In this document: piece after piece, positions 1-64,000 of the stretch | Position numbering within the stretch: position 1 is the stretch's first letter | Layout of the letters: the number at the start of each line of letters is the position of its first letter | Origin: Sedimentisphaera salicampi | GTDB lineage: Bacteria > Planctomycetota > Phycisphaerae > Sedimentisphaerales > Sedimentisphaeraceae | Direction: 5' to 3' | DNA length: 64,000 nt | Assembly (NCBI RefSeq): GCF_002117005.1 | Contig: NZ_CP021023.1 | Location: 2,838,995 to 2,902,994 of the forward strand | Notes under the pieces: model-generated | The model's database searches: none | Seen by the model: only the letters and a program-made list of their open reading frames with translations | Told to the model about the DNA's origin: nothing | Made by a program: the position numbers and the translations under genes

Positions 1-198
1 CTCGGAGCTCTTGGAATATGGCAAAACAGCTTTCAGGACACCGAAAAAGCCCTCTCACACTACTGGAATGCCCTCAGCCTTGGCGGATCCAGGCCTTTGC
101 CCGAGCTCTTTGAAACAGCAGGGGTGAGGTTTGATATGTCCAGAGATCATATAGCTCCGCTGGTGGAGACAGTGCGAAAAGAGCTATGGAAGAGCTAA
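1..198 (+). CDS. M3-family oligoendopeptidase (PepF-like), C-terminal fragment
   Basis: This is the last 65 codons of a gene that begins before the window; the frame is open from base 1 to the TAA at 196-198. The peptide contains ALSLGGSRPLPELFETAG followed by VRFDMS. This matches the conserved C-terminal segment of M3 oligoendopeptidase F proteins, zinc metallopeptidases that cleave short peptides in the cytoplasm. The HExxH zinc site lies upstream and cannot be checked, so the call rests on the C-terminal signature only. It converges with the rhomboid gene, leaving a 46-base gap. Confidence 0.7.
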   Translation, partial: LGALGIWQNSFQDTEKALSHYWNALSLGGSRPLPELFETAGVRFDMSRDHIAPLVETVRKELWKS

Positions 199-220
199 CC
201 GCTTCCGTTTTCTGTTTTTA

Positions 221-240
221 AGGCCTGCCGAGAGGCCGGG
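221..240. repeat. Short GC-rich hairpin, related to one at 2597
   Basis: GGCCT and AGGCC (222-226 and 233-237) form a 5-bp stem between the convergent peptidase and rhomboid genes. There is no T-run on either side, so it is not a standard intrinsic terminator. The phrase GAGGCCGGG recurs at 2610-2618 in a slightly longer hairpin (CCGGCCT...AGGCCGG), which suggests a small dispersed palindrome. Confidence 0.4.
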
Positions 241-244
241 CTTA

Positions 245-1102
245 CTAATGTCTGTTTTTTTCACGCTCTTTTTTTGTGGCGTTTTTGAGGATATTCCGCT
301 CCCTCTGAGACAGCTTATGAATCCCTTCCTCGTGTATCTTCTTGAGGATCCTGTCAATCTCGGCCTGAGTAACCGTATTTGGGTGTTCCGGGTGCGAGTG
401 GAAGGGCTTATGCGAGGAAAATTCCTTCGTGCTCGATCTTACAAACTGCCCGAATCTGGTTCGCCTTATCTTCGGCCACCAGCAGTAAAGTGCGCCAGCG
501 AGCATACCGCCAAGGTGAGCTGCATCTCCGCCTGCGTTCTGTCCGCCTGATAAAACGTTCAGACCATACATTATCGTAATTACTATAGCCGCCATCCTTA
601 TCGGTACGGGGAAAACGAATATAAACACAACAAACTGCGGGGATAGTATTGCAGCAGCAGCAAGCAGGCCCAGCACGCCTCCGGATGCGCCCACAAGGAC
701 GCCAGGGCCGATAATCCCTGCCATCTTAAACAGGAAGAAAAATATCCCTCCCACGACTCCGCAGGTGAGATAAAAGGCGAGAAACCGCTGGGAGCCCCAT
801 TTGCTCTCGAAATGCGTGCCGAGGAAATAAAGACCGATCATATTCATCAGTATATGGCCGACGCTTGCGTGCATAAACTGAAACGTTGCAAACCGCCAGA
901 GCTCAAGCGATCTGGTGAGCGGCTCGTTTATCAGCGCGCAGAGCATACTGATCTGCCCGCCCATTAGCTGGTCTGCTGCGAAAGCCGCAATGTTTGCAAT
1001 CAGCAGTATCTTCACTATCGGCGTAATCGAGGGAAAGCCTGTCGGGCTTGAATGCCTCGGCCGGTAATTGTATTGCACGTAATCTCTATCGTATAAGCCC
1101 AT
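245..1102 (-). CDS. Rhomboid-family intramembrane serine protease
   Basis: This 285-residue protein has about six hydrophobic segments. The catalytic serine is in GASGG (Ser140), the catalytic histidine is in AAHLGGMLAG (His196), and the rhomboid signature HASVGHILMNM (around 78-88) precedes them. Rhomboids cut single-pass membrane proteins within the bilayer. After the last TM there is a polar tail (about residues 215-285) rich in basic residues and histidine, presumably cytoplasmic. The start overlaps the end of lgt by 17 bases, so the two are probably co-translated from the panD-lgt-rhomboid operon. The substrate is unknown. Confidence 0.93.
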   Translation of the reverse strand: MGLYDRDYVQYNYRPRHSSPTGFPSITPIVKILLIANIAAFAADQLMGGQISMLCALINEPLTRSLELWRFATFQFMHASVGHILMNMIGLYFLGTHFESKWGSQRFLAFYLTCGVVGGIFFFLFKMAGIIGPGVLVGASGGVLGLLAAAAILSPQFVVFIFVFPVPIRMAAIVITIMYGLNVLSGGQNAGGDAAHLGGMLAGALYCWWPKIRRTRFGQFVRSSTKEFSSHKPFHSHPEHPNTVTQAEIDRILKKIHEEGIHKLSQRERNILKNATKKEREKNRH

Positions 1103-2090
1103 TAGCTTTATTCCTTTTCGTGTAGTAGATCAGTCCCGCAACCCCGGCGGCGAACAGCCCGATGCTGATAAGCTGTGAGATCGTCAGCATACCAACTTCG
1201 TATGGGTTGTCGTCTCTGAGAGACTCCACCAGAAAGCGGGATATTGAATACAGTATAAAAACAAGGCTGAACGTGCAGCCTTTGCATCTCATTTTATCAT
1301 TATTTTCTCTGCCTGAGCCGTATCGTCGCCAGAAGATAAAGGCCAGCAGGCAGTTAACAGCATTTGCAGCGCTTGAATAAAGCTGGGTAGGGTGTACGGG
1401 CTTTGCCTGATAAGGCCCGCCTCTGCTGACCAGCTTTCTCTCTGCCTCAGTAAGCATATCTTTTGGCTTTAGAGGGTATTTTTCTTTGTTTTCCTCGCCT
1501 GCCGGCACCCATCCCTTCTGCGTGTTAAGCCCGTAAAAGTTGGCCGGCAGATCAATATACGGTTCTTCTCTTTCTCTAAGAGGGTCTGGATGGGCCTGAG
1601 CGTTGTAAACTATAGACCCATACGGGAAAACCACACCCACAGGCAGCTCTGTAACCTGCCCGTAGCAGCAGCCGTTCAGGAAGCAGCCTATCCGGCCGAT
1701 CGCTATCCCTATAAGCAGAGCCACGGACAGTATATCAAGGCTTGTGAGCATATCGCATTTTTTCTTCCAGAGGTAGTACAGAATAAATGCAATCGCCAGT
1801 ATTACTCCGCCGAGCAGTTCGAGCCCGCCGTTCCATACTGCGAATATCTCCATAAACCCTTCTTCATACACCCTGTAGTGCAAGACATACATTGCCCTTG
1901 CACCGATAATCCCAGCTATCAGCGAGTACATTCCTGCATTTATGAGCGTTTCCGCATTCGCCCCTCTGCCCGTCTTGGCACACATCTTCCTGATCAGCCA
2001 GAAGCCGGCGAAAAGACCCAGAACCAGCATAGTTCCGTAGCTTTTTACCGTCAGATCGGTGAAAGGTATTCTAAACAGTTCCGGGAACAT
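1086..2090 (-). CDS. lgt: Prolipoprotein diacylglyceryl transferase
   Basis: Lgt transfers diacylglycerol from phosphatidylglycerol to the lipobox cysteine of prolipoproteins at the inner membrane. The 334-residue protein is multi-spanning and carries the Lgt signature GRIGCFLNGCCYG (132-144) with its conserved Arg133, plus HPTQLYSSAAN near the C-terminal third. It is longer than E. coli Lgt because of an extra hydrophilic stretch between these motifs (about residues 175-225), presumably periplasmic. The window also encodes a lipoprotein candidate (the OmpA-like gene at 39770) that would be a substrate. It sits between panD (12 bases upstream) and the rhomboid gene (overlapping). Confidence 0.95.
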   Translation of the reverse strand: MFPELFRIPFTDLTVKSYGTMLVLGLFAGFWLIRKMCAKTGRGANAETLINAGMYSLIAGIIGARAMYVLHYRVYEEGFMEIFAVWNGGLELLGGVILAIAFILYYLWKKKCDMLTSLDILSVALLIGIAIGRIGCFLNGCCYGQVTELPVGVVFPYGSIVYNAQAHPDPLREREEPYIDLPANFYGLNTQKGWVPAGEENKEKYPLKPKDMLTEAERKLVSRGGPYQAKPVHPTQLYSSAANAVNCLLAFIFWRRYGSGRENNDKMRCKGCTFSLVFILYSISRFLVESLRDDNPYEVGMLTISQLISIGLFAAGVAGLIYYTKRNKANGLIR

Positions 2091-2102
2091 AATTTCCTTG
2101 AG

Positions 2103-2459
2103 TTATCGAGTTTCTTTGATGCCGTTGTTCTGGTCTGCCAAGACAACTCTGGGGTTATGGGTTCTCATTTCTTCCGGGCTGTAGAACCCGAAGCTTATTA
2201 TTATTACTACGTCTTCAGGTTCAAATTTCCTTGCAGCAGCGCCGAGGATTGTAATCTTCCCGCTGCCTGCGGGCTCGGGAACTACGTAGGTCTCTATCCT
2301 CTCGCCGTTATTTACGTTAGCCACGAGAACGGCCTCGTTCGCCGCTATGCCGGAGGCTTCAAGCAGATCGGAGTCTATTCCGATGCTCCCCGGGTATGTG
2401 AGCTGCGAATCGGTAATTTTTGCTCTGTGAATTTTTGCTTTTAAGGCTTTTACAAACAT
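2103..2459 (-). CDS. panD: Aspartate 1-decarboxylase proenzyme
   Basis: PanD makes beta-alanine from aspartate for pantothenate and CoA synthesis. The 118-residue length is typical. The self-cleavage site is visible as YPGSIGID with Gly24-Ser25, where serinolysis produces the pyruvoyl cofactor on Ser25. This is the first gene of a minus-strand operon with lgt and the rhomboid. coaE, the last enzyme of CoA synthesis, lies elsewhere in the window (55.9 kb), so the pathway is not clustered here. Confidence 0.95.
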   Translation of the reverse strand: MFVKALKAKIHRAKITDSQLTYPGSIGIDSDLLEASGIAANEAVLVANVNNGERIETYVVPEPAGSGKITILGAAARKFEPEDVVIIISFGFYSPEEMRTHNPRVVLADQNNGIKETR

Positions 2460-2817
2460 TTTATCTGTCCTGAGAAGCTTTGCGGCTTCATTTTATTCAA
2501 CTGATTATACACTCAGGAGTATATTTTAAAAAATCGAAACAAAAAATCCAGCAATCTTTATTTCGAAAAATATCATAATATGTTCATTCTCCGAATCCGG
2601 CCTTGCCGGGAGGCCGGGTCTTCACCGCTCTGCTGCCCGAATCGGCTGAACCAGAATCATCAGGCTGATTTCCGGCTATTGTGAAACCTGAAAATTTTTT
2701 TGTTTTTCTCTTGATATCAGCCCCGCAGCTCATATAATTCCACGTTTCAAAGATTACAGATTGAATAACCTCTCAGTCGAAAGATTTTGAGAAATAGAAT
2801 ATCAGGGAGATTTATAA
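2460..2817. other. Divergent promoter region panD / rpsT
   Basis: These 358 bases separate the divergent panD and rpsT genes and have no supported ORF. The segment 2510-2590 is AT-rich. A GC hairpin CCGGCCT...AGGCCGG lies at 2597-2617 without a T-run. Promoters for both directions must lie here, but I cannot assign -35/-10 boxes with confidence. Confidence 0.5.
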
Positions 2818-3099
2818 GTGGCACATTCTTTATCGGCCAAAAAAAGAGTTCGGCAGAATGCCAAACGCAGGCAGCTCAACCGCGCCCGCAAGAGCATGGT
2901 TCGTACTGCAATCAAGAAATTCGAGCTTGCTGTGAGAAATCACGAAGTTCAAGAAGCAGAGCAGTATTTCCTTTCAGTGCAGAAACGCCTTGACAAGGTG
3001 GCAGCTAAAGGAACTATGCACAAGAATACTGCCTCCAGAACCAAGGCTCGTATGGCTAAAAAGCTTCAGGACCTTCGGGTGAAGGAGCAGGCCGGCTGA
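2818..3099 (+). CDS. rpsT: 30S ribosomal protein S20
   Basis: S20 is a small basic protein that binds the 5' domain of 16S rRNA. The 93-residue sequence begins MAHSLSAKKRVRQNAKR and ends in a lysine/arginine-rich helix, as in the family. The start is GTG at 2818, preceded by the ribosome-binding sequence AGGGAG about 8 bases upstream. In E. coli S20 also uses a non-AUG start as part of its autoregulation; whether that holds here is not shown. It is monocistronic, with a clear terminator just downstream. Confidence 0.96.
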   Translation: MAHSLSAKKRVRQNAKRRQLNRARKSMVRTAIKKFELAVRNHEVQEAEQYFLSVQKRLDKVAAKGTMHKNTASRTKARMAKKLQDLRVKEQAG

Positions 3100-3123
3100 G
3101 GTTTCTTAAAATTTCGAGCTGTG

Positions 3124-3165
3124 AACCTGCATTTCTCTTCTGAAATTGCAGGTTTTCTTCTTTTT
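3124..3165 (+). terminator. Intrinsic terminator of rpsT
   Basis: AACCTGCA pairs with TGCAGGTT (stem extended by TTTC/GAAA with one bulge), and the stem is followed by TTCTTCTTTTT. Confidence 0.85.
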
Positions 3166-3273
3166 ACGGCAGAATATGCTGGACATTTACAATTATTGTA
3201 ATAAAATTCACTTTTCGCTGAGACGAAAATAAACTAAATAATTTGCTAATTTTTTTGGTAAGAGGATTTATCA

Positions 3274-3519
3274 ATGGCACATAAGAAAGGTCAGGGCTCA
3301 TCGAGAAACGGCAGAGACAGCAATCCCCAGTATCGCGGGATTAAGCTCTACGGAGGCCAGCAGGCAAAAGCAGGGTCTATACTTGTTCGCCAGTGCGGCA
3401 CGAAATTTCACCCTGGATTTAATGTAGGTCTCGGAAAAGACTATACACTTTTCGCCTTGAAAGAGGGTAAGGTGAGATTTCAGGGCAAGAGAGTTCATAT
3501 AGACTGCCCTGAAGCCTGA
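3274..3519 (+). CDS. rpmA: 50S ribosomal protein L27
   Basis: L27 lies near the peptidyl-transferase centre. The 81-residue protein begins [19 protein letters not shown] with no N-terminal propeptide, so it is the standard bacterial form whose N-terminus reaches the tRNA ends. The usual partner rplU (L21) is not upstream and obg is not downstream, so rpmA stands alone between two terminators. The start is ATG with AGAGG about 8 bases upstream. Confidence 0.97.
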
Positions 3520-3547
3520 AAGGCTGTTCATAATAACAAATAACAAG

Positions 3548-3580
3548 AGGCGGCTTCAACAGAGCCGTCTCTTTTGGTTT
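3548..3580 (+). terminator. Intrinsic terminator of rpmA
   Basis: AGGCGGCT (3548-3555) pairs with AGCCGTCT (3563-3570), followed by CTTTTGGTTTT. It ends just two bases before the GGAGG of the next gene, so read-through or a promoter inside this hairpin must serve that gene. Confidence 0.75.
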
Positions 3581-3591
3581 TCGGAGGAAAA

Positions 3592-4707
3592 GTGCAGAAG
3601 ACAATTAAAGAGGCCTTCGAAGCTTTTGATATAAGGGGTGAGTTTGACTGTGCGAAAAGGTGCGGGAATGGTAATATAAACAATACCTATCACATCACTG
3701 CACGGGAAGAAGGCGTTTTACACAATTATATATTTCAGCGGATAAACACCTCAGTTTTCACTGAGCCGGATAAGCTTATGCACAATCTGGTGCGTGTTGT
3801 AAACCACCACCGCGGAGCGTTGGCCAAGTGCGGGGTGGAAGATCTGCATAAGCGCGTGCTCACGGTTTTCACTACCCGCAGGGGAGATTATTTCTATACA
3901 GACAGCAGCGGGAACTGCTGGAGGTGTCATCTATTTATAGATGGAAAAACTCACGAAAGCCTTGATGACCCTGAGAAACTTTTCAACGTTGCCTATGCAT
4001 ACGGCAGCTTCATCTCCCATATGGAAGATTTCGAGGAAGATCTGCACGAAACCATCCCGAATTTCCACGACGGAAGATGGCGTCTCAGGCAGCTTGAGCA
4101 GGCGAGCAGAGAAGACAGGGCAGACAGGCTGGCTTCTGTGCAGGACTGGGTTGATTTTATATTCGAAAACAGCTCTGATTTGATTTCTCTGCAGGAGAAA
4201 ATCGATTCAGGTATTATCCCCATTCGAATCACACATAACGATGCAAAAATTAATAATGTTATTCTCGACAGGGATACGGGGAGGCCGCTTTGCGTGATTG
4301 ATCTTGATACCGTGATGAAGGGTTCGGTTCTGTTTGATTTCGGGGATATGATACGCTCAGCGGCGAATACTGTATCTGAGGAGAGCCCTGAACTGAGCTG
4401 TTCGGCTTCGCTGGATATCAAGAGATTCGAGTCTCTGCTTGAAGGTTTTATGCAGGCAGGTTCGGATGTTCTTGTAAGCTCGGAGATAGAGCATATAAAT
4501 CAGGCCACTCGCCTTCTGTCTCTTATGATAGGCACGCGTTTTCTCACAGACTACCTCAACGGTGATGTCTATTTCAAGATCCGCTGGGAAGACCACAACC
4601 TCACAAGAGCCCTCAATAATCTCCATCTTTACAAGTCTATAAAGAATCAGAGCGATCAGATAGATAAGCTGATTAGAAAATACGCTCCTGCCTGCCGTTT
4701 AGCTTGA
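3592..4707 (+). CDS. APH-fold phosphotransferase, N-acetylhexosamine-kinase-like
   Basis: This is a kinase of the aminoglycoside-phosphotransferase fold. It has an N-terminal GNINNTYH loop, FQRINTSVFTEPDKLM, the catalytic loop THNDAKINNVI and the metal-binding IDLDTV. This combination matches the family that includes bifidobacterial N-acetylhexosamine 1-kinase and proteins often mis-named mucin desulfatase. A role in phosphorylating a free sugar is plausible, but the substrate cannot be read from sequence. I place the start at GTG 3592, which has GGAGG five bases upstream, rather than at an in-frame TTG at 3574 inside the preceding terminator; this gives 371 residues. It converges on mutL with a 7-base gap. 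Confidence 0.75.
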   Translation: MQKTIKEAFEAFDIRGEFDCAKRCGNGNINNTYHITAREEGVLHNYIFQRINTSVFTEPDKLMHNLVRVVNHHRGALAKCGVEDLHKRVLTVFTTRRGDYFYTDSSGNCWRCHLFIDGKTHESLDDPEKLFNVAYAYGSFISHMEDFEEDLHETIPNFHDGRWRLRQLEQASREDRADRLASVQDWVDFIFENSSDLISLQEKIDSGIIPIRITHNDAKINNVILDRDTGRPLCVIDLDTVMKGSVLFDFGDMIRSAANTVSEESPELSCSASLDIKRFESLLEGFMQAGSDVLVSSEIEHINQATRLLSLMIGTRFLTDYLNGDVYFKIRWEDHNLTRALNNLHLYKSIKNQSDQIDKLIRKYAPACRLA

Positions 4708-4714
4708 ATACAGG

Positions 4715-6673
4715 CTAAAATCCAGTTCTCTTGAACTGCTTTTCAAGGTCTTTTATCGAAAAGCGGATTCGAGAAGGCCTTCCGTGCGGGCATCTTGAGC
4801 TTCTTTCTGTTTGTTCGGCCTCTTCCAAGAGGTGCTGAATTTCCTCATCACCGAGCTTCTGTCCGGCCTTTATCGCCGCCTTGCACGAGGCGGTGTCCAA
4901 TACGCAGTGCACAAGCTCCTCCCTGCCGGGCTGAATCTGGGTGTCTGAGAGCCTTTCAACGAAATCAGACATAAACTCCGAGGGCGAGGCCTTTCGCAGG
5001 AGAGTAGGGAAAGACTGCACTGCCCAAGTTTCCGGTCCGAATGGCTCGATGTGTATCCCGAGCTTTTCCAGCAGCTCAATACTGGATTCCAGAATCTCCC
5101 TGTCCTTCTCTCTAACCTCAAATGTTTCGGGGATCAGAAGCTTCTGGGATTCAAGTGCCCCAGTGCTCTGGTCTTTGATCCTTGCATACATCTTTTCATA
5201 GATGATTCTCTCGTGGAGTGCATGCTGGTCTATTATCTCAAAACCGTCCTCTGTTTCGTTGAGTATGTAGCTGTTGTGAACTTGGAGCCATTTCTTTAGC
5301 GGAAGCTCTGTTTCGGGGCGATTTTCGATGGGCGGAAGGCTGAAATCCTCTGCTGCACGCTCAAATCGCCTTCCTGAAGGCTCGTCTGGGGCGAAAGGCC
5401 TTCTCGGGGATTGGATTCCTGCTCCGCCGGACGGCCTTTGATTCCAGAAACCGGGGAGGTCTTTCCTTGCCCCGCTGCCGCTGTTTTCGAAGAAATTCTG
5501 CATGGATTCTCTGATTCGCTCAGCATATTCACTGCTGTTTCTGTTCATCGCCTCATCGAGTCCCTCGCTTGTCTGGAAGGCTGCTCCGGCATTTGATTTT
5601 CCGCTTTCTCCGCCCGAAGGGAAGCGGTCAAATTCTGCTGAGCTGATGCTGCCCTGAACTTCCGTTTTAACGTTCAGGAGCTTCTCCCTGAGCGAGGCGA
5701 GCACTTGAGAATGAACAAGATTGGGATTATCGAATCTGATTTCTGTTTTGGTTGGGTGTACGTTTACATCGTAGCTCTCATAGGGCATTTCGAGGAAGAT
5801 AAAAGTAACAGGGTGTTTGCCCGGCTCCAGAAGCCCCCGATACGCCTCTTTAATGGCGTGCGAGATGAACTTGTCCCTGATATACCTGCCGTTGAGGAAG
5901 GTGTACTGGAATTTGTTCGTGCCCCTTGAGATTGAAGGGGTGCAGATCTGAGCACGCACCATAATCCCTCTTTCCTGATTCTCAATGCTTATAAGATTAT
6001 CCCTAATCTCCTTTGAGATGAGCTCTCCGATTCGCTGTTCTATGCTTTGGCCTTTGGGCAGATTATGCAAAACCCTTCTATTGTGCGAGAGCTTCATTTC
6101 GAGCTGAGGGTTGGCAAGGGCGAGCCTCGTAAACTGTTCGGAAATGTGCCCCATCTCTGTGTTGGCCGTCCTGAGGAATTTTCGCCTGGCGGGGAGTTTG
6201 TAGAAGATATTGCGAACCTCGATGGTTGTGCCGTAATCGGAGCTGTCCGGAACTACCTCGCCTTTTTCGCCGCAGTCTATATTGATGCTGTTGGCCTGTA
6301 TCGAATCCTTGGTTCTGCTTGTCAGCTTAACGCTCGCAATAGAGCCTATGCTCGCAAGCGCTTCGCCCCTGAAACCCATCGAGCGGATTGAGGTGAGGTC
6401 TTCCACAGTGCGGATTTTGCTCGTTGCGTGGGGTTCGAAGGCGTCGGGGATATCTTCAGCGGATATCCCCGTGCCGTTATCTGTAATCTGGATGAGCTTT
6501 TTGCCGCCGTCCTCAATGTGCAGATGAACCCTGTCTGCCGAGGCATCTATGCTGTTTTCAAGAAGCTCCTTTACCACGCTCGCCGGCCTTTCGATAACCT
6601 CGCCGGCAGCGATCATATTTACCATATTCTTATCGAGAATATGTATCCGGCGGCTGGTGGTATTATCCGCCAT
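4715..6673 (-). CDS. mutL: DNA mismatch repair protein MutL
   Basis: MutL links mismatch recognition by MutS to strand incision. The N-terminal GHKL ATPase is clear: ELLENSIDA, TDNGTGIS, and FRGEALASI. The C-terminal part carries the metal-dependent nicking motif DQHALHERIIYE, which fits DQHA(X)2E(X)4E, plus a CPHGRP motif near the end. This is therefore an endonuclease-type MutL expected to work without MutH. A variable linker (about 340-450) is rich in Ser, Gly and Arg. The start overlaps the end of gpmI by 11 bases. Confidence 0.97.
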   Translation of the reverse strand: MADNTTSRRIHILDKNMVNMIAAGEVIERPASVVKELLENSIDASADRVHLHIEDGGKKLIQITDNGTGISAEDIPDAFEPHATSKIRTVEDLTSIRSMGFRGEALASIGSIASVKLTSRTKDSIQANSINIDCGEKGEVVPDSSDYGTTIEVRNIFYKLPARRKFLRTANTEMGHISEQFTRLALANPQLEMKLSHNRRVLHNLPKGQSIEQRIGELISKEIRDNLISIENQERGIMVRAQICTPSISRGTNKFQYTFLNGRYIRDKFISHAIKEAYRGLLEPGKHPVTFIFLEMPYESYDVNVHPTKTEIRFDNPNLVHSQVLASLREKLLNVKTEVQGSISSAEFDRFPSGGESGKSNAGAAFQTSEGLDEAMNRNSSEYAERIRESMQNFFENSGSGARKDLPGFWNQRPSGGAGIQSPRRPFAPDEPSGRRFERAAEDFSLPPIENRPETELPLKKWLQVHNSYILNETEDGFEIIDQHALHERIIYEKMYARIKDQSTGALESQKLLIPETFEVREKDREILESSIELLEKLGIHIEPFGPETWAVQSFPTLLRKASPSEFMSDFVERLSDTQIQPGREELVHCVLDTASCKAAIKAGQKLGDEEIQHLLEEAEQTERSSRCPHGRPSRIRFSIKDLEKQFKRTGF

Positions 6674-8246
6674 TTTTCTGGATCAGGCTCCTTCCGGTCA
6701 TTTCTTTCGGCTTTTCTATTCCCATCAGATCGAGCATTGTCGGTGCTGCGTCAGCGAGGCATCCTCCGCTTGCCAGTTTGGTATTTTTAAGCTCTTCGTC
6801 GAACACTATAAAAGGCACATCGCCTGTGGTATGAGAGGTAAACGGATTGTCTGCGTTTCCCTCAGCCATTTTCTCTGAGTTGCCGTGGTCTGCGAACACT
6901 ATGGCTGCTCCGCCCATATCCTTCACTTTCGTAAGAATTCTGCCAACGCACTCGTCAACCGTCTGGCAGGCCTTAACAGCCGCCTCAATAACGCCGGTAT
7001 GACCTACCATATCGGGGTTTGCGAAATTTACGATAATCGCATCAAACTCATTCTTTTCGAGCCTTTCCATTACCGCATCGCACACCTTATATGCGCTCAT
7101 TTCCGGCTGTAAATCGTAGGTTTCCACTTTGGGCGAGGGGATAATCTGCCGGTCTTCCTTGTCGAAAGGCTCCTCGCGGTAGTCGTTGAAGAAGAACGTT
7201 ACATGGGCATATTTCTCCGTTTCTGCGCACCTGAACTGTTTGAGCCCGAGCTCGCTGAAATACTGTCCGAGTATGTTTTTCATCTTTGGGGGTTTTGGGA
7301 ATGCCACAGGTGCGTTTATGGTTTTGTCGTACTGGGTCATACAGACAAAGTAAAGATCGAGCTTTTTGTCCCGCTTAAAACCTGAGAACTCATCATCTAC
7401 AAATGCCCTTGTAATCTCTCTCGGCCTGTCGCCGCGGAAATTAAAGAACACTACTGAATCGCCGTCTTCTATAAGGCTCAGAGGCTCACCGTTCTCATCT
7501 GTTATATTTAAGGGCTTGATGAATTCGTCTGTTTCTTCCCTTGCGTAGCATTCCTGCATAGCCTCTTCAAATGATGAGGCCTTTCCGCCTTCGCCCTTGG
7601 TCAGGCAGTTGTAGGCCTTGGAGACCCTCTCCCACCTGTTGTCTCTGTCCATCGCGTAGAACCTGCCGCTGATGCTGGCAATTTTGCCTACGCCGAGTTC
7701 GTTCATCTTTGCCTGAATATCCTTCAGAAAGCCAAGCCCGCTGGTGGGGGAGCTGTCGCGTCCGTCGGTTAGGGCGTGCAGATACACTTGCTCAACGCCG
7801 CTGCGCTTTGCCATCTCGAGCACGCCGTAGAGATGGCCGAGCAGTGAATGAACGCCGATATCACTGCAGAGCCCCATTATGTGCAGTTTGCTTGAATTCC
7901 GCTTAACTCTGTTCATCGCCTCAAGCAGAACTTCATTTTCATAGAAAGACTCATTCCTGATTTTCAGTGTGATTCGAACTGAATCCTGATAAACCACTCG
8001 TCCTGCTCCGATATTCTGATGGCCAACTTCGCTGTTGCCCATCGTCCCGTCCGGCAGTCCTACCATCTCCCCGCTGGTATGCATAAGCGTATTTGGATAT
8101 TCGCTCATAAGCATATCGTCTGTTGGTGTGTTGGCGATTTTTATAGCGTTGAATTTATCATCTTCGCTGTTGGGGTTGTGTCCCCAGCCGTCGCGTATAA
8201 TCATCACGCAAGGTCTTTTTCTTATCGTACTTTTAGAGCTCATCAA
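6663..8246 (-). CDS. gpmI: 2,3-bisphosphoglycerate-independent phosphoglycerate mutase
   Basis: This enzyme interconverts 3- and 2-phosphoglycerate in glycolysis with two Mn ions and a phosphoserine intermediate. The 527-residue protein has the alkaline-phosphatase-fold metal motif IIRDGWGHN at the N-terminus, the nucleophile Ser72 in GNSEVGH, and metal ligands in ADHGNSEKM. Length is normal for the family. It is upstream of and overlaps mutL; this is probably transcriptional coupling without a functional link. Confidence 0.96.
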   Translation of the reverse strand: MMSSKSTIRKRPCVMIIRDGWGHNPNSEDDKFNAIKIANTPTDDMLMSEYPNTLMHTSGEMVGLPDGTMGNSEVGHQNIGAGRVVYQDSVRITLKIRNESFYENEVLLEAMNRVKRNSSKLHIMGLCSDIGVHSLLGHLYGVLEMAKRSGVEQVYLHALTDGRDSSPTSGLGFLKDIQAKMNELGVGKIASISGRFYAMDRDNRWERVSKAYNCLTKGEGGKASSFEEAMQECYAREETDEFIKPLNITDENGEPLSLIEDGDSVVFFNFRGDRPREITRAFVDDEFSGFKRDKKLDLYFVCMTQYDKTINAPVAFPKPPKMKNILGQYFSELGLKQFRCAETEKYAHVTFFFNDYREEPFDKEDRQIIPSPKVETYDLQPEMSAYKVCDAVMERLEKNEFDAIIVNFANPDMVGHTGVIEAAVKACQTVDECVGRILTKVKDMGGAAIVFADHGNSEKMAEGNADNPFTSHTTGDVPFIVFDEELKNTKLASGGCLADAAPTMLDLMGIEKPKEMTGRSLIQKNGG

Positions 8247-8634
8247 TTTAACCTTTCATAATAAGCTAAAAATTCTCAAGGTTTGTTGAAAACTGGATTT
8301 TAAGTAAAAAGCCGGCAAGGTCAAACACTCACGCTGCTGTGAAGGGTTTAATTCAGGCTTAAAAGCGGGTCTGTTATGTTTGCTTGCTTGTCTGAAAATT
8401 CCCGCTTTGAGAAAAATATTCAGTTTTTCTTTTGTTTTGAGTAAAAAATGGCGGCTTGAGTACATATACATTTATAAGAGAAGTTTATTCAAACCAGAGC
8501 GAGAGCCGGCTTGAAACAGAAAAATATTTTGACCGTAAATATTTCGAAAAATGAAATATTCCAAGAAGATAAAACGTCTATATTAAAAAATATTCTAAGG
8601 CGCCCGCCCAAGGCGGAACAGAAAGGGTTAGCCA
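8247..8634. other. Divergent intergenic region gpmI / DUF1549 gene
   Basis: This AT-rich 388-base spacer has no supported ORF. The only structure I see is a loose inverted repeat AAGCGGG (about 8360) and CCCGCTT (about 8400) with a long loop. Promoters for gpmI and for the 8.6-15.0 kb gene run should lie here. Confidence 0.4.
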
Positions 8635-10185
8635 ATGAGGCTTTTTGTTTTTATTGTTTTGTTTGTCTCATCAAGCTTTGCCGGCTTGTATGAATCTGGT
8701 TCTGCTTGTTTATCCGATTCCGATAATCCCATTGACAGGGCGGTTTTAAGCGGGCTCAAGGCAAATGGGCTCAAGCCGTCCGAAAAATGTTCAGATTCTG
8801 TATTCTTAAGACGGATATATTTAGACCTTACCGGCACAACTCCACATCTTTGGCAGGCGAGGGATTTCCTGAACGATAAGAGCGGGGATAAACGCCGGAA
8901 GCTTGTCAATAAGCTTCTGGGCAGCCCTGAATATGCAGATTACTGGAGTATGAAGCTCTGTGATACGCTCAGGGTTAAAGCTGAATTTCCGGTTAATTTA
9001 TGGCCGAACGGCGTTCAAGCCTACTACAAGTGGGTTCACAGCAGCGTTGTGAACAACAAACCGTACGATAAGTTCGCAGAGGATATACTCTTATCCAGCG
9101 GGAGCAACTTCAGATCCCCGCCGGTAAATTTCTACAGGGCGATTCAGGGCAATGAGCCGCAAACAATAGCCTCAGCAGCAGCGCTTACATTTATGGGCAT
9201 AAGGCTGGAAAACTGGCCGGAAAAAACCGCTGAGTGCATAACTCCCTTCTTCTCAAGGCTTTGCTATAAGGGCACGAAGGAATGGAAAGAGCAGATCATA
9301 TACAACGACCCCGCCGCAGAGACAAATCTTACCGCCTCGCTGCCTTTCGGGGGCAGGGAGGTAACCATTGAAGCGGGAGAAGACCCCAGAAAGCCCTTTG
9401 TGAGTTGGCTCATTTCAGAGGATAATGATTATTTTGCAGAAAATATGATCAACCGCGTGTGGTACTGGCTTATGGGAAGCGGGATTTATACTGAACTCGA
9501 CGACCGCAGGCCTCAAAGCACGCCTGTAAATCCGAGGCTTATGAGCTGCTTGAAGAAGGAATTCGTTTCATCCGGCTGGGATGTTGCCCATCTGATTAAG
9601 TTTATAGCATCCTCGCAGACCTACCAGCAGTCTTCGATCCCTGACAAGAAGCCCGCAGAAACCCTGAAGCATTTCGGCTGCTACAAAGTAAGGCGCGTTG
9701 AGGCGGAAGTGCTCTCTGATATCCTCGACAAGACATTCGGAGGCAGCAGCGGGAATTATATAAGCAGAATCCCCGAGCCCTTTACCTTTTTCCCCGCCTA
9801 CAAAACTGCTGTTTCCATACAGGACGGCAGCATTACAAGCCCGTTCCTTGCCCTTTTCGGCAAGCCCTCACGGGATACAGGCTTCCTTGCTGAGCGGAAT
9901 TCCGAGCCATCCGCAGCACAGAGCAGGTATTTGCTCAATTCCAACTATATCAACAACAAAATTTCGAGAAGCTGGAAGCTCAAGAAGCTGGTTCGAGATA
10001 ACAGGAAAAACAGAAAGAGGATACTTTCCGGTATCTATCTTTCCATCCTCAGCAGAGCCCCGAGCGAAAGCGAGACAAAGAAGGCTCTGGGTTATTATCG
10101 CAGCAGCGGGCTTAATTTGCTTAACGCCTCTCAGGACATTGCATGGGCTCTCACGAACAGCAGGGAATTTTCCTATAAACATTAA
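8635..10185 (+). CDS. Secreted DUF1549/DUF1553-domain protein
   Basis: DUF1549 and DUF1553 are domains found mostly in Planctomycetota, in large paralogous exported families of unknown function. A signal peptide occupies residues 1-16. DUF1549 is recognised by RRIYLDLTGTTP and the following LVNKLLGSPEYADYW. The DUF1553 part has NMINRVWYWLMGSGI and the LIKFIASSQTYQQSS block. At 516 residues it is shorter than many relatives and lacks the N-terminal cytochrome-like CxxCH domain; I see no heme motif. It begins a four-gene plus-strand run with the DUF1501 gene, a pairing that recurs in planctomycetes. Function is unknown. Confidence 0.85.
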   Translation: MRLFVFIVLFVSSSFAGLYESGSACLSDSDNPIDRAVLSGLKANGLKPSEKCSDSVFLRRIYLDLTGTTPHLWQARDFLNDKSGDKRRKLVNKLLGSPEYADYWSMKLCDTLRVKAEFPVNLWPNGVQAYYKWVHSSVVNNKPYDKFAEDILLSSGSNFRSPPVNFYRAIQGNEPQTIASAAALTFMGIRLENWPEKTAECITPFFSRLCYKGTKEWKEQIIYNDPAAETNLTASLPFGGREVTIEAGEDPRKPFVSWLISEDNDYFAENMINRVWYWLMGSGIYTELDDRRPQSTPVNPRLMSCLKKEFVSSGWDVAHLIKFIASSQTYQQSSIPDKKPAETLKHFGCYKVRRVEAEVLSDILDKTFGGSSGNYISRIPEPFTFFPAYKTAVSIQDGSITSPFLALFGKPSRDTGFLAERNSEPSAAQSRYLLNSNYINNKISRSWKLKKLVRDNRKNRKRILSGIYLSILSRAPSESETKKALGYYRSSGLNLLNASQDIAWALTNSREFSYKH

Positions 10186-10209
10186 CTTTCATTGTGAAAG
10201 ATTATCATT

Positions 10210-11505
10210 ATGAGCAGATTTGAATTTACAAGAAGAGATTTGATAAAGGCTGGTGCAGCAGGTTTAGCCGCTCCGCATCTACTTAACTCGCAGGCCTTGG
10301 CCTCAAAGCCTAAGGCGAAGTCTGTGATACAGATATGGATGTGGGGAGGCCCCTCGCAGATAGACACCTTCGACCCAAAGCCTCAAGCAGGCCAGGACTA
10401 CTGCGGGCCTCTGGACAAGGCGATAGATACAAACGTTGACGGAATCAGGATAAATGCAGCTCTTCCCAAGCTCGCCAAGCAGGCAGACAAATACTCCATC
10501 ATCCGCAGTATGACCCACGGCACTAACGCCCACGAGACCGCATCCTATCTCGTCCAGACCGGCCGTCAGCCTACGCCCGGGATCGTGCATCCGTGCGCAG
10601 GGGCGGTAGTATCGCTGTTCAAGGGCAGGGGAAAGGGCTATGAGAAAAAGCTCCCGCCATACATCGTGCTCACCGAGCCTCAGGGCAGGTTCTCTGAGTG
10701 CGGATTTCTCGGGCTCGATTACAAGCCCTTTGCAACGGGGGGAGATCCCGCCAAAGACCCGTTCGAGGTTTCGGGGATCATCGCCAAAGGCATCAGCGAG
10801 AAACGCCAGCAGTCCCGCAGGCAGCTTCTCGGCAGGCTCGATACCTTCGGTAAGGCTGCTTCGAATCTGGATATCTTTAAGTTAGCCCAAAACGCCCGCC
10901 AAGAGGCATACGATATGATTCTCGGGGATACAAAGAACATCTTCGACCTTTCCACCGAGAAAAGAGAAATCCGCCAGATGTACGGGATGAACACCTTCGG
11001 GCAGTCGTGCCTTATGGCAAGGCGGCTCGCTGAATATGGAGTTCCGTATATCACGATAAACTACAAGGGATGGGACACGCACAAACGCCATTTTGAAACG
11101 ATGAAGCAAAAGCTCCCCGAGCTCGATGCCGGCCTTTCCACTCTCTTTGCAGACCTCTCAGACCGCGGCCTTCTCGATTCGACAATCGTCTGGTGGGGCG
11201 GGGAATTCGGAAGGGGACCGAAGGTGCAGTGGCAGGCTCCATGGAACGGCGGCAGATCACACCACGGAAAATGTTTCTCGGTTGTAGTAGGCGGAGGCGG
11301 ATTTCAGGGCGGAAAGGTTGTCGGCAAATCCGATAAAAAGGCCGTTGCCGTAGAAGAAAATCCCGTGCGCCCTCAGCAGCTTCTTGCGAGTATGTACACG
11401 CTGCTCGGGATAGATCCATCCGCAAAGATGCCAAACAACAGAGGGCTTGATGAAATTGTTATGCCTCTTGCAAAAGGCGAGGGCATCCTGAAAGAGATAA
11501 TGTAG
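10210..11505 (+). CDS. DUF1501 protein, Tat-exported
   Basis: DUF1501 proteins have an alkaline-phosphatase/sulfatase-like fold and are abundant in planctomycetes next to DUF1549/1553 proteins. The N-terminus is a twin-arginine signal (TRRDLIKAGAAGLAAP), implying export of a folded, probably metal-bound protein. Conserved pieces are WMWGGPSQIDTFDPKP, YGMNTFGQSCLMARRL, GWDTHKRHFE and WWGGEFGRGPK. The 431-residue length is normal. It lies 24 bases after the DUF1549 gene and 10 before the PPC gene, so the three are likely one transcript. Substrate and activity are unknown. Confidence 0.9.
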   Translation: MSRFEFTRRDLIKAGAAGLAAPHLLNSQALASKPKAKSVIQIWMWGGPSQIDTFDPKPQAGQDYCGPLDKAIDTNVDGIRINAALPKLAKQADKYSIIRSMTHGTNAHETASYLVQTGRQPTPGIVHPCAGAVVSLFKGRGKGYEKKLPPYIVLTEPQGRFSECGFLGLDYKPFATGGDPAKDPFEVSGIIAKGISEKRQQSRRQLLGRLDTFGKAASNLDIFKLAQNARQEAYDMILGDTKNIFDLSTEKREIRQMYGMNTFGQSCLMARRLAEYGVPYITINYKGWDTHKRHFETMKQKLPELDAGLSTLFADLSDRGLLDSTIVWWGGEFGRGPKVQWQAPWNGGRSHHGKCFSVVVGGGGFQGGKVVGKSDKKAVAVEENPVRPQQLLASMYTLLGIDPSAKMPNNRGLDEIVMPLAKGEGILKEIM

Positions 11506-11515
11506 GAGCGGTTCA

Positions 11516-13774
11516 ATGAATAAAACTTTGAGGCTCAGATTGTGTCTGCTTTTTTCCGTCTCGCTTATCTGCCTGAGCGGGTTTTCTGCAGACCCGCAGA
11601 TTGGATATGTTTATCCTGCAGGTGCGTGCAGAGGCGATACGGTTACCGCAGTTTTCGGCGGGCAGGCCCTCTGGAGCGTGAACGAGGTGCTCTCGAGCTG
11701 TGAGGATATTGAGGCGGAGTTTGTTGACAAGGCAAACCACCGAAGCCCGAGGAGCAGAAGGGTTTATATGCCGCTTGTAAGGGCAAGGCATAAGGGCAAG
11801 AGCGATGAGCATATCCAAAAGCTACGCAAGGAAATGCTCAAGAAGGAAGGCCGCAAAGAGGGCGACTGGTATATAAACCGCATCGAAAAGATGAATAAAA
11901 AGCAATTCCAGCACTTCGTTGAGGCGGCTGTAAGGCTGAACAGACTCCAGCGCACAAACCAGATAGACCAGAAGGTGATAGCGAAGATCAAGGTTTCAGA
12001 GGATGCCGCCCCGGGCAGATACCAGCTTCGCCTGAGGGGCAGAAACGGGATAACAAATCCGGTGGTCTTTATGGTGGGCGTTAATAAGGAATTCAGGGAA
12101 TACGAGCCCAATACCAGAGAGCCCCGCAAGGGGGATGTTCTCCAGCATCCGGCGGTGATTAACGGCCAGATTACTCCGGGCGATGTTGACAAGTTTTACT
12201 TTAATGCGAGCAAGGGTGAGAAGCTTGTTATAAAAACTCAGGCACGAACGCTCGTTCCTTATCTCGCTGATTCTGTTCCCGGGTGGTTTCAGGCGGTTGT
12301 CTCTGTGAGAGATCAGGCCGGCAGGGAGGCAGCATTCTGTGATGATTTCAGGAATCAGCCGGATCCGGTAATCCTCTTTGATGTCCCGAGCACAGGTAAA
12401 TACACCCTCGAGATAAGGGATGCGATTTACCGCGGCAGAGAGGATTTTGTTTACAGGATCTCAATAGATAAGAGCCCTTTTGTGCAGTCTGTTTTCCCGC
12501 TCGGGGCCGAGAAGGGCGGGAAGGTTCGAGCAAAGCTGGAAGGCTGGAATCTGCCTGCAAAGAGCGCAGCTTTCAATAGCACCGACGAGTGCGGGGTTAA
12601 GGCTGATTACATCAGAAAGGCCGGCTTAATCTCGAATCAGTTCAAATACTGCGTTGGCCGGCTGCCCGAGATGGTCGAGAAAGAAACCCCGAAAAACAGC
12701 CCGCAGGCGGTTGAGCTTCCGATAACAGCAAACGGCAAGATTGCAGCCGGCGGGGATGTTGATTCGTTCTCTTTCAATGCCGAAAAGGGCAGGTCATACG
12801 TATTCGAGGTTTGGGCAGCGAGGCTCAATTCCCCGCTCGATTCGTTTTTGCGGATCAAAAACAAAGAGGGCAAAATCCTTGCCTTCAACGACGACAGCGA
12901 AAAGACCCGAACCGGAATGATTACACATTTCGCTGATTCGTATTTGGTCTATAAAGCCAAGCAGAGCGGCACACTTTTCGCCGAGATAACAGATGCCCGG
13001 GGCGAGGGCTCCAGCTCGCACTGCTACCGCCTGAGGATCTCCGAGCCGATGCCCGATTTCAAGGTGTTTACAGACCGCTCCTCGTCAAGACACAATCTCG
13101 GCGATTACCAGATGCTCAAATTCTCCGCACTTCGCAAGGATGGTTTCGATGGGGCGATTGAGATAAGCGTTTCAAACGAAAAATCAGGCTATTCGCTTGA
13201 AGGCGCCGTGATACCGCAAGGGAAAGACTGCGTTTTCGCAACTCTCCACGCTCCCGCCAAGCCTGCGGAAAGGCTCGCAGAGCTTGAGTTTATCGCTGAA
13301 GCCGCTGCCGGAGGCAGAAAAATTGTCCGCAGCGTAACCCCAGCAGACGACACCACGCAGGCGTTTGTGCTTCATCATCTCGTTCCCGCTGAGGCATTTC
13401 TTGCAGAGCTTCGCGGGAAGGGCAGAAGGGTGTTTCCTGTTTCTGTTGAATCGAAAGAGCCTGTGAAGATTGTTGAAGGCAGGGGAGGGACGGTGAGCAT
13501 TAAAACCGCCGGCCACCTGCGGGGCAAATACGGCAGTATTATCCTGTCCAAGAAAGAAGGCCCTGAGGCGATCGATTATGCAAACATCATTCCGAAGAAA
13601 AACGGCTACGATATAAAGTTCAGGGCAAGAGAAGGGATTAAGGCCGGCGATAAGGGCAATATTATCCTTGAGGCAAAGGCCAGAATCAAGCCCCGCAAAA
13701 AAGATGGAAAAGTGAATACTTGGAATCTCGGCTGCCTGCCGGCGATAAGATACGAAGTTGTTTCGGGAGCTTAG
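11516..13774 (+). CDS. Secreted protein with PPC (pre-peptidase C-terminal) domains
   Basis: This 752-residue exported protein has a signal peptide over residues 1-24. Two segments look like PPC beta-sandwich domains: ITPGDVDKFYFNASKGEKL followed by LEIRDAIYRGREDFVYRI (about 220-325), and AAGGDVDSFSFNAEKGRS followed by a second YRLRIS strand (about 415-515). PPC domains are usually attached to secreted peptidases, but no peptidase motif is present, as is common for this third member of the DUF1549-DUF1501-PPC cluster in planctomycetes. A basic, lysine-rich segment occurs around residues 85-135. AGGAG precedes the ATG. The role is unknown. Confidence 0.8.
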   Translation: MNKTLRLRLCLLFSVSLICLSGFSADPQIGYVYPAGACRGDTVTAVFGGQALWSVNEVLSSCEDIEAEFVDKANHRSPRSRRVYMPLVRARHKGKSDEHIQKLRKEMLKKEGRKEGDWYINRIEKMNKKQFQHFVEAAVRLNRLQRTNQIDQKVIAKIKVSEDAAPGRYQLRLRGRNGITNPVVFMVGVNKEFREYEPNTREPRKGDVLQHPAVINGQITPGDVDKFYFNASKGEKLVIKTQARTLVPYLADSVPGWFQAVVSVRDQAGREAAFCDDFRNQPDPVILFDVPSTGKYTLEIRDAIYRGREDFVYRISIDKSPFVQSVFPLGAEKGGKVRAKLEGWNLPAKSAAFNSTDECGVKADYIRKAGLISNQFKYCVGRLPEMVEKETPKNSPQAVELPITANGKIAAGGDVDSFSFNAEKGRSYVFEVWAARLNSPLDSFLRIKNKEGKILAFNDDSEKTRTGMITHFADSYLVYKAKQSGTLFAEITDARGEGSSSHCYRLRISEPMPDFKVFTDRSSSRHNLGDYQMLKFSALRKDGFDGAIEISVSNEKSGYSLEGAVIPQGKDCVFATLHAPAKPAERLAELEFIAEAAAGGRKIVRSVTPADDTTQAFVLHHLVPAEAFLAELRGKGRRVFPVSVESKEPVKIVEGRGGTVSIKTAGHLRGKYGSIILSKKEGPEAIDYANIIPKKNGYDIKFRAREGIKAGDKGNIILEAKARIKPRKKDGKVNTWNLGCLPAIRYEVVSGA

Positions 13775-13794
13775 AAACTGTTTAAGAGAGAAAT

Positions 13795-14970
13795 ATGGAA
13801 TATATCACCTTTGATTTCAGCAGTAACATCAGAATATCTGTTTCAAAATTCAAAAACAAATCCGGCACTGAAGAATACCACCTCACCTTTCAGCCGCTCA
13901 ATTATGCCTCTGCAGGCCGGCAGCTCTCCTGGATTCACGCTGCCTACAAAGACGCCCTGAGGGAGCTTGGGCTGGATAATCAAAGCGCTTTGTTCAGGCG
14001 TTTTTTATGCAGTGATCTTGTGAATCAGGCTGATCTGCTTGAAGGTTTCGATTTTTCCAGCAGTGATACAGCCCGGGCTGGGTGCGCGGTATCAAAGGTT
14101 TGCCAGCCTCCTTGCGGCGAGGCGAAGGTGTGCCTCTGGGCGTACCACGCAGTTAAGCACGGCTCGCCTGCGGCTAAGCAGCTCGGCAGTTCCTGCGTAA
14201 GCTTTACCCCCGATAAGCAGAAGCACCTTTTCTGCGCCTCACTCAGCAGCACCGAGGCCGAAAGCTCTTATTTGCAGACTTATGCAGTTTTCGATGATCT
14301 CGCCGGCAGGCTGGAGGCAAACTCTATGACGCTCAAAGACAATGTAGTGAGAACGTGGTTCTATGTTCAGAACGTGGACGGAAATTATAAAGGGCTCGTA
14401 GATGCAAGAAGGGAGATCTTCGAGAAGGAAGGCCTAACCAAAGACACCCACTTCATCGCAAGTACGGGAATTGAGGGGGCTTGGACTGATCCCGCCTGCA
14501 AGGTGCTTCTGGATTACTATGCTATAGACAAGCTCGCGGAGGGGCAGGTGCAGTATATCTCAGCCCCTGAACATTTAAGCCCAACGCATATCTACGGCGT
14601 TACATTCGAACGGGCAGCATCAATAAACTACGCAGACAGGATCCATACGCTTATCTCAGGAACGGCAAGCATTGATAAAGAAGGCGAGATTGTTCACCCG
14701 GGCGATTTTGAAGGACAGTTTGACAGAACCGCCGAGAATATCGATGCACTCCTGAAGGCAGCGGGCAGCTCAAGGCAGAACCTCGCAGCAATTACCGCAT
14801 ACCTGCGCGACCCCTCCGACAGCGTGCCCGCAGAAAGGCTCATTGAAAGCTGCTTCCCGGGAGTTCCGTCTCTGCTGGTGGTTGCTCCGGTATGCCGGCC
14901 AGGATGGCTTGTCGAGATTGAAGGAGTTGCCGTTACTCCTGCAGATCAGCCGGATATGCCCGATTTTTGA
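13795..14970 (+). CDS. RidA/YjgF-like two-lobe protein
   Basis: The 391-residue protein has a C-terminal half typical of the RidA/YjgF/chorismatase-like superfamily: VRTWFYVQNVDGNYKGLVDARRE, FIASTGIEGA, a strand-helix pattern around LISGTASIDKEGEIVHPG, and AAITAYLRD. The N-terminal half (1-140) is less conserved. Such long RidA relatives are often annotated as translation-initiation inhibitors, but there is no evidence for that here; imine hydrolysis or chorismate-related chemistry is possible. It lacks a signal peptide, unlike its three upstream neighbours. It begins 20 bases after the PPC gene and may be co-transcribed. Confidence 0.65.
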   Translation: MEYITFDFSSNIRISVSKFKNKSGTEEYHLTFQPLNYASAGRQLSWIHAAYKDALRELGLDNQSALFRRFLCSDLVNQADLLEGFDFSSSDTARAGCAVSKVCQPPCGEAKVCLWAYHAVKHGSPAAKQLGSSCVSFTPDKQKHLFCASLSSTEAESSYLQTYAVFDDLAGRLEANSMTLKDNVVRTWFYVQNVDGNYKGLVDARREIFEKEGLTKDTHFIASTGIEGAWTDPACKVLLDYYAIDKLAEGQVQYISAPEHLSPTHIYGVTFERAASINYADRIHTLISGTASIDKEGEIVHPGDFEGQFDRTAENIDALLKAAGSSRQNLAAITAYLRDPSDSVPAERLIESCFPGVPSLLVVAPVCRPGWLVEIEGVAVTPADQPDMPDF

Positions 14971-15279
14971 TGCCATAGTTTGGATGACCCAGCCCGCTTC
15001 GCACAGCCGCTGAGATATTTCAGCCGCTAATCCCCGCTGAGATATATGAGCCACTAATCAGCACTAATTTTTCACTAATGATTTTGCTACTTGCTACTCT
15101 GCCACAGGCTACTCTGCCATCCGCCGCAGGCGGACTTGCAGCTCTGCCACTCGCCACGCATCAATAAATAGGTAACTGTCCCTATTTAAACTTGGAAGTT
15201 AATCGAACGGGCAGAGGCAAATCTAACACATATAAAACCGGTACAAAAATGAGACCGGTTCAAAAACCAGACTGGTCTA
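14971..15279. other. Non-coding repeat-rich stretch
   Basis: No complete gene is supported before the remnant at 15192. The segment holds two imperfect copies of a GCTGAGATAT...GCCGCTAAT phrase (around 15007-15045), one copy of the dispersed 37-base CTAATCAGCACTAATTTTTC repeat (15051-15087), and one TCCGCCGCAGGCGGA palindrome (15120-15134). Confidence 0.7.
15163..15192. repeat. 30-bp direct repeat flanking a gene remnant (copy 1)
   Basis: AATAAATAGGTAACTGTCCC plus TATTTAAACT recurs with one mismatch at 15494-15523 and again at 17721-17750. Each copy contains a short inverted repeat (AAATAGG and CCTATTT, or AAATGGG in the later copies). Copies 1 and 2 bracket the truncated gene at 15192-15506. 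Confidence 0.8.
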
Positions 15280-15506
15280 AAAACTGCACCAGTAGTGGTC
15301 TAAAAAATAGACCGGTTCAAAAATTAGACCGGTCTAAAAACTGTACCGGCAGTGGTCTAAAAATTAGACCGAAACCGGTTCAAAAATTAGACCATAAAAG
15401 AATAAGAAAAGAAAAGAGTAATGTGGACGAGCCTTCCGGATATACTTTTGTGCTGAAGGGAGGGAAAGATTACTCACTTCCAAAAGCCAAACTAATAAAT
15501 GGGTAA
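15192..15506 (+). pseudogene. Remnant of a winged-helix mobile-element gene
   Basis: The open frame (104 codons from a TTG) looks like the middle of a larger protein. VNRTGRGKSNTYK resembles the wing of a winged-helix DNA-binding domain. It is followed by a lysine/arginine repeat region (RPVQKLDRSK-type units) and then GYTFVLKGGKDYSLPKAKL, which from memory resembles conserved C-terminal segments of helix-turn-helix proteins in integrated elements. Both ends are cut: there is no N-terminal helix-turn-helix, and the frame ends within the 30-bp repeat. The repeat region arises from near-palindromic DNA units (GACCGGTTCAAAAA, GACCGGTCTAAAAA). Identity is uncertain; it could be a spurious reading of a DNA repeat. 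Confidence 0.4.
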
Positions 15507-15634
15507 CTGTCCCTATTTAAACTAACCGCTAATCAACACTGATTTTTCACTAATGATTTTGCAACGAGCCATCCGCCGCAGGCGGACTTGCAGCTCAGCC
15601 ACTCTGCCACGAGCTACGAGCTACGAATCTATCC
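15280..15634. repeat. 355-bp direct repeat, left copy (target duplication)
   Basis: This 355-base segment is repeated at 17507-17861 with a constant offset of 2227 and no difference that I can find on base-by-base reading. It ends exactly at the left terminal inverted repeat of the IS; the right copy starts exactly after the right one. IS1634-family elements are known for long, variable target duplications, so this is best read as the duplicated target. It contains most of the gene remnant, one 30-bp repeat, one 37-base repeat and one GC palindrome. Confidence 0.9.
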
Positions 15635-15649
15635 CCTGACTTCGGCGGT
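15635..15649. repeat. IS1634-type terminal inverted repeat, left
   Basis: CCTGACTTCGGCGGT, the exact reverse complement of 17492-17506. Confidence 0.9.
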
Positions 15650-15737
15650 AAATTTTCATAAGTGCCTGTCAATAAAGGACTCGATTTTTTGCGCAGGCAC
15701 TACAACCCTGTTTTTTTGAGTTTTTTCAGGGTCTGTG

Positions 15738-17366
15738 TTACATCTTATAGGGTGTGGTATCTGCGCTCAGATTAACTGTTTTGTAGAGTTTCCTTGCGTC
15801 CTCGTTAATCTTTGATGGCAGCACATATTTGCATTCGCTTTTCTTATCCCAGAGGATGCTAAGCTGCACGTGGTTTAGCGCATTTACCATTCTTGCCACA
15901 GACATCGCCTCGAATCTTAGCCTAACCCTGTATGCCAGATTCCTCGCGCAGGTTAGAGCGATAAAGCATATCAGTATATGGGCTTTGATTCGTTTCGGTG
16001 TCCAGTGATATATCGGCCGTATCTTCAGCTCGTGCTTGCTGATCCTGAAGCACTCCTCAATTAGCCAGAGCTGCTTGTAATGCTCTACTACTGCCGAATC
16101 ATCCATATCCTTAACATTCGTTATAACGCCGTGAAGGCCATCAAATTTCGCTGCCTGAGCATATTTCTCTTCATTTATCTCGCAGTTTACCTCGCCGGTA
16201 ACTCGCATAAATTTCTTGTAGCCGTAGTTGCTTATAAGGGATTTGGGGTTACTGCTCTTTTCAAGCTTCTCACGAAGTTTTCTTATAGCTTCGTCCCTGT
16301 CGTGTTTATTCTTTTTGGCGAGCTTGTCGCTGTAGGTAACAATTAGCCTTCTGTTCTTGCCGTAATCAAAGCTTCTGAGAGGAGCAACGGATTCTGTAAT
16401 CTTTGCTTTCCATTGATCAGTGAGGCTTTTTAGCCTCGCTGCTACGATATATTCCACTTTCTGCTCTTCAAGGTAATCCAGATTAGCCTTGCTCAGCATT
16501 GCGCTGTCTGCGGTAAATATAACACGCTTGAGGTTGTATTTCTCTTTGATCTTAGGAATAACAGTGTGCAGAGTATGCCCTTCATACTGATTGCCGGGGA
16601 ACACCTCATAACCAACTGGAAGCCCCTCTGATGTTGAGAGAAGGCCAAGCACAACCTGCGGCTGATTGAACTTCATATCCTTGCTGTAGCCGTTCTTTTT
16701 GAGCTCATCTTCTGTAAATGATTCAAAATAGAGGGTGGTGCAGTCGTAAAACAGAAGGTTTATCTCTTCGCCTAAAAGCCCTTTAGCAGCCTTGTGAGCG
16801 TGGTTTTGAGCCTTGCTGATAATATCATCTGTGATGTTGTCCATCATCCTGTAAACGCTGTCAAGAGAGAGACTGATGCCGAAGTCTTTAGATAGATCCT
16901 GAACACTGCCTCGCTTACTGACCGGATTTGCAAGCCTTGCCATGGTAATGTGGCGAAGGTTTCTGCGAGCAGCCTCTTTGCGTTTATCAAAAAGATTGTT
17001 AAATCCGAGCTCGTCATAGATGCTTCCGAACACCTCATGGATGCCGGTGGTGATGCGTGCCTGCTCCTTAATATCCTTCAGATTTACGTTTATAGGCTCA
17101 TCATCGATCTTTTTGCGGGCTTCTATAGCAGCCTCTGCAAGCTGCTCAGGCTTGAAAAGTGCCGGCGTTATCTCCGCCTCAAGTTTAGCCTTCTCGAATT
17201 CGGCGAGATCTTTGAGACGGGTAACATCCTCTTCTGTGAAGGCAGTGCCCATATGACGTACTATACGCTGGCGAGGCTGATTCTTCTCGTTGCGATAGCT
17301 CGCAACAATCTGAACAGATCTCTTTGGGCTGTTTTTTGATTTTTTTACTCGTATAAACATAAACAC
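15738..17366 (-). CDS. IS1634-family DDE transposase
   Basis: The 542-residue protein begins with the family-typical SVQIVASYRNEKNQPRQRIV stretch. DDE catalytic residues are recognisable in FYDCTTLYFES (first Asp), IFTADSAMLSK (second Asp) and YKQLWLIEECFRISKHEL (Glu in a YREK-like context), followed by a long helical C-terminus. It moves the element by cut-and-paste or replicative transposition. Length is normal, and no frameshift or stop is present. It fills most of the IS, leaving about 100 bases at its 3' side and 140 at its 5' side. Confidence 0.93.
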   Translation of the reverse strand: MFMFIRVKKSKNSPKRSVQIVASYRNEKNQPRQRIVRHMGTAFTEEDVTRLKDLAEFEKAKLEAEITPALFKPEQLAEAAIEARKKIDDEPINVNLKDIKEQARITTGIHEVFGSIYDELGFNNLFDKRKEAARRNLRHITMARLANPVSKRGSVQDLSKDFGISLSLDSVYRMMDNITDDIISKAQNHAHKAAKGLLGEEINLLFYDCTTLYFESFTEDELKKNGYSKDMKFNQPQVVLGLLSTSEGLPVGYEVFPGNQYEGHTLHTVIPKIKEKYNLKRVIFTADSAMLSKANLDYLEEQKVEYIVAARLKSLTDQWKAKITESVAPLRSFDYGKNRRLIVTYSDKLAKKNKHDRDEAIRKLREKLEKSSNPKSLISNYGYKKFMRVTGEVNCEINEEKYAQAAKFDGLHGVITNVKDMDDSAVVEHYKQLWLIEECFRISKHELKIRPIYHWTPKRIKAHILICFIALTCARNLAYRVRLRFEAMSVARMVNALNHVQLSILWDKKSECKYVLPSKINEDARKLYKTVNLSADTTPYKM

Positions 17367-17491
17367 AGATTATACGAAATAAAAATATTATGTCAATATA
17401 AAAATAAAATTAGGCACTACAAGGAAGCCAGCCCAAAACACCACCCGTAACAGCCTCAAAACGCACTTTTCGATGAGTTTTCCGCAATACA

Positions 17492-17506
17492 ACCGCCGAA
17501 GTCAGG
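17492..17506. repeat. IS1634-type terminal inverted repeat, right
   Basis: ACCGCCGAAGTCAGG, complementary to the left end; the next base begins the second 355-bp repeat. Confidence 0.9.
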
Positions 17507-17861
17507 AAAACTGCACCAGTAGTGGTCTAAAAAATAGACCGGTTCAAAAATTAGACCGGTCTAAAAACTGTACCGGCAGTGGTCTAAAAATTAGACCGAA
17601 ACCGGTTCAAAAATTAGACCATAAAAGAATAAGAAAAGAAAAGAGTAATGTGGACGAGCCTTCCGGATATACTTTTGTGCTGAAGGGAGGGAAAGATTAC
17701 TCACTTCCAAAAGCCAAACTAATAAATGGGTAACTGTCCCTATTTAAACTAACCGCTAATCAACACTGATTTTTCACTAATGATTTTGCAACGAGCCATC
17801 CGCCGCAGGCGGACTTGCAGCTCAGCCACTCTGCCACGAGCTACGAGCTACGAATCTATCC
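17507..17861. repeat. 355-bp direct repeat, right copy (target duplication)
   Basis: Identical to 15280-15634. Because the copy includes part of the gene remnant, an in-frame fragment of the same lysine-rich peptide can also be read here (17507-17733). It is a by-product of the duplication and not a separate gene. Confidence 0.9.
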
Positions 17862-18374
17862 GCTTGCTCCGTCCGCCTCCGGCGGACTCCACGCACGGCT
17901 CTGATTGTCGTTAGTAATACGCAGCAACTTAACAAAACGAGATATTTAAACCGAGCCACGCATGAAGACCCGCCGCAGGCGGGGCGAAATAAGTGGACAG
18001 CAGACGTTCATCACAGACTGGCCGCAGCATTTACGGACTGAGTCAGAGGCACACATAGGTTATTAAATAAATATATCATTTTCTTCCTCCGATTGCTCCG
18101 ATTCCTCTCCGCCTCCGGCGGACAGGCTCGGTTTAACTCTCTTTTACATCAGAGAAAACATTTTCATAAATGAGGGAAAGCTCTCTGCCGGAAGGACGCT
18201 TAAACGCAATACATAATCCTGCTCTGATGTTTAAATTGATTTTTACAGAGCCAGTCCGCCTGTGGCGGAGAGTTATCGGAGGAAACGGAGAGGAGGGATT
18301 TTTAGCCGCTAATCAGCACTAATTTTTCGCTGATGATTTTGCCACGGGCATTCCGCCGCAGGCGGACTATCCAG

Positions 18375-18390
18375 CAACTACATATAGTAT
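18375..18390. promoter_or_regulatory. NrdR box-like site, distal
   Basis: CAACTACATATAGTAT shares the 14-base string ACTACATATAGTAT with the promoter-proximal site at 18580-18595 and fits the NrdR consensus core CTACATATAG. A degenerate partner (GCACTAACTACAGCCT, 18407-18422) sits about 32 bp downstream, centre to centre. Confidence 0.5.
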
Positions 18391-18548
18391 GAGCCTTGCT
18401 CAGAGGGCACTAACTACAGCCTGCCTCTAAGAATATTAAAAAATTTTTCTTTGTAGAGACGTGTCATTAAAAGGTTTACAGGATTGCGAAATTTTTGCAG
18501 CAATTTCTTTCTTGAAATCAGGCCCTCAAACTTTAAATTAGTAAATAA

Positions 18549-18564
18549 GCCCGCTATATTGTGC
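18549..18564. promoter_or_regulatory. NrdR box-like site, proximal pair, first box
   Basis: GCCCGCTATATTGTGC matches the right half of the NrdR consensus (TATTGTGT) at 7 of 8 positions and the left half weakly. Its centre is 31 bp from the centre of the next box, which is a standard spacing for tandem NrdR boxes (31-32 bp). Confidence 0.5.
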
Positions 18565-18579
18565 TGACAGGAGAAACAA

Positions 18580-18595
18580 GCACTACATATAGTAT
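18580..18595. promoter_or_regulatory. NrdR box-like site, proximal pair, second box
   Basis: GCACTACATATAGTAT is close to the known 16-bp NrdR operator (ACACTACATATAGTGT type). It lies 44 bases before the nrdJ start. NrdR is an ATP/dATP-sensing repressor of ribonucleotide reductase genes in many bacteria. nrdR itself is not in the window. Confidence 0.65.
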
Positions 18596-18639
18596 TATAA
18601 AGAGTTAATATTTTCGAGAACTAATAAAGGAGTTATATC

Positions 18640-21564
18640 ATGGCAGGCAAGGCTCAGCCGAAAAACATCAGCGTTAAGAGATACTTTTCCACGGAAGGAA
18701 AACACCCCTTTGACCAAATCGAATGGGAAAACAGAGAGGCAGTAATCACAGACGAAAAGGGCAATGTAATCTTCAAGCAGGAGGACATTGAAACCCCGAA
18801 GAGCTGGAGCCAGCTTGCAGCTAAAATCGTAGTAAGCAAATACTTCTACGGGGAGGCAGGCACAGAGCAGAGGGAGAAATCCATCAAGCAGCTTATCCAC
18901 CGCGTGGCACGAACGGTAGCGGACCGCGGCTATAAAGACGGGTATTTCACAAGCGAAAAGCAGCGTGAGGTTTTCTACGACGAACTCGCCTATCTCTGCG
19001 TAAATCAGTACGGAGCGTTCAACTCGCCGGTATGGTTCAATTTAGGGCTCAAAGACCAGTACGGCGTTGCCGGCAGCGCGCACAACTTCCATTACGACCC
19101 CGAGAAGGGCGAATCAGTGCCCTGCGAGGACACATACACCTACCCGCAGTGTTCAGCGTGCTTTATCCAGAGCGTTGAGGACACAATGGAAGACATTATG
19201 CGTCTTGCCAACAGCGAGGCGATGCTGTTTAAGCACGGCTCTGGAACAGGCACCGACCTTTCTACGCTTAGAAGCTCTCGAGAGAAGCTATCTGGGGGCG
19301 GAGTGCCTTCTGGGCCGCTTAGCTTTATGAAGGTGTTCGATCAGATTGCAGGTGTTATCAAGTCCGGCGGAAAAACAAGGCGCGCTGCAAAGATGCAGTC
19401 TCTTATGGTTGACCATCCAGACATCAAGGATTTCATCAACGCCAAGCTCCGCGAGGAGAAGAAGGCCTGGGCACTCATAGAGCAGGGCTATTCCGGCGAT
19501 TTCAACGGCGAGGCCTACGGCAGCGTTATGTTCCAGAATGCCAATCTCTCGGTACGCGTAAGCGATGAGTTTATGAAGGCCGCCGAATCCGACAGCACAT
19601 GGACGACCAAAGCGGTTACTTCAGGCGAACAGCTCGACACTTACAGCGCACGTGAGCTTATGAACGAGATCTGCGAGGGCACGAGGGTGTGCGGCGACCC
19701 GGGACTTCAGTACCACAGCACAATCAACAAATGGCACACCTGCCCGAACGAGGCGCCGATAAACGCCTCCAACCCGTGCAGCGAGTATATGTTTGTAAAC
19801 AATTCGGCCTGCAACCTCGCGTCGCTGAACCTGATGAAATTCCGCAATGAAGACGGCAGCTTTGATGTGGAGTCTTTCAAGAAGGCCGTGAAGATCTTCA
19901 TAATCGCTCAGGAGATCCTCGTTGACAACGGCAGCTACCCGGAGAAAAAGATCTCAGACAACAGCCACAAATTCCGCCCGCTCGGGCTTGGATACGCAAA
20001 TCTGGGCTGTTTGATGATGAGCCTCGCCCATCCGTACGACTCAGACCCCGCCCGTGAGCTCGCCGGCGCCATCACTGCGATAATGACAGGCACTGCATAC
20101 GAGGTCAGCGCAGAGCTTGCCGTGCAGAAAGGCGCATTCGAAGGCTACGAGCCAAACAGGGAGCCTATGCTGAACGTTATCGGTATGCACAGAGACAAGG
20201 CATACCAGCTGAAGGAAACGCTCTGCCCGAGGTATCTGGTGGAAGAGGCAAAAAACGCCTGGGACAGGGCATACGATATGGGCACGAAATTCGGCTACCG
20301 GAACGCACAGACCACCGTTCTCGCCCCAACGGGCACGATCGGGTTTATGATGGACTGCGACACAACGGGAATCGAGCCGGATATTGCCCTTGTGAAATAC
20401 AAGATGCTCGCAGGCGGGGGGATGATCAAATACGTTAATCAAACCGTGCCTATGGCGCTCAATGAGCTTGGATACAGCGAAGAGCAGATTGAGAAGATAA
20501 AAGAAGAAATCGACAGAGACGATACCATCGAAACCTCTGAAATACTGAAGAAAGAGCACCTGCCCGTTTTCGACTGCGCATTCAAAGCCCGAAAGGGGAA
20601 GAGGAGCATACCGTGGGAGGCGCATCTGAAGATGATGGCAGCCGCTCAGCCGTTCCTCTCTGGGGCAATCAGCAAAACCATCAATATGCCGAATGAAAGC
20701 TCCAACGAGGACATTATGCAGGCATACACCGAAGGCTGGAAGATGGGGCTCAAGGCGGTTGCCGTGTACAGGGACGGGTCTAAACGCACTCAGCCGCTCA
20801 ACACTGGACTGCAGGAAGAGAAGCAGGAAGAAACGAAGGTCAAGGAAGTGCTTGTGAAAAAGCCCTACCGCAGAAGGCTCCCCGAAACTCGGTGCAGCAT
20901 AACGCACAAATTCAGCGTGGCAGGGCACGAGGGCTATCTCACCGTTGGACTCTACGACGACGGCCAGCCCGGCGAGCTGTTTATAACGATGGCCAAGGAA
21001 GGCAGCACCGTAGGCGGGCTGATGGATGTGATAGGAACGTGCACATCGATGGCTCTGCAGTATGGGGTGCCGCTGGTTACGCTGGTGGATAAATTCCGCC
21101 ACGCAAGATTTGAGCCGGCCGGTATGACGTCAAACAAGGATATGCCGTTCGCAAAGAGCCTTATAGACTACATTTTCTGCTGGCTGGGATGCCAGTTCCT
21201 CCCGGGATACGCCGAAAAGAATACGCCGCACAAGAAAAGCAGCAGTACGATCGACCTGTCAAAGCCGTTTACTGAGCAGCCGGAGGAGAATCAGGAAAAA
21301 AAGCCCAGCGCCGGCAGCACTCAGGCCGGCAGAGAGAATCCGAAAACATCTGAGAAAACCGCTCGGCAGCCCGCATTTTCTGTTACAGAAACCAGCTCTA
21401 CTGACGGGGCGGCAGAGAAGCTGAGCATTATAGGGCAGTTCAACAAACAGTTCGACCACTTCCAGGACGACGCACCAGCCTGCGATATATGCGGGTCTAT
21501 CACGGTGAGAAACGGAACCTGCTACAGATGCCACAACTGCGGAAACTCTATGGGATGTTCATAA
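18640..21564 (+). CDS. nrdJ: Vitamin B12-dependent ribonucleotide reductase (class II)
   Basis: This enzyme reduces ribonucleotides to deoxyribonucleotides using adenosylcobalamin, independent of oxygen. The 974-residue protein has the RNR barrel signatures NPCSEYMFVNNSACNLASLNL and APTGTIGFMMDCDTTGIEPD. A TSCPD-type domain follows (about 740-860, GSTVGGLMDVIGTCTSMALQYG). A C-terminal zinc ribbon (CDICGS...CYRCHNCGNSMGCS) ends the protein. A low-complexity linker occupies about residues 865-940. No intein is seen. Upstream are NrdR-like operators. No small subunit (NrdB) is nearby, as expected for class II. Confidence 0.97.
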   Translation: MAGKAQPKNISVKRYFSTEGKHPFDQIEWENREAVITDEKGNVIFKQEDIETPKSWSQLAAKIVVSKYFYGEAGTEQREKSIKQLIHRVARTVADRGYKDGYFTSEKQREVFYDELAYLCVNQYGAFNSPVWFNLGLKDQYGVAGSAHNFHYDPEKGESVPCEDTYTYPQCSACFIQSVEDTMEDIMRLANSEAMLFKHGSGTGTDLSTLRSSREKLSGGGVPSGPLSFMKVFDQIAGVIKSGGKTRRAAKMQSLMVDHPDIKDFINAKLREEKKAWALIEQGYSGDFNGEAYGSVMFQNANLSVRVSDEFMKAAESDSTWTTKAVTSGEQLDTYSARELMNEICEGTRVCGDPGLQYHSTINKWHTCPNEAPINASNPCSEYMFVNNSACNLASLNLMKFRNEDGSFDVESFKKAVKIFIIAQEILVDNGSYPEKKISDNSHKFRPLGLGYANLGCLMMSLAHPYDSDPARELAGAITAIMTGTAYEVSAELAVQKGAFEGYEPNREPMLNVIGMHRDKAYQLKETLCPRYLVEEAKNAWDRAYDMGTKFGYRNAQTTVLAPTGTIGFMMDCDTTGIEPDIALVKYKMLAGGGMIKYVNQTVPMALNELGYSEEQIEKIKEEIDRDDTIETSEILKKEHLPVFDCAFKARKGKRSIPWEAHLKMMAAAQPFLSGAISKTINMPNESSNEDIMQAYTEGWKMGLKAVAVYRDGSKRTQPLNTGLQEEKQEETKVKEVLVKKPYRRRLPETRCSITHKFSVAGHEGYLTVGLYDDGQPGELFITMAKEGSTVGGLMDVIGTCTSMALQYGVPLVTLVDKFRHARFEPAGMTSNKDMPFAKSLIDYIFCWLGCQFLPGYAEKNTPHKKSSSTIDLSKPFTEQPEENQEKKPSAGSTQAGRENPKTSEKTARQPAFSVTETSSTDGAAEKLSIIGQFNKQFDHFQDDAPACDICGSITVRNGTCYRCHNCGNSMGCS

Positions 21565-21591
21565 AGACTGAATAGAGAAGACAATCTCTCT

Positions 21592-21626
21592 GGGGCGTTC
21601 GGGGCACGGACGCCCCTTCTTTTTTG
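21592..21626 (+). terminator. Intrinsic terminator of nrdJ
   Basis: GGGGCGT (21592-21598) pairs with ACGCCCC (21610-21616), followed by TTCTTTTTT. Confidence 0.88.
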
Positions 21627-21653
21627 CGGCAAGCGGCGGATTGCAAGAAGTAT

Positions 21654-21810
21654 AATCATCAGCGAAAAATCAACGCAGATTAGCGGCTGCCTCTCATATT
21701 CAAAAATCCTGTAGATCCTTGCCCCGCAGTCAAAGCGGTTCGGGGCTGTAAATCCTGTCAAAGAAAACCTCTGTGCAATCTGTGTAATCTGTGTAATCTG
21801 TGGATTATAT
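21654..21810. repeat. Dispersed repeats incl. tandem TAATCTGTG units
   Basis: 21654-21686 is an inverted copy of the 37-base repeat seen at 15051, 15526, 17753 and 18306. At about 21775-21805 a 9-base unit (AATCTGTGT) is repeated three times in tandem, ending CTGTGGATT. The rest of 21627-21924 has no gene. It resembles the intergenic AATCTGTG repeats found in genomes of several phyla. Confidence 0.6.
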
Positions 21811-21924
21811 ATTTCCTCTGCGACTGTCCTTCTATGGCGTTGCTCCGCAGCAGAGCGGGAATTTTATTTAAATTGCACTTGAACTCGGCCGGATTTTTTG
21901 TAGAATTCTCAATTCTTTTCCTGA

Positions 21925-21998
21925 GGCGATGTAGCTCAGATGGTTAGAGCGTAGGATTCATAAACCTAAGGTCGGTGGTTCAATTCCACCCATCGCTA
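21925..21998 (+). tRNA. tRNA-Met (CAT), elongator type
   Basis: A full cloverleaf is visible: acceptor GGCGATG/CATCGCT (first pair G-U), D stem GCTC/GAGC, anticodon CAT at 21959-21961, and T arm GGTGG-TTCAATT-CCACC; CCA is not encoded. The anticodon stem TAGGA/ACCTA has an A-A mismatch at its loop-closing pair. The GGG/CCC pairs of initiator tRNA are absent. It could in principle be tRNA-Ile2 (lysidine-modified CAT), but the overall sequence is Met-like. Confidence 0.85.
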
Positions 21999-22002
21999 TT
22001 AT

Positions 22003-22075
22003 GCCCCCTTCGTCTAGTGGCCCAGGACGTCGGGTTCTCATCCCGGAAACAGGAGTTCGATTCTCCTAGGGGGTA
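22003..22075 (+). tRNA. tRNA-Glu (CTC)
   Basis: Acceptor GCCCCCT/AGGGGGT, anticodon CTC at 22037-22039 in a TCGGG/CCCGG stem, T arm AGGAG-TTCGATT-CTCCT. The body matches bacterial tRNA-Glu (TTCGTCTAGTGGCC). CCA is not encoded. It lies four bases after tRNA-Met and is probably co-transcribed. Confidence 0.93.
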
Positions 22076-22340
22076 ATAAGCCCTTCTTTATCTGGTTATG
22101 CAAGGAAGGGCTTTTCTTTTGCAAACTCTTGCAATCACAAGGGTTTACATCACTGCTTGCCCTGCCTTCCTGCATTTCCTTACAACTGCTTACAGCGGAT
22201 TTGTGCAGACTTTTTTGCACCGCCTTTTCAGCCGGCTTCAAGACTGATAATTTGGCTGACTCTCTGAGGTCTGCTTCCGTGAGCTGGGCATAATGTCTAA
22301 TTCCTTCTCTTCCTGCGGTTTTTACCCTGAAGAATTTCCT
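22038..22340 (-). pseudogene. Possible C-terminal remnant of an integrative-element gene ending in tRNA-Glu
   Basis: Reading the minus strand from an in-frame stop at 22341-22343, a frame stays open for 100 codons and ends inside tRNA-Glu with PPRRIELLFPG. It contains RKFFRVKTAGREGIRHYAQL followed by a KPAEKAVQKSLHKS tail with spaced cysteines. Tyrosine-recombinase genes of integrative elements often end inside the tRNA that served as attachment site, and this tail resembles such C-termini from memory. There is no catalytic domain and no start. It may equally be a chance frame across a tRNA and its terminator. Confidence 0.25.
22078..22120 (+). terminator. Terminator of the tRNA-Met/tRNA-Glu unit
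   Basis: AAGCCCTTC (22078-22086) pairs with GAAGGGCTT (22105-22113), followed by TTCTTTT. Confidence 0.85.
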
Positions 22341-22627
22341 TTAATTCCCCTAATTCGGAAACTTTAGGGAATTGTTTTCAAGTCTTCCTTGGGGTTTACT
22401 TTAAAAGTTTCCCACACTCTTCGGGTATTCGCGGGAAGTGTGGGAGAAAGTTAAAGCTTCGGATTGACTGCGTAGGTTTCCGGTATGCCTGAAATCTTTT
22501 TTGATATACCCCTGCTCTGACAAGAATCCATTCCGCCTTGAACTGCTTCCCAGCTTTCGGCTGCAGCGGTCTGGCAAAGAAACCTTTTATATAATTTGCT
22601 TAGAATAAAATCTGAAGCGCAACATTT
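22121..22627. other. Intergenic region with a 9-bp-stem inverted repeat
   Basis: Apart from the remnant above, no gene is supported. TCCCACACT (22410-22418) and AGTGTGGGA (22437-22445) form a perfect 9-bp stem, loosely extended outward by ACTTTAAAAG and TTAAAGCTT. No T-run follows. Confidence 0.55.
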
Positions 22628-23599
22628 TTATCCGCTCCAGAGTACCTCATTGGGCGTCCGATAGTTTAAGCATTTCCTTGGTCTATTATTGATTAAGGAG
22701 ACTGCTTTGTCAATTTCTGCTTTGCTTACTTTCTTAAAATCAGTACCTTTTGGAAAAAACTGACGCAGCAGTCCGTTGGTATTTTCGTTCGTACCACGCT
22801 GATATGAGCTGTACGGATCAGCAAAGCAGCAGCATAGACCGACCATTCTTTCCATCTCCTTAAATCCGCCAAATTCCTTGCCGTTATCAACCGTTAGCGT
22901 CTTTCGTTTGAACTTAGGAATTTTCCTGAATATTCTCTTGGTAGTAACGTTCATACTGGCTGCACTCTTGTCATCCATTTTACCGACCAGCAGGTAGCGG
23001 GTTTTCCGCTCTACATGGGTGGCAACAAACGAACCGTGCCCCTTGCCACTTACGGTATCACCTTCCCAGTCGCCAATGCGGCTGCGTTTATCAACAACAG
23101 CCGGACGTTCACTGATCGGAGCTCTCTCCGGTATCCGGCCACGTTTGTCGCTGCTGCCGTGTTTCTTTCTCCTTTTACGATGCCCTTGCCTCAAATACTT
23201 ATAATAATCGCCGCCAGCAGCTTTATCTCTCTTTATCCAACTATATATAGTTAAATGACTTACGCGCATTTCCTGCTCGTAGGGATAATCAATTTTAAGG
23301 CGAGCGGCTATCTGCTCGGGCGAGTGATATTGCTCAAGTTTATTGATTACAAGCCGGCACAATCGGCCGTTCTGCTCCAAGCGATAAGGCTGTTTGGATG
23401 CGGTTCTGCGTTTGTTATAATATCGAGAGGCAAGGTGTGGTTTGTAATCCCCGGTTGAAGAGACATTGCGACTCAATTCTCGACTTATCGTGCCCTTGTT
23501 TCTGCCGAGATATTCGGCAATCTGAGATAAATTTTTTCCTTTTGCCTGCATTTTTAGTATGCATTCTCTTTCGTTGATGTTAAGATGTTTGTAGCCCAT
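22628..23599 (-). CDS. IS30-family transposase
   Basis: The 323-residue protein has the N-terminal IS30 helix-turn-helix (YKHLNINERECIL...LSQIAEYLGRNKGTISREL) and the catalytic DDE core: GDWEGDTV (Asp), LTVDNGKEF (Asp) and RGTNENTNGLLRQFFPKG (Glu). It ends with the family NNRPRKCLNYRTPNEV. Length is typical and the frame is intact. It is one of two transposases within 8 kb. I could not define the element's terminal repeats reliably. Confidence 0.95.
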   Translation of the reverse strand: MGYKHLNINERECILKMQAKGKNLSQIAEYLGRNKGTISRELSRNVSSTGDYKPHLASRYYNKRRTASKQPYRLEQNGRLCRLVINKLEQYHSPEQIAARLKIDYPYEQEMRVSHLTIYSWIKRDKAAGGDYYKYLRQGHRKRRKKHGSSDKRGRIPERAPISERPAVVDKRSRIGDWEGDTVSGKGHGSFVATHVERKTRYLLVGKMDDKSAASMNVTTKRIFRKIPKFKRKTLTVDNGKEFGGFKEMERMVGLCCCFADPYSSYQRGTNENTNGLLRQFFPKGTDFKKVSKAEIDKAVSLINNRPRKCLNYRTPNEVLWSG

Positions 23600-23650
23600 T
23601 GCGGTTCCTTAAATAGAGTATTTTTCGTAAAAAACATTCTATCGGAAACA
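22628..23650 (-). mobile_element. IS30-family element, ends not resolved
   Basis: The coordinates cover the transposase and a short 5' leader only. An 11-bp inverted match (TGAAGCGCAAC at 22611-22622 and its complement at 23873-23884) could mark the ends of a roughly 1.27-kb element. The flanking match is poor, and this would place unrelated host-like hairpins inside the element. Confidence 0.5.
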
Positions 23651-24064
23651 CCCGTAATGGGCACTCTTTTTTTTACTTTTCTATGCTTGCTCTGCTGTTA
23701 TAATTAAATCGCTGATGCAGGGGATAGGGCTCTGCTGGAGAGCAACCCGAGCGCTGCAACTGTCAAACTTGGGAAAAGGCGGCCTAAAAACCGCCTTGCC
23801 TATTTAATTCCCAGGTTTGCCTAAAGCGATAAACTCCTGCCCGCCTCAGGCGGGCTGATTAAATTAGCAAAGCGTTGCGCTTCAAATTAAAATTCAAGTT
23901 TGTTTGTTTTTTTTAAGAATTTTTGTAAAAATCTTAAATTTGAGGCATTTATACAATAGAGGCAGGTTTGTTCTGTCTTAATTTAAGTAAAAATTTTCGT
24001 TTTTAAGTATAAGGCTGTCAATCAATGCGGCCTGAAGAAAGGTTTTATTAATTAGGAAAAAGTT
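23600..24064. other. Intergenic region upstream of the pseudopilin gene, structured segment
   Basis: No ORF is supported. CAAACTTGGGAA (23764-23775) pairs with TTCCCAGGTTTG (23808-23819), giving 12 bp with one G-U pair. The stem encloses a second stem, AAGGCGG (23776-23782) with CCGCCTT (23791-23797). Further pairs are GCTCT/AGAGC at about 23728-23743 and an outer ATCGCT/AGCGAT (23708-23713 with 23825-23830). A GC palindrome follows at 23839-23855. This may be a structured RNA or a terminator-like repeat; I do not recognise it. Confidence 0.5.
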
Positions 24065-24922
24065 ATGAAAAAGAAGGCTTTTACACTTATCGAATTGCTC
24101 GTCGTGATTTCTATAATTGCTCTGTTGATGGCGGTTCTTATGCCGGCTCTCGGCAAAGCAAGAAAACAGGCCAAGTCCACGGTCTGCCAGACTCGTCTTA
24201 AGCAGTGGGGCGTTATCTGGAATGTCTATACAGGCAAATACGGCGGCGATTTCCCAAGCGCATATGATATGCGGCAGAGATACAATATCAATTGGCCTCG
24301 AGGCGCATGGATCATTCCGCTTCGCCATGAATGGGAAACAAATACTGATATCCTCAGATGTCCTGAAGCCGAGACTCCAAATGAAGACGGCGCTTATGGA
24401 GATTTAGACGAGGCATACTGGATGGGCAACACCAATGTGGATGAGGAAGAGGATCTCGAAGTGCAGGAATATGCCAGCTACGGTATGAACTGCTGGGCGT
24501 TTGACGAACCGCCTGGAGCACCTCCAGAGGTATATCAAGGCAGAGAGCAAAAGTATTACTGGCGTAATATAACAAGAGTATCACGTGCCAATATGGTGCC
24601 GCTTTTTGCAGATGCTGTATGGCGTGGCGGCGGGCCTCACTATGAAGCGGGCGAAACCGCAATCCAGCCAACGCCTTACAACGGCAGTCAGGCTCCGCAA
24701 GAGGTGTATAACTTTAATGTTGGCTATGAAATGGCTCACTTTACAGTAAGAAGGCATCCGAAGGGAACGAATCTCTTGTTTATGGATGGGTCTGTAAACA
24801 AGTTAAGCATTAAAGATCTCTACCACCAGAAATGGCACAGAAGATTCGATCTGCACGGCCGCTACTCAGAAGAGGACAATGAAATTGACTGGCCAGAATG
24901 GATTGAAGACACTACAAACTAA
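24065..24922 (+). CDS. Type II secretion/type IV pilus-like pseudopilin, planctomycete type
   Basis: The N-terminus KKKAFTLIELLVVISIIALL is a class III prepilin signal: cleavage precedes the Phe, and Glu is at +5 of the mature chain. A basic region KARKQAK follows the single helix. The C-terminal GTNLLFMDGSVNKLS is the H-X9-DG-type ending common in the very large planctomycete pseudopilin-like families. The body (about 40-240) is unique and Trp/Tyr-rich. Prepilin peptidase would process it at the inner membrane. No other secretion genes are adjacent, so it is probably a stand-alone paralog of unknown role. Confidence 0.85.
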   Translation: MKKKAFTLIELLVVISIIALLMAVLMPALGKARKQAKSTVCQTRLKQWGVIWNVYTGKYGGDFPSAYDMRQRYNINWPRGAWIIPLRHEWETNTDILRCPEAETPNEDGAYGDLDEAYWMGNTNVDEEEDLEVQEYASYGMNCWAFDEPPGAPPEVYQGREQKYYWRNITRVSRANMVPLFADAVWRGGGPHYEAGETAIQPTPYNGSQAPQEVYNFNVGYEMAHFTVRRHPKGTNLLFMDGSVNKLSIKDLYHQKWHRRFDLHGRYSEEDNEIDWPEWIEDTTN

Positions 24923-24948
24923 AATATTAACTTTTTCAGTTGACAATA

Positions 24949-24985
24949 AGCCGTCTGAGTTTTAGCGATTCAGGCGGCTGTTTTT
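24949..24985 (+). terminator. Intrinsic terminator of the pseudopilin gene
   Basis: AGCCGTCTGA (24949-24958) pairs with TCAGGCGGCT (24970-24979), with one G-T pair, then GTTTTT. The remaining 24986-25202 shows no gene. Confidence 0.85.
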
Positions 24986-25202
24986 ATGCTTTGGAATAAA
25001 ACGGAGGCAGGTGGATAACAACAATCTTTTTAAAAGAGCAGTGAATACGTTTAAGATTTACCTGAACCTCATAAAATAAGATCCAAGTATCATAAAGCTC
25101 TCGTAATTTTTTTGCATCCAGTGTTTGTCTTCACGAATTACCGCCCGATACGCTAGGTCTTAAATCCTGCCGCAAACTGCTGTCCAGTTTCCGGGGGCAA
25201 GT

Positions 25203-25652
25203 TCAACCGTTCAGTTTTTCCCTGCCCTTTGCAGCAAGTCTGTCGCAGAGTTCGTTGTACTCAACTCCGCAGTGGCCGCGGACCCATGTCCAGTGTACAT
25301 CATGCGTCTGTGTAAGTTCAAGCAGCTTTACCCAGAGGTCTTTATTCTTCACGGGCTTCTTGCCGGCGGTTTTCCAGCCCTTTTTCTGCCATTTCTCGAG
25401 CCAGCCGTTTACGAACGCCTTCTGCAGATACTGCGAATCTGTGTGGAAATGCACTTTGCACGGGCGTTTGAGGGCTTCCAGAGCCTTGATAGCGGCTGTG
25501 AGCTCCATACGGTTGTTTGTGGTGTCTTTTTCTCCGCCGCAGAGTTCTTTGGTTTTGTCCGGTTTTTTTGAAGAAATAAGAACCGCCCCCCAGCCTCCCG
25601 GGCCGGGATTAGGACTGCATCCCCCATCACTATAGATAATCACTTCATCCAT
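25203..25652 (-). CDS. rnhA: Ribonuclease HI
   Basis: RNase HI cuts the RNA strand of RNA-DNA hybrids. All four catalytic carboxylates are in place: Asp9 (IYSDGGC), Glu50 (NRMELTAA), Asp72 (HTDSQYL) and Asp136 (CDRLA). The handle region with basic residues (KWQKKGWKTAGKKPV) is present, as in E. coli RNase HI. The 149-residue length is normal. It starts two bases after the murA stop, so the two form an operon. Confidence 0.96.
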   Translation of the reverse strand: MDEVIIYSDGGCSPNPGPGGWGAVLISSKKPDKTKELCGGEKDTTNNRMELTAAIKALEALKRPCKVHFHTDSQYLQKAFVNGWLEKWQKKGWKTAGKKPVKNKDLWVKLLELTQTHDVHWTWVRGHCGVEYNELCDRLAAKGREKLNG

Positions 25653-25654
25653 AT

Positions 25655-26923
25655 TTAAGCGCTTTCCCTTACGATTTCCGCACCCACTTTGTTAAGCTTT
25701 TCCTCTATTTTCTCATACCCTCTGTCGATATGATAAACGCGGTTTATGGTAGTTTCGCCTTCAGCAGCGAGTCCAGCCAAAACAAGAGCAGCGCTTGCCC
25801 TGAGATCAGATGCCATAATCGGAGCGGATGTTAGCCCGGGCACACCATTAACTATCGTGCATTGCCCCTCTTTTCGGAGCAGGGCTCCCATTCTTGTCAT
25901 CTCCGGTACGTGCATAAATCTGTCCGGGAAGATTTTTTCTGTAACCACGCTGTTGCCCTGAGCTATTGAAAGCATCGCCATAAACTGTGCCTGAAGGTCT
26001 GTTGGGAAGCCCGGGTAAGGCTGGGTTGTAATATCAACCGGCCTTATCACTTTCCCTGAGCTAATTCTGCAGCCTTCAGTTGTTTTTTCGATTACCATCC
26101 CCATCTTCTCAAGTGCGTCGCTCACTGCTCCGAGATGGTCGAGCCGGCAGTTGTCTATCTCGAGCTCTCCTCCTGTAATCCCCGCTGCTACCATATACGT
26201 ACCCGCCTCTATCCTGTCCGGTATAACGCGGTAGTTCGTAGGCCGAAGCTCAGGCACTCCTTCAATTCGCATCTCCGGCGAGCCTGCGTTGTAGATCCTT
26301 GCCCCCATCGTTTTCAGAAAGTTCGCAAGATCCACCACTTCCGGTTCGCAAGCTGCGGATTCGATTATCGTTTCCCCTTCTGCAAGTGTTGCAGCCATCA
26401 TAACATTTGCTGTTGCCAGCACGCTTGAGCCGAATGGTCCTCCGAGGAATATCTTTTTGCCCTTAAGCCCTTTGGATGCTTTTGCGATGATGTATCCTTT
26501 GGATATGCGTATGTCAGCTCCAAGCTCTCTGAGCCCTCTGATATGCAGGTCAACCGGCCTTGTGCCGATAGAGCAGCCTCCGGGCATTGAAACCTCAGCA
26601 CGTCCGCAGCGGGCGAGAAGCGGCCCGAGGACGCAAATGCTCGCCCTCATCTTTCGCACTATCTCGTAGTCGCCGTAGGGCTTGTATATGCGGGCGGCAT
26701 CAATGCTGAGAGTATGCGGCTCGTTTCTGCTGCATTCTGCTCCAATCTCGCCGAGGAGCTTCTGCATAAACAAAACATCCGAAAGCACAGGAACATCTTT
26801 GATTGTTGTAGTCCCCGAAGCCAGAAGCGAGGCTGACATTAGTGGAAGAGCTGAGTTTTTAGACCCGCTTACACGAATCTTTCCTGAAAGAGAGGTTCCG
26901 CCGTGAACCTTAAAAACATCCAT
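25655..26923 (-). CDS. murA: UDP-N-acetylglucosamine 1-carboxyvinyltransferase
   Basis: MurA adds enolpyruvate from PEP to UDP-GlcNAc, the first committed step of peptidoglycan synthesis, in the cytoplasm. The 422-residue protein has the two-domain EPSP-synthase-like repeats, with GSKNSALP at the N-terminus and the active-site loop MPGGCSIGTRPVDLHI. Cys117 is present, so the enzyme should be fosfomycin-sensitive (Asp at this site would confer resistance). Its presence agrees with planctomycetes having peptidoglycan. rnhA follows by two bases. Confidence 0.97.
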   Translation of the reverse strand: MDVFKVHGGTSLSGKIRVSGSKNSALPLMSASLLASGTTTIKDVPVLSDVLFMQKLLGEIGAECSRNEPHTLSIDAARIYKPYGDYEIVRKMRASICVLGPLLARCGRAEVSMPGGCSIGTRPVDLHIRGLRELGADIRISKGYIIAKASKGLKGKKIFLGGPFGSSVLATANVMMAATLAEGETIIESAACEPEVVDLANFLKTMGARIYNAGSPEMRIEGVPELRPTNYRVIPDRIEAGTYMVAAGITGGELEIDNCRLDHLGAVSDALEKMGMVIEKTTEGCRISSGKVIRPVDITTQPYPGFPTDLQAQFMAMLSIAQGNSVVTEKIFPDRFMHVPEMTRMGALLRKEGQCTIVNGVPGLTSAPIMASDLRASAALVLAGLAAEGETTINRVYHIDRGYEKIEEKLNKVGAEIVRESA

Positions 26924-27066
26924 TATACAAATCCTTTCGTATAAAGATTAAATCCTTTAAAAGTATTTTACAAAATTTAAGCCGGCTGTTCAAATCTATT
27001 TTTGCGTTTTAATAAAAGTTTTCTGAAAATATATCTCATTTTTTTATTGGCTTCAGATTTGTTCAA

Positions 27067-27097
27067 TAAAAAAGGGCGCCGCTTTTCAGCTGCGCCC
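27067..27097 (-). terminator. Intrinsic terminator of the GH2 gene
   Basis: On the minus strand GGGCGC and GCGCCC flank a GAAA-containing loop, followed by TTTTTTATT. It lies 28 bases past the GH2 stop. Confidence 0.8.
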
Positions 27098-27124
27098 TCA
27101 ACAAGTTTTTTTTCGGCTCGAGGC

Positions 27125-30478
<3,354 letters not shown>

Positions 30479-30486
30479 TCAATTAA

Positions 30487-31107
30487 TTAGCTTTTGCGTT
30501 TTCTTAAAACGAATCCGAAGGCTCCTAATAATGCCATAGTGGCCGGTTCAGGTACACAGTATGAACTGGTAGTGTCATAGTTTTCAGGTTCTGAACCTTC
30601 CTCTACAGTTGCTCCTGCGAGGCAGAAATCGCCGGTAAAAAATCCTTTTGCTATCTTGTATTCGATAGTATAAGAACCGTCCCATGTTATGTTGCTGCCA
30701 GCAAACAGCCCGTTCGGCTTGGTTAGAGTATGATAGTGATTAACGGTGTTGCTGAGGCTTACAGTTCCGCCGAAGTGAGCATCTGCTACTAATTCAAACC
30801 CGTCAAGGCTGCTGTGGAAATAGTCGTAGGCGTTGCCGTCAAAGCCAGTTCCCGCGTTTTGGTCCAGGTCAAAGTATAGCCCGTTGTATCCAGCAAAATT
30901 ATTGCCGGTAAGACTCATAGCACCAACCATTTCCATTTTGAAATAATAATTAAACGCATCTTCTCCCATGGATATTTTATCGATATCCTGGCCTGGCTGT
31001 AGGCCTGCGTCTACACCATCGTTAATAACTTCAGTGTAGGAAACCGCAAAAGCACTCGCTAAACCGGCAATGGCCAACACAGCCATTAACATAATACATT
31101 TTCTCAT
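30487..31107 (-). CDS. PEP-CTERM sorting-signal protein
   Basis: The 206-residue exported protein has a signal peptide (about 1-20) and the tripartite C-terminal signal: VPEPAT, a hydrophobic helix (MALLGAFGFVL), and a basic tail (RKRKS). Such proteins are processed by exosortase and are tied to extracellular matrix or envelope polysaccharide in Gram-negative bacteria and planctomycetes. The body contains aromatic, Asp/Asn-rich strands (FAGYNGLYFDLDQNAGTGFD) that I cannot assign to a known domain. No exosortase gene is in the window. Confidence 0.88.
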   Translation of the reverse strand: MRKCIMLMAVLAIAGLASAFAVSYTEVINDGVDAGLQPGQDIDKISMGEDAFNYYFKMEMVGAMSLTGNNFAGYNGLYFDLDQNAGTGFDGNAYDYFHSSLDGFELVADAHFGGTVSLSNTVNHYHTLTKPNGLFAGSNITWDGSYTIEYKIAKGFFTGDFCLAGATVEEGSEPENYDTTSSYCVPEPATMALLGAFGFVLRKRKS

Positions 31108-31518
31108 AAGTTTCCCTTTCTATATAATAACTCATAAGCAATTTCGTGATATATTTCTAACTAAATGCATCCTAATAAAAACAAACACCAAAAACAAACA
31201 GATTTTATGATAGTGGGTGTGTTAAAAACAGAAGGTCAGTGTAAATTCTTATTTATTAGTAGTTTATGGCTAAGACTGTTTGTAAGTTATATAAATTTTT
31301 TTTATACTAACACATATTTCAAGTAAAATTGCTGTTTTTGCGATAGCAGCTGTGTTTTCTGCCATTCAGTACCGCAGCTTTTAATAATGCCGTTTGATTA
31401 GTAATAATTTCCCCCGCTTTAAAACTTGTATTTTCAAATGCTTTAAATTTCCATTCAATTAACGATAATGAATTAAGATTTCTGTAAATCAATCAATAAT
31501 ATTTATGGTGAATAATGA
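31108..31518. other. AT-rich intergenic region before the group II intron
   Basis: These 411 bases upstream of the PEP-CTERM gene hold no supported ORF. The end (…TTATGGTGAATAATGA) is the 5' exon side of the intron; no terminator hairpin is seen at the insertion site. Confidence 0.5.
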
Positions 31519-31998
31519 GTGCGCCAAGCAAAGCTAATATGTGCAAGCCGGACAATCCGGCACGGGTAAAGGCTAACCACCAGCCCGGGACTGAACCGGA
31601 CGTATTGCGAGGTAACGAGTAATGCGAAGCTTCGGTAAGGGCAGTTTGTCAGCCGTAACGCAAGTGAAGGTATCGAGCCCCGAAATAATCCTTATTTCAC
31701 TGGGTCAAGGGTTTCATTTCTTGGAAACCAGTATCGATGCGCACGTTAAAGGTGAGTGCGTAATCGACGTGGCGGGGTCTAAGTCCGCAGCGGGCAAACA
31801 AACTGTACATATTGGAACTTGGGAGAACCGAAGCGTTCCGAAAGGAAGCCGCCAAATAGCCGAAAAAGTGATGAGGCGGTATGGCGTTTCGGTAGTCGGA
31901 CTAACCCATAGTAGAGGTGTAGCAGGGGTAATGCCCTGTGGGGCTATAAGCTTACTCGAAGGGGTTAGCGGTTTAACGCAGAGAGGTGAATTTTAACA

Positions 31999-33330
31999 AT
32001 GCAATACCCTGAGATTGGAAAAACTTTGGAGAAGTTGCTTCTCATATCCGCTCGCGCCCGAAGGGAACGAGGATTCAAGTTTACGAGCCTTGCTCATCTA
32101 CTTGATGAAGAATACCTTCGGGATTGCTACCAGAACCTTAACCGGAATAAGGCGGTAGGAATTGACAATGTAAGCTGGCAGGAATATGGTATAAATCTGG
32201 ATGAAAATCTCCGGCGGCTTGTCGATAGGCTCAAACGTAAAAAGTATAAGCCTAAACCGGCAAGGCGGGTATATATACCCAAGGACGATAAAGAAACCCG
32301 TCCACTGGGTATATCTGCGATAGAAAGCAAGATAGTAGAAAGCGGGATTGCCCGCATACTAAACTGCATATATGAGCAGGATTTTCTGGATTGTTCTTAC
32401 GGTTTTCGCCCGAACAGGAACTGTCATCAGGCGTTAAAGACACTTAACGACCTGATAACATACCAGCCGGTAAACCATATTGTCGAAGCCGATATTAAAG
32501 GCTTCTTCGATAATGTTGACCACGATAAGCTGCTGGAGTTTATTCGAATAAGGATAAATGACACGGCATTATTAGGGCTGATTGGTAAGTTTCTCAAAGC
32601 CGGTTATGTTGACGATGGTCAACTAATAGTATCGCAAAAGGGTACTCCGCAAGGAAGTATTCTAAGCCCGATACTGGCGAATATATTCCTGCACTATGTA
32701 CTGGACGAGTGGTTTGAGGCTACGGTTAAAAGCCATACGACCGGTTACTGTGAGCTTGTGAGATATGCGGATGATTTTGTATGCGTAGTTCGCTACGCAG
32801 ACGATGCCGAACGCATTGAGCAGGCGTTGAAGAATAGGTTCAATAAATACGGATTGGAAATACATCCTACAAAGAGCCGCCGGATAACATTTGGTCGCTT
32901 TGAGAAGGAAAACGCCGTAAAAGAGAGCCGAAAGCCTAACACGTTTGACTTTTTAGGATTTACGCATTACTGCGACATCTCACGCCGAGGCAAATTTAAG
33001 CTCGGGCGTAAGACAAGCGGAAAGAAATTCTCTGCCAAGTGCAGGGAGATGAATGACTGGCTCAAGGCGATACGAAACCACGTCAAGACTAAAGACTGGT
33101 GGAAAGTTCTTGTTGCCAAACTGCGAGGCCATTATCAGTATTACGGCGTAAGTGAGAACTACGCCGGTATCAGGAGTTTTTACAAACTCACGATAAGGAT
33201 GGTACGGAAATGGCTGAACAGGCGTAGCCAAAAGCGAAAGATGAGTTGGGAACGGTTTAGTAATTACCTTGAACACTATCCTTTGCCAAAACCCGAAATA
33301 GTGCATAGCTTTTACAATCGGCAAGTGTAA
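31999..33330 (+). CDS. Group II intron reverse transcriptase/maturase
   Basis: The 443-residue LtrA-type protein supports splicing and retrotransposition of its host intron. RT motifs are present: RPLGISAIESKIVE, YGFRPNRNCHQAL, EADIKGFFDNVDH, GTPQGSILSPILANIFL, the catalytic RYADDFVCV, and TFDFLGFTHY. A basic maturase (X) domain follows. The C-terminus ends at HSFYNRQV without an HNH endonuclease, so mobility probably uses nicked or single-stranded targets. GAGAGG precedes the ATG. No frameshift is present, so it is likely functional. Confidence 0.95.
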   Translation: MQYPEIGKTLEKLLLISARARRERGFKFTSLAHLLDEEYLRDCYQNLNRNKAVGIDNVSWQEYGINLDENLRRLVDRLKRKKYKPKPARRVYIPKDDKETRPLGISAIESKIVESGIARILNCIYEQDFLDCSYGFRPNRNCHQALKTLNDLITYQPVNHIVEADIKGFFDNVDHDKLLEFIRIRINDTALLGLIGKFLKAGYVDDGQLIVSQKGTPQGSILSPILANIFLHYVLDEWFEATVKSHTTGYCELVRYADDFVCVVRYADDAERIEQALKNRFNKYGLEIHPTKSRRITFGRFEKENAVKESRKPNTFDFLGFTHYCDISRRGKFKLGRKTSGKKFSAKCREMNDWLKAIRNHVKTKDWWKVLVAKLRGHYQYYGVSENYAGIRSFYKLTIRMVRKWLNRRSQKRKMSWERFSNYLEHYPLPKPEIVHSFYNRQV

Positions 33331-33346
33331 AGTGAGTTAAACCGAA

Positions 33347-33379
33347 GAGCCGGATGTGGGAAATCCACAAGTCCGGTTC
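33347..33379 (+). ncRNA. Group II intron domain V
   Basis: GAGCCGG pairs with CCGGTTC, with the catalytic AGC triad at 33348-33350. A bulge and a second helix TGTGG/CCACA closed by a GAAAT loop complete the hairpin. This is the catalytic core element of the ribozyme. Confidence 0.88.
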
Positions 33380-33452
33380 TGTGAGGGGCATTGACGTTTC
33401 CTCACATTTAATAAATGAAAAAATTAAGTTTATGGATGAAAGGAACTATATT

Positions 33453-35363
33453 ATGTCTACTCGACAAAATCTGAAAAGTATAGATAAATTTATGGCCATC
33501 CCGCTGAGGGATATAGTTTTTATTATCATTATTCTTATACCGTTTATTCTCGGTAAATACTGCGAATTCAATATCCCCGGGCCATTTGACAGCGGTTCAA
33601 ACGTGTATTCAGCGAAGCACATCCTTGAAGGGGCTCAGATCGGCGTTGAAGAAGACCCAAGCGCTCAGGTGGGTACGCTGCTTATGAATATGCTGGGGGT
33701 AAAGCTTTTCGGCTTCAATGATTTAGGCCCTAAGATAGTGCAGGGTTTCTTTCAGCTTATCGGCCTCGGGTTAATGTATTACAGCATCAGGCGAGTTTTC
33801 GGCGTTTTGCCGGCATTCTTTTCCGCCTTCGCTGCCGCCTTTTTCCTCTCAGCCCCGCTTATAGCAAAATACGGCAACGTAAAAGAGCAGTTTATGACGG
33901 CCTTTATGCTCGCTGGAATTGCCCTGTTTGTCCTTCATCTGAAAACAGATAAACGAATTTTTGCAGTATTGGCAGGGGGCTTTCTTGCATGGGCTCCTCT
34001 TTTCAAGATTACAGGCTTCTCGGCGATTGGGGCATTAGCAGTGTTTTTCGCGTGCAGTCTGATTTTCAAATGGAAAACATTCAAGGAGCTTTTGATAAAG
34101 GCGGGGCTTCTGCTGGCGGGGTTTCTGATATTTGCAGGCCCGGTATGGATATGGATAAATGCCTCCGGCGCACAAATCAGCACGCCGTATAAATCAGCAT
34201 TAGTTCGAGTTATGCCGGATTTCAGCTCTAAAGACAGCCCTGTGCCGGAGAATCAGAAGCATTCAGGAGAGACGCAGAAGAAGGCTGATTCTGAGAAAAA
34301 AGAGGAATCTGCCGGCAGCTATGTAGAGCGAACCAGAAAGGCCCGGAGCTACAGTGAACATGCCCCCGTTGTGCTGCGATACTACCGCCTGCTTATCCTG
34401 CCTGTCGGCTTGGCGATAGCGGCGCTGATTTTGGCAAAAATCCGGTTTCTCAGGACGTGGCTTGCAAAAAAGAGCAAAATCCGTCTCACACTCCCCGATA
34501 GGGTTACCGTTCTGCTTGTTTTCTGGTGGGTTCTGGATATGGCTCTTGTTTGGGTGAGCACGCGCCCCTATGAGCAGTATTACATACCGCTGACTGCCTC
34601 CGGAGCTTTCGCTGGGGCATATGTGCTTTATCGCCTCTTCGGCTGGTGCAGAAGCAAAGGAATGCGGTTTACTCTCGGCGGCTTTGCTTTCTCGGCAGTT
34701 CTCTTCTGGATATTCTGCTCGCCGATATTTGCAGGGATAAGCAAAAGCCCATACAGCGGCAAATCCTACGGCGAAGGCGTTAAACGAAAAGGATATGTAC
34801 AGCGAATCGAGCAGGCAAGTATGCACCGCCAAGGCAGGATTGCACCTTGGGAGATTGTCGGGCTGTTTATAAAAAACAACACCTCCCCAGACCAGCGCAC
34901 CTACGTTTGGGGCTGGTATCCCGGGATTTATGTCAAGGCCCAGAGGCTTTCAGTATGCAAAAAGGCCTTCCAGAGCGATATGCACACACTGCCCCCCTCA
35001 ACTCTTGAAAAGATGGCTGAGAATTTCATCCGCCAGTTTGAAAAGCACAAGCCCAAATATATAGTGGATTCCCGCAAGAGGCACTTCCCGCACGACCGCC
35101 CGCCGCTGGAATTCTGGCCTTCCACCCCTAACGGCTTCCTCCCTGCAAACGAAAGGGCGGTTCAAGGCTACGAAAAAGCTTATTCAAACATCCTGGCAGA
35201 GAGAATAGAGCCCGAAGAGGCTGAGCGGTTTAAGGCGTTCGCTGAGCTGAGAGAATATATAAGAGAAAACTATCAAATCGTAGATAAAGACGGCTATCAA
35301 TTCACAAAAGCAGGCCCACGAAGCAAACGTTTCGGGCAGATGGTTGTTTTCAGGAGAGAGTAA
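33453..35363 (+). CDS. GT-C type (family 39-like) membrane glycosyltransferase
   Basis: The 636-residue protein has roughly ten TM helices in the N-terminal 430 residues and a soluble C-terminal part. The layout and the early acidic motif FDSGSNVYSAKHILEG resemble polyprenyl-phosphate-sugar glycosyltransferases of the ArnT/PMT (GT39, GT83) group, which use lipid-linked sugars on the outer face of the membrane. A charged loop (about 265-310, KHSGETQKKADSEKKEE) interrupts the helices. I choose ATG 33453 because GAAAGGA lies about 9 bases upstream; an in-frame ATG at 33432 is possible, and the longer frame runs into the intron. Acceptor unknown. Confidence 0.72.
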   Translation: MSTRQNLKSIDKFMAIPLRDIVFIIIILIPFILGKYCEFNIPGPFDSGSNVYSAKHILEGAQIGVEEDPSAQVGTLLMNMLGVKLFGFNDLGPKIVQGFFQLIGLGLMYYSIRRVFGVLPAFFSAFAAAFFLSAPLIAKYGNVKEQFMTAFMLAGIALFVLHLKTDKRIFAVLAGGFLAWAPLFKITGFSAIGALAVFFACSLIFKWKTFKELLIKAGLLLAGFLIFAGPVWIWINASGAQISTPYKSALVRVMPDFSSKDSPVPENQKHSGETQKKADSEKKEESAGSYVERTRKARSYSEHAPVVLRYYRLLILPVGLAIAALILAKIRFLRTWLAKKSKIRLTLPDRVTVLLVFWWVLDMALVWVSTRPYEQYYIPLTASGAFAGAYVLYRLFGWCRSKGMRFTLGGFAFSAVLFWIFCSPIFAGISKSPYSGKSYGEGVKRKGYVQRIEQASMHRQGRIAPWEIVGLFIKNNTSPDQRTYVWGWYPGIYVKAQRLSVCKKAFQSDMHTLPPSTLEKMAENFIRQFEKHKPKYIVDSRKRHFPHDRPPLEFWPSTPNGFLPANERAVQGYEKAYSNILAERIEPEEAERFKAFAELREYIRENYQIVDKDGYQFTKAGPRSKRFGQMVVFRRE

Positions 35364-35429
35364 ATTTTGCGGTAATTTGCTTTTTACCTCTTAAAAGGGC
35401 ATAAGTAATTATTCGGCTTTGGGGATTTT

Positions 35430-36221
35430 ATGAAAAACGTTAAAATCGACTGGGAAAAGTTGGCTGTTAAAGAGGCTTATTACTCAGTTACAACAAACTA
35501 CAAGTACAGGAATGAGAACCTCAGCGATGAGGTTAAAGATGATTTTTTCATTGAGGCAAAGCAGTACACTGAAAGACTGCTTGCTGTAATCAGAGACCAT
35601 TTAGTGAAAGATTTTGCGCCGAAGCGGATTCTGGATTTCGGCTGCGGAGTGGGCAGAACTTCAATACCGTTTTCAGAGATTGCCGAAGAAGTTGTGGCGG
35701 CGGATATTTCCGAGAATATGCTCAAGGAGGCTGAGAATAATAAGGCCCTTCGCGGGGCGGATAATCTAAAGCTTATGCAGACCGGCAGCGATATTTCGAA
35801 TATTCCTGGCAGATTCGATTTTGTACATTCGCTTTACGTATTCCAGCATATCCCCGCAAGTGAGGGGCGAAAGATAATAGGCCAATTGCTCGATAAGCTC
35901 GAGGACGGCGGAGTTATAGCCCTGCAGGTTCTATATGCCAATGAACTCTCCTGCGTGAAACGTGTCTCTTACTGGCTGCGGGTAAATATCCCGGGGGTTA
36001 AAAAAATCTTGAATCTTCTTAGAAGAAAGCCCTGGAACGCCCCGATGATGCAGCTTAATAATTATCCGTTAAACTCAGTAGCAGCAGACTTAAGAGAAGC
36101 CGGCTGCCGGCATTTCTATTCGCGATACACAAACCACGCCGGCTATAAGGGGCTCTTTATATTCGCACAGAAAACCCGCCTCGGTGAAGAAAACGTTACT
36201 GATTTAGGTGAGATTCCTTAA
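35430..36221 (+). CDS. Class I SAM-dependent methyltransferase
   Basis: The 263-residue protein has the methyltransferase fold: motif I ILDFGCGVGRTS (about 67-78), acidic motif II VVAADISENML, and a motif IV-like FDFVHSLYVFQHI. Family and substrate cannot be told from sequence. It follows the glycosyltransferase gene by 66 bases, so both may modify the same surface glycan or lipid, but this is inference. It converges with the sulfatase gene. Confidence 0.85.
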   Translation: MKNVKIDWEKLAVKEAYYSVTTNYKYRNENLSDEVKDDFFIEAKQYTERLLAVIRDHLVKDFAPKRILDFGCGVGRTSIPFSEIAEEVVAADISENMLKEAENNKALRGADNLKLMQTGSDISNIPGRFDFVHSLYVFQHIPASEGRKIIGQLLDKLEDGGVIALQVLYANELSCVKRVSYWLRVNIPGVKKILNLLRRKPWNAPMMQLNNYPLNSVAADLREAGCRHFYSRYTNHAGYKGLFIFAQKTRLGEENVTDLGEIP

Positions 36222-36243
36222 TCCTATCTAAGCTGTTTCCACA

Positions 36244-38187
36244 TTAGAAGCTGTCCACAGGCGGCGGATATTTGCCCGCTGCAAAGGCCTCTGTGCTTGC
36301 TATCACTGAGCCCACAGTTCCGCTGAGCCTCTCACCTTTCAGCTCGCTGATTCGTTTTTTCAGCTTTCTAACTTCCGGCAGAAGCTCTTTGACAGTCTCT
36401 CTGTCAAGCAGGCGAATATTTCTCATTGCGCTCAAAACGAGGATGCAGTGTTCTTCCTTGAGCCCTGATATCAGGATATCCTTCGCTTTCTTCGAATCTT
36501 TTTTCTTAAGCGTAAGCTTTGCTGCTTCATATCTTATGTATGGAGCGGAGTCTTCAAGCAGGGGTTCAATGTGCTGGAAGATATCATCTTTTTTCCAGTT
36601 TTGCGATTCTAACCCGATAAGCCCCCAGTACCTAACTGCCGGCTCCTCATCTTCGAGAGCTTTTATCTGTTTGCTCAATACCTTCCTGCCCTTGCCTACC
36701 AGCTCTGCAACGCTCATTATCTTTTCAAGGGGATAAACGCGGCTGTAGTCTTTAAATTCGAAAGGCGTGAACTTCCCGCCTCTGGTTTCAATTTCCCACG
36801 GATGAAGGAAGTGCAGATCGCGAATTTCAAGGATTTTATTTTGGTTTATAGACCGCATTTTCTCAAGGATTGATTCATACCCTGTTTTTTCAGCGAGGTT
36901 ATGCACATTCCATGGGTCGAATTTATAGTCGTAAAGAGCTTCTGCCGGCCTTCCTGGAGACATATACTCCTCAGCTGCTTCTTCAAGCTCTCCTGCTTTG
37001 TAGTAATCTCGCAGCAGGTGCATTATTTCTGCCCCGTCGCAGTATCTCTGAGGCTGGGCATACCCGAGATGCGGCATATAATTCCGCACATAGGTGTATC
37101 TTCCGTCAGATACCGTTCTGCTGTGCTGCTCGGCAGTGCCTACAATATTCGTGCTTCCGAAAATGAACTCTTTATCTATCTTCCCAGGCCCGAGCACTGG
37201 CGCGCCGGACATATTATCGCCAATCTTGGAGCCGGTTATATTGAGCACTGTCGGCCCGAGATCCACAAAGCTTATAAGCTTGTCGGTTTTGGTTCCGGGC
37301 TTGAGCTTCACAAGATCCCTGTATTTCTTCGGAACCCGCACAACCAGAGGCACTCTCAGGCCGAGCCCAAGCGGATTTGTCTTGAATCTCGGCATACCTT
37401 CGCCGTGGTCTGCGAAGAAAAATATTATTGTTTCTTCGTAAAGTCCGTCTTCTTTCAGCTTATCAAGCAGCTCGCCTATCTGCCGGTCAACGAGGGTTAT
37501 GCAGTCGTACATTCTCGCATAGGCTTTTCGCACTTCAGGCGTATCGTGATAGAATGGCGGAACCTTAACTTCTTCAGGTTTTGTTATTTCTTCAGGCGAA
37601 AGCTGAGATTGAATATTTTTCTTGAATCTTTCATAAGAATTTACCGAAACTCGGGACTGATGGCTGTCCAGAAAGTTTTGTACGTGGAAAAACGGCTGTC
37701 CGGGCTTTCTGTTTCGCCAAGTCGCTTTTCCGCTTGTTTCATCCCAAGTGCGTTTTGCCCAGTGCCATGCGTCTTTGAAGTTGTAGTCTTTTTTCTTGTT
37801 GTTGGTGCAGTAGTAGCCGTTTTTACGCAGGTATGTGGGAAAACCTTTCACTGAATCAGGGATAGCAGCTGCGCTTCTGTGATTCCCTCCGCCGAGCTGG
37901 CCTACATGCATACCGGTGATAAGAGCGGTTCTCGCCGGCGAGCATACAGGCGAGTTGGCAAAGGCGTTTGTGAAAAGCGTGCCTTCCTCTGCAAGCTTGT
38001 CAACGTTTGGGGTTTTGGCAACTTCATCGCCGTAACATCCGAAAAACAGGGAAGTGTCTTCAATAGTTATCCATAGAACGTTTGGTTTTTGCTTTGAATG
38101 ATTGTCTGCGAAAGACGAAACGGGATTTACGGCAGCTAATGATAAAGCAAGGCTGCCGGTGGATTTCAAAAATAAACGCCTGTTCAT
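36244..38187 (-). CDS. Tat-exported sulfatase with HEAT-like C-terminus
   Basis: This is a type I sulfatase. The formylglycine site is Cys82 in VCSPARTALITG (C-x-P-x-R). Metal and active-site residues are in NVLWITIEDTS (ligands at the first strand), FFFADHGEGMPR and the later GS/K-containing strands. The N-terminus NRRLFLKSTGSLALSLAA is a twin-arginine signal. Beyond the sulfatase fold, about residues 500-610 form pairs of helices (EPAVRYWGLIGLES, APYIRYEAAKLTL) like HEAT repeats. The family desulfates carbohydrates or other sulfate esters; substrate unknown. A formylglycine-generating enzyme is not in the window. Confidence 0.92.
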   Translation of the reverse strand: MNRRLFLKSTGSLALSLAAVNPVSSFADNHSKQKPNVLWITIEDTSLFFGCYGDEVAKTPNVDKLAEEGTLFTNAFANSPVCSPARTALITGMHVGQLGGGNHRSAAAIPDSVKGFPTYLRKNGYYCTNNKKKDYNFKDAWHWAKRTWDETSGKATWRNRKPGQPFFHVQNFLDSHQSRVSVNSYERFKKNIQSQLSPEEITKPEEVKVPPFYHDTPEVRKAYARMYDCITLVDRQIGELLDKLKEDGLYEETIIFFFADHGEGMPRFKTNPLGLGLRVPLVVRVPKKYRDLVKLKPGTKTDKLISFVDLGPTVLNITGSKIGDNMSGAPVLGPGKIDKEFIFGSTNIVGTAEQHSRTVSDGRYTYVRNYMPHLGYAQPQRYCDGAEIMHLLRDYYKAGELEEAAEEYMSPGRPAEALYDYKFDPWNVHNLAEKTGYESILEKMRSINQNKILEIRDLHFLHPWEIETRGGKFTPFEFKDYSRVYPLEKIMSVAELVGKGRKVLSKQIKALEDEEPAVRYWGLIGLESQNWKKDDIFQHIEPLLEDSAPYIRYEAAKLTLKKKDSKKAKDILISGLKEEHCILVLSAMRNIRLLDRETVKELLPEVRKLKKRISELKGERLSGTVGSVIASTEAFAAGKYPPPVDSF

Positions 38188-38499
38188 TGTAAATGCTCCT
38201 ATATGTTAATCTAATTAGCCTCAAACAGATTAAATTTAAAATGCTGCGGGTTGTCAAGATTATTATTTACGTTTTTTTTAATTTCCTGTTTGTCTGCGAT
38301 TTTTTGTTCGCCTTTTAGGGGCAGAATCTTTAAGGATAGAGGAATAATTCTTTACTTGAACACCAAAAACAGCCTAAGCGAAAAATAAGCCTTGTTAAAA
38401 GCTTGCAAGATATATTTGTAAAGTTATAATCGATTTATATAATTGCTATTTTGTGTTTGGCCAGTAATTCGAACTACGTAGTTAAGATAAGGATTTGCA
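38188..38499. other. Divergent region sulfatase / HTH protein
   Basis: These 312 AT-rich bases have no ORF and no clear hairpin. Promoters for both neighbouring genes are expected here; I cannot place them. Confidence 0.4.
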
Positions 38500-39696
38500 A
38501 TGTCCGAAAATTATTATACTCTTGAACAAGCCGCTGAAAAACTCGGAAAAACCCAGGAGCAGCTTAAAGAGTTAGCTAAGGTTAACGACATCAGCGAAAT
38601 GAGGGACGGCTCCAAGATTTTCTATAAAAAAGAAGATATTGATTCACTTGCCAAGCAGCAGGTTGATGATGATAATCTCAATGTTGAAGATTCCGTAATT
38701 GGTCTTGATGAAGAAAGCTCGCTTGGCGGGATTGATTCGCTTGATGATGAGAAATCTGACGAAGATCAAGGTGAGGAAGTTAATATTGATGAAGATATGG
38801 AGCAGATGATCGAGCTTTCTGATGCCGATACAGCAGTGGGTATGGACTCTCCTGATTCGGATTCTGATGAATCTGAGGGTAAGGAAAAGGAAGATGATGC
38901 AAGCTTCTCCGACGACAGCCTGCTCTCTCTGGCTGATACGATCTCCAGCGAGGAGGAAAGCAAGGGCTCTGCGCAGCAGGATGAAGAAAGCTCTAAGCAG
39001 CAGGGTTCTGAGGAAGAAGGGCAGGAACAGCAGCAGAGTTCGCAAGACCAGCAGGGCGAGCAGCAGATAGATGCAGATGCGGATATGGGCTCAGATGAGG
39101 AGGGTTCAGGAATTTTAGACTTGTCCCTTCAGGCGGATGATTCCCAGCTTGGTGCTGTTCTTGATGATATTCTCCCGGGAGCCGAAGGCGGCGGAGGAGA
39201 CGACGATTTCGACGATTTCGATGTAGGCTCTCTTGAGGAAGCAGAACAGCAGGATCAGCAGCAGACCGAACAAGAACAGCCCCCTCAGCCGGAAGAGGCA
39301 GAGACAGAGCAGACCCCCGCACAGGATGATTTGAGCTATCCGGAAGTAGAGCCGGAGCCGGAACCGGCCGCTGCAAGTGCTCCAGCCGCCGCTGCGGCAG
39401 CCTCATCAGCAGAAGAAGGCACCAGCTTCGGTTTTGCAATGCTTCTGCCTTTCATCGCAGTGGTTATGACGCTTGTGATACTTGCAGGTGTAGCTGTTAA
39501 TGGCTCAGAGCCGCTCTTTGTCCCCTTCGTTCAGCAGTACTTTGTATATATTGCAGGCGGCCTTGCCTTGGTTACTTTTATAATAGGTATTTCTGGTGCT
39601 TTCTCCGGAGGCTCGTCAAGCGGTAAAAAATCCAGCGGCAAGAAGTCTTCTAAGAAAGAAAAGAAAGCCAAGAGCAAGAAGAAGAAAAAGAAATAA
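38500..39696 (+). CDS. MerR-like HTH, acidic linker and two-TM protein with polylysine tail
   Basis: The protein has four visible parts. Residues 1-55 form an excisionase/MerR-like helix-turn-helix (YYTLEQAAEKLGKTQEQLKE...KIFYKKEDIDSLA). Residues 60-310 are strongly acidic and low-complexity (Asp, Glu, Ser, Gln). Residues about 315-370 contain two TM helices (MLLPFIAVVMTLVILAGVAV and YIAGGLALVTFIIGISGAF). The end is a run of Ser/Lys (KKSSGKKSSKKEKK). HTH proteins with long acidic linkers and C-terminal TM helices occur in planctomycetes, but their role is not known to me. The two-TM hairpin would put both the HTH and the Lys tail in the cytoplasm. The next gene is an OmpA-like lipoprotein 73 bases downstream. 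Confidence 0.8.
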   Translation: MSENYYTLEQAAEKLGKTQEQLKELAKVNDISEMRDGSKIFYKKEDIDSLAKQQVDDDNLNVEDSVIGLDEESSLGGIDSLDDEKSDEDQGEEVNIDEDMEQMIELSDADTAVGMDSPDSDSDESEGKEKEDDASFSDDSLLSLADTISSEEESKGSAQQDEESSKQQGSEEEGQEQQQSSQDQQGEQQIDADADMGSDEEGSGILDLSLQADDSQLGAVLDDILPGAEGGGGDDDFDDFDVGSLEEAEQQDQQQTEQEQPPQPEEAETEQTPAQDDLSYPEVEPEPEPAAASAPAAAAAASSAEEGTSFGFAMLLPFIAVVMTLVILAGVAVNGSEPLFVPFVQQYFVYIAGGLALVTFIIGISGAFSGGSSSGKKSSGKKSSKKEKKAKSKKKKKK

Positions 39697-39769
39697 TTAG
39701 CGAAAGTTTGCTTCGGAATTGATTGCGAAGCTTTCGTCTTCTGAATTTGTAGATAAGAGAGGTTGCTCA

Positions 39770-40543
39770 ATGAAGTATGGTATAATAACGGTTTTAGCTG
39801 CGTTTGCTTTTATGCTTAGCGGATGCGTATCACAAGGGGCGTACGACAGCCTTAAAATGAAGAATGAGACCCAGAGCCAGAGGATCTCAGAGCTTGAATC
39901 CAAATATAATTCTGCCAAGCTCGAGCTCAAGCAGCTCAGGGAGAAGCTCGAAACTGCAAGAGAGCTTGAAAACGCAGGTGAGCAGGCCGCTCAGGAAGAA
40001 ATAAAACTTCTTGAAGAAGCCCTCAAAGAGAAAAATGAGCTTGTTAAAAAGCTTCAGAAACAGCTTCTCGAAGGCGGGGTTAAGCTCCCGGCAGAGCTGA
40101 ATGTGATGCTTGAGGAGTTTGCTTCGGCCAATCCTGATCTCGTTACTTTCGACTCCGAGCGAGGCGTTGTTAAATTCAAGAGCGATCTTACCTTCTCTCC
40201 CGGCAGTGATAACATAAATTCTGAGGCTAAAAATGCTATCGCTAAATTCTGCGGGATTGTTAAGTCCGATCAGGCTGAGAAGTTTGATATAGTTATCGCC
40301 GGCCATACCGACGATATGAAGATTTCAAAGCCTTCTACCAAGCGTGAGCATCCTACAAACTGGCATCTTTCGGCTCACAGGGCAATCTCTGTTCTTCAGA
40401 GTATGCTTAATGAGAGCGTAAGCCCGGAGAGGCTCAGTGTGCGAGGTTATGGCGAATACAGGCCTGTCGCACCTAATAAGCCCAATAATGGCGGAAATGT
40501 TAAGAACAGGCGTGTGGAAATCTATATAGTGCCCCAAGGCTGA
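39770..40543 (+). CDS. OmpA-family peptidoglycan-binding lipoprotein
   Basis: The start at ATG 39770 gives a lipoprotein signal with lipobox LSGC (Cys about 19). A coiled-coil follows (about 30-110, leucine heptads with SELESKYNSAKLELKQLREKL). The C-terminal OmpA/MotB domain (about 130-257) has FSPGSDNINSEA, VIAGHTDD and LSVRGYGEYRPVAPN. OmpA domains bind peptidoglycan diaminopimelate, and the coiled coil would bridge envelope layers, as in Pal-like or OmpA-like anchors. The longer in-frame start at 39719 would hide the lipobox and is rejected. A strong terminator follows. Confidence 0.92.
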   Translation: MKYGIITVLAAFAFMLSGCVSQGAYDSLKMKNETQSQRISELESKYNSAKLELKQLREKLETARELENAGEQAAQEEIKLLEEALKEKNELVKKLQKQLLEGGVKLPAELNVMLEEFASANPDLVTFDSERGVVKFKSDLTFSPGSDNINSEAKNAIAKFCGIVKSDQAEKFDIVIAGHTDDMKISKPSTKREHPTNWHLSAHRAISVLQSMLNESVSPERLSVRGYGEYRPVAPNKPNNGGNVKNRRVEIYIVPQG

Positions 40544-40582
40544 TAAGCGAAAAGCTCAGCTGAGACGAATATTCGATTGTCC

Positions 40583-40616
40583 AACCCTTCCTTCAGATAA
40601 ACGGGAAGGGTTTTTT
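40583..40616 (+). terminator. Intrinsic terminator of the OmpA lipoprotein gene
   Basis: AACCCTTCC (40583-40591) pairs with GGAAGGGTT (40604-40612), then TTTT. It overlaps the stop codon of the convergent AsmA-like gene. Confidence 0.9.
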
Positions 40617-43600
40617 AATGGGGTATTCCAAAGGTTCGAGTCTTTATGGAGGGTTCAGATAAAGGCCCTTTAACCTGCACCTCGGCTATTAGCTTCCCGA
40701 TGGTGTTGAGCAGCTTTCCCCGAAGCGTTTCATCTTCAAACATAAACACCTGAAGACTCAAATCAAGCTTCTGGTTTTCAAGATTCATTTCACCCGCCCC
40801 TTGGAGCTTGAGACTTTCAAGCTGAATCACAGCATCAGATATAACCAGCCTGTCTTTGATTATATAGCCGCTGATTAGCCCGGTTTTGATTCTCTTCTCT
40901 GCCGGCTGTCTTGAAAACACCGCAGAAACAATCCTTGAGATAAGATTCTTTGATGTGATCTGGCTGTTCTTGAGAACTATATCGAGCCGTCCTTTTCTGA
41001 ATTCTTGCCTGCCTGCTACACCTTCCACGCTGAGCTGCGATGAGAGCATACCGGAAAGTGCGAGCCGTCCGTTTTTCTCCTCAACGGTGTCATTGAGAAG
41101 CTCACTGATATTAACATTGTTCAGATCGAGGGAGAAATCATATGCAGGCGGGGCATCTCCGGAAGGCATAAGGCGGTAATTAAAGCTTGCTGCCCCGCCG
41201 TAAAGGCTTGCCGAACCCTTCTCCGGAGAGGAAATTGCCCCGAGGGAGTAGTTAAAGCTTTGAGATACTTCTTTGAAGGCAGCTCCTTTGTAGAGCAGGC
41301 GGCTGCAGTAAAGATCTGCTTGAGCCTTTTGGAGCTCAAGGTTTTTGCTTAGATTGCAGCTTCCCGTTAGATTTCCTTCAGCAGAATGGGCTTCTTTGAT
41401 CCAGCCGGTTGATAAATCCTTAAATTCTAAGCGGAAGTTTTCGATGTCTATGTCTTCCTTCTCGCTGCTGAATTCAAGCCCTTCAAGCCTAAAATCAGCT
41501 TTCCCGCTGAATCCTGATAAATCTTTAAATTCGGCATTGCTCAGATTAACTGATTCTGCTGTAATATTATTTAAGGAATCAAGTTTCCCCTCTTCATATT
41601 TCACTCTGCCGTCTGCTTTGATTGATGCTTCAGGCAAATCCACGCTTTTCCCGCTTACCGAGTAGTTGAAAGCAGCGGGTTTATTCGTACCTGCCTTTAT
41701 ATCAACCGTTCCTGAAACATCTTCAAGCTTCAGCCCGTCTATTTCGGCCGTGTTATTCTGCAGCTCTGCCAGAGCTGTGATCTGGAGCGGCTTATCCTGC
41801 CCGGAGGAAAAATCTGCATCAATCCCGAGCTTGCCTTTAAGAAAGCTTTTATAATCTTCGCCAAGCAGCTCCAGACACCTCCCTGCCTCCAAATTCTCGC
41901 ACGAAAGCTCTCCCTCAAAGCCGCCGAGGCTTTTGTTCACTATTTCCCCGCCTGCTTTGGCAGTGAAGCTTCCGCCTGCAATCTCGGCTTTGATCATCTC
42001 TGCTCTCCAGCTTCCTTTCCCGGCTCTTATCTTCATTTGCGGGTCAGTGATTGTGAGCATACTTGGTTTGTAAACGATCTCATTTCCTGATATATCAGCA
42101 TCAAGATTCCAATCATTTTCTCTGTTTTCCTTGCTGAGCTCAAGCGTAAGTGTGCTTTGAGCATCTATGTAGAAATCATCCAGCATTCGGGCTGGGTCTT
42201 TGGGCAGAGAGCTGATTAGTACGCTGTCCAAGGTGAGCCCCTTGGCGAAAACTTCAAGGTCGTAATCAGGTTCGTTCAAAAGAGCATTTTCAATTGTGCC
42301 GCTGATGTTGAAGTTGGAATCGCCGGCAGTCCCTCTTATATCGGTTAGCGTTATTTCTTCGGGATTTACATTTATATCCCCTGTGATAGAACTTGCAGGC
42401 AGCGGGAACTTGCTCAGCTCAGCCTGAGCATTTTTTAGGTTTATATCGATAAGGTATCTCTTGCCTTTTTCGTTCCGCAGATACTGATATGTAAAGGCCA
42501 TTTCTCCTGAAGGATTTATCATATTCCAGATTTTCTTGAGCCTGGCGTCAAGGCTTTTGTAAACATCGTGGTTTATATAAGCCTCATTGGAATGAATTAT
42601 TATATCGCAGTTTGGATAATCCGGCAGACTTGTGCATTTAATATCGTGCCAGCCAGTGATTTTTGCTTCCTGATCTTTATGCGTGCATTTCAAGTCGAAT
42701 CGGTATTTTTCTGAGCTTAAGTCTATCTTACCGCTCACCTTAACCTCATAAGGGAAAAAAACGTAGCTTGCAGTCATTTTCTGCGGTCTTATTTCGCCTC
42801 TCATTTTCGGTTTTTGTGAAAGGCTTCCCCAAAGCTTAACCTCCGAATCCATTCTACCTTCCGGATTGAATTCTTTCAGGAAAGTTGTTGTACCCTTGCC
42901 TATAAAGCTGTAGAGTTTTTCATTCTCGTAAACCGCATTCACTTTTGTGATGGAGGAAAGCAGAATATTTTCAGTCTTCAAAGATAATCTGTAAGGAGCG
43001 TTCTTCTTTGAAAGATCAGCAGAACCTTCTGCTTCGATCTCAGTTTTGCTGGTTGAGGCATTAAATTTGAATCTAACAGGTCTGCTGGGCTTCCAGCTGG
43101 CATCAAGGCTTAGATCTTTGGTCATCCATTCGCTGCCGAACAGGCTGGCGTTCAAGTTCCCAGCCACGCGAATAAATCCTCTTTTTCCCGCTTTAATTTC
43201 TGCGTTTAGAAATGATGCCCCGAAAGCGGCGCCGGCAGGTGTATTGAGCATAATCTTATATGTATTATCACTGCCTTTTGAAGAAAGCTTAAGGCTGCTC
43301 AGGATAATATCCCCTTTATCAGGACTTTTGATTGCCACCCTCCCAGTCTCCAAATCAGGAAAACTGCCAGACTTGAATATGCTGTAAAAAGGGTGCGAGC
43401 TTATATTTTCAATGAAGTTTACAAATCTTGGATAAGCGTTCTGCGGGTCAGTTTCTGCTGAACCCGGTTTATAAATCATCACCTTTTCTGCTGTTATTTT
43501 CTCAATTGAAGGAGAAAGGAACCCATTTTCAAAAAGGGAGTAATCAACGACTGCCTTCCCCGCCGAGAAATTGAACTGTGAAGCCGATCCTTCCAGCCCG

Positions 43601-43788
43601 CTTACAATCAGGCTGTTTTCCCGCTTCTCAACTGCCTCATACTCAAGTTCTGCCCCGAAGGCGTTTTCAAGTCCTTGGGTGATCCTTGCCTCTAATATGT
43701 CGATTAAGCTGCCTCTGAAGCTGTACAGTGCAGCCGCCAAGCCGGCTGCTGCAAGAAGGATTATAGCTGTTTTAGTTAATTTTTTCAT
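40615..43788 (-). CDS. AsmA/TamB-like envelope protein
   Basis: The 1057-residue protein has an N-terminal membrane anchor (KTAIILLAAAGLAAALYSF, 6-24). A long, almost uninterrupted series of beta-strand repeats follows, of the type GxxxLxxxDVSGTVDIKAG, and the C-terminal domain ends in a motif (ITSKNLISRIVSAVF...MNLENQKLDLSLQVFMFED) typical of AsmA-like C-terminal regions. Such proteins form hydrophobic grooves and are linked to lipid transport or outer membrane assembly. There is no close match to TamB or YhdP that I can assert. It is last in a minus-strand run after the CPBP gene (105-base gap). Confidence 0.7.
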   Translation of the reverse strand: MKKLTKTAIILLAAAGLAAALYSFRGSLIDILEARITQGLENAFGAELEYEAVEKRENSLIVSGLEGSASQFNFSAGKAVVDYSLFENGFLSPSIEKITAEKVMIYKPGSAETDPQNAYPRFVNFIENISSHPFYSIFKSGSFPDLETGRVAIKSPDKGDIILSSLKLSSKGSDNTYKIMLNTPAGAAFGASFLNAEIKAGKRGFIRVAGNLNASLFGSEWMTKDLSLDASWKPSRPVRFKFNASTSKTEIEAEGSADLSKKNAPYRLSLKTENILLSSITKVNAVYENEKLYSFIGKGTTTFLKEFNPEGRMDSEVKLWGSLSQKPKMRGEIRPQKMTASYVFFPYEVKVSGKIDLSSEKYRFDLKCTHKDQEAKITGWHDIKCTSLPDYPNCDIIIHSNEAYINHDVYKSLDARLKKIWNMINPSGEMAFTYQYLRNEKGKRYLIDINLKNAQAELSKFPLPASSITGDINVNPEEITLTDIRGTAGDSNFNISGTIENALLNEPDYDLEVFAKGLTLDSVLISSLPKDPARMLDDFYIDAQSTLTLELSKENRENDWNLDADISGNEIVYKPSMLTITDPQMKIRAGKGSWRAEMIKAEIAGGSFTAKAGGEIVNKSLGGFEGELSCENLEAGRCLELLGEDYKSFLKGKLGIDADFSSGQDKPLQITALAELQNNTAEIDGLKLEDVSGTVDIKAGTNKPAAFNYSVSGKSVDLPEASIKADGRVKYEEGKLDSLNNITAESVNLSNAEFKDLSGFSGKADFRLEGLEFSSEKEDIDIENFRLEFKDLSTGWIKEAHSAEGNLTGSCNLSKNLELQKAQADLYCSRLLYKGAAFKEVSQSFNYSLGAISSPEKGSASLYGGAASFNYRLMPSGDAPPAYDFSLDLNNVNISELLNDTVEEKNGRLALSGMLSSQLSVEGVAGRQEFRKGRLDIVLKNSQITSKNLISRIVSAVFSRQPAEKRIKTGLISGYIIKDRLVISDAVIQLESLKLQGAGEMNLENQKLDLSLQVFMFEDETLRGKLLNTIGKLIAEVQVKGPLSEPSIKTRTFGIPH

Positions 43789-43893
43789 CGCTGAGAATAA
43801 TAATTACCCGCTTTTTAATATCAAGATGAATTCCTCAGTTCACAATGGAATACTTAATGGATTCTTTGCTGTGTAAGGCATTATGCTCATCCA

Positions 43894-44727
43894 TTACATC
43901 AGGCAGGCAGCTATCAGGTTATGCGCTGCGTGGGTTGAGGCCACAATCCCGAAACCCCTTATTCCGAATATTATTGAAAGGTATATCCCTGCAAGAAACC
44001 TGAATGTAAACGTGGATATTCGGAAAGGCTCGCCCGCAACAAATCTCCAGTCCATTATATAGAAGTAGTGATGGAGGCTGAAAAGAAGGCTCGAAACAAT
44101 TACCGCTGTTATAGTGGAGCGAATACGGGGCATACCGAAAAGCTTTTCGAAGATCAGTGTGGCAAAGGAAATCAGAAGAAGCCGGAAAACAAGTTCCTCG
44201 AAAATCCCTGCGCCAATCCCCGATACTATATTCACAGCGAACATACCTCCCGGGGTTTGCCAGTCTAAGGCGGCAGACATATCCGGCACCGCAGGTACAG
44301 GCGAGTATCCCGGGCCGTGCTGGCCGGCAATGTAGGTTATGCAGGAACTGCATACAAGCAGGGGGATTGTGAGTATAGTAGCCTCTGCAAAGATTATGGG
44401 AAGATCGCTCCATTCTACCTCAATCTTCTCCCGTGATTTTATCTGCACTATCCCAAGAGCAGCTATTACCACAAGCGGAGTGCCAACCCACGCCTGCATC
44501 TCAGAAAAATTCAGCCAGAGCAGAAATTTACGCACCCATTCAAAGGAAACCACAATTCCAGGGATGTGTTCAGTTTTTGTTGCGAAGAAATCGGGGCTGA
44601 GCGACGAAAGTCCTGCTTCGTAAACAACGATAAGGATAGACACGAGTATCAGCGAATATATAGGACGGGATGTCCTGTGCAGATACAAGTCCAGTTCGTG
44701 TGTCTTCCCTTTGCTACCAAAATTCAT
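43894..44727 (-). CDS. CPBP-family intramembrane metalloprotease
   Basis: The 277-residue multi-TM protein has the CPBP (Abi/CAAX-protease-like) motifs: FEELVFRLLL (EExxxR), FSLHHYF (FxxxH) and THAAHNLIAA. These residues form the glutamate/histidine active site within the membrane. Bacterial members can process prenylated or small membrane proteins or provide immunity to bacteriocins; the substrate here is unknown. It follows the malic enzyme gene by 24 bases. Confidence 0.88.
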   Translation of the reverse strand: MNFGSKGKTHELDLYLHRTSRPIYSLILVSILIVVYEAGLSSLSPDFFATKTEHIPGIVVSFEWVRKFLLWLNFSEMQAWVGTPLVVIAALGIVQIKSREKIEVEWSDLPIIFAEATILTIPLLVCSSCITYIAGQHGPGYSPVPAVPDMSAALDWQTPGGMFAVNIVSGIGAGIFEELVFRLLLISFATLIFEKLFGMPRIRSTITAVIVSSLLFSLHHYFYIMDWRFVAGEPFRISTFTFRFLAGIYLSIIFGIRGFGIVASTHAAHNLIAACLM

Positions 44728-44751
44728 ACAGGAATTCAGCTTTCCTAAGTT

Positions 44752-46128
44752 TCAGCTTTTAGCTGCCGCATCAAATACTGCTTTCGCCACCTTTTTATGT
44801 ACGTTTCTGTCTATCATATCCGGCAGGAGCATATTCCCCTCGGACTGCGAGGCAAGCGACTGGGCAGCAGCGAGCTTCATCCCAGCGTTTATGCTTTTTA
44901 TGCCCGAATCAAGTGCTCCTCTGAAAATCCCCGGAAATGCGAGGGCATTGTTTATCGTCCTCCCGTCTGCGCAAACAGCAGCGCCCGCCTCCAATGCCTT
45001 CTCAACGGAAATTTCACCCTTCGGGTTGCTCAGCGGGAATACTATTGGCTTATCAGCCATTGATGAGACCATATCTTCACTTACTATATCCGGCCTTGCA
45101 ACGCCAATGAAGATGTCTCTGCCTTTGAAACCTTCTTCAAGCCCGCCTGATATGTTGTTCGGGTTGGTAAGCTCAGCAATTTCCTGAGTGTATGGGTTCA
45201 TCTGCTCTTCTCTTCCCCTGTATATCGCTCCGCCTGCATCGTAAACCACGATATTATTAATGCCGTATTCCAGCAGGATCTTGGTGATTGCGTAGCCCGC
45301 GGCGCCTGCGCCGATAATGATTGCTGAGCAGTCTGCCGGTTTTTTCTCTGTGATCTTAACTGCATTGATAAGTGCCGCGAGAACAACGGTTGCTGTTGCG
45401 TGCTGGTCGTCGTGAAATACTGGTATATCCAGCATACCGTCGAGTTCCTGCTCTATTTCAAAACAGGCCGGTGCTGCAATATCCTCGAGCTGTATTGCTC
45501 CGAAGCTTGGGCTGATATGTTTTACAGTTTCAATAATCTCATCAGGTTTCTTTGTATCTAAAACAATCGGCACTCCGCTTATACCCACAAATTCCGAGAA
45601 TATGGCAGCCTTGCCCTCCATCACTGGCATTGAGGCCTGTGCCCCAATATCGCCCAGCCCGAGAACTGCCGTTCCGTCTGATACTATTGCCACGCGCGAG
45701 CATATTCCCGTTACCCGCGAAACCGCCTCAGGGCTCTCAACGATTGCCTTGCAGGCCGCCGCAACCCCGGGAGTGTAAACCATACGCAGATCGGTAAGGC
45801 TTTCTATCTTCTTCTTGCTTTTAACTTCAATTATTCCGCCAAGGCGAGATTCTTCTACGAGGTCAGTAAATTCCTGTATCTCAGCCCCGCCTGATTTGAG
45901 CGTTTCTAAGGCAGCCAGAGCGGCCTGTCTTGAGTTGGCAAATAGATTCAGTTCAAGAGTTGCTGATTCCCCGTCGCCTTCAAGCGTATTGAGAGATGAG
46001 ATGCTGGTTTGCTCTGTATTGATTGCGGAGAGGATCTCGGCAGAGTTTTTCCTGAGCGAAGAAAATTTGACTCGGTATATGTGGTTTGCGCCGAAATGCT
46101 CCTGTAAACTTTTTTTATGATTACTCAT
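44752..46128 (-). CDS. NAD(P)-dependent malic enzyme with N-terminal ACT domain
   Basis: The enzyme oxidatively decarboxylates malate to pyruvate. Residues about 15-90 form an ACT-like regulatory domain (IYRVKFSSLRKNSAEILSAI). The catalytic part follows: LRMVYTPGVAAACKAI, SDGTAVLGLGDIGAQASMPVMEGK (substrate and metal site), HDDQHATATV, and a Rossmann NAD site IIIGAGAAGYAITKIL. The ACT domain suggests allosteric control by a small molecule. Cofactor preference cannot be told. Its stop lies 24 bases before the CPBP start and its own start 17 bases after plsY. Confidence 0.92.
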   Translation of the reverse strand: MSNHKKSLQEHFGANHIYRVKFSSLRKNSAEILSAINTEQTSISSLNTLEGDGESATLELNLFANSRQAALAALETLKSGGAEIQEFTDLVEESRLGGIIEVKSKKKIESLTDLRMVYTPGVAAACKAIVESPEAVSRVTGICSRVAIVSDGTAVLGLGDIGAQASMPVMEGKAAIFSEFVGISGVPIVLDTKKPDEIIETVKHISPSFGAIQLEDIAAPACFEIEQELDGMLDIPVFHDDQHATATVVLAALINAVKITEKKPADCSAIIIGAGAAGYAITKILLEYGINNIVVYDAGGAIYRGREEQMNPYTQEIAELTNPNNISGGLEEGFKGRDIFIGVARPDIVSEDMVSSMADKPIVFPLSNPKGEISVEKALEAGAAVCADGRTINNALAFPGIFRGALDSGIKSINAGMKLAAAQSLASQSEGNMLLPDMIDRNVHKKVAKAVFDAAAKS

Positions 46129-46145
46129 AGAATCCCTGCAATGAA

Positions 46146-46787
46146 TTAAAGAGCCTTTTGCTCAGTTCCGTTGATTAGTTTTGTTATGTTTTTCTTATGC
46201 CTGTATATTACCAGAATCGCCAAAACCCCGGCCGCTGCGATTAGAGGCCAAAGATCAGAAAAGCTCCAGCTCTCCACGATGGCAATCTCTAAAGAGAGTA
46301 TTACCGGAAACATAGCTGCGCCTATAATCGATCCCAGCGAAACATATTTCCAAGTGTACAGGCAGATAATCCAGATGATAAAGCAGATAATTCCGCAGAT
46401 GGTGTAGTATGGCCATAAACCAAGAACTACTCCAAGCCCCGTTGCAACCCCTTTGCCGCCTTTGAATTTGAGGTAAATCGGGAAAATATGCCCGGCAATC
46501 GCAGCCGCGCCGCATAAAAGCCAAAGCCAAAGCTCGGATTGTTCGGGTTCCCCTGAAACCACCAAACCCGCTGCAATCATCGGTAATGCCCCCTTGAGCA
46601 AATCGAGAAGGAAGCATATCTTCGCCCATTTGCCACCCAGCGCACGGCCGAGGTTGGTTGCTCCTATATTCCCCGAGCCCACTGTCCGAAGATCAATGCC
46701 TCTCGATTTTGCTATTAAAAAACCGAAAGGAACTGAGCCGAGCAGGTAAGAAAAAATTGGTAAAGTTAGTAAAATTGCAGTAGCCAA
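46146..46787 (-). CDS. plsY: Glycerol-3-phosphate acyltransferase (acyl-phosphate type)
   Basis: PlsY acylates glycerol-3-phosphate at sn-1 using acyl-phosphate, starting phospholipid synthesis at the inner membrane. The 213-residue protein shows the three conserved motifs: SVPFGFLIAKSRGIDLRTVGSGNIGATN, the G-rich FKGGKGVATGLG loop, and a later short motif. Five TM helices are apparent. It is the first gene of the minus-strand run plsY-malic enzyme-CPBP-AsmA-like. Confidence 0.95.
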   Translation of the reverse strand: MATAILLTLPIFSYLLGSVPFGFLIAKSRGIDLRTVGSGNIGATNLGRALGGKWAKICFLLDLLKGALPMIAAGLVVSGEPEQSELWLWLLCGAAAIAGHIFPIYLKFKGGKGVATGLGVVLGLWPYYTICGIICFIIWIICLYTWKYVSLGSIIGAAMFPVILSLEIAIVESWSFSDLWPLIAAAGVLAILVIYRHKKNITKLINGTEQKAL

Positions 46788-47115
46788 ATAATTAACCCTT
46801 CTGCTGTATCCCGCATTATATATTGATTTATCAGACCAATAGATTATATCCTTTCGGCGGTTTCAATCAACGCATTCATTAAACCCGCCGCCCATTGCCC
46901 GATATAAATGCAGATGCAGCCGGCCGGTTCGACTATAAAGCAGGATAAATCTAATGAGCACAGAGCTTATAGAGAAATTGCCTTCTCTTCAATCTTGCTC
47001 GAAACTGATAAATAATTATTTTTTTTTTCAGCTTATAATGCAAAAAATATGTTTTTCGGGATATAACCATATTAATACAAGTATGATTTATGAAAATAAG
47101 CAATAAAGGGAAACT
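46788..47115. other. Divergent region plsY / GH30
   Basis: These 328 bases hold no supported gene. The sequence is AT-rich, with a run of Ts near 47020; no hairpin is clear. Promoters for plsY (minus) and the GH30 gene (plus) must lie here. Confidence 0.4.
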
Positions 47116-48738
47116 ATGGATTTAAAGTTCAAAAAGGTTTTATCATCAGCAGTATTGTTAATGTTCTCAGCCGGGGCCTTTAGTTATGTGGAAGTTCGGC
47201 CGGGAAGCAGAAATCTTATTACCCAAACGGACAACCCCGTTCAGATCTCAATTGATATTTCAAAAAAACATCAGAAAATCAGCTCTTTCGGTGCCTCAGA
47301 CTGCTGGACAGCCCAGATGGTGGGGCAGTGGCCTGAAGAAAAGACAGATGCAATAGCCGATTTGCTCTTTTCCTCTGAGCTCAAAGACAGCGGCGATCCT
47401 GTCGGGATAGGCCTTTCTTCTTGGAGGTTCAACATTGGTGCGGGAACCGCTGCTAATGATAAAATAAGAGACCCTTGGCGGCAGTCTTCCTGGCTTTTCG
47501 ACGAAAGCGGAAATGAGATCTATTTGCCGGAATTCGAAAAGGAAACCCGCTCTCGAATTAAAGGGCAGAGAACGTTTCTCAGGTCAGCCCGTGATAGGGG
47601 GGTGGAAGAATTTACTGCCTTTACAATAAGCCCGCCAATAAATATGACCAAAAACGGGAGGGGATTTTGCAGTAAAGATGTTGGTGCAACAAATTTGAAA
47701 GACGGCAAAACCGGCGAATTCTGCGATTATATAGTTGAATCGGTTAAAGCGCTGCAAAAAGCAGATGGTGTTGAATTTGATTACATAAGCCCAATAAATG
47801 AACCTGAATGGGATTGGAACGGCCCGAAACAGGAGGGCTGCCGGTACAACAATTCCCAGATGGCTGAGATCGCCAAAACGCTTTACAGCAAGATAGAAAA
47901 TGAAGATTCTGTAAATGCCAGGGTGCTTATGCCCGAATCAGGGCATCTCAAGTCTTTCTACGACTGGCAGAAGAGCTCAAAGAAATCCAAAGGCAAATAT
48001 GTAGAGCAGTTTTTTGATGAATCAAGCGATAATTATGCCGGCAAGGCCCTTTCCGGCCTGCTTTGCGGACACAGCTATTTTCTCGATGACCCCTCTGAAG
48101 GGCTTGTTGATGCCCGAGTGAAATTCAGAAAGGCTCTGGATGAATATCCCGAGCTTGAGTACCGCCATACTGAATACTGCATTCTTGGCGGCACTGAACA
48201 CGGTTTCGGGGGCGGCGGAAGAGATCTCGGCATAACCGCAGCACTGTTTATAGCCAGAGTTATACATTACGACCTCACCATTGTTGAAGCCTCAGGCTGG
48301 GACTGGTGGCTCGGAATCTCACCCTACGACTACAAAGACGGTCTCGTTTACAGCACCAAAACCATCAAAGACGGAAGATACAATGATTCTAAGATGCTAT
48401 GGGCTATGGGCAATTTCAGCCGCTTCATAAGGCCCGGGATGTATCGTGCAGAGCTCAAAAGAGACGACGGCGTTGAAAACGGCAAGGCTTTCCATGGCCT
48501 GATGGCTTCTGCTTACACCAGCAGTAAAGATAAAACATCAGCGGCAGTATTCGTTAATTATTCCGGAAATACCGAATCAGTTCGTTTCGAAAAGAAAGGT
48601 TTGCCGGAAGATGCGAGGGTAGTACCGTATATAACCGATGCAGCAAGCGATCTTGCCCCTTGCAAAGCCGGCTCTCTGGAAGACACCTTCAAAATTCCTG
48701 CAAAAAGCGTTGTAACATTTGTTATTCAGGCTGAATAG
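47116..48738 (+). CDS. Secreted GH30 hydrolase, endo-beta-1,6-galactanase-like
   Basis: The 540-residue protein has a signal peptide (about 1-23) and a GH30 (beta/alpha)8 barrel with a side beta-domain. Barrel signatures are ISSFGASDCWTAQMVGQW, the acid/base Glu in YISPINEPEWDWNG, and a nucleophile Glu candidate in YRHTEYCILGG. The WDWWLGISPYDYKDGLVYS segment is typical of the endo-beta-1,6-galactanase subgroup (GH30_5). It likely acts on arabinogalactan-type side chains. The next gene is a GH3 enzyme, which could finish the oligosaccharides; galactanase specificity is inferred. Confidence 0.82.
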   Translation: MDLKFKKVLSSAVLLMFSAGAFSYVEVRPGSRNLITQTDNPVQISIDISKKHQKISSFGASDCWTAQMVGQWPEEKTDAIADLLFSSELKDSGDPVGIGLSSWRFNIGAGTAANDKIRDPWRQSSWLFDESGNEIYLPEFEKETRSRIKGQRTFLRSARDRGVEEFTAFTISPPINMTKNGRGFCSKDVGATNLKDGKTGEFCDYIVESVKALQKADGVEFDYISPINEPEWDWNGPKQEGCRYNNSQMAEIAKTLYSKIENEDSVNARVLMPESGHLKSFYDWQKSSKKSKGKYVEQFFDESSDNYAGKALSGLLCGHSYFLDDPSEGLVDARVKFRKALDEYPELEYRHTEYCILGGTEHGFGGGGRDLGITAALFIARVIHYDLTIVEASGWDWWLGISPYDYKDGLVYSTKTIKDGRYNDSKMLWAMGNFSRFIRPGMYRAELKRDDGVENGKAFHGLMASAYTSSKDKTSAAVFVNYSGNTESVRFEKKGLPEDARVVPYITDAASDLAPCKAGSLEDTFKIPAKSVVTFVIQAE

Positions 48739-48830
48739 ACAAGCAGCTTACCAATCGAAGCTTTAAAGAATTTTCAATTACGGTACAATAATTCTTTGTA
48801 TCGCAATAATTCTTAATTTAAGGAGCTTTT

Positions 48831-51068
48831 ATGGGTGCTAATAGGAATGTTCTGAAATTATTTTCGCTTCTTTTGATTTTTACAGTTTCTCTGGTGAATG
48901 CCGAAGAGAAAGTTGAGAAAAAAGTTGATGCTCTGCTTTCTAAAATGACTCTCGACGAGAAGGCTGGTCAGATGACCCAGTTAACTCTTAAGGCATTCAC
49001 AAACGGCAAATCAGGCGATAAATTGAAGCTTGATGAAAATAAGCTCGAAAAATACATTGTCCAAGAGAAGATCGGCTCAGTTCTAAATTGCGGCGGCAGG
49101 GCTCTCTCGCCGGAGAAGTGGCTTGAAATAACCAGTCTGGTGCAGAAGTTTGCAAAGAAGACCCGTCTTCAAATCCCTGTTATCTACGGGCTTGATTCAA
49201 TACACGGGGCGGGCTATGTTGCCGGCTCTACGCTTTTCCCGCACAACATAGCTATGGCAGCAGCGGGCAGCCGGCAGTTGGTTCAGCAAATGGCAGAAGT
49301 AACCGCACTTGAAACCAGAGCAGCAGGGATAAGATGGAATTTTGCTCCGGTTCTCGGTGTGGCAAGGCATCCCTTCTGGCCCCGCCATTACGAAACATTC
49401 GGCGAAGACCCATTCATCGCTTCTGAATTCGCAGAGGCATACATCACGGGTCTTCAGGGCGATAAGCTGCCATTGGCCGAGGATAAAGTGCTCGCTTGTA
49501 TGAAGCATTTCCTTGGATACAGCTATCCGCGTTCCGGACGAGACCGAACCCCCGCTTGGATCCCCGAGATCCAGCTCAGAGAGCTGTTCGTTCCTCCATT
49601 CAGGGCAGCAGTGCAGGCTGGTGCTGTTACAGCAATGATAAATTCCTCAGAGATTAACGGCCGGCCGGTGCATGCAAGCCCGTTTTACCTAAAAAAGCTT
49701 CTGCGGAAAGATATAGGCTTCAGCGGATTTGTCGTTAGCGACTGGGCAGATATCGACAATCTCTACACCCGTGAGATGGTGGCTGAGAATCAAAGAGAGG
49801 CTGTGAAGATTGGAGTTAATGCGGGCATAGATATGAGTATGACGCCCTTTAAGATTGATTTCAAGAAGCATTTGGTTTCTCTCGTTGAGGCAGGCGAAGT
49901 GCCTGTTCAAAGGGTGGATGAGGCAGTTAAGAACATAATCAAAGTCAAGTTCCAAGCCGGGTTGTTTAATGATCCGTTTGAGGATGATAAGCTTTCTGAG
50001 AAGATAGCCTCAAAAGAAGCTAAAAAGCTCAATGAACGCTGCGCAGAAGAATGTATTACCCTTCTGAAAAATGAATCAGAGATCCTGCCGCTCAAGAAAG
50101 AAGAAAAAATCCTCGTTACCGGCCCATGCTCAAACCTCAAAAGCGTATTAAACGGCGGCTGGTCCCGCACTTGGCAGGGCAGGGAGGAGCACCTATACCC
50201 TGATTCGCAGAATACAATCCTCGAAGCAGTTAAGGCTGAGTTCGGCAGGGGGAATGTGAGTTTTGAAAAGGGGGCAGATTTCGATAAGCTCCTCGATGCA
50301 GATAAGGCCGCTGAGAAGGCCGAAAATTGCGATGTAATACTGCTCTGCGCAGGCGAGAACACATATACAGAACATTCAGGCAATATCAGGGACTACAATA
50401 TATCCCTTTCTCAGCGAAAGCTTGCCGCACGGCTGAGTGAAACAGGTAAGCCGATAATAACCATACTTACCCAGGGCAGGCCGAGAGTGGTTCGGGAGAT
50501 CGAAAAGGTTTCCGATGCCGTAGTTATGGCTTATCTGCCGGGCGTTAAGGGAGCGGATGCAATAGCTGATGTGGTCTCAGGCGATGTTAATCCCAGCGGC
50601 AGGCTGCCGTTCTCGTATCCGAAATATGCCGGCGGATTTGAATGGTACGATTACAAAAAATCTGCAAATTGGAGCAGCTGCAAAGTAGAGTTCCAGTGGC
50701 CGTTTGGCGCTGGCCTTTCATACACTGATTTTGAGTGCAGCGGCTTGAAGCTCTCCAAAAATTCTGCTTCTAAAAAAGGTTTCGATGGGCTTAAGGTCTC
50801 GTTTGATGTGAAAAACAAGGGCAAAATGAAGGGCGGCTATATCGCTCAGGTTTACGTTTCAGATAAAGTGGCGAGCGTTACGCCTGCAAATAAACGCCTA
50901 AAAGAATTCAAAAAGATATACCTCAATCCGGGCGAAAATCAGACGGTTAATTTCGATTTGCCCGCAGAGGCCTTCTCTTTTATAAATGCAGAATGCAGAA
51001 GGGTTATTGAGCCGGGTAAGTTTATTATAAGAGCGGGCGGTCTAAAGAAAGAATTTACGCTGGAATAA
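48831..51068 (+). CDS. Secreted GH3 beta-glycosidase
   Basis: The 745-residue protein has a signal peptide (about 1-24) and the GH3 two-domain core. It shows KMTLDEKAGQMTQLT, GLDSIHGAGYV, the KHFLGYSYPRSGRDR motif, and the nucleophile Asp in GFVVSDWADIDNLY (about residues 300-310). A C-terminal fibronectin-III-like domain follows (VSFDVKNKGKMKGGYIAQVYV). GH3 enzymes release non-reducing-end sugars, most often beta-glucose; the exact sugar is not readable. Gap to the GH30 gene is 92 bases without a terminator. Confidence 0.92.
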   Translation: MGANRNVLKLFSLLLIFTVSLVNAEEKVEKKVDALLSKMTLDEKAGQMTQLTLKAFTNGKSGDKLKLDENKLEKYIVQEKIGSVLNCGGRALSPEKWLEITSLVQKFAKKTRLQIPVIYGLDSIHGAGYVAGSTLFPHNIAMAAAGSRQLVQQMAEVTALETRAAGIRWNFAPVLGVARHPFWPRHYETFGEDPFIASEFAEAYITGLQGDKLPLAEDKVLACMKHFLGYSYPRSGRDRTPAWIPEIQLRELFVPPFRAAVQAGAVTAMINSSEINGRPVHASPFYLKKLLRKDIGFSGFVVSDWADIDNLYTREMVAENQREAVKIGVNAGIDMSMTPFKIDFKKHLVSLVEAGEVPVQRVDEAVKNIIKVKFQAGLFNDPFEDDKLSEKIASKEAKKLNERCAEECITLLKNESEILPLKKEEKILVTGPCSNLKSVLNGGWSRTWQGREEHLYPDSQNTILEAVKAEFGRGNVSFEKGADFDKLLDADKAAEKAENCDVILLCAGENTYTEHSGNIRDYNISLSQRKLAARLSETGKPIITILTQGRPRVVREIEKVSDAVVMAYLPGVKGADAIADVVSGDVNPSGRLPFSYPKYAGGFEWYDYKKSANWSSCKVEFQWPFGAGLSYTDFECSGLKLSKNSASKKGFDGLKVSFDVKNKGKMKGGYIAQVYVSDKVASVTPANKRLKEFKKIYLNPGENQTVNFDLPAEAFSFINAECRRVIEPGKFIIRAGGLKKEFTLE

Positions 51069-51088
51069 AAGATCGTCAGGCTGAACGC

Positions 51089-52000
51089 TCAGCTAACAGC
51101 GATTCCAACGGTAACCGCTGCTGCCATACAGACGTAATGGGAGATATTCAGGGCGTTTGGAAGATTGACGCCCTTTTCGCTCAATCTCTTCTGGCTTGCT
51201 GAAATTATGCACGCAGCCCCGAGCGGAGATACGAACAGATAAAATACTGCACCGTTTTCAAAACTTTCGGCGATAAGAAGGCTTAGCAGCGCGGTAATAT
51301 AGGACAAGATAACCAAAGCTCTGTAAAGCATCACAGCTTTCTTAATTCCGAAGACAGCGGGAAATGTTTTTTTGCCTGCCGCCATGTCTGCTTCAGTGTC
51401 TGGTATTGAATTGAGAAGGGCGGTGCCTGCTATAAGCAGTCCCGTGATTACAGCAGGCGGGGCGATCTCCCAAGCAAGTCTGCCTGTTTGAAGGTAGTAT
51501 GCCCCGGCAGTGGGCAGTATCCCGAAAACAGTGAATATATAACCTTCTCCCGGGCAGCGGTAGCAGAAGCTGAAAGGAGGCAGAGTCCAGAGTATGCCTG
51601 CAAGCACGCCGATAATTCCCAGGATAAGGATAAATGGGCTTGCTGAAATAATCACAATTAAAAGCCCGATTGCAGCTCCCGCTCCAAGAGCCAGCATTCC
51701 TGCTGTCCTCATTTGTTCTGGGCTGATGATTCCGTCTTGTATATAACCGCTTCCTCCGCCGAAAACCGTCCTGTTGGTATTGAGCCAGTCGTTTCCGGAG
51801 AGGTGGTCGAAGTAGTCGTTGAGCATATTCGAGCCGGCATTTATACAGATAATGCTCAAAACAGCGAGGCAGGAAAGCAGAAGATTGAGTTCACCCGCAG
51901 CTTTTACCCCAAGGGCGGTTCCGATTGCCACAGGCGGGATGCCCGGAAGCAGGAACGCCGGTTCGGGAGTGCATAAAATTTTCAGAACCCTCTTGTTCAA
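51089..52000 (-). CDS. UbiA-family prenyltransferase, MenA-like
   Basis: The 303-residue protein has about eight to nine TM helices and the two Asp-rich motifs: NMLNDYFDHLSGND (first, NDxxDxxxGxD) and PDTEADMAAGKK (second, DxxxD). It attaches a prenyl chain to an aromatic or similar acceptor in the membrane; MenA (dihydroxynaphthoate) is the closest reading of the first motif. No other quinone genes are in the window, so the assignment to menaquinone is tentative. Confidence 0.75.
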   Translation of the reverse strand: MNKRVLKILCTPEPAFLLPGIPPVAIGTALGVKAAGELNLLLSCLAVLSIICINAGSNMLNDYFDHLSGNDWLNTNRTVFGGGSGYIQDGIISPEQMRTAGMLALGAGAAIGLLIVIISASPFILILGIIGVLAGILWTLPPFSFCYRCPGEGYIFTVFGILPTAGAYYLQTGRLAWEIAPPAVITGLLIAGTALLNSIPDTEADMAAGKKTFPAVFGIKKAVMLYRALVILSYITALLSLLIAESFENGAVFYLFVSPLGAACIISASQKRLSEKGVNLPNALNISHYVCMAAAVTVGIAVS

Positions 52001-52038
52001 ATTTCACCTCAGGCTTTCTCTGCTGATTTAAATTTAAA

Positions 52039-52059
52039 AAGCCTGCACTTGGCAGGCTT
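52039..52059 (-). terminator. Intrinsic terminator of aspS
   Basis: AAGCCTGC and GCAGGCTT form an 8-bp stem around ACTTG; on the minus strand TTTAAATTT follows. It is 27 bases past the aspS stop. Confidence 0.8.
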
Positions 52060-52085
52060 TAGAGTTACTGTTTCGTTATGCAGAA

Positions 52086-53897
52086 CTATTCGAGTTTTTC
52101 AGCATCTTCGTGCAAATGTTTCTGCACATGTATATTCAGCTCATCGAGCTGCTGCTGGTCAACCTCGCCCGGGGCCTCAGACATAAGGCACTGGCCTCTC
52201 TGAGTTTTCGGGAACGCTATTACGTCCCTTATGTTATCAGTTCCTGTGAGGATCATTGTGAGCCTGTCGAGCCCGAATGCGATTCCGCCGTGCGGAGGCG
52301 TCCCGTATTTTAAGGCATTCAGGAAGAATCCGAAACGTTCCTCTGCCATCTGGGCTGTAATGTTCAGAAGCGAGAAGATCTTGCGCTGAATTTCGGGATC
52401 ATGAATACGTATGCTTCCACCGCCTATTTCCGAGCCGTTGCACACAAGGTCGTATGCCTTTGAGCGGACGCTGCCTGGATCACTTTCAAGCTTGTCTAAA
52501 TCCTCATCGACCGGCGAGGTGAATGGGTGGTGCAGTGAGTCCCATCTTTTAGCGTCCTCATCCCATTCCATAAGCGGGAAGTCTGTGATCCAGACGAATT
52601 TATATTCGCCATGCTTATAGAGCTTGAGGTCTTTGCCGAGCTTGATTCTGAGTGCGGCAAGAGCCCTGTTTACGGTATTCTTCTTATCTGCCACAAACAG
52701 CAGAAGATCGCCTTCTTCTGCCCCGAAAGTGTCCAATATATTTTGTCTTTGCTCATCGGTGAAGAATTTCGCTATGTTGCTTTTGATGTCCAGTTTGCCT
52801 GTCTCTTCGTTTTTCGCTGCCTTAAACCAAGCGAGCCCTTTTGCTCCATAATCACCCACAAAGCCTGTGAGTGTTTTCTCTATATCGCTTCTGGAGTATG
52901 TCCCTGCACCTTTTGCGCAGAGCCCTTTAACGATCCCGCCTTTTTGAACTGTAGAGGTGAATACCTTAAAGCTCGATTCGCCTGCGATCTCCGTTATATC
53001 CTTGAGCTGCATGTCAAAGCGAAGGTCAGGGCGGTCTGTACCGTAATGTTCAATAGCATCAGCGTAAGTCATTTGCTTTACGGGAAGCTCGATATCCTCC
53101 CCTAATATTTTTTTCCAGATTCTGGCAATCATATTTTCATTGATGCTTATCACATCATCGCTGTCAACGAAGCTCATTTCGAGGTCGATCTGAGTGAATT
53201 CTGCCTGCCTGTCTGCCCTTGGGTCTTCATCCCTGAAACAGCGGACAATCTGGAAATACCTGTCCATCCCGCTCACCATAAGGATCTGCTTAAAGAGCTG
53301 CGGAGACTGCGGAAGTGCATAGAAAGAGCCCTGATAGAGCCTGCTCGGCACGAGAAAATCTCTCGCTCCTTCCGGCGTGCTCTTCCCGAGCATAGGCGTT
53401 TCGATTTCATAGAAGCTGTTTTCTGAAAGATAATTCCTCACCTCATAAGCAATATTATGCCTTGTGATAAGCTTATCCTTCATCTCGTTTCTTCTCAGAT
53501 CAATGAAGCGGTTTATGAGTCTCGTGTCCTCGCCAACTGAATTCGCTGAATCCAGCTCGAAGGGCGGGGTGTCCGCTTTGCTGAAGACCTCAAGTTCATT
53601 GATGATTATTTCTATGTGGCCTGTGGGCAGTTTAGGATTTTCAAGGCCTTCGCCTCGTTTACTCACAGTTCCCTTTGCCCCAATCACCCATTCGCATCTG
53701 AGCTCTCTACCGAGTTTATGCACTTCAGGGTTAATGTCCGGGTTAAAAACAATCTGCACGAGCCCAGAAACATCTCTGAGATCTACAAAAACAAGATTCC
53801 CATGGTCGCGGTAGGAATTTACCCACCCGCACACCGTAATCTCTTCTCCTACGTTATCAAGGCGTACATCACCGCACTTCAGAGTTCTTTTAAGCAT
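52086..53897 (-). CDS. aspS: Aspartyl-tRNA synthetase, probably non-discriminating
   Basis: This class II synthetase charges tRNA-Asp. The OB-fold anticodon domain (about 1-110), the bacterial GAD insertion (about 280-410), and motifs 2 (FRDEDPRADRQAEFTQIDLEMSF) and 3 (GIAFGLDRLTMIL) are present. In the anticodon domain SYRDHGNLVF has His at position 32. His there marks non-discriminating AspRS (for example Pseudomonas), while Leu is typical of discriminating forms, so it may also aspartylate tRNA-Asn. I start at ATG 53897, where GGTGGAG lies upstream; a TTG four codons earlier is possible. Length is 603 residues. Confidence 0.94.
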   Translation of the reverse strand: MLKRTLKCGDVRLDNVGEEITVCGWVNSYRDHGNLVFVDLRDVSGLVQIVFNPDINPEVHKLGRELRCEWVIGAKGTVSKRGEGLENPKLPTGHIEIIINELEVFSKADTPPFELDSANSVGEDTRLINRFIDLRRNEMKDKLITRHNIAYEVRNYLSENSFYEIETPMLGKSTPEGARDFLVPSRLYQGSFYALPQSPQLFKQILMVSGMDRYFQIVRCFRDEDPRADRQAEFTQIDLEMSFVDSDDVISINENMIARIWKKILGEDIELPVKQMTYADAIEHYGTDRPDLRFDMQLKDITEIAGESSFKVFTSTVQKGGIVKGLCAKGAGTYSRSDIEKTLTGFVGDYGAKGLAWFKAAKNEETGKLDIKSNIAKFFTDEQRQNILDTFGAEEGDLLLFVADKKNTVNRALAALRIKLGKDLKLYKHGEYKFVWITDFPLMEWDEDAKRWDSLHHPFTSPVDEDLDKLESDPGSVRSKAYDLVCNGSEIGGGSIRIHDPEIQRKIFSLLNITAQMAEERFGFFLNALKYGTPPHGGIAFGLDRLTMILTGTDNIRDVIAFPKTQRGQCLMSEAPGEVDQQQLDELNIHVQKHLHEDAEKLE

Positions 53898-53953
53898 ATG
53901 CTCCACCAAGTAAATTGATTTATCGATTAAACTACATTGTTGATTATCTCAGA

Positions 53954-55756
53954 CTAAAGGCCTCGAGACATACTCATGAGGAATTCTGCGTTGCTGTTGG
54001 TTTTTGCAAGGCGCGTCTTCAGCAGTTCTACCGCCTCTACGGGCGTCATCTCGCTGAGAACCTTGCGCAGACGGTAAACAAGCTCAAGCTCGTCGCTGCC
54101 TATAAGCAGTTCTTCCCGCCTTGTTCCGCTTCGTCCAATGTCGATAGCGGGGAATATCCTCTTCTCAATAAGCCTGCGGTTTAGATGGATTTCCATATTG
54201 CCTGTAGCCTTGAATTCCTCAAAGATTACTTCATCCATCTTCGAGCCTGTATCCACAAGCGCAGTGGCAAATATCGATAGAGACCCGCCTTCCTCAACGT
54301 TCCTCGCTGCTCCGAAGAATCGCTTCGGCATCTGCATGGCGTTGGCATCAACGCCGCCTGTGAGGATCTTGCCGCTGTGAGGCATTTCCGTATTGTAAGC
54401 CCTTGCCAGCCTTGTGATTGAGTCGAGAAGGATTACTACATCCTCACCGAACTCAACACGCCTCTTGGCCTTCTCTATTACCATCTCAGCTACCTGACAA
54501 TGCCTTGAAGGCGGCTCGTCAAACGTTGAGCTGATAACTTCCACATCATCCTTAACTTTGCGTTTGAAGTCTGTTACCTCTTCAGGCCGCTCGTCAATCA
54601 GAAGCACTATTATCCGTACATTAGGGTAGTTCGTACTCACTGCATTACACATCTTCTGCATAAGCACGGTTTTACCAGTACGAGGCGGAGCCACAAGCAA
54701 GCCTCTCTGCCCCTTGCCTATAGGCGTAACAAGGTCAATTATACGAGTGCTGAGCTCTTGAGGGTCTGTTTCGAGAATGAAACGCTCTTCAGGGTGAAGA
54801 GGCGTAAGATCCCTGAAAACCACCCTGTCTTTGAGCTGGTCTGGGTCGTAGAAGTTAATTGCCTCAACCTTGAGCAGGGCAAAGTATTTTTCATTGTCTT
54901 TCGGCGGCCTTATCTGCCCCTGCACAATGTTCCCGCTGCGAAGCCCGAAACGCCTTATCTGAGATGGAGATACGTAGATGTCATCCGGGCTGGAAAGGTA
55001 GTTGTATTTAGGATTTCTCAAAAAGCCGAAGTTGTCCGGGAGGATTTCAAGAACGCCTTCGCCGTAGTAGAGCCCGCTTTCAGAAATACGCTGACGCAGA
55101 ATCTTGAAAACCAGATTCTGCTTTGGAAGGCCAATATAATCCTCAAGCCCCTCTTCGCGGGCAAGTTCCTGAAGCTCTTTTACTGTAAGGTTCTGCAGTT
55201 CGGTTAAGAAGAGCTTACCCTTCTTGATCCGTTCATATTTGTCGTGGGCGGATTCTTTGCGCTTGCCGTTGCGTGAGCCGTTAGACCGCCCGTTCCGGCT
55301 CTTCGGTGTGTATCCCCGGCTGTAACCACGCTGCGCCTTGCCGTCCTCTGAGCTCCTGCTGCTTCTGGCAATGCGGGTGCGTTCTGTCTTCTGCTGCTCA
55401 TCTGAGCTCTCTTCGCTGCCCTTTTCTTCTGTCTTTTCGCTTTCCGGCTTTGCGGGTGTAAGCGTTTCTTCAAGGTCAACCTGATCAGAGGAGAAGGTTT
55501 CCGGCGCGGAGTAATCCTCAGCCTGCTCATTATTCTCCGGGCTCACATCTTTTTCCTCAGGCTGTTTTTCAGCAGTTTTCTTTTTCGCAGCCTTTTTCTT
55601 TGATGCGGCTTTAGTGGCTTTTTTCGTAGCCTTTTTAGTAGTTTTCTTGGTTGTACGTTTCTTGGTGGTTTTTTTGGTTGTCCCTTCTGTTTGTTCAGAG
55701 GGAGTTTCCGGGTTGTTCTGTTCCATTTGCGAATCGTTAAAATTTTCGTCTGTCAT
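53954..55756 (-). CDS. rho: Transcription termination factor Rho with lysine-rich N-terminal extension
   Basis: Rho is a hexameric RNA helicase that ends transcription. From about residue 185 the standard Rho is present: RNA-binding CSD ([35 protein letters not shown]), Walker [13 protein letters not shown], Walker [16 protein letters not shown] and the R-loop [14 protein letters not shown]. The first 185 residues are an extra low-complexity region: KKTTKK/KKATKK repeats (about 27-70), an acidic stretch (70-130), then an Arg/Gly/Ser part. Similar basic/acidic insertions occur in Rho of high-GC Gram-positives, Bacteroidota and planctomycetes and can add RNA binding. AAGGAG precedes the ATG. 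coaE lies 115 bases upstream. Confidence 0.96.
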
Positions 55757-55870
55757 ACTTGCTCCTTAGGCGATAGACATAACCTTTGAATATGAATGGT
55801 ATGTTATTTTTTGTTCCTAAAACTTAAAATTGACTTATAAGCTAAATTTCAGTCGGCGATTAAAAGCTCA

Positions 55871-56500
55871 TTACTTTTTCCCGCTCATTATTTCTGTGAG
55901 GATTTGTTCAATTTGAGGGACCAACTTCTCTTCCCCTAATGAATTGTTCACAATCTTATAATTAGCAATATTTTTCTTTTTGTCCAGTAAAATTTGATTT
56001 TTTTCTCTCATTTCGAGTTCTTTTTCGCTGAGCCCGCTGCGATGTTTTACCCTTTTCCGCCTCACAGCCTTATTAGCCTCTATATAAATGAGGTAATCAC
56101 AGTCCTTTTCAAGCCCCTTCTCCAGAAGAAGCGGGATATCATAAATTATCGCTCTGCATGAGGCAGAATCCTTCAGTTTTTCTTTCTGAGTTTCAATCTC
56201 TTCCAAAACTGCCTTATGTGTTATTGAATTAAGTTTTTCCAGCTTTTCGTCATCTGCAAAAACCTGCTCAGCGAGATATTTTCTGTTAATCGTGCCACCG
56301 GCCGCTGCTTCACTGCCGAAGTTTTTCTCTATTTCCAGTTTCAGTCTTTCTGAATCTCTGTACAGCTTAGCAACTATCTCATCAGCATTTATCACCACGC
56401 AGCCAAGCCTGCTGAAGATTTGGGCAGCAAAGCTCTTGCCTGCCCCTATTCCTCCAAGAAGCCCGATTACTGGTGTTTGTGATTTTTTAGAAGAGCTCAC
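55871..56500 (-). CDS. coaE: Dephospho-CoA kinase
   Basis: CoaE performs the last step of CoA synthesis, phosphorylating the ribose 3'-OH of dephospho-CoA. The 209-residue protein has the P-loop GGIGAGKS (16-23), the NADEIVAKLY motif, a DIPLLLEKG segment and the RVKHRSGLSEKE lid. Its start overlaps the BatE reading frame by 14 bases, so it is likely translated from the Bat transcript. Confidence 0.95.
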   Translation of the reverse strand: MSSSKKSQTPVIGLLGGIGAGKSFAAQIFSRLGCVVINADEIVAKLYRDSERLKLEIEKNFGSEAAAGGTINRKYLAEQVFADDEKLEKLNSITHKAVLEEIETQKEKLKDSASCRAIIYDIPLLLEKGLEKDCDYLIYIEANKAVRRKRVKHRSGLSEKELEMREKNQILLDKKKNIANYKIVNNSLGEEKLVPQIEQILTEIMSGKK

Positions 56501-57278
56501 AGTCTTTCCTTTTCACCCAGGCAATGCTGTCGTCCGGGAAGCCGGCTTTAATCCAGTCTTCCCTAACCTCAAGCACATCAAATTCTGTCCCGCTGTGAAG
56601 AGGGGTCTCAAACGCCTTTTTGTAAACCTCTCCATTACCCTTTCGTGCTACAGTCTTATCTGCTGTGATCACGCCTTCGCTGTTATCCTGCTGTGATATG
56701 CCTAATCCTGCTGATACCCCAAAGCAGACCAGCAGAAAAATCAATACACATAATGAAGGCCAAAATCCTGGAAATGCAGGACAGCTCAGCCTGATCGAAA
56801 TTAGAATGATAAGCACAGAAACAAGTAAGAGAGCCGCATAAAAACGTGTCTTTAATGAGAAGTCTTTATGCCAGAAAAATATATTGGAAGCGATAATATT
56901 TTCTGGATTTGGGTCTATCTTGTCAAGCCTGAGATTTCTAGCAGCTGAAAGATTTTTCTGCACCGCCCGGCTGCGGGGATTAAGCCTTTCTGCCTTGCGG
57001 TAGTTTAGGATCGCTCTTCCGATGTCTCCTGCAAGGAAGTAGCAGTTGCCAATGTTCAAATACAGCTTGTGATTTTTCGCTCCCGCTTCTGCCGCTTTTT
57101 CGTATAGTTTAGCTGCTTTCAAATAAAGCTTTTGAGAATTCTCCGCTGAATTGGCCTGTTCGAATGCGGTTTCCGCTTTTTCTGCAAGCTTTTCCGTCGA
57201 AGCTGAAATCTCATTGCCAAAAGCAGGGACTAAAAGAGAAAGAAAAATCGCTGCAATTAAAAATTTCAACGCTTTCAC
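56487..57278 (-). CDS. batE: BatE-like protein: TPR, two TM helices, SH3-like domain
   Basis: This is the last Bat-type protein of the operon. It has a signal peptide/anchor (about 4-22), two TPR units (LYEKAAEAGAKNHKLYLNIGNCYFLAGDIGRAILNYRKAERLNP, about 55-105), two TM helices (about 145-190), and a C-terminal SH3-like domain (VLEVREDWIKAGFPDDSIAWVKR). I use GTG 57278 as start; GGAGG lies 8 bases upstream, and the GTG shares bases with the batD stop (GTGA). An upstream ATG at 57317 lies inside batD. Confidence 0.8.
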   Translation of the reverse strand: MKALKFLIAAIFLSLLVPAFGNEISASTEKLAEKAETAFEQANSAENSQKLYLKAAKLYEKAAEAGAKNHKLYLNIGNCYFLAGDIGRAILNYRKAERLNPRSRAVQKNLSAARNLRLDKIDPNPENIIASNIFFWHKDFSLKTRFYAALLLVSVLIILISIRLSCPAFPGFWPSLCVLIFLLVCFGVSAGLGISQQDNSEGVITADKTVARKGNGEVYKKAFETPLHSGTEFDVLEVREDWIKAGFPDDSIAWVKRKDCELF

Positions 57279-59104
57279 TTTTCTAACCTCCTCAGTATTC
57301 TCAGAGCATCTCTGCACCAGTTTTTGTCAAAAGCCCCGCCTGAAGGGCTGTAAAGGCAGGCCTGAGCATTGTTGAGGATTTCGCTGAGCCTCTGACTGTC
57401 TTCCTCGCCTGCGGAAATTTCAGCCTTTTCTTTGCAGTCTTCAGGCGTTATAGAGCCTGCCGGCACATCAAATTTGAGAGAAAAATATTCGCATATTCCG
57501 CTTGAAAGCTCCTGCCTTGCCTCTTCATCCGGCAAAGACTGAGCCTTTTTAATTCGTCTTGAGGCAATCTTCAGGGCATTTCGTTTGAGCCTTTGTTTTT
57601 TCTTTTCCTCGCTCTGACCGAAGAAAATACGGAAAGCTGCTGAACCTGTGAGAAGCACAGCTGGAAATCCCCATATGACCAAAGATGCTGGGCTGAGAAG
57701 TTCTCTTGTGAGATTGAATTTTTCGTTATATACAATTTCATCAGCGGGAAAGTTTTCGCTGATTCCCCCCTTTACGCTCTTAACTTCACTGCCCACCGGC
57801 TCATCTTCCATACCTTCAATATCCTTCAGGGTTATGTTTTTAGTCGGCTTAACGTCTATAGGGATTGGCTTGCTTTTTGTAGTTTTATACTCGCCTGTTT
57901 CTGTATTGAAAAAACTAATCTCAACCGGCGGAATCTCGCTTACCTTATCTGTTTTGGTTCTGATTGTCTGGGTGAAGGTTTTGGAATCAGCAGAAATTTT
58001 CGGGCTGGATTTTTCTGAAGGGATAATGAAATTATCGCTGAATTCGGGAATCTTTGAAAGTTCAGGCCATTCAACGGGTTTCAGATATTTGCCCTGCACC
58101 TTTATTTTCAGGGTAATGGGGTCGCCTTCTTTCATCTCCACTGGACTGGCCTGTGTTGTGATCTTGTATTCTCCTACCAGACCGCTGAAATTAGCAGGTC
58201 TGCCCTTTTCTGGGAGCGGCTTTACATTAATGGAAATATTCTCTGCCTCAGCCGCAAATACGCCATAGTTGTATCTGCGTCCGAAGAATGAACCTCCGTT
58301 CCTGTTCACCGATACCGCTATTTTGCAGGTGATTCCAGGCTTGCCCAGATTGATTTTCCCTGCAGAATTTGGGATTAGGATTTTCGAAAAAGTAACCTTA
58401 ACGCTTGAAAGACCGTTATGCTCTGCTGAAGTTTGGAGTATGCCGGTAGTAAGGCCGTTTATTTCCATTTCTTCCTTTGCGTTCTTGTCTATGTTGCTCT
58501 GCTCTACAGTAACGAGAGGATGGTCGAATGCCGGCACGGAGAAATTCAGGTCTCTCACTAAATTTCTCTGCAGGAGCTGCTTCTTTATATACCAGCTGCA
58601 AGTAAGCTCCACAGGCTCCCCTACAAAGCATTCCTCTTTGGAAACAACCGCCTCAATATCCATCCTTTCGTCTTTTTGGGGCTCCTTGGCGGTGAAGCTA
58701 AGGCTTTGGGTTTCGTATTTCTTCCCTTCAACCTCAATTTTTACCGGCGAAACAGTATGTCTGCCTGCCTTCTGGGCAGTAAGCCGATAGGAGATGGTGA
58801 ATTTTTTGCTCACCCTCTCACGTCTCTTCCCGTTTATAATCGTAATAGACCTTCTCGATTCATCAGACATTGAAGGCCCCTCCGGCGAGAATTCCTGCAG
58901 ACTGGAGCTGTCTATAACTTCTCCGCCTGCTGCTCCCTCTACAGTTATCTGATAGATAAAATCCTGACCGGTGTACACGCTTTCACTGCTTATCTCTGCG
59001 TTTACCTCCACCTCACCGGCGACAGGGGAACAAAATGCCCCAAGGCAAACAAAAAAAGTGCATATAAGAATTTTTAAAGACCAAATTTCTGGACGGCCAA
59101 ACAT
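57275..59104 (-). CDS. batD: BatD (oxygen tolerance) protein
   Basis: The 609-residue protein has a signal peptide (about 8-30) and several Ig-like/beta-sandwich repeats (VEVNAEISSESVYTGQDFIYQITVEG, VEGKKYETQ, VSKEECFVGEPVELTCSWYI). One TM helix lies near residue 475-490, followed by a charged cytoplasmic tail. This is the BatD architecture. Bat proteins (Bacteroides aerotolerance) form a membrane complex with VWA proteins and MoxR ATPases; their exact function is unresolved. It ends in a GTGA overlap with batE. Confidence 0.88.
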   Translation of the reverse strand: MFGRPEIWSLKILICTFFVCLGAFCSPVAGEVEVNAEISSESVYTGQDFIYQITVEGAAGGEVIDSSSLQEFSPEGPSMSDESRRSITIINGKRRERVSKKFTISYRLTAQKAGRHTVSPVKIEVEGKKYETQSLSFTAKEPQKDERMDIEAVVSKEECFVGEPVELTCSWYIKKQLLQRNLVRDLNFSVPAFDHPLVTVEQSNIDKNAKEEMEINGLTTGILQTSAEHNGLSSVKVTFSKILIPNSAGKINLGKPGITCKIAVSVNRNGGSFFGRRYNYGVFAAEAENISINVKPLPEKGRPANFSGLVGEYKITTQASPVEMKEGDPITLKIKVQGKYLKPVEWPELSKIPEFSDNFIIPSEKSSPKISADSKTFTQTIRTKTDKVSEIPPVEISFFNTETGEYKTTKSKPIPIDVKPTKNITLKDIEGMEDEPVGSEVKSVKGGISENFPADEIVYNEKFNLTRELLSPASLVIWGFPAVLLTGSAAFRIFFGQSEEKKKQRLKRNALKIASRRIKKAQSLPDEEARQELSSGICEYFSLKFDVPAGSITPEDCKEKAEISAGEEDSQRLSEILNNAQACLYSPSGGAFDKNWCRDALRILRRLEK

Positions 59105-59107
59105 TTG

Positions 59108-60013
59108 CTACCAATCCTTTTCAACTTGTATTCGTTCTCTTCGGGCTTTAATTCTCTCTTTTTTCAATTTCTTCTCTCTTTGAAGAATCTCTCTGGCGAT
59201 TTTCTCCGCCTTTTCTTTTGCCAGTTTCTTTTTTTGCTTATTCATTTTCTCAGCCTGCTTTTGCTCATCACTGTTCTGCTGGTTTTCTTTATTCTTCTGC
59301 TCAGCTGAGTTCTGCTGCTTTTGCTGCTCGGATTTCTGCTTATCTTGAGAATCCTGCTTCTTGGTTTGCTGCTGATCTTGCGAATCATTATTTTCAGATT
59401 GTTTGTTCTGTTTTTCGCTCTGTTTGTCCTGCTGCTGTTCTTTGTTTTTTTCGGATTCTTTTTCCTTATCTTCGTTCTTGTCGGAATTTTGTTTCTTCTT
59501 CTGCTGCTTTTTTTGCTGTTGTTTCTTGATATCTTCCAATATCTTCTGGTATCTTTTAGCTATCTCAAGGCCCTTGTTTTTCTGCTTCCCGCTTAATTTT
59601 TTCAGTCTGCTTTTGCTCCTTTTCAGCATCTCAAGCTTTTCTTCAACCTGCTGCTGATTGAGATTTGAATCGGGGCTAACCCCCTTAACCCCCTCTTTGA
59701 GCTGCTGAAAGCCAAGCTGGGTGTTTGCCTTTTCTATCAGTTCTCTGTTTTTTGATTCGCTGAGAATTTCCCTTAGCAGATTAAACCCCTCTTCAGTGCT
59801 GCCGCTCTTGAGTTTTGCGGCTGCAAGATTATATTTGGCGTATTCAGATTCGGGGTTATTCTCCAGAACCTGAGAATAAATTTTCTCTGCCTCGCTGATT
59901 TTTCCGCTTTTATAAAGCTCATTTGCCTTGCTGATTTCCCCTCTTTCACCGCCGGCCGAGATGGAGGCAGTCAGTAATAAAGCAGAGATTATTGTTTTTA
60001 TATAAACGGTCAT
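59108..60013 (-). CDS. batC: BatC-like TPR protein with Gln/Lys low-complexity tail
   Basis: It has a signal peptide (about 1-21) and about three TPR units (ANELYKSGKISEAEKIYSQVLENNPESEYAKYNLAAAKLKSG). From about residue 155 to the end it is dominated by Gln, Lys, Glu, Asn and Ser (QQKKQQKKKQNSDKNEDKE style) and finishes with a basic helix (KKERIKARRERIQVEKDW). This combination is seen in BatC. The ATG overlaps the VWA gene's stop (ATGA), and batD follows by three bases. Confidence 0.85.
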   Translation of the reverse strand: MTVYIKTIISALLLTASISAGGERGEISKANELYKSGKISEAEKIYSQVLENNPESEYAKYNLAAAKLKSGSTEEGFNLLREILSESKNRELIEKANTQLGFQQLKEGVKGVSPDSNLNQQQVEEKLEMLKRSKSRLKKLSGKQKNKGLEIAKRYQKILEDIKKQQQKKQQKKKQNSDKNEDKEKESEKNKEQQQDKQSEKQNKQSENNDSQDQQQTKKQDSQDKQKSEQQKQQNSAEQKNKENQQNSDEQKQAEKMNKQKKKLAKEKAEKIAREILQREKKLKKERIKARRERIQVEKDW

Positions 60014-61026
60014 AGCTTCTTCCTGCGTTTATCCGATATTACAGCTTCAATGCCCAGAAACGCAAATGCGCCAAGCAGGAATATCTGAAACTTTTCCTCG
60101 TATTCAATACGTTCGCTTTCCTCAAGATTTCTTTTCCTGCTTGAGGCGATTATTCCCTCATAAATTTCGCCCAAATTGAATGTTCCAGTTTCAACGGGTA
60201 TATATTTACCTTTTGAGCTTGCCATCGCCGTTTTCCTGAGCGTTTCGTCGTGAAGTTTAGACCAAACCTGATTTCCATTGTATTCTAAAAATTTCTTTTC
60301 GCCAGTATCCTCATCATAAATAGGTATCCTCGCACCCTGCTGCTTGTCTCCAAGGCCTGCTGCGATAATCCTTATTCCCTGTTCTCCGGCAGCAGCAGCT
60401 GCCTTAACAGGCATACTTGATTCCAAGTCTCCTCCGTCGGTTATTAGTATTATGTCCTTGAAATCCTTTCCGCTCTGGTCGAACACTTCCTCCGAGGCCA
60501 TTCTTATCGCATCCCCTAAATTTGTGCCTCCCCTTTTTGAGGTTTTCGTGGTAATCTCATCGAGAACGAGCCTGAGAAATCCGTAATCCTGAGTTAACGG
60601 GCATTTAACTTCCGCATCCCCTGCAAATGCCACAAGCCCGATTCTGTCTCCTTTAATCTTTTCGATTAGGTCTTTTACCGCCAGTTTTGCACGTTCCAGT
60701 CTGTTTGGCTTGAGGTCTTCAGCAAGCATTGATCTGGATATATCCAGCAGAACAACTACATCCCTCCCGCGATTTTGAACCGGTTTAACGCTCGCATTCC
60801 AGCGCGGCCGGGCAAGTGCGGTTATTATCAGCGCAAGGGCAAATATCACCAGCAGCCATTTCGTAAACCGTTTTGACGGTGCTGCATCTTTATTGAGGTA
60901 TTTAGTAAGATTTTTGTCTGCTGCGCGTCTGAGCAGGGCTGCTTTTCGTGATGCACTGAAAATAATCAGCGGTATCACAAGCAGCGGTATAATAAATAAA
61001 AGAAGAAGATAGTCCTCATTAACCAT
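60010..61026 (-). CDS. BatA/BatB-like VWA-domain membrane protein
   Basis: The 338-residue protein has two N-terminal TM helices (about 6-24 and 57-72), a VWA domain (about 88-275), and a C-terminal TM helix (FLLGAFAFLGIEAVI). The MIDAS metal site is complete: DISRS (Asp95, Ser97, Ser99), a Thr in KRGGTNLGD, and an Asp in ITDGGD. This is the BatA/BatB architecture; only one VWA protein is present here instead of the usual pair. It is the first gene of the run and is divergent from the gene at 61219, so moxR and the DUF58 gene that usually precede are absent. Confidence 0.88.
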   Translation of the reverse strand: MVNEDYLLLLFIIPLLVIPLIIFSASRKAALLRRAADKNLTKYLNKDAAPSKRFTKWLLVIFALALIITALARPRWNASVKPVQNRGRDVVVLLDISRSMLAEDLKPNRLERAKLAVKDLIEKIKGDRIGLVAFAGDAEVKCPLTQDYGFLRLVLDEITTKTSKRGGTNLGDAIRMASEEVFDQSGKDFKDIILITDGGDLESSMPVKAAAAAGEQGIRIIAAGLGDKQQGARIPIYDEDTGEKKFLEYNGNQVWSKLHDETLRKTAMASSKGKYIPVETGTFNLGEIYEGIIASSRKRNLEESERIEYEEKFQIFLLGAFAFLGIEAVISDKRRKKL

Positions 61027-61218
61027 CGCAAGACCTAAACAATTATTAGATTCTCTATTCAGCTACAGCAATTTATCGCTGCAGCCGCAGAAAGTATATA
61101 ATTTTAGATGTTTCTGACAACCCGCAGGCAATTAAAAATATTTTTTGAAATAAACCCCTTGATAGGTTCGTCTGTTATGCCAGTTCTACAATTTAATATT
61201 TTTGAAAGGAGATTTACC

Positions 61219-62205
61219 ATGAAAGCAAAACTTTTAACAATCTTTATTTTGCTGTTTTCAGCGGCTTTATTTGCCAATCCGCAACAGGATTGGGGCAAGA
61301 AGAAGCACTGGGAGCCCGAGAGAGGCCAAGCCGGGCCATATATCCAGCAGAGGATGCAGCAGCAAAGAAAAATGCACCGTTTTCAGCCTCAAGCCCAGCA
61401 GAACTGGCGCAGGCAGGCGCCTCAGTACCGTCGTTATCAGCAGCAGAGAATGCCGTCTCCAAGGGCTTATCAATATCGCCAGCCCAGACAATATTTCCAA
61501 GGCCCACAGCCTGCTGAACGATTCAATAAGCAGCGTTTCTTTGAAGCTGTAAAGAGAAGGGCAGTTCAGAACCCGGAATTCCGCAAAAAACTTCGTAAAA
61601 AACTGATGAGCAAGGCTTGGCACGCGGACAGCTCTGATGAGAAGTGCTTAAAGGAAGAAGGCAAATGCCCTCAGGATGAAAGATGGGGAAAGAGAAGCAA
61701 AAAGCAGCAGGGAAGATTTGAAGGAAAGCAGGGTTTCCGGCCCCGCAGATATGAGCCAATGCAGGGGCAGCAATTCCGCGGCGAAAGAGGCTTCAGGAAA
61801 CAAAAGAATTTCGCTCCAAGGCAGGGCGGCGATGAAAGACGTATGCAAACCCCGATGCCTTATGCCGGAAAAGACCGTGCCCGTGCTATGATGAAGGGCA
61901 GAATGATGGATAGGCCTGTAAAATTCAAATGTCCCCACTGCGGAAGGATGATCACAAAAGAGATGATTATGGAAAATCGCAGAGAGGCTCATAATCAAGG
62001 CTGGAAGCAAAAGAAAAATTACGGCAGCGACCACCAAGCACGCAAAGCCCGCAAGGGCGAGATGAAAAAAGATTGCGATAAAGCTGATGACCACAAGATG
62101 AAGGCCAAGCGTTATCGTGATAAAGATGATTGCGACGACAAAAAATGGGATGATTCTGATGAAAAGAAGAAAAGACAGAGGGGTAAACATCACAAGAGAA
62201 ACTAA
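61219..62205 (+). CDS. Exported basic protein with CPHC motif, unknown function
   Basis: I do not recognise this protein. The ATG at 61219 has AAAGGAG 7 bases upstream and gives 328 residues with a signal peptide (LLTIFILLFSAALFA). The body is rich in Gln, Arg, Lys and Pro (QQRMQQQRKMHRFQPQAQQ), with a possible helical segment EAVKRRAVQNPEFRKKLRKKL. A CPHCGRM element (about 238-244) resembles half of a zinc knuckle or a redox CxxC, and the second half is missing. The tail alternates Lys and Asp (KKDCDKADDHKMKAKRYRDKDD). It is divergent from the Bat operon, so the two may share a control region. A strong terminator follows. Confidence 0.75.
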   Translation: MKAKLLTIFILLFSAALFANPQQDWGKKKHWEPERGQAGPYIQQRMQQQRKMHRFQPQAQQNWRRQAPQYRRYQQQRMPSPRAYQYRQPRQYFQGPQPAERFNKQRFFEAVKRRAVQNPEFRKKLRKKLMSKAWHADSSDEKCLKEEGKCPQDERWGKRSKKQQGRFEGKQGFRPRRYEPMQGQQFRGERGFRKQKNFAPRQGGDERRMQTPMPYAGKDRARAMMKGRMMDRPVKFKCPHCGRMITKEMIMENRREAHNQGWKQKKNYGSDHQARKARKGEMKKDCDKADDHKMKAKRYRDKDDCDDKKWDDSDEKKKRQRGKHHKRN

Positions 62206-62249
62206 AAATTTCAAATAAAGCCTTTTTTCATAGCTGTATATCCAGCAAT

Positions 62250-62280
62250 AGCCGCCGGCAAAAAGCCGACGGCTTTTTTT
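62250..62280 (+). terminator. Intrinsic terminator of the basic exported protein gene
   Basis: AGCCGCCGGC (62250-62259) pairs with GCCGACGGCT (62265-62274) with one mismatch, then TTTTTT. Confidence 0.9.
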
Positions 62281-62683
62281 ATTACCCTAAATCCTTAAAA
62301 GATGACTTTCTTACCAGCTCACCGATTGCTTAGGTTTTTTATGCCTGTCCATACAATGAGTTAAGGTATTTTTTATAGGCAATTGTTTGTTCGATTTTTT
62401 TTTATTTTTTTTTCGTAAAAATTAAGCACCTTCGGATAGAAGCTATTAAGAGGCCGGCGGAAACAGGCTTCCAAAAAAATTAAGTTTGTTAATAGGTTAA
62501 GCCGAGTTGGCTGAGCAGTTAACGGGAAAAATATTTTGATTAGTTCTCAAAATTGGTTGATAAAAAGTTGCCGCAAATCTTTCGGTTCGCAGCCGCAGAC
62601 CTGCGGCAGTCTTTGTTTCGTTGAAGGCGTCGTCGTTCGACGCTTAGAAGTAATGTTTTAATCTTATTTCGGAGGCAATGAAA
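62281..62683. other. Intergenic region before the Ig-domain gene
   Basis: About 400 bases have no supported ORF. A T-rich patch lies at 62396-62411. CCGCAGACCTGCGG (62601-62614) is a short palindrome, and GGCGTCGTCGTTCGACGC at 62627-62644 also has a small stem. These could belong to an untranslated leader; I recognise no known riboswitch. Confidence 0.4.
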
Positions 62684-64000
62684 ATGCTGAAAAAAATGAA
62701 ATCGTTAATCTTTTTGTGTTCAGTTCTCGCTGCGGCGGGCGTCTGGGCTGGGGATATTGTCCCGGGCTTTGATGATGCCGACGCTCTTTGCGACTACACT
62801 GCTGCCAGAGATGGTCAGACAAGCGACCCCGTAAATATCGACCCGGGCAGTCAGATTACCTTTGCAGCACGCTTCACACCAGCAGCTATTGATGTTAGCG
62901 ACCCTGCTAACCCAGTAGTTGTTCTTGAAGTAGGCGGTACAACGTTCGGAAGCGGGTTCTACATCTGCAACGGAACCCTCGTTTACGCACTAAAGACAGG
63001 CGCAGGAGGCACTCCCCAGACAGGGCTTGAAGACCTTGATTTGGGAGACAGTGCCGCATCTGTTATTCTCGGCGAGCTTCAAGCCGAGGAGCAGGTGGAG
63101 GTGTTCCTCTCTCTCGACCTTTCAACAGGGAAAGTTGCATACAGCATCAACGGTGATTATGCAGTTAAGAAATTCATCAACCACCCCGGCCAGACCAATC
63201 TGACAGGCAACAATTCCGTTGCATTCCTCGGTGCTGGCGGCTTAAATTCCGGACATATGGGCGGATTAACAGGAGGAGACAACGGCCAAATGGATCTTCT
63301 CAATGCCGACCATATCTTCAGTATGCAGGGTGTTGAAGGGGCTGATATCCGCGGGCAGATATTTAATGATGTATTCGATGATTCCTACATCCCGCACGAC
63401 CCGAATCCTGCCTCAGGTGCGGTAAATGTTGACCCAAGCTCAACAACAAGCCTTTCTTTCTACACAGCAGAAGACCTCGCAAACCCGGGCGCTCAGAATC
63501 CTGATGTAACTGCACATTTTGTTACCTTCTATGAAGGCGCAGACGGCGAGCCGAATATGGATCAGATTATCTCTGAAGACACAATCGCAGCCGGCGCAGA
63601 TCCCATCAGCTTCCCGTATTCATTCCAGAGAGGCGATGAGGTGTTCTGGCAGATTGAAGAGCAGATTAACGGGGCGGCCAAGGGCAGCGAAGAAAACATC
63701 AAAGGCCCAGTTTGGTCTTTCAAGGCTCTTAAAACGATTCCCTCGTTTTTAGACCAGCCCGAAGATCAGCTCGTGTTTGAAGATGAGGATGCAGAGTTTG
63801 TATGCGGGATCAATTCCGGCGAGCCGATTTCAACCCTGAACTGGTATAAGGTTGGCGAACCTGACGTTGTAGTTGATGATTCCGATCCGGACATCACAAT
63901 CACAACCGTTCAGGACGGTGAAGACTATACTTCAACGCTCACAATCACAAACCTCGAAATGGCAGACGAAGGCCAGTATTATTGTCAGGCAGAAAACATA
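62684..64000 (+). CDS. Exported protein with Ig-like domain, 3' end beyond the window
   Basis: The frame is open from ATG 62684 (GGAGG 8 bases upstream) to the window edge, 439 codons. A signal peptide spans about 1-22 (LIFLCSVLAAAGVWA). Two related beta-rich segments follow, each starting with a DPGS/DPSS-type turn before a TFAARF or LSFYTAE strand. From about residue 365 an Ig fold appears: DEDAEFVCGI, LNWYKV, and the diagnostic LTITNLEMADEGQYYCQAENI with Cys-Trp-(DxGxYxC). Ig-like domains in planctomycete exported proteins usually precede LamG or PEP-CTERM ends, which cannot be seen here. An adhesion or matrix role is possible. Confidence 0.8.
   Translation, partial: MLKKMKSLIFLCSVLAAAGVWAGDIVPGFDDADALCDYTAARDGQTSDPVNIDPGSQITFAARFTPAAIDVSDPANPVVVLEVGGTTFGSGFYICNGTLVYALKTGAGGTPQTGLEDLDLGDSAASVILGELQAEEQVEVFLSLDLSTGKVAYSINGDYAVKKFINHPGQTNLTGNNSVAFLGAGGLNSGHMGGLTGGDNGQMDLLNADHIFSMQGVEGADIRGQIFNDVFDDSYIPHDPNPASGAVNVDPSSTTSLSFYTAEDLANPGAQNPDVTAHFVTFYEGADGEPNMDQIISEDTIAAGADPISFPYSFQRGDEVFWQIEEQINGAAKGSEENIKGPVWSFKALKTIPSFLDQPEDQLVFEDEDAEFVCGINSGEPISTLNWYKVGEPDVVVDDSDPDITITTVQDGEDYTSTLTITNLEMADEGQYYCQAENI

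Follow-up and report, generated by a model that had tools for sequence, protein, structure and literature searches.

CbpM binds the J-domain of CbpA and is soluble, with neither a linker nor a membrane anchor. The N-terminal helix-turn-helix (HTH) domain of RodZ binds MreB (PMC6946637) and the HTH of SepH binds FtsZ (PMC7968930), and the two proteins provide a precedent for the HTH as an adaptor. Domains of the RacA and Par types insert helix 2 into the major groove (PMC11500499). RodZ has been reported to be absent from Planctomycetes (PMC5147048). Cell shape and division without FtsZ in Planctomycetota still await an explanation. Here we describe a gene unit of this phylum that joins an HTH membrane protein, OmpA-like lipoproteins and a small exported protein. 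We found no description of such a unit in the titles, abstract openings and passages covered by our literature search, a coverage that most subscription journals fall outside.

The window (the whole stretch of 64,000 nucleotides of Sedimentisphaera DNA that was analyzed) contains two of these genes in a row, HTH gene first, on the same strand and separated by a 73 bp gap according to the sequence and the ORF list. The features of the pair are:

38500..39696, + strand: gene for the membrane-anchored HTH protein, 398 aa (ORF, Pfam scan, homologue search, AlphaFold2)
38509..38661, + strand: MerR/Xis-like winged HTH, about residues 4-54, with an acidic recognition helix at residues 19-28 (Pfam, charge, AlphaFold2, fold comparison)
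38662..39423, + strand: acidic linker, about residues 55-308, predicted disordered (composition, AlphaFold2)
38812..38841, + strand: first conserved linker site, ELSDADTAVG, with near-invariant Asp110-Thr111 (alignment)
39103..39177, + strand: near-invariant linker motif, residues 202-226, GSGILDLSLQADDSQLGAVLDDILP (alignment, pairwise identity)
39424..39501, + strand: transmembrane helix 1, residues 309-334 (AlphaFold2)
39520..39615, + strand: transmembrane helix 2, residues 341-372 (AlphaFold2)
39616..39693, + strand: lysine-rich C-terminal tail, residues 373-398, predicted cytoplasmic on the topology proposed below (composition)
39770..40543, + strand: gene for the OmpA-like lipoprotein, 257 aa from its own ATG (ORF, Pfam, homologue search, AlphaFold2)
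39770..39826, + strand: lipoprotein signal peptide with lipobox Cys19 (sequence, alignment)
39833..40069, + strand: long helix or coiled-coil spacer, residues 22-100 (AlphaFold2)
40142..40534, + strand: OmpA-like peptidoglycan-binding domain of the MotB type, residues 125-255 (Pfam, structure comparisons)
40583..40617, + strand: inverted repeat with a T run, a likely terminator (by eye; its loop is outside the limit of the scan)

The upstream neighbor of the pair is a sulfatase gene (Pfam E 5e-38) running in the opposite direction. Downstream, an AsmA-like gene (a weak match, E 8e-5) converges on the pair, and the inverted repeat lies between them. No tol genes were recognized by eye among the neighbors. 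Elsewhere in the window there is a group II intron at 31552-33465 (+), with Rfam matches RF02005 at 31552-31787 and RF00029 at 33345-33465 and a reverse transcriptase ORF at 31999-33330 (+; Pfam RVT_1, E 1.8e-36). Transposase-like ORFs at 22628-23599 (−) and 15738-17366 (−) look by eye like the IS30 and IS1634/IS4 kinds, respectively.

The sequence-only reading had described the first gene product as an HTH head, an acidic linker, two membrane helices and a polylysine tail in one protein, and the ORF, its composition and the AlphaFold2 model confirmed this architecture. Residues 1-60 were well predicted as a winged HTH (block pLDDT 80-96), and the Pfam matches of the protein were HTH_17 and MerR_1. 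Against a cut-off of 27, HTH_17 scored 27.3 bits when the genome was searched and 22.9 bits (E 1e-4) when the protein was scanned over its whole length. Absent from these matches were the XRE-type HTH_25 found in RodZ and, at E up to 1, the DUF3071 of SepH. Fold comparison matched the head to Xis (4j2n), RacA (5i44), BldC (6ama), SoxR, CarH and CbpM (3ucs); the Z scores for RacA with DNA (7.0), BldC with DNA (7.0) and CbpM (7.2) are middling, and DNA-bound RacA, BldC and SoxR were tied with other entries. By sequence profile and by fold, the head is a MerR-like winged HTH.

As a control for the charge of this head we took 26 other HTH_17 domains, encoded in the window's genome or in one of nine additional planctomycete genomes; these were what remained of 30 fetched loci once two family members (L220, L221) and two weak matches (L211, L230) were removed. 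The net charge of the domain was −2.57 in the HTH family (n = 51, range −6 to 1) versus +4.46 in the control (n = 26, of which L219 and L229 are identical, range −1 to 9; Mann-Whitney p 4e-12), and that of the recognition helix was −1.7 versus +1.2 in the same two sets. Helix 2 most commonly read T/S-E-E/D-E-I/V-K. The mean domain charge was −1.43 across a distant sample of 76 further HTH loci outside the class, which were chosen irrespective of linkage. Canonical DNA-binding HTH_17 or excisionase domains have a basic or neutral recognition helix on a positive domain, and the head examined here has neither property. With an acidic recognition helix and a negative net charge, it is unlikely to bind DNA in the standard way, although some DNA contact is possible because the wing keeps basic residues (R35 in 37/51, K39 in 29/51 and K43 in 42/51). 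It had been suggested from the sequence that DNA might be what the protein ties to the envelope; a lack of DNA-binding residues was named there as a refuting condition, and the charge data leave DNA contact by the head disfavored, and the HTH family appears to have shifted from DNA to protein binding.

Residues 53-308 of the linker (256 aa) contain 85 Asp and Glu and 5 Lys and Arg, and the region is unfolded in the AlphaFold2 model. The linker is nevertheless more than an acidic stretch, as it contains a near-invariant motif. GSG..LDL...D..LGA was kept in 51/51 aligned HTH proteins (window + 50 loci; alignments A1 and A2, with eight of the 59 relatives' regions left out). Residues 202-226 had a mean pairwise identity of 84%, whereas the HTH reached 50%, the membrane part 30% and the flanking stretches of the linker 33% and 20%. 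The Asp110-Thr111 site was likewise invariant or nearly so. When the window's own genome was searched by profile, the HTH protein was the sole match. The motif was also present in 78/79 proteins of a set of named genomes, which is no independent evidence because that set was found through the motif itself. A 25-residue near-invariant stretch in a disordered acidic chain resembles a docking motif and may serve as one. We considered whether it folds onto the HTH and rejected the idea, as AlphaFold2 left the motif unfolded at low confidence (pLDDT about 50-55). In three HTH genes of family f33 (L196, L197 and L200), the acidic linkers consist of DSGISL and SDSDVKLV repeats and so differ from those of the order with their single motif.

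The tail of the window's protein has 15 Lys in its last 26 residues, and at least eight Lys or Arg occur in the last 30 residues of 46/51 members of the order-level set. By the positive-inside rule, both ends of the hairpin protein are probably cytoplasmic, and on the model the hairpin would expose merely a short loop outside the membrane. We read the protein best as an inner-membrane adaptor because both ends would then be cytoplasmic and hardly any part of it periplasmic. Members from other orders of the class keep the motif and two helices, and those whose sequences were read have no lysine tail. Distant members typically have a single membrane helix (71/76) and a short C-terminus, and no basic tail was seen in the single-helix forms examined. 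As the tail is missing from both groups, it is unlikely to represent the ancestral function; judged from the sequences, it looks like a late addition.

The next gene had been read as encoding an OmpA lipoprotein with a coiled coil, and this also held up: the product has a lipobox at Cys19, a coiled-coil-type helix at residues 22-100 and an OmpA domain (Pfam E 5e-17) within a model of mean pLDDT 82.8. MotB, MotS and TssL were closest to the domain, and the protein scored below every NCBIfam cut-off among the 25 matches listed. Gly18 and Cys19 were invariant in an alignment of 49 OmpA sequences, as were T180, D181, S201 and R204, the TD...LS..R residues that we take to mark peptidoglycan binding by OmpA domains. 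Domain, residues and lipobox together identify a predicted peptidoglycan-binding lipoprotein. None of the 49 sequences has Asp after the lipobox Cys; under the enteric rule, the lack of Asp at this position directs a lipoprotein to the outer membrane. The window's genome encodes a second OmpA lipoprotein of 224 aa (L317, 6071-6745; Pfam E 2.8e-21) with a coiled-coil-like stretch of its own, possibly an ordinary Pal. In several genomes (L070, L074, L182 and L188), a second OmpA gene directly follows the first in tandem.

Conservation of the pair was examined in 59 relatives, the window's own genome included; those with names are Phycisphaerae and Sedimentisphaerales metagenome bins. Both queries matched 59/59 genomes, with a strong OmpA orthologue in 58/59, and the two genes lay on the same strand within 8 kb in 48/59, one of these pairs (G034) being counted as linked although its starts are 5.6 kb apart. 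Occurrence of the pair is far beyond chance. Linkage was complete in families f1, f2, f3, f4 and f6 (45/45), 3/13 in f7, where nine genomes had the genes unlinked and one had no strong OmpA orthologue, and 0/1 in f5. Judged from coordinates, it was 0/18 in Phycisphaerae of other orders and 0/10 in members of family f33. Linkage reappears farther away. In a scan of 244 Planctomycetota genomes, 156 matched the HTH profile and 186 the OmpA profile, the latter at E 1e-20, and 14 distant linked pairs were first seen from coordinates. Among the 69 distant loci with enough sequence, 34 had an OmpA gene downstream of the HTH gene in the same orientation, mostly within 300 bp, and OmpA followed the HTH gene in 56/73 testable loci of the named-genome set. 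The proposal of a cytoplasmic head anchored at the envelope and coupled in function to the lipoprotein is supported by this linkage well beyond Phycisphaerae, whereas a direct physical bridge between the two is not, the hairpin loop being short.

A third gene, encoding a small exported protein, is part of the unit elsewhere, and the unit is therefore larger than the pair. It lay directly upstream of the HTH gene in 63/74 testable distant loci (the 76 minus one without a usable HTH ORF and one that was too short), a count to be read with the fact that its profile was built from 35 of these very loci; the wider genome checks were separate. It was also upstream in 12 of the 14 distant linked cases, in 21/47 testable loci of the order and in one of six loci (L196-L201) kept outside the 76, one of which comes from the same genome as L327. 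Among 20 genomes with the third gene that were used as a prediction test, the HTH gene followed it in 15 and OmpA in 12, four of the 20 (G125, G093, G182 and G137) having been picked partly for a visible nearby OmpA match. Seventeen of these genomes were negative with the first HTH profile, and 12 of them had an HTH gene after the third gene. Across the 244 genomes, 128 had both genes, 28 the HTH gene only, 53 the third gene only and 35 neither. This co-occurrence is positive but modest (odds ratio 3.0, p 2.5e-4), in part owing to members that escape the profiles. At E 0.001, 34/59 relatives had no match to the third gene, among them the window's genome and the two genomes nearest to it.

The third protein has an N-terminal hydrophobic segment with an AxA site in 38/53 and a lipobox-like motif in 0/53 sequences, followed by a short domain in which Tyr71 and Arg89 are invariant in the alignment. 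It belonged to no known family at Pfam or NCBIfam cut-offs, and a profile search of solved structures returned nothing below E 0.29. The gene was already present as cluster 3 (17 loci) in a first-pass clustering of neighbors at about 80 loci and was recognized on a directed look. That clustering gave no other conserved partner, and a wider conserved operon was rejected; it did contain ndk (19 loci) and a ligase-like gene (13 loci) in the order, both named by eye. The anatomy of the proteins and the phylum-wide occurrence of the unit are solid.

We tentatively favor a reading in which the pair is the remnant, in the window's genome, of a three-part envelope module of Planctomycetota, and the HTH product is a membrane-tethered protein adaptor. 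The full module would run from the small exported protein through the HTH membrane protein to one or two OmpA lipoproteins. The HTH protein would be an inner-membrane protein with a cytoplasmic head, a MerR-type winged-helix fold reused as a protein-binding adaptor in the manner of RodZ or SepH. The acidic linker may act as a flexible tether whose short linear motifs reach a second partner, so that head and linker motif would each bind a cytoplasmic protein. At the same place the lipoprotein would join the outer membrane and the wall, with its 80-residue helix as a spacer; in genomes that encode the exported protein, this protein would lie in between. Acting together in this way, the products could bring a cytoplasmic machine to the envelope or set its position there, possibly one for growth or division. 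A bolder version, which we consider quite doubtful, makes the module a trans-envelope scaffold specific to Planctomycetota that replaces organizers of the RodZ or divisome type, with the linker motif docking a division or growth component not yet seen.

The most serious competitor, itself unlikely in our judgment, holds that the HTH, the lysine-rich tail or both hold the chromosome to the inner membrane at an envelope site marked by the lipoprotein. The fold matches to RacA (5i44) and BldC (6ama) on DNA and the basic residues of the wing are in its favor, as is RocS, in which a MerR-type winged HTH is joined to a membrane anchor (PMC11500499). DNA tethering by the tail in particular is possible: its composition resembles that of the PAKK/KAAK tail required by HupB to bind DNA (PMC5676037). 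The negative charge of the recognition helix and the whole domain, distant members included, argues against this reading, and so does the distribution of the tail. That the HTH protein and the lipoprotein have no joint function, an orphan HTH-like protein merely lying beside a Pal-type lipoprotein, would fit the lineages in which the pair is unlinked and the second OmpA lipoprotein elsewhere in the genome. Linkage and the third gene recur in distant lineages, for which we estimate a chance of about 1% or less, and coincidence thus seems very unlikely. We give equally little credence to an envelope-stress sensor in which the lipoprotein and the exported protein read the state of the wall or outer membrane and the HTH acts on transcription from the membrane. 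A membrane-bound HTH with exported and peptidoglycan-binding products in one unit would suit such a sensor, but the periplasmic part of the HTH protein is very short, its recognition helix is acidic, and Pfam and NCBIfam scans of it revealed no recognizable signaling domain.

A substitute for RodZ, in which the head would link MreB to wall synthesis by binding it and the lipoprotein would report on or fix the wall, is no more probable in our view than the trans-envelope scaffold. FtsZ/tubulin was not found in 12/12 genomes tested and MreB was found in all 12, as well as in 228/244 genomes at E 1e-90; the HTH_25 match in a search for RodZ in the window's own genome was a cupin regulator. With FtsZ not found, RodZ reported missing and MreB present, there is room for an unfamiliar organizer, but the FtsZ-less setting is context and no evidence for the module reading. 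In one genome (G065), HTH, OmpA, OmpA, a 98-aa gene and mreB stand in one row; on its contig C418 (L318, 941-6582) the order is lgt, the small exported protein, HTH, OmpA, OmpA, the 98-aa membrane protein and mreB. This was the only case of the HTH gene together with mreB among the matches listed, and a single case is near the chance expectation of about 0.2 that we estimate for about 150 genomes. Moreover, of 15 genomes in which no MreB match reached E 1e-90 (G007 was left out, its mreB being split), 12 have the HTH gene. MreB as the HTH partner is not supported: the G065 row is striking, but it failed the gene-neighborhood test across the phylum. The three-part module with a protein adaptor remains our preferred reading, and a unit kept across the phylum, with a predicted part for every compartment of the envelope and a putative docking motif under strict conservation, is a concrete and testable candidate for the question of shape and division without FtsZ.

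Compared with known systems, the lipoprotein resembles Pal and YiaD in its lipobox and MotB in the type of its OmpA-like domain; it differs from them in its 80-residue helical spacer and in having an HTH gene upstream in place of tol or mot genes. For the HTH protein, CbpM offers a MerR-like fold used as a protein-binding module and solved with the J-domain of CbpA (3ucs). RacA and RocS share an N-terminal MerR-type winged HTH on a protein that reaches the membrane, but they bind DNA through helix 2 (PMC11500499), which is acidic here, and their coiled coil contrasts with an acidic, disordered linker and a transmembrane anchor. SepH likewise has an HTH followed by an unstructured region, and its HTH binds a cytoskeletal protein (PMC7968930); it appears to differ in its N-terminal family, DUF3071, and differs in its partner FtsZ and in that the published passages on it report no membrane helices. 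RodZ shares the cytoplasmic N-terminal HTH, which is protein-binding in RodZ, the linker and the inner-membrane helix (PMC6946637). Its HTH is of the XRE type (HTH_25), however, whereas the fold of the window's protein is of the MerR/Xis type. Unlike RodZ, the latter combines an acidic linker of about 250 residues carrying conserved motifs with two helices, a lysine tail and no periplasmic domain, and its gene is linked to that of an OmpA lipoprotein and, elsewhere, to that of an exported protein.
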